From Rhodospirillales bacterium (GTDB lineage Bacteria > Pseudomonadota > Alphaproteobacteria > UBA8366 > JADFVY01): a DNA stretch of 64,000 nucleotides. Under the pieces are notes generated by a model. It had not been told where the DNA came from, made no database searches, and worked only from the letters and a program-made list of their open reading frames with translations. Positions 1 to 64,000 of the stretch are shown here, in pieces. A program made the translations under genes and the position numbers. The stretch covers positions 3,011,754-3,075,753 of the forward strand of contig CP070634.1 in the NCBI GenBank assembly GCA_020356105.1, given 5' to 3'. How positions within the stretch are numbered: position 1 is the stretch's first letter; each line of letters starts with the position of its first letter.

Positions 1-402
1 AGCGACGCCGTCCTGTTCGCCAACGAGGCGTTCTATGCCGCGTTCAACGGGCGGGACTATCCGACCATGGAACGGCTGTGGGCCAGCCAGTTGCCCGTCA
101 GCTGCATCCATCCCGGCGGTGGGCCGATCTTCGACCGCGAGGCGGTGATGGAGAGCTGGAAGGGCATCCTCGGGCATGACTCCTCGGCGGAGATCCGGTT
201 CATCGGCCCACGCGTGCGCATGTTCGGCGATTATGCGGCGGTGGTTTGCTTCGAGGTGATTGGCGGCAACAACCTGATCGCCACCAACGTCTTCGTGCGC
301 GAAGACCGCGCGTGGAAGATCGTCCACCACCAGTCCGGTCCGACCGCCGAGGACCCGCCGCGCGCGATGGTGGGCGCGAAGGGGCCGATCAGGATCAATT
401 AG
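1..402 (+). CDS. SnoaL/NTF2-like protein, 5' end cut by window edge
   Basis: The frame is open from base 1 to a TAG stop at 400-402. An internal ATG at 67 would give 111 aa, but the codons before it (reading SDAVLFANEAFYAAF) continue the same fold, so the true start lies left of the window. The pattern of an N-terminal helix with 'NEAFYAAFNGRD', then 'W...HPGG...FDREAVMESWKGIL' and a C-terminal 'AWKIVHHQSGP' is typical of the SnoaL/NTF2-like cone fold used by small enzymes and ligand-binding proteins. No catalytic function can be assigned. It converges on moaA with 40 bp between the stops. A similar protein without known role often sits near housekeeping genes in alphaproteobacteria, so context does not help. 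Confidence 0.8.
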   Translation, partial: SDAVLFANEAFYAAFNGRDYPTMERLWASQLPVSCIHPGGGPIFDREAVMESWKGILGHDSSAEIRFIGPRVRMFGDYAAVVCFEVIGGNNLIATNVFVREDRAWKIVHHQSGPTAEDPPRAMVGAKGPIRIN

Positions 403-442
403 GGGCTGCAATCGGCCGGCTGCGCGGCCGAAAGCGCACGGA

Positions 443-1435
443 TCAGCCGCCCGTCACGCTCATATGGCGGCTGACCGCGGGCTTGTGGCTGCGGCGGTCG
501 ATTATGAAGTCATGGCCCTTCGGCTTGCGCTCGATCGCCTCGAGAATCGCACGCTCGACCGCCGCGTCGGATTCACTGGCCCGCAGGGGGGCGCGCAGAT
601 CGGCCGCGTCCTCCTGGCCGAGGCACATGTAGAGCGTGCCGGTGCAGGTCAGCCGCACCCGGTTGCAGGATTCGCAGAAATTGTGGGTCATCGGCGTGAT
701 GAAGCCGAGGCGGCCACCGGTCTCGCGGATCCGGACGTAGCGCGCCGGGCCGCCGGTGTTGAGCTCGATTTCGTCCAGCGTCCAGCGCTCCTGCAACTGC
801 GCGCGCACCATCGACAGCGGCAGATACTGGTCGACGCGCTGGTATTCACCCATGTCGCCCATCGGCATAACCTCGATGAAGGTGAGGTCGTAGCCGCGCT
901 CGCCGACCCAGGCGACGAGATCATGGAATTCGCCATCGTTGACGCCCTTCAGCGCCACCGCATTGATCTTGATCTTGAGGCCCGCCCGTTCCGCCGCGGC
1001 GAGGCCCGCCAGCACCTTGTCCAGCTTGCCCCAGCGGGTGATGGCAGCGAATTTCTCCGGGTCCAGCGTGTCCATCGAAACGTTGATACGGCGCACGCCG
1101 GCTGCGTAAAGCTGTTCCGAGAGCTTTTCCAGCTGGCTTCCGTTGGTGGTGACCGTCAGCTCGTCCAGCGCGCCGCTCTTCAAGTGTTCGCCGAGCCGAT
1201 TGATCAGCCACATGATGTTGCGACGGACCAGCGGTTCGCCGCCGGTCAGCCGCAGCTTGCGTACCCCGAGACGGATGAAGGCGCCGCACAGCCGGTCCAG
1301 CTCCTCCAGGGACAGCACGTCCTTCTTGGGCAGGAACGTCATGTCTTCCGACATGCAGTAGACGCAGCGGAAGTCGCAGCGGTCGGTGACCGACACGCGC
1401 AGATAGGTGACGTCCCTGCCGAACGGATCTCTCAT
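443..1435 (-). CDS. moaA: GTP 3',8-cyclase MoaA (molybdenum cofactor biosynthesis)
   Basis: Radical SAM enzyme that, with MoaC, turns GTP into cyclic pyranopterin monophosphate, the first step of molybdenum cofactor synthesis. From the chosen ATG at 1435 it is 330 aa. The SAM-binding [4Fe-4S] cysteines are C20, C24 and C27 (CDFRCVYC), 'LTGGEPLVR' follows near residue 70, the C-terminal cluster is in '[13 protein letters not shown]', and the chain ends in Gly-Gly as MoaA proteins do. A GTG six codons upstream is possible, but the ATG at 1435 has a GAGG-type ribosome site about nine bases before it. It is divergent from fdhD and supplies cofactor for the formate dehydrogenase encoded further right. 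Confidence 0.96.
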
Positions 1436-1593
1436 CAATCGCCTCTCCCTCACCGGCGGCGCATTCTAGAGGAACACCGCCGGGTATTCTACCCGATGAC
1501 ATATCTGGTCTTTTTCATCCCGCGATCAATATCGGCGCGCCGCGGTCCCTCGCAGCCTTGCCGGCGCGCACACGCGCACGCATATTGCTGATC

Positions 1594-2460
1594 ATGAGCG
1601 ACTACATTCTGCAGCCGGACCCCGAGGACAAGCGCCTGACGCAGCCGGTGAACGGCGTCGACCAGGACGGCAATCCGATCGAGACGCGCGTCGTCGTCGA
1701 ACGGCCGCTGACCCTGTTCCTGAACGGCCAGGAGATCGTCACCATGATGACGATCGGTGACCACCCCGGGTATCTTGCGGTCGGCTACCTGATCAACCAG
1801 AACATGTTGCGGCCGGACGACGAGATCACCGCCGTCGAGTATGAGGACGACATCCAGACGGTGGTGGTGCGCACGAAGACCCGCACCGATTTCGAGGAAA
1901 AGCTCCGGAAGAAGACGCTGACCTCGGGTTGCGCGCAGGGCACGGTGTTCGGCGACCTGATGGAGCGGTTCGACGAGGTGCGGCTGCCGGGCGATGCGAT
2001 CCTCAAGACCTCGTGGCTTTACGCCCTGACGAAGAAGATCAACACCTCTCCGAGCCTCTATCTTGCTGCGGGCGCGATCCATGGCTGCGTGCTGTGCGAG
2101 GAGGATCGCCCGCTGATCTACATGGAGGACGTCGGGCGGCATAATGCGATCGACAAGATCGCGGGATACATGGCGATGAACGGTATCGCCAGCGACGGCA
2201 AGATTTTCTATACGACCGGTCGCCTGACCTCCGAGATGGTGATCAAGACGGTCCAGATGGGTATTCCCATACTCATTTCCCGGTCGGGCTTCACCGCCTG
2301 GGGCGTCGAGCTCGCGCGCAAGGCCGGGTTGACCCTGATCGGCCGGGCGAAAGGCAAACGGTTCATCGCGCTGTCCGGCGAGGGCCGTATCGTCTATGAC
2401 GCCGATACGGACGCGCCGCGAGGGCGCGCGGCGTCGCGCCCTGCGGCGGCGGCCAGATAG
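1594..2460 (+). CDS. fdhD: formate dehydrogenase accessory sulfurtransferase FdhD
   Basis: FdhD carries sulfur from a cysteine desulfurase to the bis-MGD cofactor, placing the essential sulfido ligand in formate dehydrogenase before insertion. The 288 aa product contains the family motifs: an N-terminal 'ERPLTLFLNGQEIVTMM', a Cys at residue 113 in 'TSGCAQG', the sulfur-relay pair C165-x2-C168 in 'HGCVLC', 'EDVGRHNAIDKI' and 'TTGRLTSEMV'. An upstream in-frame start at 1558 would add 12 residues with no family similarity, so the ATG at 1594 is preferred. It is divergent from moaA (about 160 bp between starts), and its client is the FDH catalytic subunit at 6791-9559. The last 15 residues are Ala/Arg rich and probably disordered. 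Confidence 0.96.
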   Translation: MSDYILQPDPEDKRLTQPVNGVDQDGNPIETRVVVERPLTLFLNGQEIVTMMTIGDHPGYLAVGYLINQNMLRPDDEITAVEYEDDIQTVVVRTKTRTDFEEKLRKKTLTSGCAQGTVFGDLMERFDEVRLPGDAILKTSWLYALTKKINTSPSLYLAAGAIHGCVLCEEDRPLIYMEDVGRHNAIDKIAGYMAMNGIASDGKIFYTTGRLTSEMVIKTVQMGIPILISRSGFTAWGVELARKAGLTLIGRAKGKRFIALSGEGRIVYDADTDAPRGRAASRPAAAAR

Positions 2461-2677
2461 AGCTGTCGCTCGGCCGTCCGGCCCGGCGGGCAGGGGCGGA
2501 CGGGCGTCCCCTCGACGCGGCGTTCTCCTGGTATCGGGCGGACGGCGAGGGGCCAGTCGCAGCTGATGCAGGGACGCGGTTGGAGCCCGGCCCGCAAGAC
2601 CATCTGTTTTCATAAATTGTTGAACAAATCATGCTCGAATAAGCCACGCAGTGCCGTTGCAATAAGGATTGCTCCAG

Positions 2678-3241
2678 ATGATCGGACGCGGGTTCAGCTT
2701 TTTCGGGATGCGTGGCGCAAGCCGGGTCATGGCGAATGACGACGCCGGCGGCGCGCCGCCGCCGTTGCCGATCGTCGACGATACCGCGGCGATGATGCGG
2801 GACCTCGAAAAAGAGCGCGGGCGGGTCGCCCGGATCGGCGGTACCTACTGCCTGATTCTGATTCGGCTCGACGATAGCCAGGAAAGCGAGTTGGTGCCTC
2901 AGATCGTTGACGGGATAGGCAAGCGGTTCGCGGTCGGACTTCGCCCCTATGACTCGATCTACCGGTTCGGTCCCGAGATGTACCTGATCGGCGTTTCGCA
3001 CATCAAGGTCGAGGACACGATGGCGGTCATGGAGCGCCTGCGTACAGTGGTCTCCGGCCGCCTCCTGACGATGCAGGATGGCCGCGTCATGCCGGCCACG
3101 GTGTCGCTTGGCGGGACCATGATGGACAGCGGCGCCTCGGTCGAGGAGAATCTGGACCGGGCGGGGCGCGCCCTGTATGCGGCCGTGCAAGACGGCGGTG
3201 ACGCGGTGCGTATCTGGTCATCCGACCTGAACGCGGCGTGA
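2678..3241 (+). CDS. degenerate GGDEF-domain protein 1 (I-site kept, active site lost)
   Basis: 187 aa from the ATG at 2678, which has an AAGGA ribosome site at 2664-2668. Residues about 35-185 follow the GGDEF fold: a helix 'MMRDLEKERGRVARIGGTYCL', 'LRPYDSIYRFGPEMYLIGV' and 'TVSLGG', and the chain ends 'WSSDL'. Where an active cyclase has GGDEF this protein has GPEMY (98-102), so diguanylate cyclase activity is not expected. The product-binding I-site RxxD is present as RPYD (89-92), exactly five residues before the signature, as in I-site cyclases. The leader (1-34) is Gly/Pro/Ala rich with no membrane segment. It is the first of three similar genes between fdhD and mobA. I infer a soluble c-di-GMP receptor; ligand binding is unproven. 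Confidence 0.75.
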   Translation: MIGRGFSFFGMRGASRVMANDDAGGAPPPLPIVDDTAAMMRDLEKERGRVARIGGTYCLILIRLDDSQESELVPQIVDGIGKRFAVGLRPYDSIYRFGPEMYLIGVSHIKVEDTMAVMERLRTVVSGRLLTMQDGRVMPATVSLGGTMMDSGASVEENLDRAGRALYAAVQDGGDAVRIWSSDLNAA

Positions 3242-3288
3242 CCATCCGCGCCCTCGTCGCGGCTCGCGTTTCGGTGCAGGAGGAGATC

Positions 3289-4212
3289 ATGACTGGCAAT
3301 GGCGGCGCGCCGGGCGACGAGGCAAGATCCCGCGATATCTCCGTTTCGATCGCGGACGCTCTCGACGAGCACCAACGTTGGCTCGAGGCGTTGCGCCGCG
3401 ATTTGATCTGCCGGCTGAAACCGGATGGCGCCTTCAGCATCGAGGATGCGCACACGCAATGTCGTTTTGGCAGGTGGTTCGATCGCCACCGCCGATCCGG
3501 AATCCTCGAAGGGGATATGTTCGTGCGCTTGGACCGCGCCCACCAGGAAGTGCATGAGGCGGCACGGTACCTGGCGGGTAAGGCGGCATCAGAGGAACGG
3601 ATTCCAGCCGATGAATATGATGCCCTGATCGGTGTGTTCGAAGATTTTCGCAAGCTGGCCGCGCGCGTCGCGGAAGATTACGGGCGGCCCGAGGATGTGA
3701 AGGTTGCCGAGGACGAGGCGATCGCCGAGCTGCAAGGGCGCATGACGATGCTTGCCGAGCTCGAGCGCGAATCGGAACGGGCCGACCGCACGAACACCCC
3801 CATGTGCCTGGTGATGGTGCGCCCGAATGACTTGCTTGAGGTCGAGGCGAAATTTGGTGATCTTGGGATCGATCGTGTGGTGGCCGGCCTGGCTGCGCGG
3901 CTCTATGCGAATCTGCGTCCCTACGATGCGGTCTATCGTTATGGGCGATCGGAGTTCCTGATCTGTCTGCCGGGAACCGACGTCCCGCAGGCTTGTGCGG
4001 TGACCAAGCGCTTGAGCGAGGCCGTGGACGGCGCACCGTTCGTCTTGTCCGAATCGGTGGAGACGGGGATTTCGGCCCGGTTCGGCATTGCCCGCACCGA
4101 TGCCCGAACGACGGTCCAGCAGATTCTGGATCGCGCGTCGCGCGCCGCCAACATGGCGGGGACCGCGGCGGGCGAACGGATCATGGTCTGGTCGGCGGAA
4201 GTCGAGAACTGA
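3289..4212 (+). CDS. CZB zinc-sensing domain fused to degenerate GGDEF domain
   Basis: 307 aa from the ATG at 3289, preceded by AGGAGG-like bases at 3278-3285; an earlier GTG at 3238 overlaps the previous stop but lacks a good ribosome site. Residues about 15-110 form a CZB (chemoreceptor zinc-binding) domain with candidate ligands H28, C58, H85 and H89. That spacing (30, 27, 4) equals the H22/C52/H79/H83 site I recall for the E. coli zinc-controlled cyclase DgcZ. Residues about 150-305 are GGDEF-like: the I-site RPYD is at 210-213, but the signature is GRSEF (219-223) instead of GGDEF or GGEEF, so catalysis is doubtful. I infer a zinc-responsive c-di-GMP receptor derived from a DgcZ-like enzyme. 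It shares its layout and tail ('MVWSAE') with both neighbours. Confidence 0.8.
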   Translation: MTGNGGAPGDEARSRDISVSIADALDEHQRWLEALRRDLICRLKPDGAFSIEDAHTQCRFGRWFDRHRRSGILEGDMFVRLDRAHQEVHEAARYLAGKAASEERIPADEYDALIGVFEDFRKLAARVAEDYGRPEDVKVAEDEAIAELQGRMTMLAELERESERADRTNTPMCLVMVRPNDLLEVEAKFGDLGIDRVVAGLAARLYANLRPYDAVYRYGRSEFLICLPGTDVPQACAVTKRLSEAVDGAPFVLSESVETGISARFGIARTDARTTVQQILDRASRAANMAGTAAGERIMVWSAEVEN

Positions 4213-4398
4213 AGGTGATTCTGCCGCGGACGTTCGGACGGCGGGGTTCTTAGGCGACGAAAACCTATCCTTTACCAATTGCCGGGCACTATGCGTCGTG
4301 TTCCCGACCGCACGGTGCGGCCGTGGTAATGCCACTTCGGGCACGCCGGTGTCCTTGGAGTGGCGATGGAAGCTGGAGAGATTCAGGAGGGCGAGCCC

Positions 4399-4950
4399 AT
4401 GGGCTTATTCGGCAATCCCAAATCTTCCGTTGAGAAGAAGGCAGCGGAGTTTGATTTCGGCGAGAGAAAGGAGCTGGCGGGACCGCTGCCGGTGGTCGAG
4501 AACCTGGTCGAAACGGTTCAATGGCTCGAAAATGCGCGCCAGAAGGTGTCGAGCGGAAATGCCAGCTGCTGCCTGGTCGTCTGTGCGCCGAACTCGATCG
4601 ATGGCGTGGCCATGGAGCTGACCGTCGGGGAAATCGCCAACCGTTTCGCGCACAGCCTTCGCTCATACGATGCGATTTTTCGACACGGCCGTGACAAGCT
4701 CTTGGTGGCCCTGCCGCATGTCAAGCCGTCGGATGCACCCGCGGTTCTGCAACGGCTCAAAGCGATCATCGCGCGACTGCCGTTCAAGTTGCCGAATCAG
4801 AGCGTGGACATATCCGTTACGGTATCGCTTGGCGGCGTGATGATGGATTCGAGCCCTGTTCAGGAGCTCATCAATCGCGCCGACAAGGCGATGGAGGCGG
4901 GCCGTATCAGCGGCAACTACACCTGCATGTGGACATCCGACCTGCATTAA
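4399..4950 (+). CDS. degenerate GGDEF-domain protein 3
   Basis: 183 aa from the ATG at 4399, with CAGGAGG at 4384-4390; an in-frame start at 4360 adds 13 unlikely residues. It starts 'MGLFGNPKSS' and has a helix 'ENLVETVQWLENARQKV' before a GGDEF-like fold. The signature is GRDKL (97-101), with every catalytic position changed, while RSYD (88-91) keeps the RxxD I-site. The ending 'CMWTSDLH' matches the tails of the two upstream genes, so the three look like a local duplication. No input domain, membrane segment or signal peptide is seen. The gap to the preceding gene is 186 bp, so it may have its own promoter. Its role is unknown; c-di-GMP binding is an inference from the I-site alone. Confidence 0.72.
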   Translation: MGLFGNPKSSVEKKAAEFDFGERKELAGPLPVVENLVETVQWLENARQKVSSGNASCCLVVCAPNSIDGVAMELTVGEIANRFAHSLRSYDAIFRHGRDKLLVALPHVKPSDAPAVLQRLKAIIARLPFKLPNQSVDISVTVSLGGVMMDSSPVQELINRADKAMEAGRISGNYTCMWTSDLH

Positions 4951-5067
4951 TCTCGACGGCGGCTGGACCGGCGGCCCGCAACCGGCTATGTCCCTCATAT
5001 CGCCCGTCCGTGCCGAGCGGCGCGGTCGTGGTCGTGTTGGAACAGCTGGTCGGAGTTTCCGGAGAGC

Positions 5068-5688
5068 ATGAACGAGCCCGTCGTCGGAGTCTTGCTGGCC
5101 GGCGGATTGTCGCGTCGCATGGGCGGTGGCGACAAGATGCTGCGCAGGATTGGCGGTGCGACGATCCTCTCGAGGGTCATCGCCAGGCTGGCGCCGCAGA
5201 CGCGCCATTTGATACTCAACGCGAATGGCGATCCAGCCCGCTTCGAGCCCTTCGGGCTGGCCGTGGTGCCCGATACTCTGGCCGGTCATGCCGGGCCTTT
5301 GGCGGGCGTGTTGACAGGAATGGAATGGGCCGCCGCAAATGCCGCCGACTGCGGGTGGGTCTTGACCGTGCCGACCGATGCGCCGTTTCTGCCGGACGAT
5401 CTTGCGGCGCGTATGCTCGCGGCCATCGACGCGCAGAACGCCGAGATGGCGTGTGCGTCGTCCGGCGGGCGCGCGCATCCCGTCTGCGGGATATGGCCGG
5501 TTAGACTGGCCGCGGATCTGCGTCAGGCGATTACAGTCGAGCAGATCCGCAAGGTCGATGTGTGGACCGCCCGATACCGGCATATCCTGGTCGATTGGCC
5601 TGTCGATCCCGTCGACCCGTTCTTCAACGCGAACAGGCCGCAAGACCTGGCGGAGGCCGAGCGTCTGCTGGATCGGAGCGGCGGTTAA
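5068..5688 (+). CDS. mobA: molybdenum cofactor guanylyltransferase MobA
   Basis: MobA transfers GMP from GTP to molybdopterin to build the guanine dinucleotide form (bis-MGD) needed by DMSO-reductase-family enzymes such as formate dehydrogenase. The 206 aa product has the nucleotide-binding signature 'LAGGLSRRMGGGDK' (residues 10-23), 'AGPLAGVLTGMEWA', 'VPTDAPFLP' (metal-binding Asp) and 'FFNANRPQDL' near the C-terminus. The length is normal for the family. It lies downstream of the three GGDEF-like genes in the same direction. Its stop codon and that of the converging membrane-protein gene share the palindrome TTAA (5685-5688), leaving no room for a terminator. Confidence 0.95.
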   Translation: MNEPVVGVLLAGGLSRRMGGGDKMLRRIGGATILSRVIARLAPQTRHLILNANGDPARFEPFGLAVVPDTLAGHAGPLAGVLTGMEWAAANAADCGWVLTVPTDAPFLPDDLAARMLAAIDAQNAEMACASSGGRAHPVCGIWPVRLAADLRQAITVEQIRKVDVWTARYRHILVDWPVDPVDPFFNANRPQDLAEAERLLDRSGG

Positions 5689-6794
5689 CGCTGGTGCGAT
5701 CCGACGAGTTCGGCAAACCGGGTGGCGTCCTCGGGATCATCGAAGATAAGCCGTCCGTCCTCGATCCGGTAGCGCCCCTGTGCCGCGATGAGCGTCTCGA
5801 GGGCCCGGCGTGTCGATCGTAGCGTCTCGCGCTCGCTCGCGGCGGCGTTTCGCGCCGCTTCCAGAAGGTCTTCGTGCGCGGCACGGAGTTCAGCGGCATA
5901 GGCGGCACGGGCTCGCCTGTCGATATCGAGCAGCCGAACGCTCAGCAACAGGTCCGAAATATCCGGGTGCGCGGACTCGACGCGCTTGAGGCGGTCCTGA
6001 AGGTCGTCGATCTGGCGGATCGAGCGCCGCAGATTGCGGGGGGTCGACAAGCGCGCGGCGTCGAGAAACGCTCCTTCGGCAGTATAAGACTGGTAGCGGG
6101 CGCGATATCGCGACATTCCATCTTCCGTCCGCCGATAGAGCTCGCGGTATATGTCGCGCATCGTAACGTAGGCTGCGACATACGGATCGGCCAGTTCGAC
6201 CGGCGCGAGGTTTCCGACGGTCCGCTGGCCGGACTGTAGCTGCAGCAACGTGTGATTCGCCGGCCCGCGCTCCTGACCCGCCCGCCAGGCCAAAGCTGCC
6301 TCGTAGACCAGGAACGCGAGCAGCCCGACAGCGACGGTCAAGGCACCGGCGATCTGTCGTCGCCGATGGAGGAAGGTCCACGCGCACGCGCCGATCAGGC
6401 CGAAAGCGATTCCCCGCGTCGTGGCGCGCAAGAGCCACTGTCCGAAACTGTCGACAGAGCCTTGCGCAACCCAAAGACCGATCCCGGCGATGCCCCCGGC
6501 GCACACGACCGACACCGCCAACAGGGCCCGGCGTTGCCGCGTGGCCGTCGCGGTCAGACGTCGCGCGAACGAGCGCTTCGCCGAACGGGAAGACGGGTCG
6601 CTCGCCTTCTCCGCCCGCTTTGGTGCGTCCGCGGCGCCCGTTCCTTTCTTTGCGTTACTCGCGGTCTTCGTGGACCGCGGACCAGAGCTTGCGCGGGCAG
6701 TCCCTTTTGCGCCGGTCGACCCAGCCGGTTTTGCCCGGTCCGCTTTGCTGTGTTGTGTTCCGCGTGTCCCGCCCACGGCTCGGGCCCGACTCAC
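5685..6794 (-). CDS. membrane protein of unknown function, translationally coupled to fdhA
   Basis: 369 aa with a GTG start whose bases overlap the stop of the FDH catalytic subunit (GTGA), so it is probably made from the same message by translational coupling. Residues 1-85 are Ala/Lys/Ser/Arg rich and look disordered. Three hydrophobic segments follow (about 91-110, 124-142, 147-167). The remaining 200 residues are charged and helical, with heptad-like stretches ('IRQIDDLQDRLKRVE', 'AAELRAAHEDLLEAARNAA'). No known catalytic motif is visible and I do not recognise the family. The coupling suggests a link to FDH, for example membrane tethering or assembly, but that is inference. It is not the small FdsD chaperone, which is much shorter. 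Confidence 0.7.
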   Translation of the reverse strand: MSRARAVGGTRGTQHSKADRAKPAGSTGAKGTARASSGPRSTKTASNAKKGTGAADAPKRAEKASDPSSRSAKRSFARRLTATATRQRRALLAVSVVCAGGIAGIGLWVAQGSVDSFGQWLLRATTRGIAFGLIGACAWTFLHRRRQIAGALTVAVGLLAFLVYEAALAWRAGQERGPANHTLLQLQSGQRTVGNLAPVELADPYVAAYVTMRDIYRELYRRTEDGMSRYRARYQSYTAEGAFLDAARLSTPRNLRRSIRQIDDLQDRLKRVESAHPDISDLLLSVRLLDIDRRARAAYAAELRAAHEDLLEAARNAAASERETLRSTRRALETLIAAQGRYRIEDGRLIFDDPEDATRFAELVGSHQR

Positions 6795-9559
6795 TCGGCC
6801 GCGGCCGACTCCCTGCCCGCCTCAACCCGCGCGGCGCAGAACTTGAACTCGGGAATCTTGCCGAATGGGTCCAGCTGCGGGTTGGTCAGGAAATTGGCGG
6901 CCGCCTCGGCGAAACAAAAGGGGATAAAGACCATTCCCCGCGGCAGGTCACTGCTCGCGCGGGCCTTCAAGCGAAGCGTACCGCGCCGCGTTGCCACCGT
7001 AACAAAGTCACCAGCGTCGATTCCGAGACGGTCAAGATCAGCCGGGGCGAGAACGGCAACCGCTTCCGGCTCGATATGGTCGAGCACCGATGCCCGTCGG
7101 GTCATGGCGCCGGTGTGCCAATGCTCGAGCATGCGACCGGTCGTCAGGACCATCGGGTACTCTTCATCAGGCATTTCGTCCGGATCGACGAGTTGTGTCG
7201 GCACGATACGCCCGCGGCCGCTCTCGGTCGGAAAGCCGCTGGCGAACAGCACCTCGTTGCCCGGGCGATCGGGCCCGTCGCACGGGTAGATGACCGCGTC
7301 CTCCCGTTCAAGGCGCTCCCAGCTGATGTTGGCCAGCGACGGCATGACCGACGCCATTTCCGCATAGACGTCGCTGATCGCCGCATAATTCCAGTCGAGG
7401 CCGAGACGGCGCGCGAGATCGCAAATCAGCTTCCAGTCCTGACGCGCAGCGCCCGGCGGATCGATCACCTGGCGAGCCAGTTGCACCTGGCGATTGGTGT
7501 TCGTGAAGGTACCCGTCTTTTCCGCATGGGCAGATGCCGGCAAGACGACATCCGCATGAAAGGCGGTCTCGGTCAGGAAGATATCCTGCACAACGAGAAA
7601 CTCGAGAGCCGCCAGGGCCTGGCGGGCATGGGTCTGGTCGGGATCGGACATTGCCGGGTTTTCTCCGAGAATATACATGCCCTTGATGTCGCCGGCGTGG
7701 ATGGCATTGACGATCTCGACCACGGTCAAGCCGCGTCGGGGATCGAGCGGTTTGTCCCAGAGCGTCTCGAATTCCCGCCGGATCGCGTCATCCTCCACCG
7801 ACCGGTAGTCCGGGTAGACCATCGGGATGAGCCCGGCATCCGATGCGCCCTGGACGTTATTCTGGCCCCGCAGCGGATGCAGGCCGGTACCCGGTCGACC
7901 TATCTGCCCCGTGGTCAGGGCCAGTGCGATTAGCGCACGTACATTGTCCGTGCCGTGAACATGCTGCGATACCCCCATGCCCCAGAATATTATCGAGGCG
8001 CGTGAGGTTGCGTATATCCGCGCGACACTCCGAATCGTATCGGCATCGATGCCGCAGGTGTCGGCCATCTTCTCGGGCGCGAACTGGGCGATCCCGGCTT
8101 TGAGCGCTTCGAATCCCTCGGTGTGCGCTTCGACGTATTGCCGGTCGTAGAGGCGCTCCTCGACGATCACGTGCAGCATGGCGTTGATGAGTGCGACGTC
8201 GCGGCCAGGATTGAACCGAAGGTCGAAGGTTGCGTGGCGCGACAATTCCTGACGTCGCGGATCCATGACGATGAGGGTCTTGCCCTGTTTGGCCGCCTGT
8301 TTCAGATAGGTTGCTGCGACCGGATGATTGTCCGCCGGCCGTGCGCCGATCACGATGATGCAATCGGCGTCTGCCGCCGCAGTGAAGGGCGCGGTCACCG
8401 CACCGGAGCCGATTCCCTCCATCAGGGCGGCTACCGAGGAGGCATGGCACAGGCGTGTGCAATGGTCGACGTTGTTGGTACCGAAACCCGTCCGGATCAA
8501 TTTTTGAAACAGGTAGGCCTCCTCGTTCGAGCCCTTGGCTGAGCCAAAACCGGCCAGCGCATCTCCGCCGTCGCGTTCCAGAATGGTCTTGAGTCCCTGC
8601 GCGGCCAGGTCCAGCGCCTCTTCCCAGCTGGCTTCGCGAAAATGTGTCCAGGGATTCGCAGGATCGACTTCGTCATCCCAGGTCTTCGGCACGTCATCGC
8701 GCCGGATCATCGGCTTTGTCAGACGGTGCGCATGATGAACGTAGTCGTACCCGAAGCGGCCCTTGACGCACAGGCGGTTCTCGTTCGCCGGCCCGTCGCG
8801 GCCGTCAATCTGCACGATTCGTCCGTCCTTGACGAATGCCCGGGTCTGGCAGCCGACACCGCAGAAAGGGCAGATCGTCTCGACGGCGCGGTCCGCGAAG
8901 ACCGTCCTCACGCCGGAGTCGTTCAGAAGGGTGGCCTCCATCAAAGCACCGGTCGGGCAGGCTTGCACGCACTCACCACAGGCAACACAGGTGGACTCGC
9001 CCATCGGGTCGTCGAAATCGAAGACCACCTTGGCTCCATGTCCGCGATAGGCCATGCCGATCACGTCATTGACCTGAACTTCGCGGCAGGCGCGCACACA
9101 AAGTCCACACTGGATGCAGGCGTCCAGATTAACCCGGATGGCGGGGTGACTTGCGTCCTGCGCTGGACCGGCGCGGCTCGGGAATCGGCTGGTCGACAAT
9201 TTGACCGCATCGGCCCACTGCCAGAATTTCGATTCGCTGTCGTGCGACATTTTGCGATCGGGCTGGTCCGCGAGCAGCAACTCGAAGACAGTCCGCCGGG
9301 CGGAGCTGGCCCGTTCCGACGCGGTCGCGACCTTTATGCCCTCCGTCGGCTTGCGGATACAGGAGGCGGCAAGAACGCGTTCGCCCTCAATTTCCACCAT
9401 ACAGGCCCGACAATTGCCATCGGGACGATAACCAGGCTCCGGCGCGTGGCAAAGGTGCGGAATCTCAATGCCCAAACGCGTTGCCACCTGCCAGATGGTT
9501 TCTTCCGGTGCCGCCTCGACGTGCTGGCCATCCAACTCGAACCGAACCTTCTTGGACAT
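6791..9559 (-). CDS. fdsA: NAD-dependent formate dehydrogenase, catalytic (alpha) subunit
   Basis: 922 aa, the size of FdsA-type subunits that oxidise formate to CO2 at a bis-MGD molybdenum or tungsten centre. Domains in order: N-terminal [2Fe-2S] ferredoxin fold (about 1-80, with 'NCRACMVEIEGE'); FdsA-like linker; two ferredoxin-type [4Fe-4S] clusters ('CIQCGLCVRACREVQ', 'CVACGECVQACPTGA'); the catalytic-domain cluster ('CPFCGVGC'); the molybdopterin oxidoreductase domain; and the C-terminal dinucleotide-binding domain. The metal ligand is Cys371 in 'TRLCHASS', not selenocysteine. There is no signal peptide, so it is cytoplasmic. The ATG at 9559 has GGAG upstream. It pairs with the diaphorase subunit at 14227-15939, and its Moco is served by moaA, mobA and fdhD nearby. 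Confidence 0.95.
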   Translation of the reverse strand: MSKKVRFELDGQHVEAAPEETIWQVATRLGIEIPHLCHAPEPGYRPDGNCRACMVEIEGERVLAASCIRKPTEGIKVATASERASSARRTVFELLLADQPDRKMSHDSESKFWQWADAVKLSTSRFPSRAGPAQDASHPAIRVNLDACIQCGLCVRACREVQVNDVIGMAYRGHGAKVVFDFDDPMGESTCVACGECVQACPTGALMEATLLNDSGVRTVFADRAVETICPFCGVGCQTRAFVKDGRIVQIDGRDGPANENRLCVKGRFGYDYVHHAHRLTKPMIRRDDVPKTWDDEVDPANPWTHFREASWEEALDLAAQGLKTILERDGGDALAGFGSAKGSNEEAYLFQKLIRTGFGTNNVDHCTRLCHASSVAALMEGIGSGAVTAPFTAAADADCIIVIGARPADNHPVAATYLKQAAKQGKTLIVMDPRRQELSRHATFDLRFNPGRDVALINAMLHVIVEERLYDRQYVEAHTEGFEALKAGIAQFAPEKMADTCGIDADTIRSVARIYATSRASIIFWGMGVSQHVHGTDNVRALIALALTTGQIGRPGTGLHPLRGQNNVQGASDAGLIPMVYPDYRSVEDDAIRREFETLWDKPLDPRRGLTVVEIVNAIHAGDIKGMYILGENPAMSDPDQTHARQALAALEFLVVQDIFLTETAFHADVVLPASAHAEKTGTFTNTNRQVQLARQVIDPPGAARQDWKLICDLARRLGLDWNYAAISDVYAEMASVMPSLANISWERLEREDAVIYPCDGPDRPGNEVLFASGFPTESGRGRIVPTQLVDPDEMPDEEYPMVLTTGRMLEHWHTGAMTRRASVLDHIEPEAVAVLAPADLDRLGIDAGDFVTVATRRGTLRLKARASSDLPRGMVFIPFCFAEAAANFLTNPQLDPFGKIPEFKFCAARVEAGRESAAAE

Positions 9560-9626
9560 CGTGCTGCTCCAACCCCTGTCCTGCTCTCACACCTTGTTCG
9601 CCATCCGCGTTGCGGCCGCTGCATCT

Positions 9627-9661
9627 TACATAAAAATCGCATGGCTCATAATCAAATGAGC
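9627..9661 (-). promoter_or_regulatory. candidate fdsA promoter with inverted repeat over the -35 box
   Basis: On the minus strand, TTGATT (9655-9650) and TATGTA (9632-9627), spaced by 17 bp, resemble a sigma-70 promoter for fdsA, about 70 bp before its start. The TTGATT is the exact loop of a perfect inverted repeat GCTCAT-N6-ATGAGC (9644-9661), so a dimeric regulator bound there would cover the -35 element. Both motifs are read directly; the regulator is unknown. The response regulator at 10040 has no DNA-binding domain, so it is not an obvious candidate. Confidence 0.35.
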
Positions 9662-9825
9662 CCATACGTGATCAGCGGCACCATTGTTTGGTTACCGTAT
9701 CTTAACCTATGCGGAACCGGCAATGCTGCAATGCACAAAAAATGCTTCCCGGAATATCCGGAATCCTTAATATTTCTTTTAATATCAAAGATGAATGCCA
9801 CTTAATATTTTGAGGAATTTCAGCA

Positions 9826-9999
9826 ATGCACAATCGAATTTTCGAAAGTCTTTATCGAATTGGTGCCGCGATCCACGAAAGCCGTCAACGGGCCCGCACG
9901 ACCGCGGCATTGTCGCGCCTGACGGATCGCCAGCTTGCCGACATCGGGATCAGCCGGTCGGATATTCCCTCGGTGGCAGCGTTGGGGCGGCGTTACTGA
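9826..9999 (+). CDS. DUF1127 small protein
   Basis: 57 aa, beginning 'MHNRIFESLYRIG', with the DUF1127 hallmark near the C-terminus: 'LSRLTDRQLADIGISRSDI'. A GAGGA ribosome site lies at 9812-9816, nine bases before the ATG. DUF1127 proteins are small, basic, alphaproteobacterial proteins; some are linked to RNA turnover and to phosphate or small-RNA regulation, but no common mechanism is settled. The gene is divergent from fdsA and convergent with the response regulator at 10040. The AT-rich region before it contains TTAA-rich stretches and a CGGA-ATA-TCCG palindrome (9750-9760). Confidence 0.85.
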   Translation: MHNRIFESLYRIGAAIHESRQRARTTAALSRLTDRQLADIGISRSDIPSVAALGRRY

Positions 10000-10039
10000 C
10001 CGCCCTTGATGCCGGGCCGGCGCACGACGCGCCTTCGCG

Positions 10040-10411
10040 TCAGCGCCGCCTCCAGGCATCATCGATTTTCTGCAGAAGCCGGGCAAAGTCGATCGGCTTG
10101 GTGTCGAAATCGTCGCAACCGGCGGCCAGCGCCTTTTCCTTGTCAGTGCTCATCGCGTGCGCCGTCAAAGCGATGATCGGGATCGCACTGGTGGCCGCGT
10201 CAGCCTTCAGTCTGCGGGATGCCTCCCAGCCGTCGACATGCGGCAGGCTCAGGTCCATGATGATCAAATCGGGGGACTCGGCGCGCGCAACGGACATGCC
10301 CTCGACACCGTCCTGCGCCACCAGGACGGAATAACCCTTCCGCGACAACCGCCGACACAACATGTCGCGATTCATTTCGTTATCCTCAACAACCAGGATC
10401 GTCGGCATCAT
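10040..10411 (-). CDS. single-domain response regulator (CheY/DivK-like)
   Basis: 123 aa receiver domain with no output domain. The acidic pocket is E9-D10, the phosphorylation site is D53 ('IIMDLSLPHVDGW'), followed by 'ALTAHAM' (switch Thr) and 'DTKPID' (conserved Lys). The start is the ATG at 10411, one base after the kinase stop; an earlier in-frame start lies inside the kinase gene. It ends a three-gene unit with the hybrid kinase and the PhnD-like protein, so it is their likely phosphoacceptor. Without a DNA-binding domain it must act by protein contact, for example as a relay to another kinase or regulator. The sequence resembles the DivK/receiver type found C-terminal to hybrid kinases. 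Confidence 0.9.
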   Translation of the reverse strand: MMPTILVVEDNEMNRDMLCRRLSRKGYSVLVAQDGVEGMSVARAESPDLIIMDLSLPHVDGWEASRRLKADAATSAIPIIALTAHAMSTDKEKALAAGCDDFDTKPIDFARLLQKIDDAWRRR

Positions 10412-10412
10412 C

Positions 10413-13127
10413 TTATTCTCCGGCCAGTTTGGCTGTTTCAAGGACGCGGGGAGGGATCGAACTCACTACCACACGAACCATTTCGTTCCATCCGGATATG
10501 TTCCTGTCGATCACGATATCTGCCATGCCGAGCAGCTCGCCGCGGTCGGGATCGGATGGCGGATCGGCGGATACCACGACGACCGGCGCCTCGACGGGGC
10601 TCTTTCTCGCTCTTAGTGCCTGCAAGAACATCCGCGCGTCAAACTCGCGGTTCATCGGATTGAGAACGATCAGGTCCACCGTATTGTCGTCCAGCCAGGC
10701 AAGGCCATCGTCGCCGGTGACGGCTTCGGCTACCGTCCATCCAGCGGGATCGAGTGACTGCCGGAGGGTTTGTCGCGCGCCGGCATCTTCGCCGACTATC
10801 AGGACCTTGCATCCGTCGCTGCGTGGCAACTGGGCCATCATTGCACTGAACAGGCGCGTCCAATCGATGGGCCGCACCACGAAATCAGCCGCCCCGTAGC
10901 TCCTGCCGCGATCGGATTCATCGATGGTGGATGAGAGAATTACCGGTATTTTCCGGGCGACCGGATCGCTCTTCAAACGTTTGAGTACGGTCCAGCCGTC
11001 CATGTCGCGCAGCGCGATGTCGAGCAGGATCGCAAAGGGTTTTACGTCACGAGCCAATCGCAGCCCCTCGACGCCCCGGCTTGCCGTTACCGCCCGAAAT
11101 CCCCAACGCGTCAGATGCCAAGCGGTCAGTTCAAGAAACTCGACGTCGCCGTCGATCACCAGGACGACGTGACCCTTGTTGGCCAGCTTGCCGGCAATCG
11201 AGGCGTTCGCCGGCGCGGCGATAATGTCTGAGGTATCGCTGAGCAGGGGCATGCGGGCCGGCAGCCGTACGGTGAATGCCGAGCCCTCTCCCGGCGTGCT
11301 GGTGGCGGTTATGTCGCCGCCCAGCATACGCGCCATCCGCCGACTGATGGCCAGTCCAAGGCCGGTGCCGCCATATTCCCGGGTGGTCGACGAGTCGGCC
11401 TGCAGGAATTCACCGAACACCTTGTCGACCTGCTCGGCGGTCATGCCGATTCCAGTGTCCGAGACTTCGAACTCGATCCACGTGCCATCCTGTTCGAGCG
11501 CTGCCCGGACGCCGAGGTGGATCTTGCCCTCGCTGGTAAACTTGGCAGCGTTCGTCAGCAGGTTGAAGAGGATCTGACGCACCTTCAGCTGGTCCGAATA
11601 CATCGGCTGCAAGTCCGCCGCGACATCAAGCGTCAAGCGGTTGTTGCGGTCGTCGACGACGTGCTGAATCGTCGCGACGACATCATCGACCACGCTCGAC
11701 ACCGAGAAATTCTCGGGCATGATCTCCATCTTGCCGGCCTCGATCTTCGAGAGATCGAGAACGTCGTTGATCAAGCCCAGGAGGTGCTGTCCGGCGCCGT
11801 TGACTCGCCGAAGGTCACCGACCAGGTCGTCACGTCCCGCTTCGGTGGCTTCCTCCAGCAACATCTCGCTGTAGCCGATGATGGCGTTCAGCGGTGTGCG
11901 GAGTTCATGGCTCATATTGGCGAGAAACTGTGACTTCGCCCGATTGGCACGTTCGGCTTCGCGCATAGCAGTGATGAGCGCGTTCTGTGTCGTCTTGAGA
12001 CGCGTGATGTCGCGAAACAGCCAGACACTTGAATGTTCGTCGCCCGGCTGCCCGGGCAATTCCGCGCTCGATACCAAGACCGGCAGCCAGCCGCCGCTGC
12101 GGGTGCGGGCCGTTCCCTCGCGCGGCCGCGCGGTGGTGGCCGGCGCGCCCCCCTGTACCGGGGCCAGGAGAAAAGCCGATACCGGCTGGCCTAGCAATTC
12201 TCGCTCGTTGTAACCGAGCAACCGGCAGCACGCAGCGTTGACGGTTCGGATCGATCCGTCCGGTCCGACGACCAACAGACCGTCAAGCATGCTGTGAAGG
12301 ATGTTGTCGACATAATCCTTTCGGAACGTGGTCTGGCGGAGATCGCGGGCCATGGTGATAAAGGATTCAACAAGTTCGCGGATCTCCGGGCCGGTCCCGA
12401 TATCATCGGGCATTTCATAGTTGCCCTGGCCGATCTGACGGGCCAATTGCGACAGAAGGCGAATCGGCCGGCTCAACCGGTTGCCGACCACGATCGCGAG
12501 CACAAGTCCGAATCCGCCGAAGGTTATCGTGATCGCGAGAGACGTCCAAAGCCCCCTGTTCTGGCTTTCGCCGACAAGCTGGTTCTGCTCGTCGCGCAGA
12601 AGGGCTGTTTCATCGGCGATCGGCTTCAGCGACATGTTGACCATCACGCGCCCGATGATGTCTTCCGCGAGGAGTACGGGCACGCTGGCGGTTATACTTT
12701 CCTGCCGCGGTGCGTTGATGACCGCTTGCTTGGCGAAGTGCTCCGCGCGGGCGAAATGCGCATCGGTCTCGTCCGGCGACAGACCGGGTATCGCCCCGAC
12801 CTGGTATAGCGGGCCCCGAATATCGTAGACGGCGACGGCGCTGACGTCGGGCACGCCTGACAGATCATTTACAAGTTGCCGGATATGGTCGACGTCCAGG
12901 AGATAGATCTCGTCGGCGATGCTCGTGCCCAGCGCTTGGGCGAGATCCACGGCCCTGCGCTCATACTGTCGAAGCAGCGCCTCTTCCATGGATTCCAACG
13001 TGGTTTCTCGAAGCTGGACCGAGGTCATGCTGAACCCGGTCAGCAGCGCCGCCGAGAGGCTCACCACCGTGACGAGCGTAAGCCCCAGCACAGCAAGGGC
13101 GTAGCGGGCCTTGAGGGAAAGCGACAT
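10413..13127 (-). CDS. hybrid sensor histidine kinase with two receiver domains
   Basis: 904 aa inner-membrane kinase. Order: TM1 (about 8-29); periplasmic sensor region (30-185); TM2 (about 195-215); HAMP (to about 265); PAS domain ('[18 protein letters not shown]'); HisKA with phosphorylated H407 ('[16 protein letters not shown]'); HATPase ('TNAAKF', 'DTGIGM', '[10 protein letters not shown]'); and two receivers. Receiver 1 has phosphoacceptor D703 ('[12 protein letters not shown]'). Receiver 2 has Asn823 where Asp is expected ('VLNPMN') and lacks the usual Lys motif, so it cannot be phosphorylated normally. The ATG at 13127 overlaps the stop of the binding-protein gene (TGATG), which indicates coupled expression. 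The pairing with a PhnD-like protein recalls AioX-AioS, where a periplasmic protein presents the signal to the kinase. Confidence 0.93.
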
Positions 13128-14065
13128 CAATCAGAATGCTCGCGGTGCCGGCGCCAGATTGCGCGCGCCGCCTCGAGCCCGGTTCTGGCATCGCCCTCGA
13201 TTCTGTCGTACCGGGCAACTTTGTAGTACTTTTTCAGAACCGCGCGCCCTTCCGGTGATTCATGCATGTGCTCCAGCAGCGCGCTTATCCGGGCGCACAG
13301 TTCGTCATCGAGCGATCGGCGCGCCATGAACAGGGATCGAATGACCGGCTCGGTCTCGTGGAGAATGTGGAGTTCATCCTTCAGTCGGGCCGGCGCGGTG
13401 TCCGGATCTTCCCAATCGAGATTGCTTATCGCACCGGCGTCGGCCAGTCCCCGGTTGACCCAGGCGATGACATTGATTTCACCTTGCGCGAAACCGTAGC
13501 CGAGCATGTTGTCGGGCGTCGGATTGCGCGGATCGGTTAGCGCCGCCAGTTGGAGCCCGGCCTCTTCAAGTGCCGCGCGCGGCATCAGGTAACCCGACGT
13601 AGATCCGGAATCCTCGAACGCGAATTTGCCGCCGACAAGTTCGGAAAGAGCCGTCAGGCCGCTGTCCCTGCGGACGAGGATCACGGAATGATACTCGGGG
13701 GCACCCTTCTTCCATTCGCGGAGCAATGGCTTGGCCATGTTGGCGCTGATGAATTCGAGCGCAACGAACGCTGTTTCCGAGAACAGATCGATCCGACCTT
13801 CATGCAATAGGCCAAGCATCCGTGTCGGCGATTCGGCAAACACGACATCGACTCCGCTGACACCCTGATCGGCCAGTTGTTCGGCCAGATAACCAGCCAT
13901 CGCGCGCATTTGCTCCATATGCTTGTGCGGCTCGTTCGAGATCCGTCCAAGCACGAGGCGCCGCCCGGATTCGGCCATCGCAGCCGGCGCCGCGGTGGTG
14001 CCAGCCAGAACGAGCGCCACAAGCGCGCAGAGGATACGAAGAGGACCCGTGACCATGCCGCGCAT
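13127..14065 (-). CDS. PhnD/SsuA-family periplasmic binding protein
   Basis: About 312 aa with a signal peptide (hydrophobic '[12 protein letters not shown]' and cleavage near 'AAMAES'). The mature part has the PhnD-type pattern: '[28 protein letters not shown]', '[19 protein letters not shown]', '[12 protein letters not shown]', '[17 protein letters not shown]', '[16 protein letters not shown]'. This family binds phosphonates, phosphite, phosphate, arsenite (AioX) or other oxyanions. No transporter permease or ATPase is nearby; instead the gene is fused by overlap to a sensor kinase, so it probably senses rather than imports. The start is uncertain: a GTG at 14089, ATG at 14065 or ATG at 14056 are all in frame. 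The ligand cannot be told from sequence. Confidence 0.9.
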
Positions 14066-14226
14066 TCTAGCTGGCAAAGATTGCTTCACCGTAAACGACG
14101 CACCGCCTAAATTGGCGCGGGCAAGTGCCGCCGTTGCGAGGGGCGCCCGGCGTTTCAGCCTACGGGAGTGGTCCTTATCCGCGCGTTCAGGCGGCCGGCG
14201 AGCCGGGGCGGGGGGGCATGCCGCGC

Positions 14227-15939
14227 TCAGCTTTGCCGGGGCAGCTCATCCGCGAAATACCGCAGTACGCAGAGAAGAGGGTTGGGGGCGGCTTGGCCGA
14301 GGCCGCAAATCGACGCATCCATCATTGTTTGTGCAAGGTCTTCTAGAAGTGCGGTGTCCCAGGAATCCGCACTCATCAATCTGACCGCCTTCTCGGTTCC
14401 GACCCTGCAGGGCGTGCACTGACCACACGACTCATCCTCGAAGAACCGCATAAGATTACGGGCGGCGTCGATCACATTGTCTTTGTCGGACAACACGATG
14501 ACGGCGGCCGAGCCGATGAAACATCCGTGCTCCTGCAGCGTGTCGAAGTCGAGCGGCACGTCATCTAGACGCGCCGGCAAGATGCCTCCGGAGGCGCCGC
14601 CCGGAAGATAGGCCCCGAGCGCGTGTCCCGCCTCCATTCCTCCGCAATACTCGTCGATGAGCTCGCGGATCGTGATGCCCGCCGGCGCAAGCTTTACCCC
14701 CGGCTCCCTGACGCGGCCCGAGACCGAAAAGCTGCGCAACCCGTGCCGGCCATTTCGCCCATGGGACGTGAACCAGTCGGCGCCGCGATCGACAATTTCG
14801 CGCACCCAGTATAACGTTTCCACGTTGTGGATCAGCGTGGGGCGCCCGAACAGACCCACCTGGCTGGGAAAAGGGGGCTTGTGCCGAGGCAGGCCCCGCT
14901 TCCCCTCGATGCTCTCGAGCATCGCAGATTCTTCGCCGCAAATATAGGCACCCGCCCCGCGACGAAGGTGGATACGCCGTCCGGCACACAGCCCCGCCGA
15001 CTCCGCGGCGGCGATTTCCTGCTGCAGGACCATGCGGATATCCGGGTACTCGTCACGCAGATAGACATAGATGTCCGCGGCGTCCACCGCCCACGCTGCG
15101 ATCAACATACCTTCGAGAAAGCGATGGGGGTTGCGTGCCAGGTAGAAATGGTCCTTGAAGGTGCCCGGCTCCCCCTCGTCGGCGTTGACCGCCATGAACC
15201 GCGGTCCCGCCTCAGCGCGCACAAACTGCCATTTGCGTCCCGCCGGGAAGCCCGCTCCGCCAAGTCCGCGCAGTCCGGATTTTTCCAGCACGGCAATGAT
15301 GTCATCGACCGTTCGTCGGCCGCCGGTGCAGGCCTGCAGCAACTGGTAGCCGCCGGATGCCATGTAGGCGTCGAGACCTGTATGATCGGGGAGAATCGGC
15401 GTCGTGCATCCGTCTGCGACTGCTTGCCTCACCGCGTTCGCCGAGGCTGGCGTCAGGTGGTGTTGCCCAACCGCGACGGCCGGCGCCTCGTCGCAACGCC
15501 CCATGCAGGGCGCCCGAACGACCCTGAATTCCGGATCCGGTCCCGCTGTCAGCGCGGCGATGAGATCCTCGCTCCCGGCCAACGCACAGCTCAGACTTTC
15601 ACACACGCGCACGGTGATCGGGGACGGCACCGGCTCGCCATCGTCGACAACATCGAAATGCGCATAGAATGTCGCAACCTCGAACACTTCCGACATCGCC
15701 AGGTCCATGGATTTCGCCAACGCGACCAGGTGCCCTGCGTGCAGGCAACCATATGCGTCCTGCAGGACATGGAGCAGCTCGATCAGTTGGTCCCTGTCGC
15801 GCTGATGATCGGCAAGGGCCCGGTCAATTTCATCGACAGCCTCTGGTTGTGGCTGGCGGCCCTTCGGGTGGGGTAAGGCCTGACGTCGGCCCGCGCCCGG
15901 ATGTCCGTACCGGCGTACCGTCCTACGTGTATCGTCCAT
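14227..15939 (-). CDS. formate dehydrogenase diaphorase subunit, NuoE-NuoF type fusion
   Basis: 570 aa protein joining two parts that are often separate (FdsG and FdsB). The N-terminal 200 residues are thioredoxin-like NuoE with a four-cysteine [2Fe-2S] site ('CESLSCALAGSE', then 'APCMGRCDEAP'). The rest is NuoF: 'GLRGLGGAGFPAGRKW' and 'AVNADEGEPGTFKDH' for FMN/NADH, 'GAYICGEESAMLESIEGK', and the [4Fe-4S] site 'ESCGQCTPCRVGTEKA' with 'ICGLG'. It accepts electrons from the alpha subunit and reduces NAD+, like Fdh1B-type fusions of methylotrophs. The ATG at 15939 is preferred, since the upstream 53 codons look non-coding. It is separated from its partner fdsA by the sensor genes and DUF1127, which is unusual. 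Confidence 0.93.
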   Translation of the reverse strand: MDDTRRTVRRYGHPGAGRRQALPHPKGRQPQPEAVDEIDRALADHQRDRDQLIELLHVLQDAYGCLHAGHLVALAKSMDLAMSEVFEVATFYAHFDVVDDGEPVPSPITVRVCESLSCALAGSEDLIAALTAGPDPEFRVVRAPCMGRCDEAPAVAVGQHHLTPASANAVRQAVADGCTTPILPDHTGLDAYMASGGYQLLQACTGGRRTVDDIIAVLEKSGLRGLGGAGFPAGRKWQFVRAEAGPRFMAVNADEGEPGTFKDHFYLARNPHRFLEGMLIAAWAVDAADIYVYLRDEYPDIRMVLQQEIAAAESAGLCAGRRIHLRRGAGAYICGEESAMLESIEGKRGLPRHKPPFPSQVGLFGRPTLIHNVETLYWVREIVDRGADWFTSHGRNGRHGLRSFSVSGRVREPGVKLAPAGITIRELIDEYCGGMEAGHALGAYLPGGASGGILPARLDDVPLDFDTLQEHGCFIGSAAVIVLSDKDNVIDAARNLMRFFEDESCGQCTPCRVGTEKAVRLMSADSWDTALLEDLAQTMMDASICGLGQAAPNPLLCVLRYFADELPRQS

Positions 15940-15994
15940 CCCCGGCGATTCTCCCGACCGACTTGTTCTTCCGCTTTTGGCCATTTGGCGCAAC

Positions 15995-16210
15995 TCAGCC
16001 GTCGCGGGCCGGTTCGCCGCGGGCCGACGCTTTCGGATTGTCCGGATCAGCGGCAACCAGCGCGACAGCTGCAAGTACGATCGTCTGCTTGCCCGCATGC
16101 TCGAAATTTACCGTGGCGCGTCCGCCAACCAAAGATTGTACCTGGCCGAGGCCCCAATCCGGTCGATCTGGATGCGTGACGAAATTTCCGGGAACGAAAT
16201 CTTGGGTCAT
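15995..16210 (-). CDS. DUF3553 protein
   Basis: 71 aa, with the DUF3553 core 'DFVPGNFVTHPDRPDWGLGQVQS' and 'RATVNFEHAGKQTI' split by a short turn. The domain is a small beta-rich fold also seen at the C-terminus of some UvrD-like helicases and as free-standing proteins in alphaproteobacteria; its role is not known. It lies upstream of the FDH diaphorase gene in the same direction (about 55 bp) and is divergent from chpT. It may share a promoter region with chpT (16211-16303). Confidence 0.85.
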   Translation of the reverse strand: MTQDFVPGNFVTHPDRPDWGLGQVQSLVGGRATVNFEHAGKQTIVLAAVALVAADPDNPKASARGEPARDG

Positions 16211-16303
16211 CGGGGCTGTTCGTTTAAGGTTGGTAGGTTGAACGGTGCCAATGCAGCGTCAGCACCAGTGCGTTGCGGCCATTTCCGGGAGACCCTAACG
16301 TCA

Positions 16304-16942
16304 ATGCCGAACCTTGTCGATATACGTGTCGTTGGCATGCTGTGCTCGCATCTCTGCCACGAGCTGGTCAATCCTCTTGCCGCGGTCAACAACGGCATCG
16401 AGCTGTTACTCGAAGCCGCCGGCGACATGCAGGACGATGCGCTGTCGCTGGTTGAGAGCAGCGGCGGACGCACGGCCCGGCGTCTCGATTTCTATCGCAT
16501 GGCCTACGGCATGGCGGGCGTGTCCACCGTTGGCGATCTGGCGAGGGCTCGCGAATTGACCGACGGTCTGCTGAAGGAGGGCAGGTTGACGCTTGAGTGG
16601 CCCGACGCCGAGCGGAATCCCACGCTGGAGCCGGGTTGGGGGCGGCTGCTTCTGAATTTGGCGGCGGCGGCGGCGGAAGCCCTGCCTCGTGGGGGCGTTC
16701 TTACCATCAAGGTCGACAACGCAGGCGGCGGGATGCATCTTTGCGCGGCGGCCAAGGGCGACGGTGCGCGGATCGAGGACTCGCTCCGACCGGTTCTTGC
16801 CGAAGAGGTGTCGATCGACGATTTGACGCCCAGAAACATCCACACCTACTTCACGGTCAAATTGGCCGAGAGCCTCGGCGGGCGAATCGAGGTCTCCGAG
16901 AACGGTGGCTCGGAGGTTCGTTTCGACATCCGCCCGCTCTGA
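16304..16942 (+). CDS. chpT: histidine phosphotransferase ChpT
   Basis: 212 aa. ChpT moves phosphate from the CckA receiver to CtrA and CpdR. The N-terminal dimerisation helix has the phosphorylated histidine H19 in 'LCSHLCHELVNPLAAVNNGIELL', as in Caulobacter ChpT. The C-terminal part is a histidine-kinase-like fold without ATP-binding boxes ('LLLNLAAAAAEALPRGG', 'YFTVKLAESLGGRIEVSE'). In-frame codons upstream to 15977 overlap the antisense DUF3553 gene and are not counted. It is followed by cheA after about 170 bp. cckA (28708) and ctrA (22586) are in the same window, so the whole relay is local. Confidence 0.93.
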   Translation: MPNLVDIRVVGMLCSHLCHELVNPLAAVNNGIELLLEAAGDMQDDALSLVESSGGRTARRLDFYRMAYGMAGVSTVGDLARARELTDGLLKEGRLTLEWPDAERNPTLEPGWGRLLLNLAAAAAEALPRGGVLTIKVDNAGGGMHLCAAAKGDGARIEDSLRPVLAEEVSIDDLTPRNIHTYFTVKLAESLGGRIEVSENGGSEVRFDIRPL

Positions 16943-17110
16943 CAAAGCCGCTAAGAGGCACCGAATCAAGCGGTTCCCGCGACCCCTCTTTACGGCTTCT
17001 TAAACATTGCATGAAAAGCTTTCGACGTACCGGCGTGTCGGTTTCTCATGACTGGCATGCCGGATCGATTGAGGGGGCCACGGCGACGGCCGTGTCAACG
17101 GGTGCAGGCG

Positions 17111-19813
17111 ATGGACGACCTACTGACTGAATTCCTCACGGAAACCGCCGAGAACATGGATGTTCTCGATGTCGAGCTGGTCAAGCTCGAGCAGAACCCC
17201 AATGACCCCGAGCTGCTGGGCAACATCTTTCGCCTTGTGCACACCGTAAAGGGTACTTGCGGCTTCCTCGGCTTGCCCCGGCTGGAGGGTGTCGCACACG
17301 CTGCCGAGAGCCTGTTTGCGCGCTTCCGCGATGGCGAGCTGGAGGTGACCCCGAGGGCGGTCTCCCTCGTTCTGGAATCACTCGACCGAATCAAGGCCCT
17401 GCTCAGGGAGCTGGAAAAATCAGGCAGCGAGCCCGAGGGCGACGATCAAGATCTGATCTCGCAGCTCGAGTCCTTTGCCGAGGACGCCGTCATGGAAGCC
17501 ATGATGAGCAACGAGGATATTGCCGAGCCGGCCCAGGATTCGGAGGAACTTCAGGCCGCCTTCGATGCTGCTCAGTACAAGGCGGTTGCGCCGGATGCCC
17601 ACGAGGCCGAGGAACTCGATCAAGGCGCGGAGCCGGAAGCCGATGAGGACCCGGATGACGCCGGTTCTGGTCAGGTGCCTTCGACGATCCACCAGACCGG
17701 GCTTTCGGAAGACGGTGACGCTGCCGCGCCGGCCGCCAGCGGTGGTGTCGCGAATCAGAGCATACGTGTCAGCGTCGACCTGCTCGAGAGTCTCATGACG
17801 ATGGTCTCCGAGCTCGTCTTGACCCGCAACCAGCTTCTACAGATCTTGCGGGTCCGAGAAGACAGCGAGTTTTCGACACCGTTGCAGCGGCTAAGCCACG
17901 TGACCACCGAGCTGCAGGAGAGCGTCATGAAGACGCGCATGCAGCCGATAGGTAATGCCTGGGCAAAGTTGCCGCGCATCGTGCGTGATTTGTCCCTCGA
18001 GCTTTCCAAGAAGATCAACCTGCAAATGATCGGTGCCGAGACGGAACTCGACCGGCAGGTGTTGGAGCTGATCCGCGATCCGTTGACCCATATGGTCCGC
18101 AACTCATGCGACCACGGGGTCGAGCTGCCTGCCGAGCGTCGCGCCGCGGGCAAGCCGGAGACCGGCACGATCACGCTGAACGCCTTTCACGAAGGCGGCC
18201 ACATCATCATCGACATCAGTGACGATGGCAAAGGGCTATCCGTCGACAAGATCAAGGCCAAGGCGATGGCCCTCGGTCTTGCGACCGAAAACGAGCTCGA
18301 GGTCATGTCCGACGAGGCGATCCAGCAATTCATTATGCGTCCCGGCTTCTCGACCGCGACCAACGTTACAGCGGTTTCGGGGCGTGGTGTGGGCATGGAC
18401 GTCGTGCGCACGAATATCGAGAAAATCGGCGGTACGATCGAGCTCAAATCGGTGGCGGGGCGTGGCACGACCTTCGTCATCAAGATTCCGCTGACCCTGG
18501 CGATCGTCTCGGCGTTGATTGTCGAGGCGGGCGGAGAGCGTTTCGCAGTGCCGCAGATCAGCGTGGTCGAGCTGGTGCGAACCGGTCGCGGCAGCGAACA
18601 CAAGATCGAAGATATTCACAATACGCCGGTGCTTCGCCTGCGCAACCGGCTGTTACCGCTGACATCGCTGCGGGCGCAACTGAAGCTGGGCTCGGACGAT
18701 TTCGGCGAAACCGATGACCGCTTCATCATCGTAACCAAGGTCGGGAATTTCTCGTTCGGCATTATCGTGGACAAGGTGTTCGATACAGAGGAAATCGTGG
18801 TGAAGCCGGTATCGTCGCTGCTGCGGAACATCACATTGTTCTCGGGCAACACGATCCTCGGCGATGGCAGCGTCATCATGATCCTCGATCCCAACGGCAT
18901 CGCGTCGGATATCGGGGAAATCACGGTCACCGAGACGGCAGCGGCGGAGATGGCCTCATTGGCCGAGGACGGGGCGGACGACCGGGTGCCCCTCTTGCTG
19001 TTCCATGCGGGCGACGATACGCCGATGGCGGTGCCGCTGGCGTTGGTTGCGCGACTCGAGGAGATCGCGCTCGAAGATGTCGAGATCTCGAACGGTCAGC
19101 TGGTTGTCCAGTACCGCGGCGGTCTGATGCCGCTTCTGCCACTGCGCGCCGACGGCGAGATTGCGAAAACCGGTCGGCAGTCCGCGATCGTGTTCGCCGA
19201 CCGAGATCGCTCGATGGGTCTGCTCGTCGACCAGATTGTCGACATCGTCGAAGACAAGCTGTCGATCGAGTTGACAACCGAACGTCCCGGAATGTTGGGC
19301 AGCGCCATCATCGACGGCGCCGCAACGGACATCGTGGACACAAGCTATTATCTGACGCAGGCATATGGCGACTGGTTTGTTCCGCACAGCGGCGATACGA
19401 CGACCGTCGAACAGAGCCGCCGCAAGTGCCGCGTATTGCTGATCGATGACAGCGCGTTCTTCCGCAACCTGCTCTCGCCGCTCTTGTCGGTTGCCGGCTA
19501 TGCCGTAACAACGGTTGAGACGGCAGACCGCGCAATGGAGCTTTACGAGGCCGGGCGGGATTTCGACGTGATTCTCAGCGACATCGAGCTGCCCGGCATG
19601 AACGGCTTTGAGTTCGCGCAAGCGGTCCGCTCCAGCGAGCGATGGGCCGAGGTGCCGCTGATTGCGCTGTCCGCATATACGTCCATCGATCATCTGCAGC
19701 GCGGCCACGACGTCGGTTTCGACGACTATGTCGGGAAATTCGACCGCGATACGCTGCTGCGGACCTTGGAAGCGACGCTCTATCCGGAGCTGGCCCAGAT
19801 CGAGGAGGGTTGA
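17111..19813 (+). CDS. cheA: chemotaxis histidine kinase CheA with two CheW-like domains and a C-terminal receiver
   Basis: 900 aa. Order: HPt domain (1-105) with H44 in 'RLVHTVKGTCGFLGL'; acidic linker (about 110-220); dimerisation domain; HATPase with N-box 'MVRNSCDHGVE' and 'GRGVGMDVVRTNIEKIGG'; first CheW-like regulatory domain ('FAVPQISVVELVR'); second CheW-like domain (about 640-760, 'MAVPLALVARLEEI'); receiver domain with D824 ('ILSDIELPGMNG'). The ATG at 17111 begins the HPt domain directly; the extension from 17048 is not needed. CheA autophosphorylates under receptor control and passes phosphate to CheY and CheB. The extra CheW-like and receiver domains and the absence of a separate cheW in this operon are notable. 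Confidence 0.95.
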   Translation: MDDLLTEFLTETAENMDVLDVELVKLEQNPNDPELLGNIFRLVHTVKGTCGFLGLPRLEGVAHAAESLFARFRDGELEVTPRAVSLVLESLDRIKALLRELEKSGSEPEGDDQDLISQLESFAEDAVMEAMMSNEDIAEPAQDSEELQAAFDAAQYKAVAPDAHEAEELDQGAEPEADEDPDDAGSGQVPSTIHQTGLSEDGDAAAPAASGGVANQSIRVSVDLLESLMTMVSELVLTRNQLLQILRVREDSEFSTPLQRLSHVTTELQESVMKTRMQPIGNAWAKLPRIVRDLSLELSKKINLQMIGAETELDRQVLELIRDPLTHMVRNSCDHGVELPAERRAAGKPETGTITLNAFHEGGHIIIDISDDGKGLSVDKIKAKAMALGLATENELEVMSDEAIQQFIMRPGFSTATNVTAVSGRGVGMDVVRTNIEKIGGTIELKSVAGRGTTFVIKIPLTLAIVSALIVEAGGERFAVPQISVVELVRTGRGSEHKIEDIHNTPVLRLRNRLLPLTSLRAQLKLGSDDFGETDDRFIIVTKVGNFSFGIIVDKVFDTEEIVVKPVSSLLRNITLFSGNTILGDGSVIMILDPNGIASDIGEITVTETAAAEMASLAEDGADDRVPLLLFHAGDDTPMAVPLALVARLEEIALEDVEISNGQLVVQYRGGLMPLLPLRADGEIAKTGRQSAIVFADRDRSMGLLVDQIVDIVEDKLSIELTTERPGMLGSAIIDGAATDIVDTSYYLTQAYGDWFVPHSGDTTTVEQSRRKCRVLLIDDSAFFRNLLSPLLSVAGYAVTTVETADRAMELYEAGRDFDVILSDIELPGMNGFEFAQAVRSSERWAEVPLIALSAYTSIDHLQRGHDVGFDDYVGKFDRDTLLRTLEATLYPELAQIEEG

Positions 19814-19991
19814 GCCGACGCCAGCGGAACGTGGCCCGTTTTTTGCACGGGACAAGACGGTCCGATTGAAGGCCGGAGGCTTGGATACCCGAGATGGAGC
19901 TTCGGAAGTGAAGGAGCGTGAACGGACGGGTGAAATTGGTTTCTTGACCAGGCGCCGGGCAGTGGCGCCGCTACACTGAGCGGAGTTGGAA

Positions 19992-20357
19992 ATGAAATCC
20001 TGCCTCGTTGTGGACGACTCGCGGGTGATCCGCATGGTCGCCCGTAAGATATTGGAAGAACTGGAGTTCGAGGTCATCGAAGCCGAAGATGGCCAAGTCG
20101 CGATTGACCGGTGCAATCAGACAATGCCGGATGCCGTTCTCCTCGACTGGCACATGCCGGTCATGGACGGAATCGAGTTTCTGAATGCATTGCGCCAGTT
20201 GCCCGGGGGTGACAAACCGCAGGTGGTGTTCTGCACGACCAAGAATGACCTCTCGCATATCCAGGAAGCGATCAGCGCCGGGGCGAACGAGTACATCATG
20301 AAACCGTTCGACAGCGAGATCATCCAGAGCAAGTTCTCACAGGTGGGCCTCATTTGA
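19992..20357 (+). CDS. cheY: chemotaxis response regulator CheY
   Basis: 121 aa single receiver. D8-D9 form the acidic pocket, D52 is the phosphoacceptor ('VLLDWHMPVMDG'), with 'FCTTKND' for the switch Thr and 'IMKPFDSE' for the Lys. The ATG at 19992 follows a CGGAG site; a TTG two codons earlier is possible. It lies in the order cheA-cheY-cheB-cheR, and its stop overlaps the cheB start. A second, more E. coli-like CheY is encoded at 26996. This one may act as phosphate sink or as the operon's own output; sequence alone does not decide which binds the flagellar motor. Confidence 0.93.
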   Translation: MKSCLVVDDSRVIRMVARKILEELEFEVIEAEDGQVAIDRCNQTMPDAVLLDWHMPVMDGIEFLNALRQLPGGDKPQVVFCTTKNDLSHIQEAISAGANEYIMKPFDSEIIQSKFSQVGLI

Positions 20358-21601
20358 TGCCAGCCGATCCGGCTATCAACGAACCCTTGCGGGTAATGGT
20401 CGTTGACGACTCTTCGGTCGTCCGCGGCCTGTTGACTCGACTCCTCGAGCAGCAGCCGGATATTGAAATCGTTTCCTCGGTGAGTGACGGGCAGATGGCG
20501 GTCAACTCGCTTTGCCGCCAGCCGGTCGACGTGATCATTCTCGACATCGAGATGCCGCGGATGGACGGCCTGACGGCGCTGCCCATGCTACTCGAAGCCC
20601 GGCCGGAAGTGCAGGTCATCGTCGCCTCCACCCTGACCGAGAAGAATGCCGAAATATCGCTGCAGGCGCTCGAGCGCGGTGCCGCCGACTACCTGACCAA
20701 GCCGTCCAGTACCCATGGCGGGTCGATGGATACGTTCAACCGGCAGCTGGTCGAGAAGGTCATCGCGCTCGGATACGCAAGCCGCGGCCACCCGAGGCCG
20801 GCCGTGCCGACCGTGCCGCCCCGTCGGATTCCGCCCAGCCCGGAATACAAGCCCTCGGCGCGTCCGTCGGGACGCCAGTACAGGCCGTCGGTTCGGCCGG
20901 CGCGACCGCGGGTGCGGGTTGTCGAGCGAAAGATCGGCGAGCCGGATCACGACAGGTTCGCTCCCGTCCTTCCGAGGGCGCAGCCGCAGGAGATCGTGTT
21001 GCGCGCCGCCGGCAAGTCGCGGCCGCGCATCATCGGTATCGGAAGTTCGACCGGTGGACCGCAGGCCCTGTTCAAGGTGCTTGGCGAGATGGGGCAGGAG
21101 CTCAGCGTGCCGGTCATGGTGACCCAGCATATGCCGCCAACCTTCACCAAGATCCTGGCTGAGCACATTACCCGGGCGTCGGGACTGCCGTGCAAGGAGG
21201 CAGAGGACGGCGATGTCCTGAAAGCCGGGCAAGTGTATGTCGCTCCCGGCGACTACCATATGTTGCTGACGATGCGCGCCGATCTTCCGACGATCCGGAT
21301 CGAGCAGAGCCCACCGGTCAATTTCTGCCGTCCCGCTGTCGATCCCATGTTCAGTAGCATTGCCGGGATCTTCGGCTCGGGCACGCTTGCCCTGATCCTG
21401 ACCGGCATGGGGCAGGATGGCATGATGGGGGCGCGTGAGATTGTCGACGCCGGCGGCACCCTGATCGCGCAGGACGAGGCGAGCAGTGTCGTCTGGGGAA
21501 TGCCGGGAGCCGTCGCGACGCGCGGGCTGTGCAGCGCCGTGCTGCCGCTCGATAATATCGCGGCGCACCTCAAAGAGTTTCTGTTGCGGAGCGCAGCATG
21601 A
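20357..21601 (+). CDS. cheB: protein-glutamate methylesterase CheB
   Basis: 414 aa. The N-terminal receiver has D63 ('IILDIEMPRMDGL'), followed by a Pro/Arg-rich linker (about 150-215), longer than in enteric CheB. The C-terminal methylesterase domain carries the catalytic triad S231 ('IGSSTGGPQAL'), H258 ('TQHMPPTF') and D354 ('LTGMGQDGM'). It removes methyl groups from chemoreceptor glutamates and deamidates glutamines when phosphorylated. The ATG at 20357 overlaps the cheY stop (TGATG), and the stop overlaps the cheR start (ATGA), so cheY-cheB-cheR are translationally coupled. Confidence 0.97.
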   Translation: MPADPAINEPLRVMVVDDSSVVRGLLTRLLEQQPDIEIVSSVSDGQMAVNSLCRQPVDVIILDIEMPRMDGLTALPMLLEARPEVQVIVASTLTEKNAEISLQALERGAADYLTKPSSTHGGSMDTFNRQLVEKVIALGYASRGHPRPAVPTVPPRRIPPSPEYKPSARPSGRQYRPSVRPARPRVRVVERKIGEPDHDRFAPVLPRAQPQEIVLRAAGKSRPRIIGIGSSTGGPQALFKVLGEMGQELSVPVMVTQHMPPTFTKILAEHITRASGLPCKEAEDGDVLKAGQVYVAPGDYHMLLTMRADLPTIRIEQSPPVNFCRPAVDPMFSSIAGIFGSGTLALILTGMGQDGMMGAREIVDAGGTLIAQDEASSVVWGMPGAVATRGLCSAVLPLDNIAAHLKEFLLRSAA

Positions 21602-22464
21602 TTCATCCGGAAGATTTTGAACTTCTGCGCCGCATCGTGAAAAGCCGGTCGGGCCTGACGTTGTCGCCCGACAAGGCGTATCTGCTGGAGAACCGTCTCA
21701 TGGCGGTCGCCAGAAAATGGGGCATGAACGACATAGAGGGTCTCGCTGCAACGGTTCGCGGCACGCCGAATGAAGAATTGTTGCGCGAGATAACAGAGGC
21801 GATGACCACCAACGAAACGTTATTCTTCAGGGATCAATCTCCGTTCGAACAGTTGGAGAAGGTCGTGCTGCCGCGGCTGCTGGAGTCGCGGCAAGGCACG
21901 CGGCACATTCGCATCTGGAGTGCGGGATGCTCGAGTGGCCAGGAGCCTTATTCGGTTGCCATGGTGTTGAAGCAGCTCGGTTCCGTCATGGATAACTGGC
22001 GCGTCGATATCGTGGCGACCGACATTTCGCGAACCATGCTCGACAAGGCGCGGGCCGGTCTCTATACGCAGTTCGAGGTGCAACGAGGCCTGCCGATCGC
22101 CATGTTGATGAAATATTTCAGTCAGGCTGGCGACAAATGGGAACTCGATCCCGGCATCCGTGCGATGGTCCATTTCGACGAGTTCAACCTGTTGAATGAT
22201 CCCGCCCCGCTGGGCCGGTTCGATGTCGTGTTCTGCCGCAATGTATTGATTTACCTCGATCAGCCGACCAAGGGACGAGTGCTCGAAAACATTCGCAGCC
22301 TGATGCCGGATGACGGGGTGCTTTATATGGGCGGTGCAGAGACGGTGATGGGCGTAACAGAGAAGTTCCAGCCGGTCAGCGAGCACCGCGGCATGTACGA
22401 GATCGTCAGCGCGACGGCGGGGAATTACCCGCGGGGGACGGAGAACTACGCGTCCAATCCCTGA
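21598..22464 (+). CDS. cheR: chemoreceptor glutamate methyltransferase CheR
   Basis: 288 aa SAM-dependent methyltransferase of chemoreceptor glutamates. The N-terminal helical domain (1-80) has 'SGLTLSPDKAYLLENRL'; the catalytic domain has 'TTNETLFFRD', 'IRIWSAGCSSGQEPYS' (SAM-binding loop), 'DIVATDISRTML' and 'DVVFCRNVLIYLD'. Length and motifs are standard, and no C-terminal pentapeptide-tether extension is seen. It ends the coupled cheY-cheB-cheR series. No chemoreceptor gene is present in the window, so its substrates are encoded elsewhere. Confidence 0.97.
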   Translation: MIHPEDFELLRRIVKSRSGLTLSPDKAYLLENRLMAVARKWGMNDIEGLAATVRGTPNEELLREITEAMTTNETLFFRDQSPFEQLEKVVLPRLLESRQGTRHIRIWSAGCSSGQEPYSVAMVLKQLGSVMDNWRVDIVATDISRTMLDKARAGLYTQFEVQRGLPIAMLMKYFSQAGDKWELDPGIRAMVHFDEFNLLNDPAPLGRFDVVFCRNVLIYLDQPTKGRVLENIRSLMPDDGVLYMGGAETVMGVTEKFQPVSEHRGMYEIVSATAGNYPRGTENYASNP

Positions 22465-22546
22465 TCATCGCCACGCTCGGCCGCGCGCGTACTGATATTT
22501 CTCACTGGAGCTCAGGCTTCGCAGCACCGCCCGCCAACGGTCGGTT

Positions 22547-22587
22547 GTGCACGCCAGCCGATGGCGCAGACGTGCACGGTTGTTTTT
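22547..22587 (+). terminator. probable rho-independent terminator after cheR
   Basis: GTGCACG (22547-22553) pairs with CGTGCAC (22571-22577), with an inner CGCCA/TGGCG pairing option, followed by GG and a TTGTTTTT tract ending at 22587. It lies about 80 bp past the cheR stop and touches the converging ctrA stop, so it can end the che transcript before it runs into ctrA. Confidence 0.6.
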
Positions 22588-23305
22588 AGGCGATGACCTC
22601 GTCCGCCGGGCTATTGCTGCCGGATCCTGAGCTCGGTTCACGCAGTACGTATCCGCGCCCCCAGACAGTCTCGATGTAATTCTCTCCATTGGTGGCGGCA
22701 GACAATTTCTTGCGCAGCTTGCAGACGAAAACGTCGATGATCTTGAGCTCGGGCTCGTCGATCCCGCCATAGAGATGATTGAGGAACATCTCCTTGGTCA
22801 GCGTGGTTCCCTTACGCAAGGCAAGCAGTTCGAGGATCGCGTATTCCTTGCCCGTGAGGTGGACCGGCTGGCCGTCGATCTCCACGGTCCTGGTGTCCAG
22901 GTTGACCGAAAGCCGGCCCGCAGTGATAACCGACTGGGAATGTCCTTTGGAACGGCGAATGATCGCCTGGATGCGGGCGATCAGTTCGCTCTTGTGAAAC
23001 GGCTTCGTCAGATAGTCATCGGCACCGATGCCGAGCCCCTTCACCTTGTGCTGCATTTCCGAGAGGCCGGACAAGATCAGGATCGGCGTGTCGACCTTGG
23101 CCGATCGAAGACGATGCAGGACTTCGTATCCGTCGATGTCGGGAAGCATGAGATCGAGCAGGATAATGTCGTAGTCGTAGATCTTACCGATCTCCAACCC
23201 GTCCTCTCCCAAATCCGTCGTATCGACGACGAAACCCTCGGACCGAAGCATGGTGACTATGCTGTTTGCTATCGACGTATCGTCTTCGACAAGAAGAACT
23301 CTCAT
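22586..23305 (-). CDS. ctrA: cell-cycle master response regulator CtrA
   Basis: 239 aa OmpR-type regulator. The receiver has D8-D9, phosphoacceptor D51 ('[17 protein letters not shown]') and '[15 protein letters not shown]'. The C-terminal winged helix ('[32 protein letters not shown]', '[16 protein letters not shown]', '[12 protein letters not shown]') is the nearly invariant CtrA DNA-binding domain that reads TTAA-N7-TTAA. The ATG at 23305 starts the canonical MRVLLVEDD; nine in-frame codons upstream are ignored. The tail ends 'PADEVIA', not the double-Ala degron of Caulobacter. Phosphate comes from CckA through ChpT, both in this window, and SciP, its inhibitor, is encoded 900 bp away. Confidence 0.97.
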
Positions 23306-23705
23306 GCCTTTTCTCCAACGAATCTGCTCCACGGACGGTTAACCATCTTGAGTAAAAAATGTAAAGGCTTTCTTAATATTGCTTACGCGCGTTCAATTTT
23401 TTTACCGGATGTTAAAGTATCGACGGCAAAATTAACTGATATTTCAATCCGATGCAGTGTCCGCCGGGAGCTGGCCTGGGGTCTTGCTGACGGGCTATCC
23501 GGGGCCGATGGGCACTGTGTTGATCGATCGATTTGAAAGAAGGAATTCTGAGGCAACGGAGCCATCTTGGTGGCATCAAACGACCCGTTCTCAAACAGTC
23601 GTCGCGGAATGCGGAACCCCGCGGTCGCGACCCGTCAAAATGGGCGTTCTTTCCAAGTGCAGTCTTCGATGTCCCGAAAAATACGATTAACAAGGACTGC
23701 GACAA
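23306..23705. promoter_or_regulatory. ctrA / fliJ-like divergent regulatory region with near-match CtrA boxes
   Basis: This 400 bp AT-rich gap separates the divergent ctrA and fliJ-like genes. Read on the ctrA strand it has two near-matches to the CtrA box TTAA-N7-TTAA, each with one mismatch: TTAA-GAAAGCC-TTTA (23361-23376 region) and TTAA-CATCCGG-TAAA (23401-23415). A GAATC (GANTC, CcrM-type) site lies at 23320-23324, just before the ctrA start. The Caulobacter ctrA promoter is also autoregulated and methylation-sensitive, so this is a plausible parallel, but AT-rich DNA gives such matches by chance. I see no other gene here. Confidence 0.4.
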
Positions 23706-24083
23706 ATGACAGTTCGTGACCATGAATTGAAAGCACATCGGTTCAGGATCGACGAGCAGCAACAGAAGCTCAAGGATCTAAGTGAGCTGAAGCGACATCT
23801 CCATGCGACGCTTGATCGCATGTCGAAGACCGCGCAAAGTGCGCGCGGCACCGGAGCGGCGCCGTCTGATACGGCCAGCCGGCGTGAGAAGCTTTGCAGA
23901 TCGCTCGAAGAGATCGAACAGCAGGTCAGGCAAACCGAAGCGGAGCTGGCGGCCAGCCAGCAGGCTCTCAATGAGCAGGAACATGCGCGCGAGGGATACG
24001 ACCGCGTGCCCGTGGCCGTCGGCAGCCGCCGCGGCCGCGGACAGGTCGAGCATATCAGGATTGTCCGCGCGCAGCGGGACTAG
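23706..24083 (+). CDS. fliJ: FliJ-like flagellar export chaperone (coiled coil)
   Basis: 125 aa, almost entirely charged helix. It opens 'MTVRDHELKAHRFRIDEQQQKLKDLSELK', which resembles the alphaproteobacterial FliJ start ('L.KFRVDEKRRKLAELE'), and continues in two coiled-coil arms (about 10-45 and 58-100). FliJ escorts substrates and activates the FliI ATPase of the flagellar type III export apparatus. There is no fliI beside it in this window, so the call rests on the coiled-coil pattern and on the location between ctrA and sciP. An AAGGA site precedes the ATG. The short length and low similarity leave room for another coiled-coil protein. Confidence 0.6.
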   Translation: MTVRDHELKAHRFRIDEQQQKLKDLSELKRHLHATLDRMSKTAQSARGTGAAPSDTASRREKLCRSLEEIEQQVRQTEAELAASQQALNEQEHAREGYDRVPVAVGSRRGRGQVEHIRIVRAQRD

Positions 24084-24174
24084 ATCAGGCGGCGGCGGGG
24101 TCTGCTCGCCGTCATGGAACGGGGATCGGCACGCAGGCGGGAGCCGCCTGCAACAACCGCGGATCGAACGATCT

Positions 24175-24420
24175 CTAAAAGCCGGGTTCGGGCGAGCTGT
24201 CGCGATACTGCTGCAGGCGCGTGGCTCGCAGGCCACCGATGCCGTGGCGATCGATCAGTCGCTGCCAAGACAGAAACTCTTCGACTGACAAATTGTAGCG
24301 GCTGCAAGCTTCCTCGAGGCTGATCAGACCCGACCGCACGGCAACGACCACCTGGGCCTTGCGGCGAATCACCCAGCGCTTCGTGTTGGGAGACGGCAGG
24401 TCGTCAAGCGTCATCGTCAT
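24175..24420 (-). CDS. sciP: SciP, small CtrA inhibitory protein (DUF1153)
   Basis: 81 aa DUF1153 protein with the characteristic 'LPSPNTKRWVIRRKAQVVVAVRSG', 'LISLEEACSRYNLSVEEFLSWQ' and 'IDRHGIGGLRATRLQQYR'. The helix-turn-helix core matches Caulobacter SciP, which binds CtrA and blocks its recruitment of RNA polymerase in G1 cells. The N-terminus is about ten residues shorter than in Caulobacter. It converges on the fliJ-like gene and is preceded by a near-match CtrA box at 24536-24550. With ctrA, chpT and cckA nearby it completes a CtrA control set. Confidence 0.93.
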   Translation of the reverse strand: MTMTLDDLPSPNTKRWVIRRKAQVVVAVRSGLISLEEACSRYNLSVEEFLSWQRLIDRHGIGGLRATRLQQYRDSSPEPGF

Positions 24421-24787
24421 CTATGCCCGATTTCCAAAAGAACGATTTTGGAACCCCGGAGTTCCTGAATTTGGTTTTGCTAAATACCGAATCCGGCAGC
24501 GTCGGCTGCGCGTTCCCGAATATCTGGCAAAACGCTTAAGAAATGGCTAAGCCGCCGTTGCGATTGTCGGTAATCCTTGCCATCAGGACGGGAATCGACA
24601 CCCGGGACACCACTGGTGGGCGCGGCTGGATTCCAATAACTCCCCGGATTCAGGCGGACAGGGCGGTGTTTACCCGACCCTTTGCGAATGCTAGTATTTA
24701 TCACGTTTTACGTGTTTTTTTGCCTCGCAACACTGGTTCTGGTCGGCCGACGGCAAGGGCGCGTGTCCGCGGGCGGGCAACGGAGAG
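24421..24787. promoter_or_regulatory. sciP / diguanylate cyclase intergenic region
   Basis: 367 bp between divergent sciP and the diguanylate cyclase. It has one near-match CtrA box, TTAA-GAAATGG-CTAA at 24536-24550 (one mismatch), and an AT-rich stretch with a seven-T run around 24715-24722. Translations of both strands give no recognisable protein, and no tRNA-like fold is seen. In Caulobacter sciP is CtrA-activated, so the box is plausible, but this is inference. Confidence 0.35.
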
Positions 24788-26098
24788 ATGGCGACAAGAC
24801 ACCCTGTCCTGGCTCCCCGGCATGGCTCCATCGCCGGACGGGATGGGACCGCCGGTAGAACAGTGCGGAAAGATCGCGGGACCATCGTCCGCATCCAAAT
24901 CGACGCGAGCGGAGCGATCGTCGAATGGCCGGCCGCGGCCGGTCGCATTACAGGCATCGTACCTAGGGTGGCGATCGGCCGGCAACTGGGGTCGCTGTTG
25001 ATAGACGCGGATCTGGCGACCGCGTTGGGCCAGGCCCGCGACAGACCGGTGGAGACTGTGCTTGTCTTTGACCTCGGCAAGCGGGGACGGCTGCCCGTCG
25101 AAGCGGCAATCTTCGGCGCGCCGGGTCGCGCTGGCGCCGCGGCGGGCTACGAGGTTCGGATTCCGGTTCCCGCAGAGCCGGCGAGTGCAAGGATTGGACT
25201 TGCCGATGCATCGGCCGCGGCGTATCCCGAGTTGCGACGGCTTGAGATGCCGGAGTCGGCCGCCTTGCTGATCGACGCGCAGAGGCTACGCATCGTCGAG
25301 GCGAATCGCGCGGCTGCCAGAGCGTTCGGTCGCCGGCCAAGCGAGTTGAAGGGCCGTATCCTGCCGCGAATACTCAATCTCGAACGGAACCGGGCACGCC
25401 ACGTCGATTGTGATGACGCAGCGAGCTTCGGGTATCTTCGTTTGGTGGATCGAGACGGTGCCGCCAAATTCTATGGCGCCTCTGTCGTGCCGCTACGCAA
25501 CGCCGGCCGGGATCTGGCGCTTTGCGTCCTGCATGATTTGACCACATGTCTCGACGCCCTGTCAGGTCTTTCAGCGGCCAACGAGGAGTTGTCGCGGTTG
25601 GCGCGGCATGACCACCTGACCGGCCTCTTCAACAAGGCAATGTTCCAGGACACGCTCGGCTTGGCAAATGCACGGGTGGGGCGGTCGGGCGGCCTGCTGG
25701 GTGTTCTCTACATCGATCTCGACGGCTTCAAGCCGGTCAACGACCAGTATGGCCACGATGTCGGCGATGCGTTGTTGACCGAAGTGGTGCAAAGAATGCA
25801 GTCGGGCCTGCGGGCGAGTGACGTCATGGCCCGGCTGGGCGGCGACGAGTTCGGAGCTATTCTCGAGAATCTGAGGGATCGGAACGACGCGCTGAGGGTT
25901 GCGACAAACTTGATCGACCGTCTTGCGGCCCCGTTCGAGATGGTTGGCGGCAGACGAGTCAAAGTCTCCGCAAGCATTGGCGCGGTGGTCACTGACCGCA
26001 CCGTGGAAGACGCGGCGGAACTCGTCGTACAGGCGGACCGGGCGATGTACCAGGCCAAGTCGTTGGGGCGCGGGAGGGCGGCACTGGCGCCCGCGTAA
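24788..26098 (+). CDS. diguanylate cyclase with PAS-like domain, intact GGDEF and I-site
   Basis: 436 aa soluble protein. Residues about 150-255 look like a PAS domain ('SAALLIDAQRLRIVEANRAAARAFGRRPSELKGR'), and residues about 270-430 form a GGDEF domain: 'HDHLTGLFNKAMFQDTL', 'LYIDLDGFKPVNDQYGHDVGDALL', signature GGDEF at 351-355, and 'ADRAMYQAKSLGRGRA'. The I-site RASD (342-345) lies five residues before the signature, so product inhibition is expected. It should make c-di-GMP from two GTP. The N-terminal 100 residues have no clear domain. It sits between sciP and dksA and is the only GGDEF protein of the window that looks catalytically intact. Confidence 0.9.
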   Translation: MATRHPVLAPRHGSIAGRDGTAGRTVRKDRGTIVRIQIDASGAIVEWPAAAGRITGIVPRVAIGRQLGSLLIDADLATALGQARDRPVETVLVFDLGKRGRLPVEAAIFGAPGRAGAAAGYEVRIPVPAEPASARIGLADASAAAYPELRRLEMPESAALLIDAQRLRIVEANRAAARAFGRRPSELKGRILPRILNLERNRARHVDCDDAASFGYLRLVDRDGAAKFYGASVVPLRNAGRDLALCVLHDLTTCLDALSGLSAANEELSRLARHDHLTGLFNKAMFQDTLGLANARVGRSGGLLGVLYIDLDGFKPVNDQYGHDVGDALLTEVVQRMQSGLRASDVMARLGGDEFGAILENLRDRNDALRVATNLIDRLAAPFEMVGGRRVKVSASIGAVVTDRTVEDAAELVVQADRAMYQAKSLGRGRAALAPA

Positions 26099-26275
26099 GA
26101 GGTGGCGAAGGGTTGACCGTCCGGGCGACCATCATGATACGGTCACCATGGGATTCTTCCGTCGCCGTAATGCCAATGCATTGAAATGAATGATTCTTTT
26201 GTGCTTGCCGTGGCGCGGGCTCATACATATACTCCGCCGCACCTCTGAGTTTGGCGAAGTCTTAGGGAATTGCAC

Positions 26276-26692
26276 ATGTCACCTCTTCTTCCTCCTGATT
26301 ATCGGCCCAGCGAAGACGAGGAGTTCATGAATCCGATGCAGCTTGAGTATTTTCGTCAGAAGCTGCTGAGTTGGCGTGTGGAATTACTCGAAGAGTCCAA
26401 CGGGACACTCAGCAGTCTGCAGACTGAGAGCCTGGCGGAACCCGATCTGGCCGATCGCGCCACCCGGGAGACCAACAGGTCGATCGAGTTGCGAACCCGC
26501 GACCGCGAGCGCAAGCTGATCAGCAAGATTGACGAGGCGCTGCGCCGCATCGATGAAGGTACTTACGGCTATTGCGAGGAGACCAACGAGCCCATTGCCT
26601 TGCGTCGTTTGGAGGCGAGGCCGATCGCGACCCTCAGCTTGGAGGCGCAGGAACGTCACGAGCGGATGGAACGAACCCATCGGGATGACTAG
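26276..26692 (+). CDS. dksA: RNA polymerase-binding transcription factor DksA (one-cysteine type)
   Basis: 138 aa. DksA enters the RNA polymerase secondary channel and works with ppGpp. The coiled-coil arms ('EYFRQKLLSWRVELLEE', 'ERKLISKIDEALRRID') and the tip ('DLADRATRE') are present. The zinc finger region 'YGYCEETNEPIALRRLEARPIATLSLEAQERHE' has only one of four cysteines (C, then T, S, A), the zinc-independent form common in alphaproteobacteria. The ATG at 26276 is chosen over a TTG two codons earlier. A 303 bp gap follows before cheY. Confidence 0.95.
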   Translation: MSPLLPPDYRPSEDEEFMNPMQLEYFRQKLLSWRVELLEESNGTLSSLQTESLAEPDLADRATRETNRSIELRTRDRERKLISKIDEALRRIDEGTYGYCEETNEPIALRRLEARPIATLSLEAQERHERMERTHRDD

Positions 26693-26728
26693 GACCCGGT
26701 GAGACCCTCCTGCGCGGGGCGGGGACCT

Positions 26729-26770
26729 CAGGCCCCGTCCAATTACAATCAGGCCCCGTCCGATTACAAT
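26729..26770 (+). repeat. tandem direct repeat, 2 x 21 bp
   Basis: Two adjacent 21 bp units (26729-26749 and 26750-26770), each CAGGCCCCGTCC followed by A/G-ATTACAAT, differ at a single base. Neither unit is a palindrome. The repeat lies about 40 bp past the dksA stop. It may be a duplicated regulatory site or simple slippage; no third copy was noticed. Confidence 0.8.
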
Positions 26771-26898
26771 ATGATGCGTATACGGAACCGTAGAGGTAAG
26801 CTGCCGTGACGCGGCGCCGACATCGTTAGCGGGCCGCGGCAGAGGTTGCGTGCCGGAAAGGTTGGCGGCAACCCTTTCGCATACGATCTGGCTGCGAG

Positions 26899-26914
26899 TT
26901 AACCGGGATTTAAC
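26899..26914 (+). promoter_or_regulatory. perfect CtrA box upstream of cheY
   Basis: TTAA (26899-26902), seven bases CCGGGAT, then TTAAC (26910-26914): an exact match to the CtrA consensus TTAA-N7-TTAAC, 82 bp before the cheY start. CtrA itself is encoded 3.6 kb away with a canonical DNA-binding domain. I infer direct CtrA control of this cheY. Confidence 0.6.
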
Positions 26915-26995
26915 CTGATCGGTGTTTCTTTATCAGCCCCAGATTCGATTCATCCGAAAAAGCTGTGCAGAGCGGATCGCAGGAGTAGAGTTGAG

Positions 26996-27382
26996 ATGGC
27001 CGTCGATTACAATATGCCGATCTTGATAGTCGATGATTACAAGACCATGCTGAAGATCATTCGGAACCTGCTCAAGCAGCTCGGATTTACGAATGTCGAG
27101 GAGGCGACCGACGGCAGCGAGGCCCTGGGCAAGCTGCGTGACGGGGAATTTGACCTGGTGATTTCGGACTGGAACATGGAGCCAATGACCGGCCTGCAAC
27201 TCCTTAAGGAAGTGCGAGCGGATGACAGATTGCGCGCGGTTCCGTTCATTATTATTACTGCGGAAAGCAAGATCGAGAACGTCGTCGCTGCCAAGGAGGC
27301 AGGGGTCAGCAACTACATCGTGAAGCCGTTTAACGCAGCGACTCTCAAGGCAAAGTTGACGAGTGTGCTCGGCCCGTTCTAG
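26996..27382 (+). CDS. cheY: chemotaxis response regulator CheY (motor-type)
   Basis: 128 aa single receiver that follows E. coli CheY closely: 'MPILIVDDYKTMLKIIRNLLKQLGFTNVEEATDG', D13-D14, phosphoacceptor D58 ('VISDWNMEPMTGLQLL'), 'IIITAESKIENVVAAKEAG' and 'NYIVKPFNAATLKAKL'. The closeness suggests this copy, rather than the one in the cheA operon, binds the flagellar switch. The ATG lies about 80 bp past a perfect CtrA box. It is followed by the AMIN-like protein gene after about 50 bp and then cckA, all in the same direction. Confidence 0.93.
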   Translation: MAVDYNMPILIVDDYKTMLKIIRNLLKQLGFTNVEEATDGSEALGKLRDGEFDLVISDWNMEPMTGLQLLKEVRADDRLRAVPFIIITAESKIENVVAAKEAGVSNYIVKPFNAATLKAKLTSVLGPF

Positions 27383-27429
27383 AGACACTCACCCGGCGGT
27401 GTTGGACGGCCGGATCAGGAGTCGAACTA

Positions 27430-28536
27430 TTGGCTGATGTCGAACGCACAATGTCCGGGGCAGAGCGTCGCGACCGGTCGCGATCGCGTTCCGGCCCGCG
27501 CCGCAATCATGCCCGGCGGCAAGAAACGCGCTTCCTCGAGCGGGCCGTAGTCACGCTGAGCGTTCTGTGTGTCCTGATGGGACTCGCGATCGTGACGGCC
27601 GCTGCGCAGGAGATTGTGCAGGCCCGCGGCTGGGCAAAGGCGTCCTACGGCCGTATCGTTTTCGACTGGCCGCGGCCTGTCGAGCACAAGGCGACCGTCA
27701 GGGGCTCGCGGCTGGTCGTCGAATTTGACCGGCCAATGCGCACGAGCCTGAACAGCGTCGTCCGGGGGCTGCAGGATTACGTCACCGGGGCGCAGGTGTC
27801 CGACGACGGCATGACCGCAACATTCGGCCTTGCAGGAACGTTCAAGGTTGACAGTTTCGTCTCCGGCACGTCGGTCGTCGTCGACCTGCGACGCGCCGGT
27901 GCCACGGCGCAGCGCCTGTCGGGGCAGTCGGGCGCACAGGGACTCCAGGTCAGGGTCGGACAGCATCCGGGTTTCACGCGCCTGGTCTTCGACTGGGCCG
28001 ATTCGGTGGATTACACGGTGCAGCGCAGGGGCGCCGCCGTTTCACTGCGGTTCGACCGCCCTGGCGCGATCGATCTCCAGATCCTCGACAAGGCGTTGCC
28101 CAAGCCCGCGTTCGGGTCGCCCAGCGCCCGTACTGTTGGAGGCGATCTGGTCGTCGATCTGGTGGTGCCCGACCAATCCTACATTCGCCATTTCCGTGAT
28201 CGCGGCAAGGTCGTGCTCGACGTTCTGAATGTCGGTGGCGATTTCGGCGGGCTGATCGCGGGCGATGCCGTCGGTGGCCCGATGATGGAAATGATATCGC
28301 CGAGCGGAGAGGTGTTGACGGTTCCGGCGATGGTCGGGTCACGCGTGGCCGTCGCACCAGGTGGGCGGATTCCCCTGATAACGGAGGATGTCGGCAACGT
28401 TCCGGCCCAGGCGGTGCCCTATCAGGGTTCCTACACGCCGTTGCCGCATTACGACCCGAACGCATCGGGTCAGCCGCGGAGTCTGCTGCGCCGCACGAAA
28501 CCTTCCGGCGGACGGGCCACCGTCAATGGCGGCTGA
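27430..28536 (+). CDS. membrane-anchored protein with AMIN-like beta repeats
   Basis: 368 aa with a TTG start behind an AGGAG site at 27417-27421; an ATG at 27451 is the alternative. A basic N-terminus (1-37) precedes one hydrophobic segment (about 40-60) that anchors or exports the chain. Two similar blocks follow: 'YGRIVFDWPRPVEHKATVRGSRLVVEFDRPM' and 'FTRLVFDWADSVDYTVQRRGAAVSLRFDRPG', about 100 residues apart. These resemble the AMIN-like N-terminal modules of much longer Rhodospirillales envelope proteins that also carry TPR repeats, absent here. The C-terminus is Pro/Ser rich. It lies between cheY and cckA, perhaps in one transcript. The function is unknown; peptidoglycan or envelope binding is a guess from AMIN domains. 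Confidence 0.7.
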   Translation: MADVERTMSGAERRDRSRSRSGPRRNHARRQETRFLERAVVTLSVLCVLMGLAIVTAAAQEIVQARGWAKASYGRIVFDWPRPVEHKATVRGSRLVVEFDRPMRTSLNSVVRGLQDYVTGAQVSDDGMTATFGLAGTFKVDSFVSGTSVVVDLRRAGATAQRLSGQSGAQGLQVRVGQHPGFTRLVFDWADSVDYTVQRRGAAVSLRFDRPGAIDLQILDKALPKPAFGSPSARTVGGDLVVDLVVPDQSYIRHFRDRGKVVLDVLNVGGDFGGLIAGDAVGGPMMEMISPSGEVLTVPAMVGSRVAVAPGGRIPLITEDVGNVPAQAVPYQGSYTPLPHYDPNASGQPRSLLRRTKPSGGRATVNGG

Positions 28537-28707
28537 CAACGGGGCATTTTCACTTGGCCGGGCTGACGGTGGGCGCCAGGACCCGCGCAGCTACACGGCA
28601 ACATCCGGTTTCTGAATCCAGAATACAGTATTCGTGTCCTCTGATCCTTGTGTAACAATGGACCGTTTGCGAATCGGGGGCTTTGGCAGGTAGCGGAGAT
28701 CGGTTGA

Positions 28708-31170
<2,463 letters not shown>

Positions 31171-31410
31171 ATCAGGGCGTCGCGGACGAGGGGTCGCCTG
31201 TCTGCCGAACACAGCCGGCGGCGGCATGCCGGCGCGGACCGTTGCGATCAGCTTTGGAGGGCGCGGCGGTCCGACCGGGCGCAAATTCGAAAAATGCGGG
31301 TGCTGTTCGAAGGGGGTCGACAAGGCGCGGCGCTCCCAGCAAACTGCCGCCGGTCCCGCGCTGGCTGCCGCATCGGCCCGGGGCAGGCTGTCATTCAGGA
31401 ACAAGACATC

Positions 31411-32463
31411 ATGGCATACAGGATTCTCATTCTCGGCGCGTCCTATGGCTCCCTCCTCGGTACCAAGCTCCTGATGGCGGGGCACGACGTGACCCTGGTC
31501 TGCCGACAGCAGACCGCGGACCTGATCAACACGGAAGGGACGGAGGTGCGGATCACGCTGAAGGGCGAGGATGCGCACCGGGCCATCCGCTCGGGCGATC
31601 TGCCCGGGCGCCTTTCCGCCTGCGCCCCTTACGATATCGTCGCCGGGGACTACGACCTTGTAGGGCTCGCCATGCAGGAGCCGCAATATGCGCACCACTC
31701 CATTCTGACGCCTCTGGTCCGCATCGCCGAGGAACGCATACCGTGCCTGTCGATCATGAACATGCCGCCCCTGACCTTCCTGAAGCGGATTCCCGGCCTT
31801 GATACGGACACGCTGGGGGGCGGCTATACCAACCCCACGGTCTGGGACCGGTTCGACCCGGCGGTGATGACCCTGTGCAGCCCCGACCCGCAGGCCTTTC
31901 GGCCGCCGGACGAGAAGGCGAACGTGCTTCATGTCGGCCTGCCCACGAATTTCAAGGCCGCCCGGTTCGAGGACGAGCGCGCCAATGAAATGCTGCGGCG
32001 GCTGGAGGCCGACATTGCCGCGGTGCGGCTCGACGGCCACGACGTGCCGGTCAAGCTGCGCGTCTACGATTCGCTGTTCGTGCCGCTCGCGAAATGGAGC
32101 ATGCTGCTGACCGGCAACTACCGCTGCATCATGCGCGACAGCGTGCGGCCGATCCGGGACGCCGTACACGACGACCTCGAGAGGTCCGAATCCATATATG
32201 CGTTCGTCGACTCGGTGGCGCAGCGCCTCGGCGCCGACCCGGCGGATGCGGTGCCGTTCGAGAAATACGCCAGGGCCGCGGAAAGCCTCCTCAAGCCGTC
32301 CTCCGTGGCCCGGGCCGTCGCCGCCGGCGCACCGTTCATCGAGCGGGTCGACATCCTGGTGCACGAGATCGCCCGCGAACTCGGCATGGCCAACCCGGAT
32401 GTCGACGAGACGGTCGACATCGTCGACAGCCGCCTTGACGCGAACGGCATCCTGCTGGGGTGA
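31411..32463 (+). CDS. ketopantoate-reductase-like (ApbA/PanE family) dehydrogenase
   Basis: 350 aa. The N-terminal Rossmann segment 'YRILILGASYGSLLGTKLLMAGHDVTLVCR' has the spacing of NADP-binding ketopantoate and opine reductases, and the C-terminal helical half ('VYDSLFVPLAKWSMLLTGNYRC', 'SVRPIRDAVHDDLERS') follows the same superfamily. The usual glycine pattern GxGxxG is altered (GASYGSLLG), and the substrate is not clear, so a specific name such as PanE is not justified. The ATG at 31411 follows AGGA; upstream codons to 31294 are not convincing. It stands alone between cckA and the PA2779-family gene. Confidence 0.75.
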   Translation: MAYRILILGASYGSLLGTKLLMAGHDVTLVCRQQTADLINTEGTEVRITLKGEDAHRAIRSGDLPGRLSACAPYDIVAGDYDLVGLAMQEPQYAHHSILTPLVRIAEERIPCLSIMNMPPLTFLKRIPGLDTDTLGGGYTNPTVWDRFDPAVMTLCSPDPQAFRPPDEKANVLHVGLPTNFKAARFEDERANEMLRRLEADIAAVRLDGHDVPVKLRVYDSLFVPLAKWSMLLTGNYRCIMRDSVRPIRDAVHDDLERSESIYAFVDSVAQRLGADPADAVPFEKYARAAESLLKPSSVARAVAAGAPFIERVDILVHEIARELGMANPDVDETVDIVDSRLDANGILLG

Positions 32464-32681
32464 AAGGGTCGGCGACCGGCACCCGCCAGGCGGCCGGCGG
32501 CTTGGCGCCTTGACCATGCCGGCCCTGCGCGGAATGTTGACGCGGATCGCGGGCGCCGTCTATGGTTTGCGCGCTGCACGATTCTGGGGAAGGGCCGACG
32601 TTGCATCAGGCTCGCGATCGATTGCAGCCGAGCATTAGACGATCCCGGGTGGCGTAAACGGTTCCGAAAGGGAGAATGTGA

Positions 32682-33095
32682 ATGTTCCTCATGCGCAATT
32701 TTTGCAGGTTCTTGGCGCTTCCGATGGCCGCGCTGATGTTCGCCGTATCGATGCCGCTCGGCGCGGCGCAGGCGGCGCTGGTCTCCACAGAACAAGTGGT
32801 CGAGCAGAGCGGAATCGAGGCCGATCGCATGCGGATCGCGGCCCTGATATCGCGCGACGACGTGCAGCGCGAGCTGAAAGCCCGGGGTGTCGATCCCGAT
32901 GAGGCGCTGGCTCGGGTCGCCGCGCTGTCGGATGCCGAGGTGCGAAAGATCGCCGACCGCATCGATACGATGCCGGCCGGCCAGGACGCCCTGGGAACGG
33001 TCCTCGCCGCGGCGGTGATCGTGTTCATCGTGCTCCTCATCACCGACCTCCTCGGCGTTACCGATATCTTCCCGTTCATCAAGAAGAGCAGGTAG
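32682..33095 (+). CDS. PA2779-family small exported membrane protein
   Basis: 137 aa. It has a signal-like N-terminus ('FLALPMAALMFAVSMPLGAAQA'), a helical acidic middle ('ISRDDVQRELKARGVDPDEALARVAALSDAEVRKIADRIDTMPAG') and a C-terminal membrane segment ('VLAAAVIVFIVLLITDLLGVTDIFPFI'). This layout matches the PA2779 (DUF6627) family, often found near transport or cysteine-peptidase-like PA2778 genes; the function is unknown. No PA2778 homologue is seen here. The ATG at 32682 has a GGGAGA site upstream; a second ATG three codons later is possible. A GGCGGGCGC/GCGCCCGCC hairpin (33109-33130) follows the stop. Confidence 0.8.
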   Translation: MFLMRNFCRFLALPMAALMFAVSMPLGAAQAALVSTEQVVEQSGIEADRMRIAALISRDDVQRELKARGVDPDEALARVAALSDAEVRKIADRIDTMPAGQDALGTVLAAAVIVFIVLLITDLLGVTDIFPFIKKSR

Positions 33096-33719
33096 ACAAG
33101 ACGGCACGGGCGGGCGCCGGCGCGCCCGCCACGACCTGCGGCTGCCCGGTACGACAATTTTGCAGGTCGGGCCGCCGCACACGACACGACCGCACGGTCG
33201 ACGACCGCGGCCCATCCGGTCGCGCTGGAGGCAATTCGGGAATAATGCCTTGGCCCTTTCCGCCACGGCGCGATTCGGAGCGGCCCAAAGAGTCCGACCG
33301 GCGACGACGGATCCGGCGGCCTGCATTCCGAGGATCAATACTATCGTTCTTTCAACCTTCGGGACCGATCCCCCGTCTTTAATCCACATTGGGGAACAAT
33401 TGTCAGCTTTGTGTTTCGCTTGCCGCTCGCGTCAATCCACAGGCTCGCGCCCGCCGATCCCGGGACTGGCCCGACGATGAGGAAACGGGCCGGACCGCGG
33501 GCGCGCATGTGAATCCGCAGCGACGCTTCCCGGGGTCGGCCCGGCGCACGGCGGAAACGTGGCTCTTGCCTGGCCTCCGCCCCGAAGGCAGACCGCGCCG
33601 CCGCTGCGTTCTGTCCTGGTCGGCCATAGAACAAAAAAAGAACTTGCGCGCGAGAACAAAGAGGGTACACTACACCCCGTTGCGTTGCGAAAGCCCGTGT
33701 GGAATAACGGAGGCGATTC
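33096..33719. other. intergenic region before recA
   Basis: 624 bp without a supportable gene. After the PA2779-family stop there is a GC-rich hairpin (33109-33130) with no T-tract, then featureless GC-rich DNA to about 33600. Short open frames on both strands (for example 33160-33480) show no recognisable protein and have no ribosome site of note. The right end holds the recA promoter and LexA box listed separately. Confidence 0.5.
33629..33672 (+). promoter_or_regulatory. LexA (SOS) box and promoter of recA
   Basis: GAAC (33629-33632), seven A, GAAC (33640-33643): the direct-repeat SOS box GAAC-N7-GAAC used by alphaproteobacterial LexA. It abuts a candidate -35 TTGCGC (33644-33649) and -10 TACACT (33666-33671), 16 bp apart. 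A bound repressor would block the promoter. A further lone GAAC lies at 33654-33657. The recA ATG is at 33720. Confidence 0.8.
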
Positions 33720-34838
<1,119 letters not shown>

Positions 34839-34855
34839 CACTGCGGCCGATTCGA

Positions 34856-34893
34856 CACGGGCCCGCGCCGACGCCGTCCGGCGCAGGCCCGTG
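34856..34893 (+). terminator. hairpin after recA
   Basis: CACGGGCC and CGCCG (34856 onward) pair with CGGCG and GGCCCGTG (ending 34893) around a seven-base loop, a strong GC stem 18 bp past the recA stop. It is followed by CGTTGTTG rather than a clean T-tract, so termination may be weak or factor-aided. Confidence 0.55.
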
Positions 34894-35002
34894 CGTTGTT
34901 GCAGCCGCGCGACGGCGCCCCTCGACAGCCTGCCCGGCCATAAGGTAAAAGCGGGAGCCCTGCAAAAGTGGGGCCCAGAACGTATTTCCACGGACGCGGG
35001 GC

Positions 35003-37675
35003 ATGCAGAGCGCCAACGACATACGCAGCGGTTTTCTTGAATATTTTCACCGGCACGGACACGAGGTGGTCGAGTCGTCGCCTCTGGTGCCGCGCAACGA
35101 CCCGACGTTGATGTTCACCAATGCCGGCATGGTGCAGTTCAAGAACGTGTTCACCGGCGCCGAGACGCGGCCATACAATCGGGCGGTGACGGCACAGAAA
35201 TGCGTGCGCGCGGGCGGCAAGCACAACGATCTGGAAAATGTCGGTCACACCGCCCGGCACCACACCTTTTTCGAGATGCTGGGCAACTTCTCGTTCGGCG
35301 ACTATTTCAAGGACCTCGCCATCGAGCTGGCCTGGAACCTGGTGACCAGGGAATACGGCCTGCCCGAGGAGCGCCTGCTGGTGACGGTCTATGCCGAGGA
35401 CGACCAGGCCTTCGATCTGTGGAAGAAGATCGCCGGCCTGCCCGAATCGAAGATTCTTCGAATCGCGACCTCTGACAATTTCTGGGCCATGGGTGACACC
35501 GGTCCGTGCGGGCCGTGTTCAGAGATCTTCTACGATCACGGCCCCGAGATTCCCGGTGGTCCACCCGGCAGCCCGGACGAGGACGGTGACCGCTTCGTCG
35601 AGATCTGGAACCTCGTGTTCATGCAGTTCGAGCAGGTCACGCCCGACAAGCGGATCGATTTGCCCAGGCCGTCGATCGACACCGGGCTGGGCCTGGAGCG
35701 CGTGGCCGCCGTCATGCAGGGCAAGCACGACAACTACGACATCGACCTGATGCGCGACCTGATCGAGGCATCCGCCGAGGCGACGGGCACCGACCCCGAT
35801 GGGCCCGGCAAGGTGAGCCACCGGGTGATCGCCGACCACCTCAGGGCGTCGGCGTTCCTGATCGCTGACGGGGTGATGCCGTCCAACGAGGGCCGCGGCT
35901 ACGTGTTGCGCCGGATCATGCGCCGCGCCATGCGCCATGCCGAGATGCTGGGGGCGGAGGAGCCGGTGATGTGGCGCCTCGTGCCGGCGCTGGTCCAGCA
36001 GATGGGTGGCCATTTCACCGAACTGCGCCGCGCCGAGGCGGCGATCGCCGAGACGCTGAAGCTCGAGGAGACCAATTTCAAGCGGCTGCTGGCCCGGGGC
36101 CTTCGGCTGCTGGCGGCCGAGACAGAGAAGCTCGGCGAGGGTCGGCCGCTGCCCGGCGACGTTGCCTTCCGGCTCTACGACACCTACGGCTTCCCGCTCG
36201 ACCTCACGCAGGATGCCCTGAAGGCCGAGCACCGGGCCGTCGACATTGCCGGCTTCGAGGCCGCCATGGCGCGCCAGCGCGCCGAGGCCCGCAAGGCCCA
36301 GTTCAAATCCGGTGAGGCGGCCACCGAGGCCGTGTGGTTCGACCTGCGCGACAAGCTCGGCGCCACCGAGTTCCTCGGCTACAGCACCGAACAGGCGGAG
36401 GGCGTGGTGACGGCCATCGTCGCCGACGGCAAGCCGGTCGACTCCGCGCCGGCCGGCGCCGATGTCGCGGTCATCGTCAACCAGACACCGTTCTATGGCG
36501 AATCCGGCGGTCAGGTGGGCGACACAGGCGTGATGGTCGCGGCCGGCGGCGCCGGCGCCCGGGTCGATGTGCGCGACACGCAGAAGAAGCTGGGCGATCT
36601 GCATGTTCACTTCGGCACGGTCGCCGATGGCACGCTCACCCTGGGCGATGACCTCGAATTGCGGGTCGATGGCGACCGGCGCACGCGCCTGCGCGCCAAC
36701 CATTCGGTCACCCACCTCCTGCACGAGGCCTTGCGCCGACATCTCGGCGAGCACGTCACGCAGAAGGGCTCTCTGGTGGCACCCGGCTACCTACGCTTCG
36801 ACTTCGCCCACCCCAAGGCGGTTTCGGTGGACGAGCTGCGCGAAATCGAGGCCGCGGTCAACGCTCGCATCCGCGAGAACACCGAGACCGTTACCCGCCT
36901 GATGACACCGGACGCCGCCATCGAGGCCGGCGCGCTGGCGCTGTTCGGCGAGAAGTACGGCGACGAGGTGCGGGTCGTCTCGATGGGCGGCGGCGAGGAC
37001 GGCCACGCCCATTTCTCGACCGAACTTTGCGGCGGCACCCATGTCAGGCGCACCGGCGATATCGGGCTGTTTGTGATCACCGGCGAATCGGCGGTTGCGT
37101 CGGGCGTGCGGCGCATCGAGGCGGTGACCGGCGGGACCGCCCTGGAACATGTGAACGCGCAGTCGTGGTTGCTGGCCGCGGCCGCGGGAGCGCTGAAGAC
37201 GGGGACCGCCGAACTGCCGGCGCGCATCGCCGCGCTGGTGGAGGAGCGGCGGCGGCTCGAGCGCGAGCTGGCCGATACCCGCAAGAAGCTGGCCACCGGT
37301 GGCGGCGCCGCAGCAGCCCCTGCGGCGTCCGAGGTTGGCGGCGTGCGCTTCATTGGTCGCGCCGTTGCCGACATCCCGCCGCGCGAGCTCAAGCCGATGG
37401 TGGACTCGCTCAAACAGCAGCTCGAATCCGGGGTCGCCGCGGTGGTCTCGGCGAACGACGGCAAGGCGTCGCTGGTCGTCGGCGTGACCGAGGATCTCAC
37501 CGACCGGATCAGCGCCGTCGATCTCGTGCGGGCCGGATCGGCGGCGGTCGGCGGCAAGGGCGGCGGCGGTCGGCCGGACATGGCGCAGGCGGGCGGACCG
37601 GATGCCGCCGGCGCCGACGCCGCCATCGAGGCGATCCGTCGCGCGCTTGCGGAGATCGCGGAGGCGGCCAGCTGA
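35003..37675 (+). CDS. alaS: alanyl-tRNA synthetase AlaS
   Basis: 890 aa, normal length. The catalytic domain starts '[47 protein letters not shown]'; the editing domain has the zinc-site motifs '[11 protein letters not shown]' and 'ELCGGTHV'; the C-terminal domain has a coiled-coil (about 730-760) and a Gly-rich end ('[16 protein letters not shown]'). It charges tRNA-Ala and removes mischarged Ser and Gly. The order recA-alaS is common in bacteria. It starts 164 bp after recA, past the hairpin. Confidence 0.98.
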
Positions 37676-37695
37676 TCGGCCGGCGACTCAATCGC

Positions 37696-38028
37696 ATGGT
37701 TGTCGGCCGTGTTGCGCTGGCCCTGATGACAGGCGGCTGCGCCGGCCCCGGCATCACGGAAAATCCACTTGATACGCCGGCCGAGGGGCCGCCGGTGGTC
37801 TCGGTGTGCTATGCGCCGCTGGCCGGCGAACCGTCGGACGAGATCGAGCGCCTCGCCCGTGAGGCCTGCGCCGCAGCCGGCGTCACCGAGGCCCGCCTAC
37901 AGCACTGGAAGAGCGATCACATCCTCAATGACTGTCCGTTGCTCAAGAAGAGCCGGATCAGCTATCACTGCCTACCGGCGCCGGTGCAACCCGGGGCCGA
38001 CGGGGCCGAAACGGGCGGGATGCCCTGA
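37696..38028 (+). CDS. small putative lipoprotein, conserved Cys-rich
   Basis: 110 aa from an ATG 20 bases past the alaS stop. The N-terminus 'MVVGRVALALMTGGCAGPG' is hydrophobic and ends in GGC, a plausible though non-classical lipobox, so Cys15 may be lipidated. The rest contains 'VVSVCYAPLAGEPSDEIERLAREACAAAG' and 'ILNDCPLLKKSRISYHC', with four further cysteines that could form disulfides outside the cytoplasm. Similar small proteins with 'VCYN...LA.EAC...CPLL...C' are found in alphaproteobacteria, with no known role. The frame continues far upstream inside alaS, but only this part is convincing. Confidence 0.65.
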   Translation: MVVGRVALALMTGGCAGPGITENPLDTPAEGPPVVSVCYAPLAGEPSDEIERLAREACAAAGVTEARLQHWKSDHILNDCPLLKKSRISYHCLPAPVQPGADGAETGGMP

Positions 38029-38135
38029 CGGCGGCACGGCCGGCAATCCAATCCCGTTAACCGGCGGTCAACCGGTTTGCCGCATTCTGGACCGGCCGCG
38101 CCCGCACGGGCGCGATGCCGCAGAAGGACCGATCG

Positions 38136-39179
38136 ATGCCCAGAGTCTTCGCCGTCTTGCTGATCTTCCTTGTGCTGGCGCCGCCGCCGCTGCGCGCCGC
38201 CGAGGTCACGCCCGAGCAGTTGCAGGCGCTGGCGCGGCACAGCCAGGCGCTGCATCAGCTCTATAGCCAGGGATTGCAGATCAGCGCCGCCATGGATGAC
38301 GGCGAGGCGCTGATCGAGAGCTATCTCGACGGCGCCCTGACGGAGCCCGAGATGCGGCAGCAAGTCAACGCGATCCGCACCGAGGCCGGGGCCGCGATCA
38401 CGGCGTATCAGCGGGACGTTGCGGCGCTGCCGCCGCCGCCCCGGATCGGTGATCGCAAGCGCGACGAGGCGCTGGCCGCATTCGTTGCCATGGTCGGCGG
38501 GCTGACCGCCAAGCTGGAGGCGCAAGCGCAGCTTCTGCCGCGCCTGGTCGACACCGCCGTAGCCGGCGATGCGCGGGCCTACGAGCTCGCCCAGGCCGAT
38601 TCGCTGGCGCTCGCCGGTGCGATGATCCTGGCCGAGAACACGGCGATCGAGGCCGCGCTGACCAGCGCCGGCCCGCGTCACCCGCAGCGCGGGCTCTACC
38701 ACGCCTCGATCGGTAGCAACCTTGCGATGGGGGCGGCGTTGATACTGATCGAGGACTCGCTGCGCGGCGCCGCACCGCGCTCCGAAGACGCGAGGGGCCG
38801 GATCGCGGACGGGCTGGCCCGGGCCGAGCGCGGCATCGCGGACGGCCGGCGCGATGCCGAGGCGATGCTGGGGCGCTATGCCGGCAAGCCCGCGAAGACC
38901 GAGGAGGACCGGCTCGGCAAGCGTTTCATCGAGGATCTGGTCACCGCCTATGGCCGCGCCTTCGACGACGAGACCCGGATCGTATCGGCGATGCGCGGCT
39001 TCCTCGACGACGTGCTGGCGGCACGCGATGCGCCGGGCGGCGCCGCGGCAACGCGGCTGGCGCGGGCCGCGGCGACCTTCCAGGGCGAAATCGGGCCGCT
39101 GATGCAGGCGCGCCTCGACGAGCAAGCGACCCGCCTGCGCATGGTCGAGGAGTTCTCGGCCGCGCTGGCCGCACTCTAG
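38136..39179 (+). CDS. exported alpha-helical protein of unknown function
   Basis: 347 aa from the ATG at 38136, preceded by AGAAGGA. A signal peptide is clear ('[18 protein letters not shown]', cleavage near RAAE). The mature chain is helical and rich in Ala, Glu and Arg; the segments '[35 protein letters not shown]' and '[38 protein letters not shown]' suggest helical bundles. No catalytic motif is recognised. A near-match CtrA box TTAA-CCGGCGG-TCAAC lies at 38057-38072. The stop converges with that of icd on a shared CTAG palindrome. Confidence 0.7.
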
Positions 39180-40390
39180 CCCATCGCGGCCTTGAGGTTC
39201 GCGTCGATCTTGTCGAGGAACTGGTTGGTTGTCATCCAGGCCTGGTCGGGGCCGATCAGGATCGCTAGATCCTTGGTCATGAAGCCGGATTCGACCGTCT
39301 CGACGCAGACCTTCTCGAGCGTCTCGGCGAACTTCATCACCTCGGGCGTGTTGTCGAACCGGCCGCGGTAGTAAAGACCGCGGGTCCAGGCGAAGATCGA
39401 GGCGATCGGGTTGGTCGAGGTCTCCTCGCCCTTCTGGTGCATCCGGTAATGGCGGGTCACCGTGCCGTGCGCCGCCTCGGCCTCGATCGTCTTGCCGTCC
39501 GGCGTCATCAGCACCGAGGTCATCAGCCCGAGGCTGCCGAAGCCCTGCGCCACCGTGTCCGACTGCACGTCGCCGTCGTAGTTCTTGCAGGCCCAGACAT
39601 AGCCGCCGGACCATTTCAACGCCGCCGCCACCATGTCGTCGATCAGCCGGTGCTCGTAAGTGAGGCCCTTCTCGTCGAACTTCGCCTTGAACTCGGCGTC
39701 GAACACCTCCTGGAAGATGTCCTTGAAGCGGCCGTCATAGACCTTCATGATCGTATTCTTGGTCGAAAGATAGACCGGCCAGCCGAGGTTGAGTCCGTAA
39801 TTGAAACAGGCGCGGGCGAAGCCGCGGATCGACTCGTCGAGGTTGTACATCGACATGGCGACGCCGGAGCCCGGGAAGTCGAACACCTCCCGGGTGATCG
39901 CCGGGCCGCCGTCCTCGGGCTGGAAGGTCAGCGTCAGCTTGCCCTTGCCCGGAATGATCATGTCGGTGGCGCGGTACTGGTCGCCATAGGCGTGGCGGCC
40001 GATGACGATCGGCTGAGTCCAGCCGGGCACCAGGCGCGGCACGTTCTTGCAGATGATCGGCTGGCGGAACACGGTGCCGCCGAGGATGTTGCGGATGGTA
40101 CCGTTCGGCGAGCGCCACATCTGCTTGAGGGAGAACTCCTCGACCCGCGCCTCGTCGGGGGTGATCGTCGCGCATTTGACGCCGACACCGTACTCCTTGA
40201 TGGCGTTGGCGGAATCGACGGTGATCTGGTCGTCCGTCTCGTCGCGCTTCTGGATCGACAGATCGTAGTATTTCAGGTCGATATCGAGATAGGGCAGGAT
40301 CAGCTTGTCCTTGATGAAGGCCCAGATGATCCGCGTCATCTCGTCGCCGTCGAGCTCGACGACGGGGGTTGCGACCTTGATCTTGCTCAT
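39176..40390 (-). CDS. icd: NADP-dependent isocitrate dehydrogenase
   Basis: 404 aa, the homodimeric, eukaryote-like NADP-IDH type common in alphaproteobacteria rather than the E. coli type. It opens '[27 protein letters not shown]' and has '[35 protein letters not shown]' (substrate binding), '[11 protein letters not shown]'-like metal-binding ('[27 protein letters not shown]') and '[12 protein letters not shown]' (NADP site). It converts isocitrate to 2-oxoglutarate in the TCA cycle. It is transcribed from the left edge of a 480 bp non-coding gap. Confidence 0.98.
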
Positions 40391-40871
40391 CGAACGCTCC
40401 CTGTTTCTTATTCGTTCATGGGCGCGGCCCGGCGCGCCGCCCGGCGCACAATACCGGCCGGTATCGGGCGGCGCAACACGCGCGTGCGCCGGCCCGGCGG
40501 AGAGAGAAACGGCGTGGCGCGATGGCGCGCACGATGACAGCCTGCGGAGGCCACATCCGGCCCCGCCGCGGCACCGATCACCGCAGATCGGTGGCCGCCT
40601 ACCGGATGTCGAACGGGTTGACGTCCAGCGCCAAGTGGTCGGCGGTGACCGGATCGATCAGCCGAACTGGGGTCGGAATTTGGGGCAATGGGGGACTGAA
40701 TTGGGGTCTGGCTTGCGTTATTGCATTATCGCCCCGCCGGCTTCTCAATGACCGCTTGCTTCGCTTCCATCGCCGGAGCAGACGACCGGCGGTGCGTGGG
40801 ATGCGGCGCGGGGCCGCGCCCCGGTCCCGTCGCCATCCCGCCACGCGGCTGAGGTTGGCACGGAACAATTC
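40391..40871. other. long intergenic region with G-rich motif
   Basis: 481 bp between icd (promoter side) and the end of the LOG gene. It contains four G-tracts on the plus strand (40669-40672, 40682-40685, 40690-40694, 40703-40706), spaced by 9, 4 and 8 bases, a possible G-quadruplex. A minus-strand open frame of 89 codons (40599-40868) has a proline-rich C-terminus and no recognised family; I do not call it a gene. The icd promoter must lie near 40391-40450. Confidence 0.45.
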
Positions 40872-41465
40872 CTACATCCACTTGGCCTCGATCTCGGTGC
40901 GGAACTCGGGCATTTCCGCCAGCGCCGGCAGCACCTCGTCGACGCCGGCGACGATGCGGAACAGCGCGCGGTGCTCGGGCTTGGCGTAGTTCTCCTCGAT
41001 CATGCGGTCGACAAGATCGACCAGCGGCTGCCAGTAGCCGTCGACATCGACGACCAGCACCGGCTTGTCATGCAGCTGCAGCTGCTTCCAGGTGAGGATC
41101 TCGAAGGTCTCGTCGAGCGTGCCAAGCCCGCCCGGCAGGATCACAAAGGCGTCCGACAGCTCGGCCATCTTCTCCTTGCGCTCATGCATGTTCTCGGTGA
41201 CGATCAGGCGGCTGACCCCGGAATGGCCGACCTCGACCTGGTCGAGGAAGCGCGGGATGATGCCGACCACCTCGCCGCCGCCTTGCAGCACCGCATCGGC
41301 AATCAGCCCCATCAGGCCGATCCGTCCGCCGCCATAGACGAGCCGCACCCTGGCCTCGGCCATCAGCCGGCCGAGCTGCCGCGCAGCCTGGTGATGGCTG
41401 TCGCGGCCGCGGGCCGAAGAGCCGCAATAAACGCACAGCGAGCGGACCTGCGCCATCGGTGTCAT
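40872..41465 (-). CDS. LOG-family protein (cytokinin riboside 5'-phosphate phosphoribohydrolase-like)
   Basis: 197 aa. LOG-family enzymes split nucleotide 5'-monophosphates into base and ribose phosphate. The signature 'PGGLGTLDETFE' (nucleotide-binding PGGxGTxxE) is present about residue 105, with 'CVYCGSSARG', 'LVYGGGRIGLMGLIADAVL' and 'MHERKEKMAELSDAFVILP' before it. Length and motifs are standard for TIGR00730-type proteins. The physiological substrate in bacteria is generally unclear (AMP or modified purines). It is divergent from the cytochrome c' gene across about 210 bp. Confidence 0.93.
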   Translation of the reverse strand: MTPMAQVRSLCVYCGSSARGRDSHHQAARQLGRLMAEARVRLVYGGGRIGLMGLIADAVLQGGGEVVGIIPRFLDQVEVGHSGVSRLIVTENMHERKEKMAELSDAFVILPGGLGTLDETFEILTWKQLQLHDKPVLVVDVDGYWQPLVDLVDRMIEENYAKPEHRALFRIVAGVDEVLPALAEMPEFRTEIEAKWM

Positions 41466-41676
41466 CCGTTCTTACCCCTCATATACCCGGCCCCCGGCAT
41501 GGCATGCGGCCGGGCGCAAGGCAAGCCGGAAATCAGCGATTTGTCGGCCCGCCTCTTGACGCGCCCTTCGAAACACCAAAATTTCCCTTGCGGCGGGAAT
41601 AATCCCGCGGCACCGCTGTATACCACCACGTAACGCCGCCATCCGGCGGATTTCGGGACAGAATGAGGGACCAAAC

Positions 41677-42168
41677 ATGATGAGCAGGTTTGCATTCGCG
41701 GCGTCCGCCGCGGTTCTGGGAGTTGTCATTGCCGCCGGCGCCAGCCTCGCGCCGTCGACCGCCGCAACGCCGGGCGAGACGGTGAAAATGCGGCAGGATG
41801 CGATGAAATCGCTTGGCGGTCACATGAAGGCGATCAAGACCTTCATCGAGAAGGGCGAGGGCTCGGCCGACGACGTGGCGCGCCGCGCCGCCGAGATCAA
41901 CGATATCTCCGGCAAGATCCCGGGGCTGTTCCCGCAGGGCACCAGCATGGACCAGGTGATGGATCCGAAGACCGGCGCCAAGCCCGCGATCTGGAGCGAG
42001 TGGGACAAGTTCACCGCCGCCGCCAAGACCCTCGGCGCGCGCAGCGAGGGCCTCAAGATGGCAGCGTCCGGTGGCGACAAGGGCGCGATCGCGGCCGCCT
42101 TCAAGCAGATGGGCTCGGATGGCTGCGGCGGCTGCCACAAGCCCTACCGGCAGAAGCTCGAAAAGTAA
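41677..42168 (+). CDS. cytochrome c'
   Basis: 163 aa with a signal peptide ('FAASAAVLGVVIAAGASLA') and one heme site at the C-terminus, C150-x2-C153-H154 ('CGGCHKPYR'). The body has the four-helix pattern of cytochrome c' ('VKMRQDAMKSLGGHMKAIKTFI', 'GTSMDQVMDPKTGAKPAIWSEWDKFTAAAKTL'). These periplasmic high-spin heme proteins bind NO and protect against nitrosative stress. It is followed three bases later by the diheme cytochrome gene, so the two form an operon. Confidence 0.95.
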   Translation: MMSRFAFAASAAVLGVVIAAGASLAPSTAATPGETVKMRQDAMKSLGGHMKAIKTFIEKGEGSADDVARRAAEINDISGKIPGLFPQGTSMDQVMDPKTGAKPAIWSEWDKFTAAAKTLGARSEGLKMAASGGDKGAIAAAFKQMGSDGCGGCHKPYRQKLEK

Positions 42169-42171
42169 CGC

Positions 42172-43107
42172 ATGCCCCGGCATGCCCCGTTCGCCTGGGC
42201 GGCCCTGCTTGTCTGGGTCGCCCTGGCGTCCGGGTCGTTTGCACAGAATGAAACCGACGCCGACGCGGTGACGCGTGGCGAGTACGTGTTTCACGCGGCC
42301 GGCTGTTACGGCTGTCATACCGACGTGAAGAACAAGGGCCGGCCGCTGGCCGGCGGCCGCGCCCTAGAAACGCCGTTCGGCACCTTCTTCGGGCCGAACA
42401 TCACGCGCGACCCGCAGCACGGCATCGGCGCCTGGGACGCGGCGGATTTCGCGCGCGCCCTGCGCACCGGCATCGCGCCGGACGGCAGGCCCTACTATCC
42501 GGCCTTTCCCTATACGTCCTTTACCGGCATGACCGACGACGACATCGCCGACCTGTGGGCCTATCTGCGATCGGTACCGCCGGTCGCCCGAACCAACGAG
42601 GCGCATGATTTGAACGTCCCGTTCGGCTGGCGCCGGCTGAACGACGTGTGGCGGCTCCTCTATTTCAAGCCGATGCCGTTCGAACCCGGCCCGCCGCCGG
42701 GCGGCATCGCCGCGACGGATGCCTGGCGGCGCGGCGCCTATCTCGTCACCGTACTTGGCCATTGCGGCGAGTGCCATTCGCCGCGCGGCGCGCTCGGCGC
42801 GATGCGGCGCGATCACCTGCTGGCCGGCAACCGCACCGGGCCCGAGGGCAAGCCGGTGCCGAACATCACGACGCACAAGGGGCGGGGCATCGGTGACTGG
42901 TCGGCCGGTGACATCGCGACCTATCTCGAGATCGGCATGGATCCGGACGGCGATTTCGCCGGCGGCGCCATGGCCGAGGTGATCGAGCACACGACCGGCA
43001 GGCTGACGCCGGAGGATCGCGCGGCGATCGCCGTCTTCCTCGGCGCCCTGCCGCCCAACGATCCGGTTCCCGCGCCGGTGCCGCTCCGCCTGCAGGCGCA
43101 AAGATAG
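42172..43107 (+). CDS. diheme c-type cytochrome
   Basis: 311 aa with a signal peptide ('FAWAALLVWVALASGSFA') and two heme sites: C45-x2-C48-H49 ('CYGCH') and C198-x2-C201-H202 ('CGECH'). The flanks ('GRPLAGGRALETPFGTFFGPNITRDPQHGIGAW', 'VPNITTHKGRGIGDWSAGDIATYLEIGMDPDGDF') match the cytochrome subunits of membrane alcohol, gluconate or sorbitol dehydrogenases, though those usually have three hemes. No dehydrogenase partner is beside it; the neighbour is cytochrome c'. It is probably a periplasmic electron carrier between an unknown donor and the respiratory chain. Confidence 0.9.
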   Translation: MPRHAPFAWAALLVWVALASGSFAQNETDADAVTRGEYVFHAAGCYGCHTDVKNKGRPLAGGRALETPFGTFFGPNITRDPQHGIGAWDAADFARALRTGIAPDGRPYYPAFPYTSFTGMTDDDIADLWAYLRSVPPVARTNEAHDLNVPFGWRRLNDVWRLLYFKPMPFEPGPPPGGIAATDAWRRGAYLVTVLGHCGECHSPRGALGAMRRDHLLAGNRTGPEGKPVPNITTHKGRGIGDWSAGDIATYLEIGMDPDGDFAGGAMAEVIEHTTGRLTPEDRAAIAVFLGALPPNDPVPAPVPLRLQAQR

Positions 43108-43188
43108 GTGGCGACCGCCGCCGCCGTTGCAAGCGGTGCGCGGGCGTACTAGTTTGAGTCCTGCAACTGTGGAGCGTCGCCAAGCACC

Positions 43189-44655
43189 TTGAAGCGCTAT
43201 ATTATCATCGGCCTGGCCGGGGTCGTGGTCATCGTGATCGCGCTGATCCTGAATTACTGGCTGACGACCGAGGAGGCAACGGAGCCGGCGGACATGGCGC
43301 CGCCGGTGGCGATGGCACCGATGCCGAAGCCCGCCGCGCCGCCGCAACCGACGCCGGCACCAACGGCCGAGCCCGATGCGGCCCTGCCGCCTGCGCCCGC
43401 CGCCGCGCCGGATTCGGGCGATCGCCCCCCACCGTCGACCGCCGCGGGACCGCAAGCACCGTTGACCCAGCCGCCCGCGTCGCCGGACGCACCCGCGGCG
43501 CAGCCACCGGCTGCAGTGACCCCGACCGCCCCGTCAACTCCGAGCGCGCCGCCAGCTGCGAGCGCGCCGCCAGCTGCGACCGCGCCGCCAGCTGCGACTG
43601 CGCCGCCAGCTGCGACTGCGCCGCCAGCTGCCACCGCGCCGCAAGCTGCCACCGCGCCGTCCGACGTCGCCGCGCCGGCACCGGCCGCAACGCCGCCGGC
43701 ACCCGAGTCGGCGCCGGCGGTCGCGACGCCCGCCCAGACTCCCGCTCCGGCAGCCACGCCGCCGGCCGATGCGCCGAAGGTGGCGGTGCTGCCCCCGTCG
43801 GACGCGCCGCAGCCGGCGGCGGGGCGGCCCTCCTTCGATGTCGTCCGCGTGACGCCTGGCGGCGAGACCGTGATCGCCGGCCGCGCCGCGCCCGGCGCCG
43901 TGGTCACCGTCTATGACGGGGGGCGGCCGATCGGCGAGGTGCGCGCCGATTCGCGCGGCGAATGGGTTCTGGTGCCTGAGGACCCGCTGCCGCCGGGCAG
44001 CCGCGAGCTCAGCGTCTCGTCGCGCAGCGCCGGCGGCGAGCCGGTATGGTCCGATTCGGTGGTCGTCGTCGTGGTGCCCGAGCAGGGCAAGGACATCGCC
44101 GGGCGCGCGTCCGAAGAGCCGACGGCGCCGCTGGTCGTTGAGGTGCCGCGGACCGGGTTCGGCGCCAGCAACGTCCTGCAGCAGCCGCAGGCGGGCGAGG
44201 CGGCCGGCGAGGTCGATCTTGCGGTCAGTGTCCTCGATTACGATTCGGCCGGCAACCTCAGCCTGAGCGGGCGGGCCCGGGCCGGCAGCGATATTCGTGT
44301 CTATCTCGACAACAGGATGCTGGGACGCACGCCGTCCGATGCCGACGGCACGTGGCGGCTGACCATCCAGCGCGAGATCGCGCCCGGCTTGTATACGATG
44401 CGGGTCGACGAGGTTGCGGACGGCGCTGTCGTGGCGCGGCTCGAATTCCCGTTCCTGCGCGCCGATCCGCGGGAGATCGAATCGGGCACGCTGCTGGTCG
44501 TCGTGCAGCCGGGCAACAGCCTGTGGCGGCTGGCGCGGCGGACCCTGGGGGAGGGCGTGCGCTACACCGTGATTTACGAGGCTAACCGTGACCGGATCCG
44601 TGACCCCGACCTCATCTATCCAGGGCAGATTTTCGAGGTCCCCCAGACCAATTGA
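43189..44655 (+). CDS. LysM-domain membrane-anchored protein with Pro/Ala-rich linker
   Basis: 488 aa with a TTG start. One N-terminal membrane segment ('IIIGLAGVVVIVIALILNYWL') is followed by a long Pro/Ala-rich region (about 30-215), which includes six tandem copies of a six-residue A/P/T/S unit, then two Ig-like or carboxypeptidase-like beta domains ('VVRVTPGGETVIAGRAAPGAVVTVYDGG', 'LSLSGRARAGSDIRVYLDNR') and a C-terminal LysM ('VVQPGNSLWRLARRTLGEG...YPGQIFEVP'). LysM binds peptidoglycan, so the linker may span the periplasm from inner membrane to wall. This layout is frequent in alphaproteobacteria, with no assigned role. Confidence 0.85.
   Translation: MKRYIIIGLAGVVVIVIALILNYWLTTEEATEPADMAPPVAMAPMPKPAAPPQPTPAPTAEPDAALPPAPAAAPDSGDRPPPSTAAGPQAPLTQPPASPDAPAAQPPAAVTPTAPSTPSAPPAASAPPAATAPPAATAPPAATAPPAATAPQAATAPSDVAAPAPAATPPAPESAPAVATPAQTPAPAATPPADAPKVAVLPPSDAPQPAAGRPSFDVVRVTPGGETVIAGRAAPGAVVTVYDGGRPIGEVRADSRGEWVLVPEDPLPPGSRELSVSSRSAGGEPVWSDSVVVVVVPEQGKDIAGRASEEPTAPLVVEVPRTGFGASNVLQQPQAGEAAGEVDLAVSVLDYDSAGNLSLSGRARAGSDIRVYLDNRMLGRTPSDADGTWRLTIQREIAPGLYTMRVDEVADGAVVARLEFPFLRADPREIESGTLLVVVQPGNSLWRLARRTLGEGVRYTVIYEANRDRIRDPDLIYPGQIFEVPQTN
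43546..43653 (+). repeat. 18 bp coding minisatellite, six units
   Basis: Six consecutive 18 bp units, each GCGCCGCCAGCTGCGA plus two variable bases or a close variant (the last has CAAGCTGCC), encode the repeated Ala-Pro-Pro-Ala-Ala-Thr/Ser unit of the LysM protein linker. Each unit carries AGCTG. Unit number can change by slippage without breaking the frame. Confidence 0.9.
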
Positions 44656-44808
44656 TGGGGCGCCGGGGATCGGCCCGATCGGATCCGGGGCCGAGGTGCG
44701 CCCGGACGGGCGCGCCCTTAACCCGCCGTTAGGGTATTTCGCCGCTATCTTGCAGACGCGGGGCGGCGGCGGTCGTGCCGATGTTCCTACACTGTGCCGG
44801 AGACGCGT

Positions 44809-45516
44809 ATGGCGTCGGATCTGATCGCTACGGTGCGTTCCACCTTTGCCCCCGTGCATCGCGAGGGCTGGCGCTTCGTTGCCGTCTTTGGTGTGATCTC
44901 GGCCGGGCTGTGGTGGCTTTGGGCGCCGCTCGGCGTTGCAGGCGCCGTGCTGACTGCCTGGTGCGCGTATTTCTTCCGTGACCCGGCCCGGGTCACGCCG
45001 GCCCGGGACGGCCTCGTGGTCAGCCCGGCCGACGGTCGGGTTCAGATGATCGAGGCGGCGGTGCCGCCGCCGGAGCTCGAGATGGGCGAGGCGCCGCGCA
45101 CCCGGATCAGCATCTTTATGAACGTGTTCAACGTGCACGTAAACCGCGTCCCGATCGGCGGCACGATCGAGAGGCGGGCCTACCGGCCGGGCAAGTTCCT
45201 CAACGCCTCGCTCGACAAGGCGAGCGAGCACAACGAGCGGAATTCGGTTAGAATGCGAACCGCCGACGGGCGCGAGATCGCGTTCGTTCAGATCGCCGGC
45301 CTCGTCGCGCGCAGGATCCTGTGCTGGATCGAGGAGGGACAGGCCGTCAGCGCCGGCGAGCGGTTCGGGCTGATCCGCTTCGGCAGCCGGGTCGACGTCT
45401 TCCTGCCGGACGGCATCTCGCCGCTGGTCTGCGTCGGGCAGACGGCGGTGGCCGGCGAGACCGTTCTGGCCGATATGACGTCCCAGGAAGGACCACGCGA
45501 AGGAGAGAAACGATGA
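44809..45516 (+). CDS. psd: phosphatidylserine decarboxylase (short, proenzyme)
   Basis: 235 aa from the ATG at 44809 (GGAG at 44799-44802); a GTG five codons earlier is possible. The short PSD-A type of alphaproteobacteria. A membrane-associated N-terminus (about 22-50) precedes '[13 protein letters not shown]', '[17 protein letters not shown]' and '[19 protein letters not shown]'. The self-cleavage site is Gly192-Ser193 ('[10 protein letters not shown]'), which makes the pyruvoyl cofactor on the new alpha chain. It converts phosphatidylserine to phosphatidylethanolamine. The stop overlaps the pssA start (ATGA), so the two consecutive pathway enzymes are coupled. A near-match CtrA box TTAA-CCCGCCG-TTAG lies at 44718-44732. 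Confidence 0.96.
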
Positions 45517-46379
45517 AGCTGAGACGGAAGAGATCCCGCAAGCTCCGCCGCCTTCCCCGGCTCAAGGGACAGAGCGTCTCCAAACTGATTCCGCACATCA
45601 TCACGGTGGGTGCGGCCTGCGCCGGGCTGACCGCCATCAAGTACGCGATCGATGCGCGCTGGGAAAGTGCGGTCATCGCCATCGTCGTGGCGGCGGTGCT
45701 GGATGCGCTGGACGGCCGCATGGCGCGGCTTCTGAACGCGGCCAGCGATTTCGGGGCGGAGCTCGATTCGCTCTCCGATTTCGTCGCGTTCGGCGTGGCC
45801 CCGGCCTTCATCATGTATTTCTGGAGCCTGCAGTCGCTCGGCCGCGTCGGCTGGATCGTCGCGCTGTTCCTGGCTATCTGCTGCGGTCTTCGACTGGCCC
45901 GGTTCAACACCAATATCGGCAAGCTGCCGCCCTACGCCTACAACTATTTCACCGGCGTTCCGGCGCCGGGCGGGGCGGGGCTGGCGATCCTGCCGCTGAT
46001 CGGAACACTCGCCCATGGCGCGCCGATCCTGCGCGAGCCCGTGTTGGTCGCGATCTGGTCGGTGATCGTGGCGATCCTGATGGTCAGCCGGGTGCCGACC
46101 TTCTCGCTGAAGCGGATCAAGGTGCCGCAGACCGCGACGGTTCCCCTGCTGGTGTTCGCCGCCCTGCTGATCGCGGGGATGGCCGGCGCGCCGTGGCTGA
46201 CGCTGACCGTGGTCGGGCTTCTCTATATCATGAGCTTCGGCGTTTCGGTGCTGACCTACCGCCGGCTGAAGGCGGAGGCCGAGCGCATGCATGGCGAGCG
46301 CGCGCAGCATGATGATGCCGGTGACGATGAGGATGGCGACACGACGTCGTCGTCGCCGATGCTGAGGACGGTCGAATAG
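45513..46379 (+). CDS. pssA: CDP-diacylglycerol-serine O-phosphatidyltransferase PssA
   Basis: 288 aa integral membrane enzyme that makes phosphatidylserine from CDP-diacylglycerol and serine, feeding Psd directly. The CDP-alcohol phosphotransferase motif D-x2-D-G-x2-A-R-x8-G-x3-D-x3-D is present in '[26 protein letters not shown]'. A very basic N-terminus (1-22) precedes about seven or eight hydrophobic segments. The acidic tail ('[15 protein letters not shown]') is unusual but at the end. The ATG at 45513 overlaps the psd stop. Confidence 0.95.
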
Positions 46380-46395
46380 GGCCGGGGACGCTGCG

Positions 46396-47004
46396 ATGCT
46401 GGACGGTGTTGCGCGCAAGCTGATCGATCCGCCGTTCAATCTGCTGGCCCGGCTGATTGCCCGGACCGGCATAACGGCCAACGCGCTGACCATCGTCGGT
46501 TTCGCCCTCGGCCTCCTGGTTCTGATCGCGCTCGCCAACGAGGAGTATTACTGGGCGCTCGGTCTGATTCTCGGTAACCGGTTCCTCGACGGTCTCGACG
46601 GCGCGGTCGCGCGGCGCAACGGGGTCACCGATCTCGGCGGGTTCTTCGACATCGTCGGCGACTTCATCTTTTTCGGCGCGGTGGCGCTGGGATTCGCGCT
46701 CGCCGCCCCGGAGCAGAACGCGCTGGCGGCCGCGTTCCTGCTGTTCTCGTTCGTCGGCACCGAGGCCAGCTTTCTCGCCTATGCCGCGGTGGCCGAAAAA
46801 CGCCATATGAAGACCGACCGGGTCGGCACCAAATCGTTCTATTTCATCGAAGGACTTGTGGAGGGCACGGAAACCCTGCTGCTCTACATCCTGGCCTGTA
46901 TCAGGCCCGACTGGTTCGTCGGGATCGCGGTCCTGTTCGGCGTGCTGTGCTGGATGACCACGAGCGCGCGGATCGCCATCGCCTGGTTCACGTTCCGCGA
47001 TTAG
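46396..47004 (+). CDS. CDP-alcohol phosphatidyltransferase family enzyme
   Basis: 202 aa membrane protein with the same catalytic motif as PssA, 'DGLDGAVARRNGVTDLGGFFDIVGDF' (Asp residues of the D-x2-D-G-x2-A-R-x8-G-x3-D-x3-D pattern). It has about five hydrophobic segments. The alcohol acceptor cannot be told from sequence; candidates are glycerol-phosphate (PgsA-like), inositol-phosphate or others. It follows pssA by 16 bp, so it may be in the same transcript. It converges on the RND permease gene with about 40 bp between stops. Confidence 0.9.
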   Translation: MLDGVARKLIDPPFNLLARLIARTGITANALTIVGFALGLLVLIALANEEYYWALGLILGNRFLDGLDGAVARRNGVTDLGGFFDIVGDFIFFGAVALGFALAAPEQNALAAAFLLFSFVGTEASFLAYAAVAEKRHMKTDRVGTKSFYFIEGLVEGTETLLLYILACIRPDWFVGIAVLFGVLCWMTTSARIAIAWFTFRD

Positions 47005-47041
47005 CTGCGCGCCCGTCCCCGGGGCGAGAGCGCTGGTGCGT

Positions 47042-50000
47042 TCATTCCGCCGCTTCGCGGACGGGCTCGGCTTCGGCCCTGAGCCTGCGCTGCCGTTCGG
47101 CCCGCAAACGCCGGCGGTGAAGGCGCCGCCGGTCCAGCCAGGCCCGCAGATTGGCGCGCAGCATCAGCGCCGACGGGGTCACCACGAGGGTGAGGATCGT
47201 CGCAAAGGCCAGCCCGAAGGCGATGGCCGTGGAAAGCTGCGTCCACCACTGCGTCGACGGGGCGCCATAGGTGATCTTGCGGCCGATGAAGTCGATATTC
47301 AGCCGCAGCACCATCGGCATCAGGCCGAGAATGGTGGTCACCGTCGTCAGCAGCACCGGGCGCAGGCGCTGCGCGCCGGTGCGCAGCACCGCGAGTTTTG
47401 CGTCGGGCTCCTCGGCGCGCAGCCGGTCGAACGTGTCGATCAGCACGATGTTGTTGTTGACGACGATGCCGGCCAGCGCGATCACGCCGACCCCGCTCAT
47501 CACGATGCCGAAGGGCTGCCCCGTGATCAGCAGGCCGAGGAGCACGCCGACGGTCGACATGACGACGGCCGAGAGAATCAGGAAACCGCTGTAGAAGCTG
47601 TTGAACTGGGTGACCAGGATGATCGCCATGATGAACAGGGCGATTGCGAATGCCTTCTTGAGGAAGGCGCTGGCGGCCGCCTGTTCCTCGTCCTCGCCCT
47701 TGAAGACGTAGCTGACGCCGGCCGGCAGGGGCGCCGTCTCGATCCACTGGCGCAGTTCCTTGACCTTGTCGTCGGCGAGGACGCCTTCCGCGACGTCGGC
47801 CTTGACCGCCATAATCCGCGCCGCGTCGGTGCGCTGCAGCGTCCCGGTCTTGGGCCGGGCCTGGCGTGTCACCAAATTGCCGATCGGCACCATGCCGGTC
47901 GTCGTGCGCACGCGAATCCTGTCCAGCTGCTCGATGGTGCGGTTCTCCGCCGGGAAGCGCACGACGATGTCGACCTCGTCGTCGCTGTCGTCGGGCCGGT
48001 AGGAGCTGATCCACAGCCCCTTGGTGACCATCTGCACGAACCAGCCGACGACCGCGACATCGGCACCGAACCGCGCCGCCTTCTCGTGGTCGACGGCAAG
48101 CTCCCATTCGATGCCCGGGATCGCCCGCGTGTCCTCGATGTCCTTGAGACCTGCCACGGTCTCCAGATGCGCGCGCACCAGCGCCGCGGCAGGATCCAAC
48201 AGATCGATATTGGTCGCCGACAATTCGATATGGATCGGCTTGCCGACGGGCGGGCCGGACTCCGCCTTGCGCGGTTCGATCATGATGCCGGGGATTTCGG
48301 CCGTGCGGTGGCGCACATCGTCGAGGATCTCGCTGGCTGGGCGCCGGCGCTCCCATTCGACGAACTCGAGACGGATCGAACCGATGATGTCCTCGGCCTC
48401 CTCGCCGCGATTGTCCAAACGGCCCGCGGTCGTGTAGACGGAGACGAACTCGCCGCGCTCGTCCGAGATATCCAGCACGTGGCGCTCGACCTGGGCGACC
48501 AGCGCGTCCTGTTCCTCGACCGAGAAGTTGCCGCGTGCGTGAACCTGCACCACGGCCTGGTCTGGCTCCACGTCGGGAAAGAATTCGACGCCCTTGCCGA
48601 CGGCTGCATAGACAATCCAGGTCACGACCATTCCAACCACGGCCAGGATCAGGATCAACGAGGGGATCCGCAGCGCTTTGTCAAGCAGGCGCACATACCA
48701 TCCCACGGGGCCGGGAAGGCGCAGCAGCTCCTCGCCGCTGCCGGCGGCGAGGGCTTGCGCGGTCGCGGGATTCTGCACGCCGCTCTTGCCGATATAGGCG
48801 CCCACCGTGGGCACGAAGATCAGCGCCATCAGCAGCGATGCCGACAGCGTCGCGATCAGCGTGATCGGCAGGTACTTCATGAACTCGCCGACCACGCCTG
48901 GCCAGAACAACAGCGGCAGGAAGGCGGCAAGGGTCGTCGCGGTCGACGCGATGATCGGCCAGGACATGCGCTTGGCGGCCATGGCGTAGGCGCGGCGCCG
49001 CGGCTCGCCCTCGGTCATCTTGCGGTCGGCATACTCGGTCACGACGATGGCGCCGTCGACCAGCATGCCGACGGCGAGGATCAGCGAGAACAGGACGACG
49101 ATGTTCAGGGTCAGCCCGAAGGCGCCGATCACCAGAATGCCGGTCAGGAACGAGCCGGGTATGGCGATGCCGACCAAGAGCCCGGACCGCACCCCCAAGG
49201 CCGCAATCACCACGACCATGACCAGCAGGATCGCGCTCAGCACGTTGTTCTGCAGATCGCCGAGGACCAGGCGGATATCCTTGGAGCGATCCTGGCTGTA
49301 GGTCACCTCGACGATCTCTGGCCAGCCAGACCGCGCCTGCTCGACCACCGACCGGATTCGCTCGATCGTCTCGATGATGTTCTCGCCCGAGCGCTTGGAG
49401 ACTTCGAGGGCGAGCGCCGGGTGCCCGTTCACGCGCGCGAAGCTGTCCGCGTCCTTGAAGGTGCGGCGGACGGTGGCGATGTCGCCGATGGTGATGACGG
49501 CGTCCCCTTCCACCTTGACCGGTATCGCCATCACGTCGAGCACCGATTCGAAGACGCCCGGGACCTTGATTGCAAAGCGCCCCTTGCCGGTGTCCATGGC
49601 ACCGGCGGCGATCAACTGGTTGAAGCGCGAGACCACGGTGGCCACCTGCTCCGGGTCCAGCTGATAGCTCTCAACCAGCATCGGGTCGACCAGGATCTCG
49701 ACCTGCTCGTCGCGGTCGCCCGCGATATTCGCCTCGAGGACCGCCGGGATCGCCTCGATCTCATCCTTCAGGTTGCGGGCGAGGCGCAATAGGCTGCGTT
49801 CGGGGACCGGCCCGGACAGGGTGACCACCAGTACCGGGAACAGGCTGAAATTGACCTCGTTGACGCTCGGCTCGTCGGTTTCCTCCGGCAACTCGGGCTT
49901 CACCTGATCGATCTTCTCGCGCACGTCCTGCAGGGCCTGGTCGGAATCGAATCCGGCATCGAACTCCATCAGCACATTGGCGCCGCCTTCATAGGCCCGT

Positions 50001-50245
50001 GAGCGCATCTCCTTGACGCCTTCGATCGCCCGCAACTTCTCCTCGACCGGCCTCACCAGCAGCCGTTCGGCATCCTCGGGCGATATGCCGTCATGGTTCA
50101 TCGAGACATAGATGATCGGAATGTTGATATCGGGATCCGATTCCTTGGGGATGCCGACATAGGCGAAGGTGCCGCTGATCAGGATCAGCAAGAGGGCGGA
50201 CACGACCGTCCGCGAATGGGTCAGGGCATGGTCGATCAGTCTCAC
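47042..50245 (-). CDS. RND efflux transporter, inner-membrane permease
   Basis: 1067 aa, about 12 membrane segments with two large periplasmic loops, the AcrB/HAE-1 superfamily. Features: 'MRLIDHALTHSRTVVSALLLILI' (TM1), 'SPEDAERLLVRPVEEKLRAIEGVKEMRS', and the TM4 region 'LAVGMLVDGAIVVTEYADRKM', where the usual Asp-Asp pair is Asp-Gly, so proton relay may rest on one Asp. The GTG at 50245 overlaps the stop of the adaptor gene (GTGA), so translation is coupled. It pumps drugs or metabolites with the adaptor at 50242; no outer-membrane TolC-like gene is seen. Expression is under PadR at 51405. Confidence 0.93.
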   Translation of the reverse strand: MRLIDHALTHSRTVVSALLLILISGTFAYVGIPKESDPDINIPIIYVSMNHDGISPEDAERLLVRPVEEKLRAIEGVKEMRSRAYEGGANVLMEFDAGFDSDQALQDVREKIDQVKPELPEETDEPSVNEVNFSLFPVLVVTLSGPVPERSLLRLARNLKDEIEAIPAVLEANIAGDRDEQVEILVDPMLVESYQLDPEQVATVVSRFNQLIAAGAMDTGKGRFAIKVPGVFESVLDVMAIPVKVEGDAVITIGDIATVRRTFKDADSFARVNGHPALALEVSKRSGENIIETIERIRSVVEQARSGWPEIVEVTYSQDRSKDIRLVLGDLQNNVLSAILLVMVVVIAALGVRSGLLVGIAIPGSFLTGILVIGAFGLTLNIVVLFSLILAVGMLVDGAIVVTEYADRKMTEGEPRRRAYAMAAKRMSWPIIASTATTLAAFLPLLFWPGVVGEFMKYLPITLIATLSASLLMALIFVPTVGAYIGKSGVQNPATAQALAAGSGEELLRLPGPVGWYVRLLDKALRIPSLILILAVVGMVVTWIVYAAVGKGVEFFPDVEPDQAVVQVHARGNFSVEEQDALVAQVERHVLDISDERGEFVSVYTTAGRLDNRGEEAEDIIGSIRLEFVEWERRRPASEILDDVRHRTAEIPGIMIEPRKAESGPPVGKPIHIELSATNIDLLDPAAALVRAHLETVAGLKDIEDTRAIPGIEWELAVDHEKAARFGADVAVVGWFVQMVTKGLWISSYRPDDSDDEVDIVVRFPAENRTIEQLDRIRVRTTTGMVPIGNLVTRQARPKTGTLQRTDAARIMAVKADVAEGVLADDKVKELRQWIETAPLPAGVSYVFKGEDEEQAAASAFLKKAFAIALFIMAIILVTQFNSFYSGFLILSAVVMSTVGVLLGLLITGQPFGIVMSGVGVIALAGIVVNNNIVLIDTFDRLRAEEPDAKLAVLRTGAQRLRPVLLTTVTTILGLMPMVLRLNIDFIGRKITYGAPSTQWWTQLSTAIAFGLAFATILTLVVTPSALMLRANLRAWLDRRRLHRRRLRAERQRRLRAEAEPVREAAE

Positions 50246-51387
50246 GACTGGCCTCCCGCCGCGGCGCCAGCCGGCGGCGCCGGCATATCTTCGGGTACCG
50301 GGACGACGGTCTGTCCGGGCAGCACGAACTCCTGGCCGACGGTGATGATCGCCGCCTCGCGCGGCAGGCCGGAGATCCACATCCCGTCCGCGCCGCCGGC
50401 GACGAGCTCGACCGGGTGGAAGCGGACGATGTTGTCGGCGTCCACCGTTTTCACGCCGACCACGCCAGCATCGTCAAGCGTCAATGCGGCCGGCGACAGC
50501 TGGTGGGCCGCGACGCTGGCGATCGGCAGGCTGATCTCGGCGGTCAGCCCGGCCGGGATCCGCGCATCGCCGTTCTCGAGCTCCAGCTCGACCCGAAAGG
50601 TCCGGGTCCCGGCGGCACCGACCGCCGAGACATAGCTCACGCGTCCCTCGATCACTTCGCCCGTGACGAGCCGCGCTCGGCCCTCGTTGTCGGGGCGGAC
50701 GAAACCGGACTCCCGCTCCGACAGCTGTCCGACCGCGAGAATCGGATCGAGATCGACGATCACCGCGACGGGGTCGCCGACACCCGTATAGTCGCCAATC
50801 TCCACCAGGCGGTCCTGCAGCACGCCATCGAACGGCGCGCGGATGGTGGTATGCTCGATATCGAGCTCGATCCGCCGCAGCAAGGCCTTCGCCGATTCCA
50901 TTTGCGATTGGCTTTCAGCCAGCCTGATTTGCGTCTGGAACCCCTTGGATGAGAGCTTGCGCGCCGCTTCGTATTCGATCTGCCGCTGCTTCAACAGCGC
51001 CCGAGCCTCCTCGAGGCGCGCCTTGCGGTCGTCCATCTCGATCCTCGCGATGACATCGCCCGCCTTGACGGCCGCACCCTCCCTGGCTTCGATGGCAACG
51101 ATCCGGCCGCTCGTCTCGGCCTTCAGCGTCGCCTGCCGCGACGGCTCGGTCTGACCGGTAAGGATCAGCGACTTGATCCTTTCTTCTGCAATCGAGCGGC
51201 GCACGCGCACACGCAACGCCGGCGCGGACCGGCCGCTGGCGGAATCCGTCGACGGCTGCGGCGGGCTCTGTTGATCCGCCGTCTCGGAACCTGTCCCGGG
51301 CCGCAGATAATCGAGGACGTAGGGCGACAGCAGCCACCCCGTCGCGGCGACGGCGATGACCAGCGCTATCAGATACGACCGTTTCAT
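50242..51387 (-). CDS. RND efflux periplasmic adaptor (membrane fusion protein)
   Basis: 381 aa. An N-terminal membrane anchor ('LIALVIAVAATGWLLSPYVL') precedes the lipoyl domain halves ('GRIVAIEAREGAAVKAGDVIARI' and 'TTIRAPFDGVLQDRLVEIGDYTGVGDPVAVI'), a helical hairpin ('RKARLEEARALLKQRQIEYEAARKL') and beta-barrel segments ('FRVELELENGDARIPAGLTAEI'). It links the permease to an outer-membrane channel. It lies between padR and the permease in one operon, 17 bp after padR. Confidence 0.93.
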   Translation of the reverse strand: MKRSYLIALVIAVAATGWLLSPYVLDYLRPGTGSETADQQSPPQPSTDSASGRSAPALRVRVRRSIAEERIKSLILTGQTEPSRQATLKAETSGRIVAIEAREGAAVKAGDVIARIEMDDRKARLEEARALLKQRQIEYEAARKLSSKGFQTQIRLAESQSQMESAKALLRRIELDIEHTTIRAPFDGVLQDRLVEIGDYTGVGDPVAVIVDLDPILAVGQLSERESGFVRPDNEGRARLVTGEVIEGRVSYVSAVGAAGTRTFRVELELENGDARIPAGLTAEISLPIASVAAHQLSPAALTLDDAGVVGVKTVDADNIVRFHPVELVAGGADGMWISGLPREAAIITVGQEFVLPGQTVVPVPEDMPAPPAGAAAGGQS

Positions 51388-51404
51388 GCTGGGGGGTGCT
51401 CCGG

Positions 51405-51950
51405 CTATTCCGCGGCCTGGCGTTCGGGGCGCTTCGCCCGTCCATCAACCAGCGCGGGCTTGTTCTGCTCGAGGAACGCGAGGGCGGCCGCGTAGACCGC
51501 CTGACCGAACCGATTGACAAAGACCGGGCCGTCGCCCCATCCCGAACGGTCGCAGCCGCGCAAGTGCTCCAGCCGCGCGCGGTACCACGCGATCTGCTCG
51601 TCCAGCGCCGCGGCGACGAGCTGCTGCGGAAGCAGATGCTCGAAAAACAGCGTGAACAGAAAATCGCTGCGGATCTTGTCCGGCCCGGGCGCGTTCCGAA
51701 TGGCCTTGGCGAAGGCTTGTCGGCCGGTGCCGGTGATCGAGTAGATCTTCTTGTCCGGGCGGCCCGACTGGCTCTGCTGCTCGCAGGTGACCAGGCCTTC
51801 CTTGTGCAGCCTGCCGAGCGCCGGGTAGATCGACCCGAAGCCGGCATCCGTGAAATGCTGGAACGGGCCATCCTCGAACATCTTGCGAATCTGATAGCCG
51901 GTGGCGTCGCCCAGCGTGAGTACGCCGAGACACACGGTCCTGACATCCAT
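51405..51950 (-). CDS. PadR-family transcriptional repressor
   Basis: 181 aa. The N-terminal winged helix 'CLGVLTLGDATGYQIRKMFEDGPFQHFTDAGFGSIYPALGRLHKEGLVTCEQQ...KIYSITGTGRQAF' is the PadR/Vir family signature, followed by a C-terminal helical dimerisation domain (about 90-175). These repressors lose DNA affinity on binding small hydrophobic drugs or phenolics. The ATG at 51950 is preferred over an upstream start. It is the first gene of padR-adaptor-permease, with clear operator repeats in its own promoter (52000-52059), so the unit is probably autorepressed. Confidence 0.93.
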   Translation of the reverse strand: MDVRTVCLGVLTLGDATGYQIRKMFEDGPFQHFTDAGFGSIYPALGRLHKEGLVTCEQQSQSGRPDKKIYSITGTGRQAFAKAIRNAPGPDKIRSDFLFTLFFEHLLPQQLVAAALDEQIAWYRARLEHLRGCDRSGWGDGPVFVNRFGQAVYAAALAFLEQNKPALVDGRAKRPERQAAE

Positions 51951-51999
51951 GGTGATCGTCTTCCTGCAAAGTGACGGGGGCGCTGCGCGCCGCCCCATC

Positions 52000-52059
52000 A
52001 TATCGGTTCGTTATATATCAATCCGATATATACTATATCGATCCGATACATTTTTGCAA
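52000..52059 (-). promoter_or_regulatory. PadR operator repeats overlapping the pump promoter
   Basis: On the minus strand a promoter reads TTGCAA (-35, 52059-52054), 16 bp, TATAGT (-10, 52037-52032). Two 18 bp direct repeats of TATATC-A/G-ATCCGATA-C/T-AT (plus-strand reading, 52014-52031 and 52034-52051) start exactly 20 bp apart, so they lie on the same DNA face. The core TATCG-GAT-CGATA (second unit, minus strand) is a perfect inverted repeat. A further half-site ATATCGG lies at 52000-52006. The repeats cover the spacer, the -10 box and the start region, ideal for repression. Confidence 0.75.
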
Positions 52060-52106
52060 CCCCTTCCCCAGCCGGAAGGTACGTCACGTTTGCGTGAGGG
52101 CAGCGG

Positions 52107-53114
52107 TCAGGGGATCGTTATCACGATCTTGCCGAAGTGACCGGCCGCCCGCATGTGACGAAAGGCGTCGGGCGCCGCCTCGAAGGCGAAGGTCCTGTCG
52201 ATGACCGGACGAATGGCATGGGCCGAAAAGGCGCGGTTCATGTCCTCGAACATGGCGCGGCTGCCGACGTAAACGCCCTGCAGCCGGATTGATTTGCGCA
52301 TGATCGCGACCGGGTTGATGGTACCGCCGGTCAGCACGCCGACATAGGCAATGCGCCCGCCGACCCGCACGGCCTCGAGCGACTGCTCCATGGTACCGGG
52401 GCCGCCGACCTCGAGCACGTGATCGACGCCGCGTCCATCCGTCAGCTCGTGCACACGGTCGGCCCAGTCCGGCGTCGCCCGGTAGTTGATCGTCTCGTGC
52501 GCGCCAAGGTCGCGGGCCCGGTCCAGCTTGGCGTCGCTCGATGACGTGATGATGACGCGTGCGCCGGCCATGATGCCGATCTGCAGCGCGAAGATCGAGA
52601 CGCCGCCGGTGCCCAGCAGCAGCACGGTGTCGCCGGCCTGCACGGCGCCGCCAGCGACGAGGCAGTTCCAGGCGGTGACCCCGGCGCAGGGAAGACAGGC
52701 TGCCTCCTCGAACGACAAATGCGCGGGGATCCCGACGAGGCCAGCCTCATGGAAGACGACCTCCTCGGCCAGAACGCCGTCGATCGGCCCGCCCAGTGCC
52801 GTCGCCATCGCGCCGGCGCCGATCCCGCCCGCCGGCCAGTCCTGGAAGAAGCAGCCCGCGACCCGGTCGCCGGGCTGCCAGCGGGACACGCCGGGCCCGA
52901 CCGCCAGCACCTCTCCGGCGCCGTCGGAATTCGGGATCCGCGGGTAGGGTATGGCGCGCGCCTCGGGGTCGAGAATCGTCGACAGGTCGCGGTAGTTGAT
53001 GGAATTGGCGCGCATCCGCACCAGCACCTCGCCGGGTCCCGGCTTCTGCGATGTCCGTTCGTTTAACGCCAGCGCGTCGAGTCCGCCGGCCGAAACGATC
53101 TCCCAGGCCTTCAC
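52107..53114 (-). CDS. MDR-family NAD(P)-dependent alcohol dehydrogenase/quinone reductase-like
   Basis: 335 aa from a GTG at 53114 with GGAGG seven bases before it. GroES-like N-terminal domain ('EVLVRMRANSINYRDLSTI', 'IPNSDGAGEVLAVGPGVSRWQPGDRVAG') and Rossmann domain ('VLLLGTGGVSIFALQIGIMAGARVIITSSSDAKLDRARDLGAHETINY'). The GHE motif and structural-zinc cysteines of classical zinc ADHs are absent, so it is the zinc-free type, as in quinone reductases or YjgB-like enzymes. The substrate is unknown. It lies upstream of padR in the same direction, but the PadR promoter lies between them. Confidence 0.88.
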   Translation of the reverse strand: MKAWEIVSAGGLDALALNERTSQKPGPGEVLVRMRANSINYRDLSTILDPEARAIPYPRIPNSDGAGEVLAVGPGVSRWQPGDRVAGCFFQDWPAGGIGAGAMATALGGPIDGVLAEEVVFHEAGLVGIPAHLSFEEAACLPCAGVTAWNCLVAGGAVQAGDTVLLLGTGGVSIFALQIGIMAGARVIITSSSDAKLDRARDLGAHETINYRATPDWADRVHELTDGRGVDHVLEVGGPGTMEQSLEAVRVGGRIAYVGVLTGGTINPVAIMRKSIRLQGVYVGSRAMFEDMNRAFSAHAIRPVIDRTFAFEAAPDAFRHMRAAGHFGKIVITIP

Positions 53115-53205
53115 CCCAAATCCTCCACTGCCTGTTGTCGCGGTTCCTCGCGCGATCCTATTGGTGGCCGCGGCGTATGACCAGTCGGCACGACGCCGCG
53201 GGCAG

Positions 53206-53236
53206 AAAAAAGGGCCCGGCCGCTGCGGCCGGACCC
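53206..53236 (-). terminator. rho-independent terminator after livK-type gene
   Basis: On the minus strand GGGTCCGGCC pairs with GGCCGGGCCC (one mismatch) around GCAGC, followed by six T (53211-53206). It lies 25 bp past the stop of the binding-protein gene at 53261. Confidence 0.85.
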
Positions 53237-53260
53237 TTCGGTTGCGTTCGATCCGCGATC

Positions 53261-54364
53261 TTATTGCAGATAGTCGTACTTGCCGTTCTTCCATTCGTAG
53301 AACACGTAACCCGGCGCGGTCACGTCGCCCTTACCGTCGAAGCCGATCTTGCCGAGAACAGTATCGAACTGGTTGCTGTTCAGGGCGGCGATCACTGCCT
53401 CAGTGTCCGTGGTGCCTGCCTTTTCGACCGCCTGGGCCCACGCCTGGATGGCGCCGTAGGTATAGAGCACGTAGCCTTCCGGCTCGATGCCCTTCTTGCG
53501 GAACGCCTCGACGACCGGGGCCGCGACGGGATTCTTGCGCGGGTCGGGACTGAAGGTCATCAGCGTGCCCTCGCCGGCGGCGCCGGTGATCGCCCAGTAT
53601 TCATCCGTGACCAGCGCGTCGCCCGAAACGAGCAGCGTCTTCATGCCCTGGTCGCGCATCTGGCGTGCCATCAGGCCGGCCTCGGTGTGATAGCCGCCGA
53701 CATAGAGCACGTCGATACCGGCCTGCTTCAGCTTCGAGACGAGCGCCGAATAGTCCTTCTCGCCGGCCGTATAGGCCTCGTAAAGCTTTTCCTTCTGCCC
53801 GGCCTGGTTCATGTATTTCCGGGTTTCGTCGGCGAGTCCCTTACCGTACGCGGTCTTGTCGTGAATGATCGCGATATTCTTGCCCTTGAACTTGCCGGCA
53901 AGGAAGGCACCCGCGACCTGGCCCTGCTGATCATCGCGGCCGCAGGTGCGGAACACGTTGTCCAGGCCTTGGTCGGTCAGCTTCGGGTTGGTCGAGGCCG
54001 GCGAGATCTGGACGATCCCTTCCTCATTATAGACCGCCGACGCCGGGATCGACGAGCCGGAGCAGAAATGCCCCGCCATCAGCGCGACGCCCTTGTTGAC
54101 CATCTGGTTGGCAACCGCCACCGCCTGCTTCGGGTCGCACGCGTCGTCGCCGATCTCGAGCTGGAGCTTCTGCCCCAGGACACCGCCCTTGGCGTTGATG
54201 TCGGCGACGGCCTGTTCGGCGCCGGCCTTCATCTGGGCGCCGAAGCTGGCGTACTGGCCGGTCATCGGTCCAGCCGTTGCGATGGTGATGTCGGCCTGCG
54301 CGGTGCCTGCGAGCAACGCAGAGGCCGCGGCTGCGACCGCAAACATCTTGAGGATTCCTGACAT
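53261..54364 (-). CDS. livK: branched-chain amino acid ABC transporter, periplasmic binding protein
   Basis: 367 aa with a signal peptide ('FAVAAAASALLAGTAQA'). The mature protein starts 'DITIATAGPMTGQYASFGAQMKAGAEQAVADINAKGGVLGQKLQLEIGDDACDPKQAVAVANQMV', typical of LivJ/LivK, with two alpha/beta lobes. It captures leucine, isoleucine, valine or related substrates for the LivHMGF transporter encoded just downstream in the window's coordinates (54892-58686, same strand, so upstream in transcription). A 143 bp leader with an ATGGCC-GTAT-GGCCAT hairpin separates it from the DUF6867 gene. It has its own terminator. Confidence 0.95.
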   Translation of the reverse strand: MSGILKMFAVAAAASALLAGTAQADITIATAGPMTGQYASFGAQMKAGAEQAVADINAKGGVLGQKLQLEIGDDACDPKQAVAVANQMVNKGVALMAGHFCSGSSIPASAVYNEEGIVQISPASTNPKLTDQGLDNVFRTCGRDDQQGQVAGAFLAGKFKGKNIAIIHDKTAYGKGLADETRKYMNQAGQKEKLYEAYTAGEKDYSALVSKLKQAGIDVLYVGGYHTEAGLMARQMRDQGMKTLLVSGDALVTDEYWAITGAAGEGTLMTFSPDPRKNPVAAPVVEAFRKKGIEPEGYVLYTYGAIQAWAQAVEKAGTTDTEAVIAALNSNQFDTVLGKIGFDGKGDVTAPGYVFYEWKNGKYDYLQ

Positions 54365-54416
54365 GCGTCCTTACTCCCTGTTGAATGGTCCACTTGCGGG
54401 TGTGACCGAACTGGTG

Positions 54417-54448
54417 CGTTGCATGGCCGTATGGCCATAAGTCCAACG
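54417..54448 (-). promoter_or_regulatory. stem-loop in the livK leader
   Basis: ATGGCC (54423-54428) and GGCCAT (54433-54438) form a perfect 6 bp stem with a GTAT loop, flanked by CGTTG (54417-54421) and CAACG (54444-54448), which can extend the stem across internal loops. It lies 53 bp before the livK start. It may be a processing or attenuation element between the permease genes and livK; no riboswitch class is recognised. Confidence 0.35.
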
Positions 54449-54507
54449 CATTGTGCACAAAATTAGCATCTTCAGACGCCGCCGCAACGGGTTTGTGGTG
54501 GCGCGCC

Positions 54508-54876
54508 TCAATCCTGATCGGCGCCGGCCGCCACGGCATTGCGGGGTCGCCACGATAACAGACCTCGCCGCTCGTACAGCCAGGGATACTGCTTGACCAT
54601 CTGCGCCGCCAGCGTGATGCGGTGCCCGGCCAGCGCGATGACGACCAGGACGGCCCCGTCGAGAGCGAACCCCGCCAGGGACAGGAGCTCTCCCTCGAAC
54701 AAAGCGAAAATCAGAAAGCGGTCGGCCAGCGCGAGCAGCAGGGCATAGGCCACCGCCTGCCAGACCGGACGCCAGGTCGCGGCCAGCGCCTGCCCGGTCA
54801 TCCAGGCGGCGCCGCCGGCGATCACGCAGGTCAGGCCGATGAATACGGCCAGGCTGTTTCCGATCAGTTGCTCCAT
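54508..54876 (-). CDS. DUF6867-like small membrane protein in liv operon
   Basis: 122 aa with four hydrophobic stretches (about 8-30, 38-57, 60-70, 72-90) and a C-terminal tail 'QMVKQYPWLYERRGLLSWRPRNAVAAGADQD'. It resembles the DUF6867 proteins found next to branched-chain amino acid transporter genes in alphaproteobacteria. It lies between livF (15 bp) and livK in the same direction. The function is unknown; the context suggests a transporter-associated membrane component. Confidence 0.7.
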   Translation of the reverse strand: MEQLIGNSLAVFIGLTCVIAGGAAWMTGQALAATWRPVWQAVAYALLLALADRFLIFALFEGELLSLAGFALDGAVLVVIALAGHRITLAAQMVKQYPWLYERRGLLSWRPRNAVAAGADQD

Positions 54877-54891
54877 GGTTCCGCCCCGCCC

Positions 54892-55613
<722 letters not shown>

Positions 55614-55617
<4 letters not shown>

Positions 55618-56441
55618 CTCGCCGCCTCCGCCTCGTCCTCTTCCTCGCCGAGATAGGCGCGGATCACGGCGGGATCGTTGCGCACATGCTCGGGCGAGCC
55701 GTCGGAAATCTTGCGGCCGTAATCGAGCACGACGATATGGTCGGAGATCCCCATCACGACGCTCATGTCGTGTTCGATCAGCAAGATGCCGATCTCGTGC
55801 TCGGTCTTGATGAACCTGAGAAGCTCGTTGAGCTCCGCCGACTCGCGCGGGTTGAGACCCGCCGCCGGCTCGTCGAGGCAAAGCAGCACGGGGTCGCTGC
55901 ACATGGCCCGCGCGATCTCCAGGCGCCGCTGCGCGCCGTAGGGCAGGGCGCCGGCGTTGGCGTCGGCGCGATCGAGCAGCCGGACCCGGTCGAGCCAGTA
56001 GCGCGCCTTTTCGACGGCCTCCTGCTCGGCGTGGCGGTAGGTCCCGGTGCCGAACAGACCGAACAGGGTATAGCCCGAGGCCCGCATCAGCCGGTTGTGC
56101 TGGGCAACGATCAGGTTCTCCAGCACCGACATGCCGGGAAATAGACGGATGTTCTGAAACGTGCGCCCGACCCGGGCCTTCTGCGCGACCCGGAAATCGT
56201 CCATCTGCTCGAGCAGGAAGGTGTGATCGCCGTGGTCGAGCGTCAGGCGGCCGATCGTCGGTTTGTAGAAACCGGTCAGGCAGTTGAACACCGTCGTCTT
56301 GCCGGCGCCGTTGGGGCCGATGATCGCGGTGATCTCCCGGTTGCTGGCAACGAAGGAGACGTCATTGACGGCAAGCAAGCCGCCGAACCGCATGGTCAGA
56401 TGCTCGACGGTCAGCAGTGCCCGGTTGGCGGTCGCGCTCAT
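55614..56441 (-). CDS. livG: branched-chain amino acid ABC transporter ATPase LivG
   Basis: 275 aa. Walker A 'GPNGAGKTTVFNCL', 'RTFQNIRLFPGMSVLENLIVAQHN' (Q-loop region, LivG-type), signature-like 'LPYGAQRRLEIARAM' (S-G-G-Q replaced by Y-G-A-Q as in LivG), Walker B 'LLCLDEPAAGLNP', H-loop 'LLIEHDMSVVM'. The start ATG at 56441 overlaps the livM stop. It heterodimerises with LivF. Confidence 0.97.
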
Positions 56442-57766
56442 GGCCCGCCTCCGCCGCCCGCCGCTGTGGTTCGGCCAAGCAGCAAGGTGGGCTCGCGGTG
56501 TGCCAGGAGCCCGCGCGGTCGCCAGACCATGATCGCGACCATGAGCCCGCCGAACGCGAGCATCCGGTATTCGGACAATTCGCGGAACAGTTCGGTGCCG
56601 CCGATCAGCACGACCGCGGCCAAAACGACGCCGATCTGACTGCCCATGCCCCCCAGCACGACAATCGCGAGAATGACCGCGGACTCGACGAAGGTGAAGC
56701 TCTCCGGGCTGATGAAGCCCTGCCGGGTTGCGAAGAAGGAGCCGGCGAAACCGCCGAACATGGCACCGATGGCGAAGGCGGTCAGCTTGGTATTGGTCGG
56801 GTTGATGCCGAGCGAGCGGCATGCGATCTCGTCTTCGCGCAGCGCCTCCCAGGCCCGTCCGACCGGCAGCTTGCGGATTCGCAGCGTGAAGAAGTTGGTG
56901 ATCAGGGCGAGCACCAGGATCAGGTAATACAGGAAGATGATCCGGTGCATCGAGGAGTAGTCCCAGCCGAAGAGCTGGTGAAACGCCGTTTCGCCCTCGG
57001 CCGGCCGGCGCGTGAACTCGAAGCCGAAGAAGCTGGGCCGGGGGATGCCCGAGAGCCCGTCCGGCCCCCGTGTGAACGAGTACCAGTTGAGCAGGATGAC
57101 CCGGATGATCTCGCCGAAGCCGAGCGTGACGATGGCGAGATAGTCGCCGCGCAGGCGCAGGACGGGAAACCCGAGCAGGACACCGAAACTCGCCGCAAAC
57201 AGGCCGGCGAGCGGCAGACAGGCCCAGAATGACAGATCGAAATGCAGTGCGATCAGGGCATAGGAATAGGCTCCGACCGCATAGAATGCGACATAGCCGA
57301 GGTCGAGCAATCCGGCCAGCCCGACCACGATGTTCAGGCCCCAGCCGAGCATGATGTAGGTCAGGACGAGCGTTGCCACGTCGACGACATAGCGGTTGCC
57401 GGACCAGATGATGGGGACGGCGACGGCAAGCGCGAACAGGCTTATGCCGGCATATTTCGAGTAGTGCAGCACCTCGGCGCCGATTCGGTCCATCACCCGT
57501 TCGCGAGCGCCGCGGTCGAGCGGCCGCGCGCGTTGCCGCCACAGGACCAGGAGGAACCGGCCCACGAATACCAGACCCACTGCGATGCCGACCACGGTGG
57601 GGCGAAACTCGATTCCGAGGCCGCCCTGCTGGTCGACGGTGCGCATGCCGATGACCGTGATCGCGAGAACCAGGGCTATGAACGCCGCAAGACCCGCCTC
57701 CTTCGCGGCGGCAACGAGGCCGACGCCGGACAGCGCGGCAAAACGGGGCTGCGAGGTCGCCGCCAT
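56438..57766 (-). CDS. livM: branched-chain amino acid ABC transporter permease LivM
   Basis: 442 aa with about nine to ten hydrophobic segments and the LivM motifs 'GLNIVVGLAGLLDLGYVAFYAVGAYSYALI', 'LRLRGDYLAIVTLGFGEIIRV' and 'GRAWEALREDEIACRSLGINPTNTKLTAFAIGAMFGGFAGSF' (EAA-like loop contacting the ATPase). The N-terminal 90 residues are an extension with extra membrane segments, as in several alphaproteobacterial LivM proteins. It lies 5 bp after livH. Confidence 0.96.
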   Translation of the reverse strand: MAATSQPRFAALSGVGLVAAAKEAGLAAFIALVLAITVIGMRTVDQQGGLGIEFRPTVVGIAVGLVFVGRFLLVLWRQRARPLDRGARERVMDRIGAEVLHYSKYAGISLFALAVAVPIIWSGNRYVVDVATLVLTYIMLGWGLNIVVGLAGLLDLGYVAFYAVGAYSYALIALHFDLSFWACLPLAGLFAASFGVLLGFPVLRLRGDYLAIVTLGFGEIIRVILLNWYSFTRGPDGLSGIPRPSFFGFEFTRRPAEGETAFHQLFGWDYSSMHRIIFLYYLILVLALITNFFTLRIRKLPVGRAWEALREDEIACRSLGINPTNTKLTAFAIGAMFGGFAGSFFATRQGFISPESFTFVESAVILAIVVLGGMGSQIGVVLAAVVLIGGTELFRELSEYRMLAFGGLMVAIMVWRPRGLLAHREPTLLLGRTTAAGGGGGP

Positions 57767-57771
57767 GGAAC

Positions 57772-58686
<915 letters not shown>

Positions 58687-58904
58687 GCGTCTGCCCGCCG
58701 CCCCTGCTAGGTGGTTTTGTCCCTGCTTTGGCCGCCTGATAGCCAGTTTGGCCCGCCGGATCAAGGCCCGACAGGCAAACACTATGCATGGAATCGAGCC
58801 AGTGTCACGGATTGCCGGCGGCGACGGCGGTTTTCACCTGCGATGACCAGAACTAGACTTCACCGCAGCATGTCCGGTCTTGGCAAGAGGAGAGGGGCGA
58901 AGCC

Positions 58905-59819
58905 ATGCTCGAGCGACGCATAGCCATCGTCGGCGCGGGGCTCATCGGCGGCGGCTGGGTGCTGCATTTCCTGCGCCTCGGCTTTAAGGTGCACATCTAC
59001 GATCCGGCCGGCGGGAGCGCCGAACGGCTCGCCGACGCGGTTCGGGCGAACTGGCCGCTGCTTGGACGCCTGGGGCTGGCGGACGATGCGCGGCCGGATC
59101 GGATCGTCTGGCATGGCGCGGCGGCCGACGCCGTCCGCGAGGCAGCGGTGGTGCTCGAATGCGCGCCGGAACGGCTGGACCTCAAGCAAGGTCTGTTCGC
59201 CGAGCTGGACCGCGCCGCGCCGCCCGATGCGCTGCTGTTTTCCTGCACCTCCAGCTTCACTATCTCGGAGATCCGCGGGCGCACGGCGCGTCCCGCGCGC
59301 TGCCTGCTCGGCCATCCGTTCAACCCGCCGCATATCCTGCGATTGGTCGAGGTGGCCGGGGGTCCGCGGGAGTCCGAACCGGTGCGCCGCGCCATGGCGT
59401 TCTGGCTGTCGGTCGACAAGGTACCGGTCCACCTGCGCAAGGAGCTTCCGGGCCATCTCGTCAACCGCCTGACCGCGGCTTTGTTCCGCGAGGCCGTCCA
59501 CCTGGTGGCGGAGGGCGTGGCCGACATCGAGGACATCGACCGGGCGGTGGCCCTCGGTCCGGGGCCGCGCCTGGCGCTCGCCGGCCCGTTCCTCAACTAT
59601 CATCTCGGCGGCGGCGCCGGCGGTATCGCGCATTACCTCGAGCATCTCGGCCCCAGCCAGGTGGCGCGCTGGAAGACCTTGGGCGCGCCGGAGTTGAGCG
59701 AAGAGGTCAGCGCCCGCATCGTCGCCGGAGTCCGGAGCGAGACGGCCGGCCGCAGCGTCGCCGACCTCGCCGCCGAGCGCGACGAGAAGCTGCTGCGGCT
59801 GGCGGAATTGCTTAGCTGA
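58905..59819 (+). CDS. 3-hydroxyacyl-CoA dehydrogenase family protein (carnitine DH / lambda-crystallin-like)
   Basis: 304 aa. Rossmann motif 'IAIVGAGLIGGGWVLHFLRLGFKVHIYD', 'VLECAPERLDLKQGLFAELD', and the catalytic-His region 'GHPFNPPHILRLVEVAGG', followed by 'LPGHLVNRLTAALFREAVHLVAEGVADIEDIDRAV'. The single-domain layout, with no crotonase part, fits L-carnitine dehydrogenase, lambda-crystallin/gulonate dehydrogenase or related hydroxyacid dehydrogenases rather than beta-oxidation FadB. A GAGGAGAGG site precedes the ATG. The nearest partners are divergent livH and the convergent TRAP operon, so its substrate may be one of the imported acids. Confidence 0.88.
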   Translation: MLERRIAIVGAGLIGGGWVLHFLRLGFKVHIYDPAGGSAERLADAVRANWPLLGRLGLADDARPDRIVWHGAAADAVREAAVVLECAPERLDLKQGLFAELDRAAPPDALLFSCTSSFTISEIRGRTARPARCLLGHPFNPPHILRLVEVAGGPRESEPVRRAMAFWLSVDKVPVHLRKELPGHLVNRLTAALFREAVHLVAEGVADIEDIDRAVALGPGPRLALAGPFLNYHLGGGAGGIAHYLEHLGPSQVARWKTLGAPELSEEVSARIVAGVRSETAGRSVADLAAERDEKLLRLAELLS

Positions 59820-59853
59820 AGCGGCCGCCGGCGGGCGACATTGCCAGGAATGT

Positions 59854-59880
59854 GGCTGGCGCGGCCACTGCGCGCCAGCC
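59854..59880 (+). terminator. hairpin between dehydrogenase and dctM (bidirectional)
   Basis: GGCTGGCGCG (59854-59863) pairs perfectly with CGCGCCAGCC (59871-59880) around a seven-base loop. It lies between the convergent stops at 59819 and 59885. TCTCCTATTT follows on the plus side, so it probably ends the plus-strand transcript and may serve both. Confidence 0.6.
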
Positions 59881-59884
59881 TCTC

Positions 59885-61258
59885 CTATTTGATGATGACC
59901 TCGGGCCCCATCAGCGCCGTCGGCAGCGCCGTCGAAAGCCACGGGATATAGGTCACCATGATCAGGAACAGGAACAGGATGCCCAGCCAGGGCAGGGCGG
60001 CCCGCACGACCCGCAGCATCGGCATGCCGGCGACGCCGGAGGTGACGAAGAGGTTCAGCCCGACCGGTGGCGTGATCATGCCGATCTCCATGTTCACCAC
60101 CATGATGATGCCGAGATGAATCGGATCAACGCCGAGGCTGATGGCGATCGGGAAGACCAGCGGCGCCACAATCACGATCAGCCCCGACGGCTCCATGAAC
60201 TGGCCGCCGATCAGCAGGATGAGGTTGACGATAACCAGGAACATGATCGGCCCGAAGCCGGCCTCGAGCATTGCGCCGGCGATCGCCTGCGGGATCTGCT
60301 CGTCGGTCAGCACATGCTTGAGGATCAGCGCGTTGGCGATGATGAACAGCAGCATGATCGTGGTCTTGCCGGCCTCGAACAGCGAATGCTTGGTGTCGCG
60401 GTGGAAGAACACGGTGATAAGGGCCTGGGGCCGCGAGAGCAGGCTGTAACGCTCTTCACCCTCGCCCTTCAGCGGACCCATGTCCTTGTAGACGAAATTG
60501 GCGATCAGGAAGGCATAGACGGCCGCGACGGCGGCAGCCTCGGTCGGCGTGAAGATACCTCCGTAGATCCCGCCGAGGATGATGACGATCAGGAACAGGC
60601 CCCAGGCGGCGTCCCTGGCGGATGCCAATATCTCGCGCCAGCCGACCCAATCCTGGGCCGGCAGGTGGCGGATCTTCGCCGCAATGTAGATGCCGATCAT
60701 CAGCATCAGCCCGGCGACGATGCCCGGGATGACGCCGGCGAGGAACATCCGGCCCACCGACACGTCGACGGCGGAGGCGTACACGACCATGACGATCGAG
60801 GGCGGGATCAATATGCCCAGCGTGCCGGCGTTGCAGATCACGCCGGCGGCGAAGTCCCGCGTGTAGCCGACCTGGCGCATGCCGGCGATGACGATCGTGC
60901 CGATAGCGACCACGGTGGCCGGCGACGAGCCGGACAGCGCGGCGAACAGCATGCAGGCGAAAACGCCGGCGATCGCAAGGCCACCCTGAAAATGGCCGAC
61001 GCAGGCGATGGCGAAGCGGATGATGCGCCGCGCGACGCCGCCCGTCGACATGAAGGTCGAGGCGAGAATGAAGAACGGGATCGCCAGAAGCGTATAATGC
61101 CCGGCGAAGGCGTTGAACAGCGTCTGCGCGATCGAACCGAGCGAGCTGTCCGAGAAGATCATGAGGAAGATGATCGAACTGAGGCCCAGCGAAACCGCGA
61201 TCGGCACGCCGATCAGCATGAAGCCGATGACCATCGCAAAGAGGAAGACGACATCCAT
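59885..61258 (-). CDS. dctM: TRAP transporter large permease DctM
   Basis: 457 aa with about 12 hydrophobic segments. DctM motifs are 'GVPIAVSLGLSSIIFLM', 'AIPFFILASTFMSTGGVARRIIRFA', 'AALSGSSPATVVAIGTIVIAGM', 'GILIPPSIVMVVYA', 'TEAAAVAAVYAF' and 'GMITPPVGLNLFV'. An unusually long cytoplasmic loop after 'YAFLIANFVYKDMGPLKGEGEERY' (about 245-285) is inserted between halves, as in a subset of DctM proteins. With DctQ and DctP it imports a carboxylate by sodium symport. It starts 3 bp past the dctQ stop. Confidence 0.96.
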   Translation of the reverse strand: MDVVFLFAMVIGFMLIGVPIAVSLGLSSIIFLMIFSDSSLGSIAQTLFNAFAGHYTLLAIPFFILASTFMSTGGVARRIIRFAIACVGHFQGGLAIAGVFACMLFAALSGSSPATVVAIGTIVIAGMRQVGYTRDFAAGVICNAGTLGILIPPSIVMVVYASAVDVSVGRMFLAGVIPGIVAGLMLMIGIYIAAKIRHLPAQDWVGWREILASARDAAWGLFLIVIILGGIYGGIFTPTEAAAVAAVYAFLIANFVYKDMGPLKGEGEERYSLLSRPQALITVFFHRDTKHSLFEAGKTTIMLLFIIANALILKHVLTDEQIPQAIAGAMLEAGFGPIMFLVIVNLILLIGGQFMEPSGLIVIVAPLVFPIAISLGVDPIHLGIIMVVNMEIGMITPPVGLNLFVTSGVAGMPMLRVVRAALPWLGILFLFLIMVTYIPWLSTALPTALMGPEVIIK

Positions 61259-61261
61259 GGG

Positions 61262-61915
61262 TCAGCCCTCCTTCTTCGCCTCGGCGGCCACTTCCTCCAT
61301 CAGGTCCTCGGCCTCGTGGCTGGCAATGATGGTGTCCTGCTGGCCGGTCAGGACCCGCCAGCCGACCTGAAGGAAGCGGAAGGTGAGAAGGAAGAGTCCC
61401 AGCGGCAGGGCCGCATAGGGGATGAACCGCGGCAGTTTCTCGTATGCCTCCCCCTGGTTCATCGGTCCCTCGATGAAACGCAGGAAATCGAGCATCGGAA
61501 TGTCGTTGACCTCGTACCAGGCCTGATCCTTGAGCGTGCCGTCGAGCATCGGCAGCGCGGCGAACGGTGCCCAGTAGTTCCACGACCCGATCAGCAGCAG
61601 GACGCTGAAGGCGAGGCAGGCGCCGACGGCCAGCAGCGAGAGCAGACGGCGCGGACCGGGCGAGAGCAGATTGAGCACGACGTCGACGCCGAGATGCGCA
61701 CGTGTCTTCACGCAGTAGGATGCGCCCAGCAGCACCAGCCAGGCGAACAGGACCGCGGTGGTTTCCAGCGCCCACAGGATGTTGGAGTTGAACACGTAGC
61801 GCGCGACGACGTTGGCGAACGTGACGACCGCCATCAGGCCGAGGATGCCGGCGATCAGCGTCTCCTCGATCTCGTTGATCACGCGCCCGAGCTTGCTCTT
61901 GGGCTCGTAATGCAT
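61262..61915 (-). CDS. dctQ: TRAP transporter small permease DctQ
   Basis: 217 aa with four main hydrophobic segments ('TLIAGILGLMAVVTFANVVARYVF', 'TTAVLFAWLVLLGASYC', 'LLSLLAVGACLAFSVLLLIGSW', 'LPLGLFLLTFRFL'). The stretch 'ARYVFNSNILWALETTAVLFAWLVLLGASYCVKTRAHLGVDVVL' is the DctQ family hallmark. An insertion of about 60 residues (about 115-160) between the third and fourth segments is longer than usual. The start is the ATG at 61915. Second gene of dctP-dctQ-dctM. Confidence 0.93.
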   Translation of the reverse strand: MHYEPKSKLGRVINEIEETLIAGILGLMAVVTFANVVARYVFNSNILWALETTAVLFAWLVLLGASYCVKTRAHLGVDVVLNLLSPGPRRLLSLLAVGACLAFSVLLLIGSWNYWAPFAALPMLDGTLKDQAWYEVNDIPMLDFLRFIEGPMNQGEAYEKLPRFIPYAALPLGLFLLTFRFLQVGWRVLTGQQDTIIASHEAEDLMEEVAAEAKKEG

Positions 61916-61951
61916 GGCTCAGCCCCCCAGCCGAGATCCTGTTCAAGAAGG

Positions 61952-61978
61952 GCGCGGCCCGGTCCGGCCGGGCCGCGC
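61952..61978 (-). terminator. intercistronic hairpin between dctP and dctQ
   Basis: GCGCGGCCCGG (61952-61962) pairs perfectly with CCGGGCCGCGC (61968-61978) around a five-base loop. It lies 21 bp past the dctP stop and 37 bp before dctQ, with no T-tract on the minus strand. Such hairpins after the binding-protein gene stabilise the 5' message or partly terminate it, giving more binding protein than permease. Confidence 0.6.
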
Positions 61979-61998
61979 GTAGCGCTTGTCCGCGCTTT

Positions 61999-63003
61999 CT
62001 AGTTGGTCGCGTTGGCGGCTTGGGCCGCCATGATCAGGTCGTCCCCGATGTCCTTTTCGAATTTTGTCCAGACCGGCTTCATCGCCGTGACCCACTCGGC
62101 GCGCTGCTGTGTCGACAGCGTGCGGATGACGCCGCCAGCCGCGATGATGGCCTGTTTGGCCTCTTCGTTGACACGGGTCGATTCCGCGTTCCGTGTCTCG
62201 GTGACCTCGTCGAGGATGGTCTTGAGCTGGCCGCGGACGTCACCGGGAAGTCCATCCCACCACTCCGTCGAGGCGACGACCAGATAGTCAATGATGCCGT
62301 GGTTGGTCTCGGTGATCCCGTCCTGGACCTCGAAGAATTTCTGGCCGTAGATGTTCGACCAGGTGTTCTCCTGGCCGTCGACGACACCGGTCTGAAGGGC
62401 ACCGTACACCTCCGAGAACGCCATCTTCTGCGGGTTGGCCTTCAGCGCCTCCATCTGCGCGACGAGCACGTCGGAGGGCTGGACCCGGAACTTGAGGCCC
62501 GCAGCGTCGGCCGGCACCAGCAACGGCTTCTTCGCCGACATCTGCTTCATGCCGTTGTGCCAGAATGCAAGGCCCTGCAGGCCGCGGCGGCGCATCGAGT
62601 CCTTCAGCTTCTGGCCGTCGGCCGAGGTCTGGAAGCGGTCGACCGCGTTGACGTCGTCAAACATGAACGGCAGGTCGAACAGGCGGAACTTCTTGGTGAA
62701 CTTCTCGAATTTCGAAAGCGAGGGTGCCGCGAGCTGGACATCGCCGGCCAGCATCGCCTCGAGCACCTGGTCGTCGTTGTAGAGCTGCGAGTTCGGGAAC
62801 ACCTCCATGCAGGCCTTGCCGTTCATTTCCTCGTTGACGCGCTTGGCCAGCAACGAGGCGGCGATGCCCTTGGGGTGCTTGTCCGCATTGGTAACGTGAC
62901 TGAATTTTATCACGATCTCTCCCGACTCGCAGGCCGCGAGCGCGGTGTTGGCCGTGAATGTGAGCGCCACCGCTGTAGCGGCGGCAAGGGTCAGGAAACG
63001 CAT
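61999..63003 (-). CDS. dctP: TRAP transporter periplasmic substrate-binding protein DctP
   Basis: 334 aa with a signal peptide ('FLTLAAATAVALTFTANTALA'). Mature motifs: 'IVIKFSHVTNADKHPKGIAASLLAKRVNEEM', 'VFPNSQLYNDDQVLEAMLAGDVQLAAPSLSKFEKFTK', 'LKFRVQPSDVLVAQMEAL' (the conserved Arg binding the carboxylate), 'EVYGALQTGVVDGQENTWSNIYGQKFFEVQDGITETNHG'. This is the DctP/C4-dicarboxylate-like subgroup; the exact ligand is not certain. The promoter lies in the gap before 63566. Confidence 0.95.
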   Translation of the reverse strand: MRFLTLAAATAVALTFTANTALAACESGEIVIKFSHVTNADKHPKGIAASLLAKRVNEEMNGKACMEVFPNSQLYNDDQVLEAMLAGDVQLAAPSLSKFEKFTKKFRLFDLPFMFDDVNAVDRFQTSADGQKLKDSMRRRGLQGLAFWHNGMKQMSAKKPLLVPADAAGLKFRVQPSDVLVAQMEALKANPQKMAFSEVYGALQTGVVDGQENTWSNIYGQKFFEVQDGITETNHGIIDYLVVASTEWWDGLPGDVRGQLKTILDEVTETRNAESTRVNEEAKQAIIAAGGVIRTLSTQQRAEWVTAMKPVWTKFEKDIGDDLIMAAQAANATN

Positions 63004-63565
63004 GGTGATCTACCTCCCGTGTAGCGAGTCGCGAGCCGCATTGCTCGTCATGTGTTGCGGCAAGTGACGTTCCGGATCACCAGCAGCGACCGGAACCGCA
63101 TCTGCCAAAAGACAACTCTTATAAATCAGACGATTATCGCCTCCAAGGTCTTTGCTTGCTCCGATGGGGTGGCCGGTGCCCCGACGGCCCCTTCCGATCG
63201 GTCGACGCCAGACGCCGTCCCGAGCCATACACGTGGCGGGCGCGGTACGTCGCGCGTGATCCCGATCGATAGCATAATTCCTCAAGAGAGCCTAAGCGCT
63301 CTTTTGCGCCCGCGCCAATTTTTCTGCGGCCGTGCCAAATTGTCGCGGATCGGGGGGACCGCCCGTAAGCCCTGGCCTGAAGGGCATCGAGGGATATTTG
63401 CGGGCGCTGCGAGACACTGATATAAATCAATGATTGTTAACACCTTCAGGTTATAGTTCGCGGCGCGATTCACAGGCGGCCCGGAGGTGCTGGATGCAGG
63501 AGATTCCAGATGCCGCGACGGCCTTGTCGAGCGCGGGCCGAGGGCCCAGGGGGTAAGCGAGAGGC
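63004..63565. promoter_or_regulatory. dctP / NfnA-like divergent region
   Basis: 562 bp with no supportable gene. It contains the dctP promoter on the left and, at 63417-63430, the candidate FNR/FixK box listed separately. A stem AAGAG-A-GC / GC-G-CTCTT with a CTAA loop, followed by TTT, lies around 63283-63304. Short open frames on both strands show no known protein. Confidence 0.45.
63417..63430 (+). promoter_or_regulatory. candidate FNR/FixK box
   Basis: CTGAT-ATAA-ATCAA matches the TTGAT-N4-ATCAA consensus of FNR/FixK/FnrL regulators in nine of ten positions (the first base is C). It lies 136 bp before the start of the NfnA-like gene, with the AT-rich TGATTGTTAA just after it. This would fit low-oxygen control of a redox enzyme. 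Confidence 0.5.
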
Positions 63566-64000
63566 ATGTCCGGTTTCCCAATTGTTGCCCGAGAAGACTT
63601 CTCCGACACGACATTTCTTCTCGAAGTCCATCATCCGGTGCTGGCCAAGGCCGCAAAACCCGGGCAGTTCGTGATCGTCATGACGCATGCGAAAGGCGAG
63701 CGGATTCCGCTCACCATCGCCGATTTCGACCGTAGCAAGGGCACCATCACCCTGGTCATTCAGGCGGTCGGCAAGACCACCAGGGAGATGCAGGCCAACT
63801 GTGCGGCCGGAACCGAGTTGTTCGGCCTGGTCGGACCGATGGGCGAGCCCAGCCATATCGGCGAGGCGCGCAAGGTCGTCTGCGTCGGCGGCGGGCTGGG
63901 GGTCGCGCCGATCTATCCCCAGGCGCGCGGCTTCAAGGAGAGCGGCGCCTACGTTATCGGCGTCGTCGGCTTCCGCAGCCGCGACCTCGTGTTCTGGGAG
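63566..64000 (+). CDS. NfnA/SudB-like FAD/NAD-binding oxidoreductase subunit, 3' end cut
   Basis: The first 145 codons are present; the gene runs off the right edge. The product starts 'MSGFPIVAREDFSDTTFLLEVHHPVLAKAAKPGQFVIVM', then 'ERIPLTIADFD', 'TLVIQAVGKTTREM', 'ELFGLVGPMGEPSH' and 'VVCVGGGLGVAPIYPQARGFKE'. This is the ferredoxin-NADP-reductase fold of NfnA, SudB and dihydroorotate-dehydrogenase electron-transfer subunits, with the FAD-binding 'RIPLTIAD' and NAD-binding 'GGGLGVAPIYP' motifs. The partner (NfnB/SudA/GltD-like) would be expected just beyond the window. A candidate FNR box lies upstream. Confidence 0.9.
   Translation, partial: MSGFPIVAREDFSDTTFLLEVHHPVLAKAAKPGQFVIVMTHAKGERIPLTIADFDRSKGTITLVIQAVGKTTREMQANCAAGTELFGLVGPMGEPSHIGEARKVVCVGGGLGVAPIYPQARGFKESGAYVIGVVGFRSRDLVFWE

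Follow-up and report, generated by a model that had tools for sequence, protein, structure and literature searches.

The window, a stretch of 64,000 nucleotides that forms part of the single-contig genome of a Rhodospirillales bacterium, contains three tandem open reading frames between fdhD and mobA, all of them on the forward strand. The flanking genes were identified with Pfam as fdhD (1594..2460), which encodes the formate dehydrogenase sulfur carrier and bis-MGD chaperone (PF02634, E 5e-75), and mobA (5068..5688), which encodes the molybdenum cofactor guanylyltransferase (PF12804, E 1e-35), in agreement with the placement given in an earlier reading made without database searches (hereafter the sequence-only reading). 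Protein A (2678..3241, 187 aa) and protein C (4399..4950, 183 aa) are bare degenerate GGDEF domains preceded by short N-terminal extensions. Protein B (3289..4212) has 307 aa when counted from the ATG at 3289, with a possible alternative GTG start upstream at 3238. All three exceeded the PF00990 cut-off of 23.8 bits in profile searches (31.3 bits for A, 69.1 for B and 50.3 for C). Pfam also revealed a domain in B that is absent from the sequence-only description, a CZB domain (3370..3567; PF13682, E 7e-10) in which the motif C-x-F-G-x-W takes the form CRFGRW and the zinc ligand set of three histidines and one cysteine is present (H28, C58, H85 and H89). A receiver domain (Response_reg) was absent from A, B and C in a Pfam search at E values up to 1.

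On reading the sequences, the GGDEF signature positions were found to be occupied by GPEMY in A (2969..2983), GRSEF in B (3943..3957) and GRDKL in C (4687..4701). An RxxD motif of the kind that forms the inhibitory site (I-site) stands five residues before the signature glycine in each: RPYD in A (R89-D92; 2942..2953), RPYD in B (R210-D213; 3916..3927) and RSYD in C (R88-D91; 4660..4671), giving RPYD-SIYRF-GPEMY, RPYD-AVYRY-GRSEF and RSYD-AIFRH-GRDKL, respectively. The arginine of the secondary I-site is R120 in A (3035-3037) and R241 in B. These motifs and their positions are as the sequence-only reading had them, and the short C-terminal tails that it listed (WSSDL in A, WSAE in B and WTSDL in C) were all found. 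The tryptophan of the tail is nearly invariant among intact relatives as well, and the tail is therefore an inherited feature.

The structures of A and B were predicted with AF2 and both models have the GGDEF fold; for C the fold is assigned from sequence alone. The model of A (pLDDT 84, pTM 0.78) matches DosC, and further structure matches include c-di-GMP-bound DgcB and PleD. In the model of B (pLDDT 83.7, pTM 0.54) the mutual placement of the two domains is unsure. Its best fold match is DgcZ (4h54), a structure that the profile of B spans from end to end (E 2.5e-48).

Relatives of the window's genome were found to carry similar arrays. G001, G004, G005 and G006 share the arrangement moaA | fdhD - A - (A2) - B - C - mobA, with that of G004 spread across two contigs and that of G005 stopping at C, and in G002 the order is moaA | C' - C'' - fdhD - A - B. 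One genome of the family, G003, is without the entire locus; each of the others has four or five degenerate members. A2 is a fourth type of paralogue: genus g3 has it in tandem with the others, whereas its copies in the window's genus are dispersed (L030 and L029). These dispersed copies lie away from the array (L030 6609-7211, at about 2.02 Mb in G000, and L029 7122-7700); in them the secondary I-site arginine is replaced by S or K and RxxD is retained. In G004 an extra copy of the C type comes after fdhD where one contig ends (L027 1-746), and A is close to the end of a different contig (L024 7707-8291); the array of this genome may comprise five tandem members. No intact cyclase gene was found at the locus in the window's family.

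In nearly all other genomes of the order a single gene occupies the locus, in the arrangement fdhD - CZB-like/GGDEF - mobA, and the encoded cyclase is motif-intact (GGEEF, DxDxFK, ND..GH, GD, K and GRN). RxxD, mostly as RPYD, is present in 25 of 25 of these intact fdhD-linked cyclases. By coordinates, fdhD adjoins the orthologue of B in 28 of the 31 genomes with a full-length match, array members that lie between the two genes in the window's family being counted as adjoining; the exceptions are G023, G035 and G004, in the last of which contig ends intervene. The mobA gene adjoins in every locus of the order that was read except one, where the contig ends, and in several genomes the genes of this fdhD-X-mobA unit overlap by four bases. 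Outside the order the unit is present in two more families, represented by five genomes (G130, G333 and G410; G102 and G317), and was confirmed with Pfam for L114 and L116. The reported placement of the array between fdhD and mobA thus reflects a real and old linkage, shared with other families and orders. Loci of several alphaproteobacterial families were seen with an intact CZB-type cyclase between the two genes (L031-L038, L085-L110, L114, L116, L119, L121 and L122). When 385 genomes of the class were searched with an A/C profile, only the single CZB cyclase was matched outside the window's family; A, A2 and C therefore appear to be limited to that family, and the possibility that the array is a wider trait was rejected.

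In a tree of 72 GGDEF domains the 26 degenerate members formed one clade (support 99/94), in keeping with the small paralogous set that had been proposed. The sister group of this clade consists of the 25 intact fdhD-linked cyclases, with the 21 other GGDEF domains outside (100/100). Within the degenerate clade, family B is sister to A, A2 and C together (100/99), and the latter three have a gap in the substrate loop in common. This topology is most simply explained by a single loss of catalysis that would have come ahead of duplication.

To compare decay with retention, 42 GGDEF columns that are invariant in the 25 intact orthologues were scored in the 26 degenerate members. Residues are given by PleD numbers, the PleD sequence serving for numbering alone. 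D327, F331, K332, N335, D336, H340, G343, G369, K442 and R446 are kept in none of the 26, E370 is kept in three and E371 in four. The degenerate members thus lack both the diguanylate cyclase signature and the substrate and metal residues, which agrees with the earlier prediction that none of the three proteins should make c-di-GMP. The I-site residues R359 and D362, by contrast, are conserved in all 26, and the secondary I-site residue R390 is kept in 24, A, B and C among them. Seven columns are invariant across the degenerate members, and two of these are the I-site arginine and aspartate. All three I-site positions fall within the seven best-kept of the 42 columns, for which the probability under random choice is 35/11480 = 0.003, a figure that treats columns as exchangeable, which is not quite true. 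MAFFT alignments gave the same picture: R89, D92 and R120 of A are among 14 invariant columns in alignment A4, and R210, D213 and R241 of B are invariant in alignments A1-A3.

RxxD is itself a common motif. Among 59 other GGDEF domains from related genomes it was present in 18 of 26 canonical and 17 of 33 degenerate controls, proportions that are approximate because the alignments of the weakest GGDEF matches are rough. In the literature it is reported for 57% of cyclases, 64% of those having a secondary site (PMC4215984). The presence of RxxD in three paralogues, which are not independent of one another, is unremarkable alone; since the motif is common in the controls, the actual evidence lies in the contrast between decay and retention. 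Retention begins from common descent, but chance or common descent as the whole cause was rejected, since RxxD is common without being fixed in the controls and is kept here in 26 of 26 members beside most catalytic residues in 0 of 26. The comparison supports selection on the I-site across the family, the secondary arginine at +31 included. A lack of RxxD conservation among orthologues, which the sequence-only reading had named as grounds for rejecting its proposal, was looked for and not found. Between the window and G001, dN/dS was 0.19 for A, 0.12 for B and 0.06 for C, compared with 0.12 for fdhD, and values within the family ranged from 0.06 to 0.43, indicating purifying selection, with dS estimates that are rough and in part saturated.

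The zinc ligands of the CZB domain are complete in 6 of 6 members of the window's family, in 1 of 25 intact members of the order and in 19 of 30 CZB cyclases of other lineages, part of which came from a search that favoured C-x-F-G-x-W. The losses are reciprocal: the zinc site is whole where catalysis is gone (6/6) and incomplete where catalysis is kept (24/25). From this distribution it is likely that the ancestor carried both modules, the zinc sensor and catalysis, and that catalysis was lost in the window's family, where sensor and I-site persist, while sister families retained catalysis and lost the sensor. In the E. coli enzyme DgcZ, zinc bound at the CZB domain inhibits the cyclase and is freed when the cysteine is oxidised (PMC8262984). 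By analogy, a zinc or redox signal may still reach the dead GGDEF domain of B.

The sequences compared show that the genes share an origin, have lost the substrate and catalytic residues, retain the I-site strictly, keep the zinc site of B intact and evolve under purifying selection. The explanation that we favour, with some reserve, is that one fdhD/mobA-linked CZB-GGDEF cyclase gave rise to A, B and C, which as pseudo-diguanylate cyclases now act as I-site receptors for c-di-GMP. Catalysis would have been lost once in the window's family from the ancestor between fdhD and mobA, followed by duplication, and in A, A2 and C the CZB domain and part of the substrate loop would have been lost as well. 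The ligand would be supplied by cyclases elsewhere in the genome, where several are motif-intact and can provide it. It would dock at the I-site of each protein, probably as an intercalated c-di-GMP dimer bridging two GGDEF domains, and so drive homo- or hetero-association of A, B and C. B may add a zinc or oxidant input through its CZB domain, and the output might fall on the maturation of FdhD/MobA-dependent formate dehydrogenase or on the chemotaxis/CtrA phosphorelay, the last two steps being weaker and the output a guess from the gene neighbourhood. The receptor reading was already plausible and is strengthened by the analysis, which predicts c-di-GMP binding. A gene directly beyond the CheA/CtrA block (window 24788-26098) encodes a PAS-GGDEF protein whose GGDEF motif is intact, and this protein is a possible local source of the ligand.

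Weighing against the receptor reading are the frequency of RxxD among GGDEF domains at large, the loss of the secondary arginine from the dispersed A2 copies and the absence of the locus from G003. Folding or a different ligand could instead account for the retention of the I-site arginine and aspartate. If these residues were retained as part of the fold only, the proteins would be protein-protein scaffolds with no nucleotide ligand. The widespread occurrence of RxxD fits this proposal, as does the fact that R, D and the secondary R are invariant already in the intact sister group and that structural-looking residues (G416, A434 and A437) are retained equally. However, RxxD is absent from 8 of 26 canonical and 16 of 33 degenerate controls that still score as GGDEF, and the fold is therefore independent of the motif; furthermore, 35 of the 42 formerly invariant columns decayed more than all three I-site positions, and we regard a pure scaffold as unlikely. 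The bis-MGD cofactor, the product of MobA and cargo of FdhD, is an example of another guanine dinucleotide that the pocket might bind, which would make the proteins cofactor chaperones or sensors and not c-di-GMP receptors. FdhD co-purifies with bis-MGD and has been crystallised with GDP (PMC6239281), and the fdhD-X-mobA linkage is old and tight, down to the four-base overlaps. Bis-MGD is much bulkier, however, and the intact orthologues at the locus keep every cyclase residue together with the same I-site, so that c-di-GMP is the simpler ligand and binding of bis-MGD appears very improbable.

The set might also have no output of its own and instead hold active cyclases inactive by pairing with them at the I-site or the GGDEF interface. 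GGDEF domains function as dimers that c-di-GMP bridges via primary and secondary I-sites (PMC4215984), and A, B and C retain both fold and I-site; yet the family's locus offers no intact cyclase as a partner and the active-site surfaces where two cyclase domains meet have decayed, which leaves an inhibitory pairing a degree less probable than a scaffold. That the genes are functionless, decaying relics of a duplicated cyclase scarcely deserves credence. The catalytic residues are indeed gone, A evolves fast in genus g3 (dN/dS 0.32-0.43), and A of G005 has a stop near its end, but dN/dS between the window and G001 is 0.06-0.19 for all three genes, and gene order and open frames are kept across genera. 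Relic genes were thus largely refuted by the selection data, with dN/dS well below 1.

Two neighbourhoods may be served by the putative receptors. On the side of formate dehydrogenase maturation are fdhD, mobA, moaA and the genes for FDH alpha and a NuoE/F-like subunit. Between mobA and the FDH alpha gene lies a protein of 369 aa that is probably membrane-bound and has no Pfam match (window 5685-6794), with a similar gene at the same place in relatives. A hybrid histidine kinase, a CheY-like receiver and a phosphonate-type binding protein by the formate dehydrogenase genes (window 10040-14089) possibly constitute one sensing unit, and in G001 three small proteins in a row, lipoprotein-like and OmpA-like at their C-termini, occur just before moaA (L022 5760-7755). 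On the other side is the CheA/CtrA block, which the sequence-only reading had placed at 12 kb; chpT begins about 11.4 kb and ctrA about 17.6 kb past C. The proximity that it had pointed to is shared by three families of the order (f1, f2 and f3), where the chpT-cheA-ctrA block is about 2-18 kb from the locus; in the f4 loci that were read no such block turned up. The formate dehydrogenase side is favoured as the output because the fdhD/mobA linkage is wider and tighter, with overlaps of four bases. A literature search for a connection between c-di-GMP and fdhD gave incidental co-occurrences only, and no description of the locus was found in the papers searched. The locus suggests that c-di-GMP is connected with how molybdenum-dependent formate dehydrogenases mature, a link that appears to be undescribed. 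On a bolder proposal, which we think is doubtful, fdhD-X-mobA would be a module general to alphaproteobacteria through which c-di-GMP, in some lineages together with zinc or oxidants, governs the maturation of formate dehydrogenase; in one family the cyclase would have become a set of dead receptors, left with the I-site only, that bind c-di-GMP and act directly on FdhD or MobA, and in sister families the cyclase would have persisted without the zinc sensor.

Several known systems may be helpful in comparison. PopA, a c-di-GMP receptor of Caulobacter, resembles the set in its degenerate A-site, intact RxxD, alphaproteobacterial origin and nearby CtrA-pathway genes. It differs in that A, B and C are without receiver domains, descend from an fdhD-linked CZB cyclase and occur in three or four tandem copies. 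Membership of the PopA type was rejected, as A, B and C have no tandem receiver domains before the GGDEF domain. The likeness to PopA drawn in the sequence-only reading is functional only, because A, B and C lack a receiver domain; it holds for the degenerate site with RxxD, the set is no relative of PopA, and no support emerged for a part in CtrA turnover or in protease delivery. In SgmT of Myxococcus the I-site is formed by R763, D766 and R794, and the substitution R763A abolished c-di-GMP capture by the GGDEF domain (PMC3509222). SgmT shares the degenerate A-site, RxxD and a secondary arginine at exactly +31, the spacing R, D(+3), R(+31) being identical (PMC3509222), but it is a GAF-kinase-receiver-GGDEF fusion, whereas A and C are bare domains. 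DgcZ (YdeH), a CZB-GGDEF diguanylate cyclase, has the same two-domain architecture as B over its full length and the same zinc ligands, three histidines and one cysteine; B differs in being without the catalytic residues, A and C lack the CZB domain, and the fdhD/mobA gene context is distinct. The fdhD-linked CZB-GGDEF cyclases of the order are direct orthologues at the same locus with the same RPYD and the same C-terminal W, and they differ in having motif-intact catalysis, incomplete zinc ligands in 24 of 25 and a single copy. Together these orthologues constitute a natural experiment on one cyclase at one locus, in which the active site was lost in one lineage, the sensor site was lost in another and the c-di-GMP docking site was fixed in both, and such orthologous pairs make the idea that a dead GGDEF domain persists as a receptor directly testable. 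A degenerate GGDEF domain with an I-site as a receptor is of a known kind; the putative receptor array at a conserved fdhD-mobA locus appears to be new.
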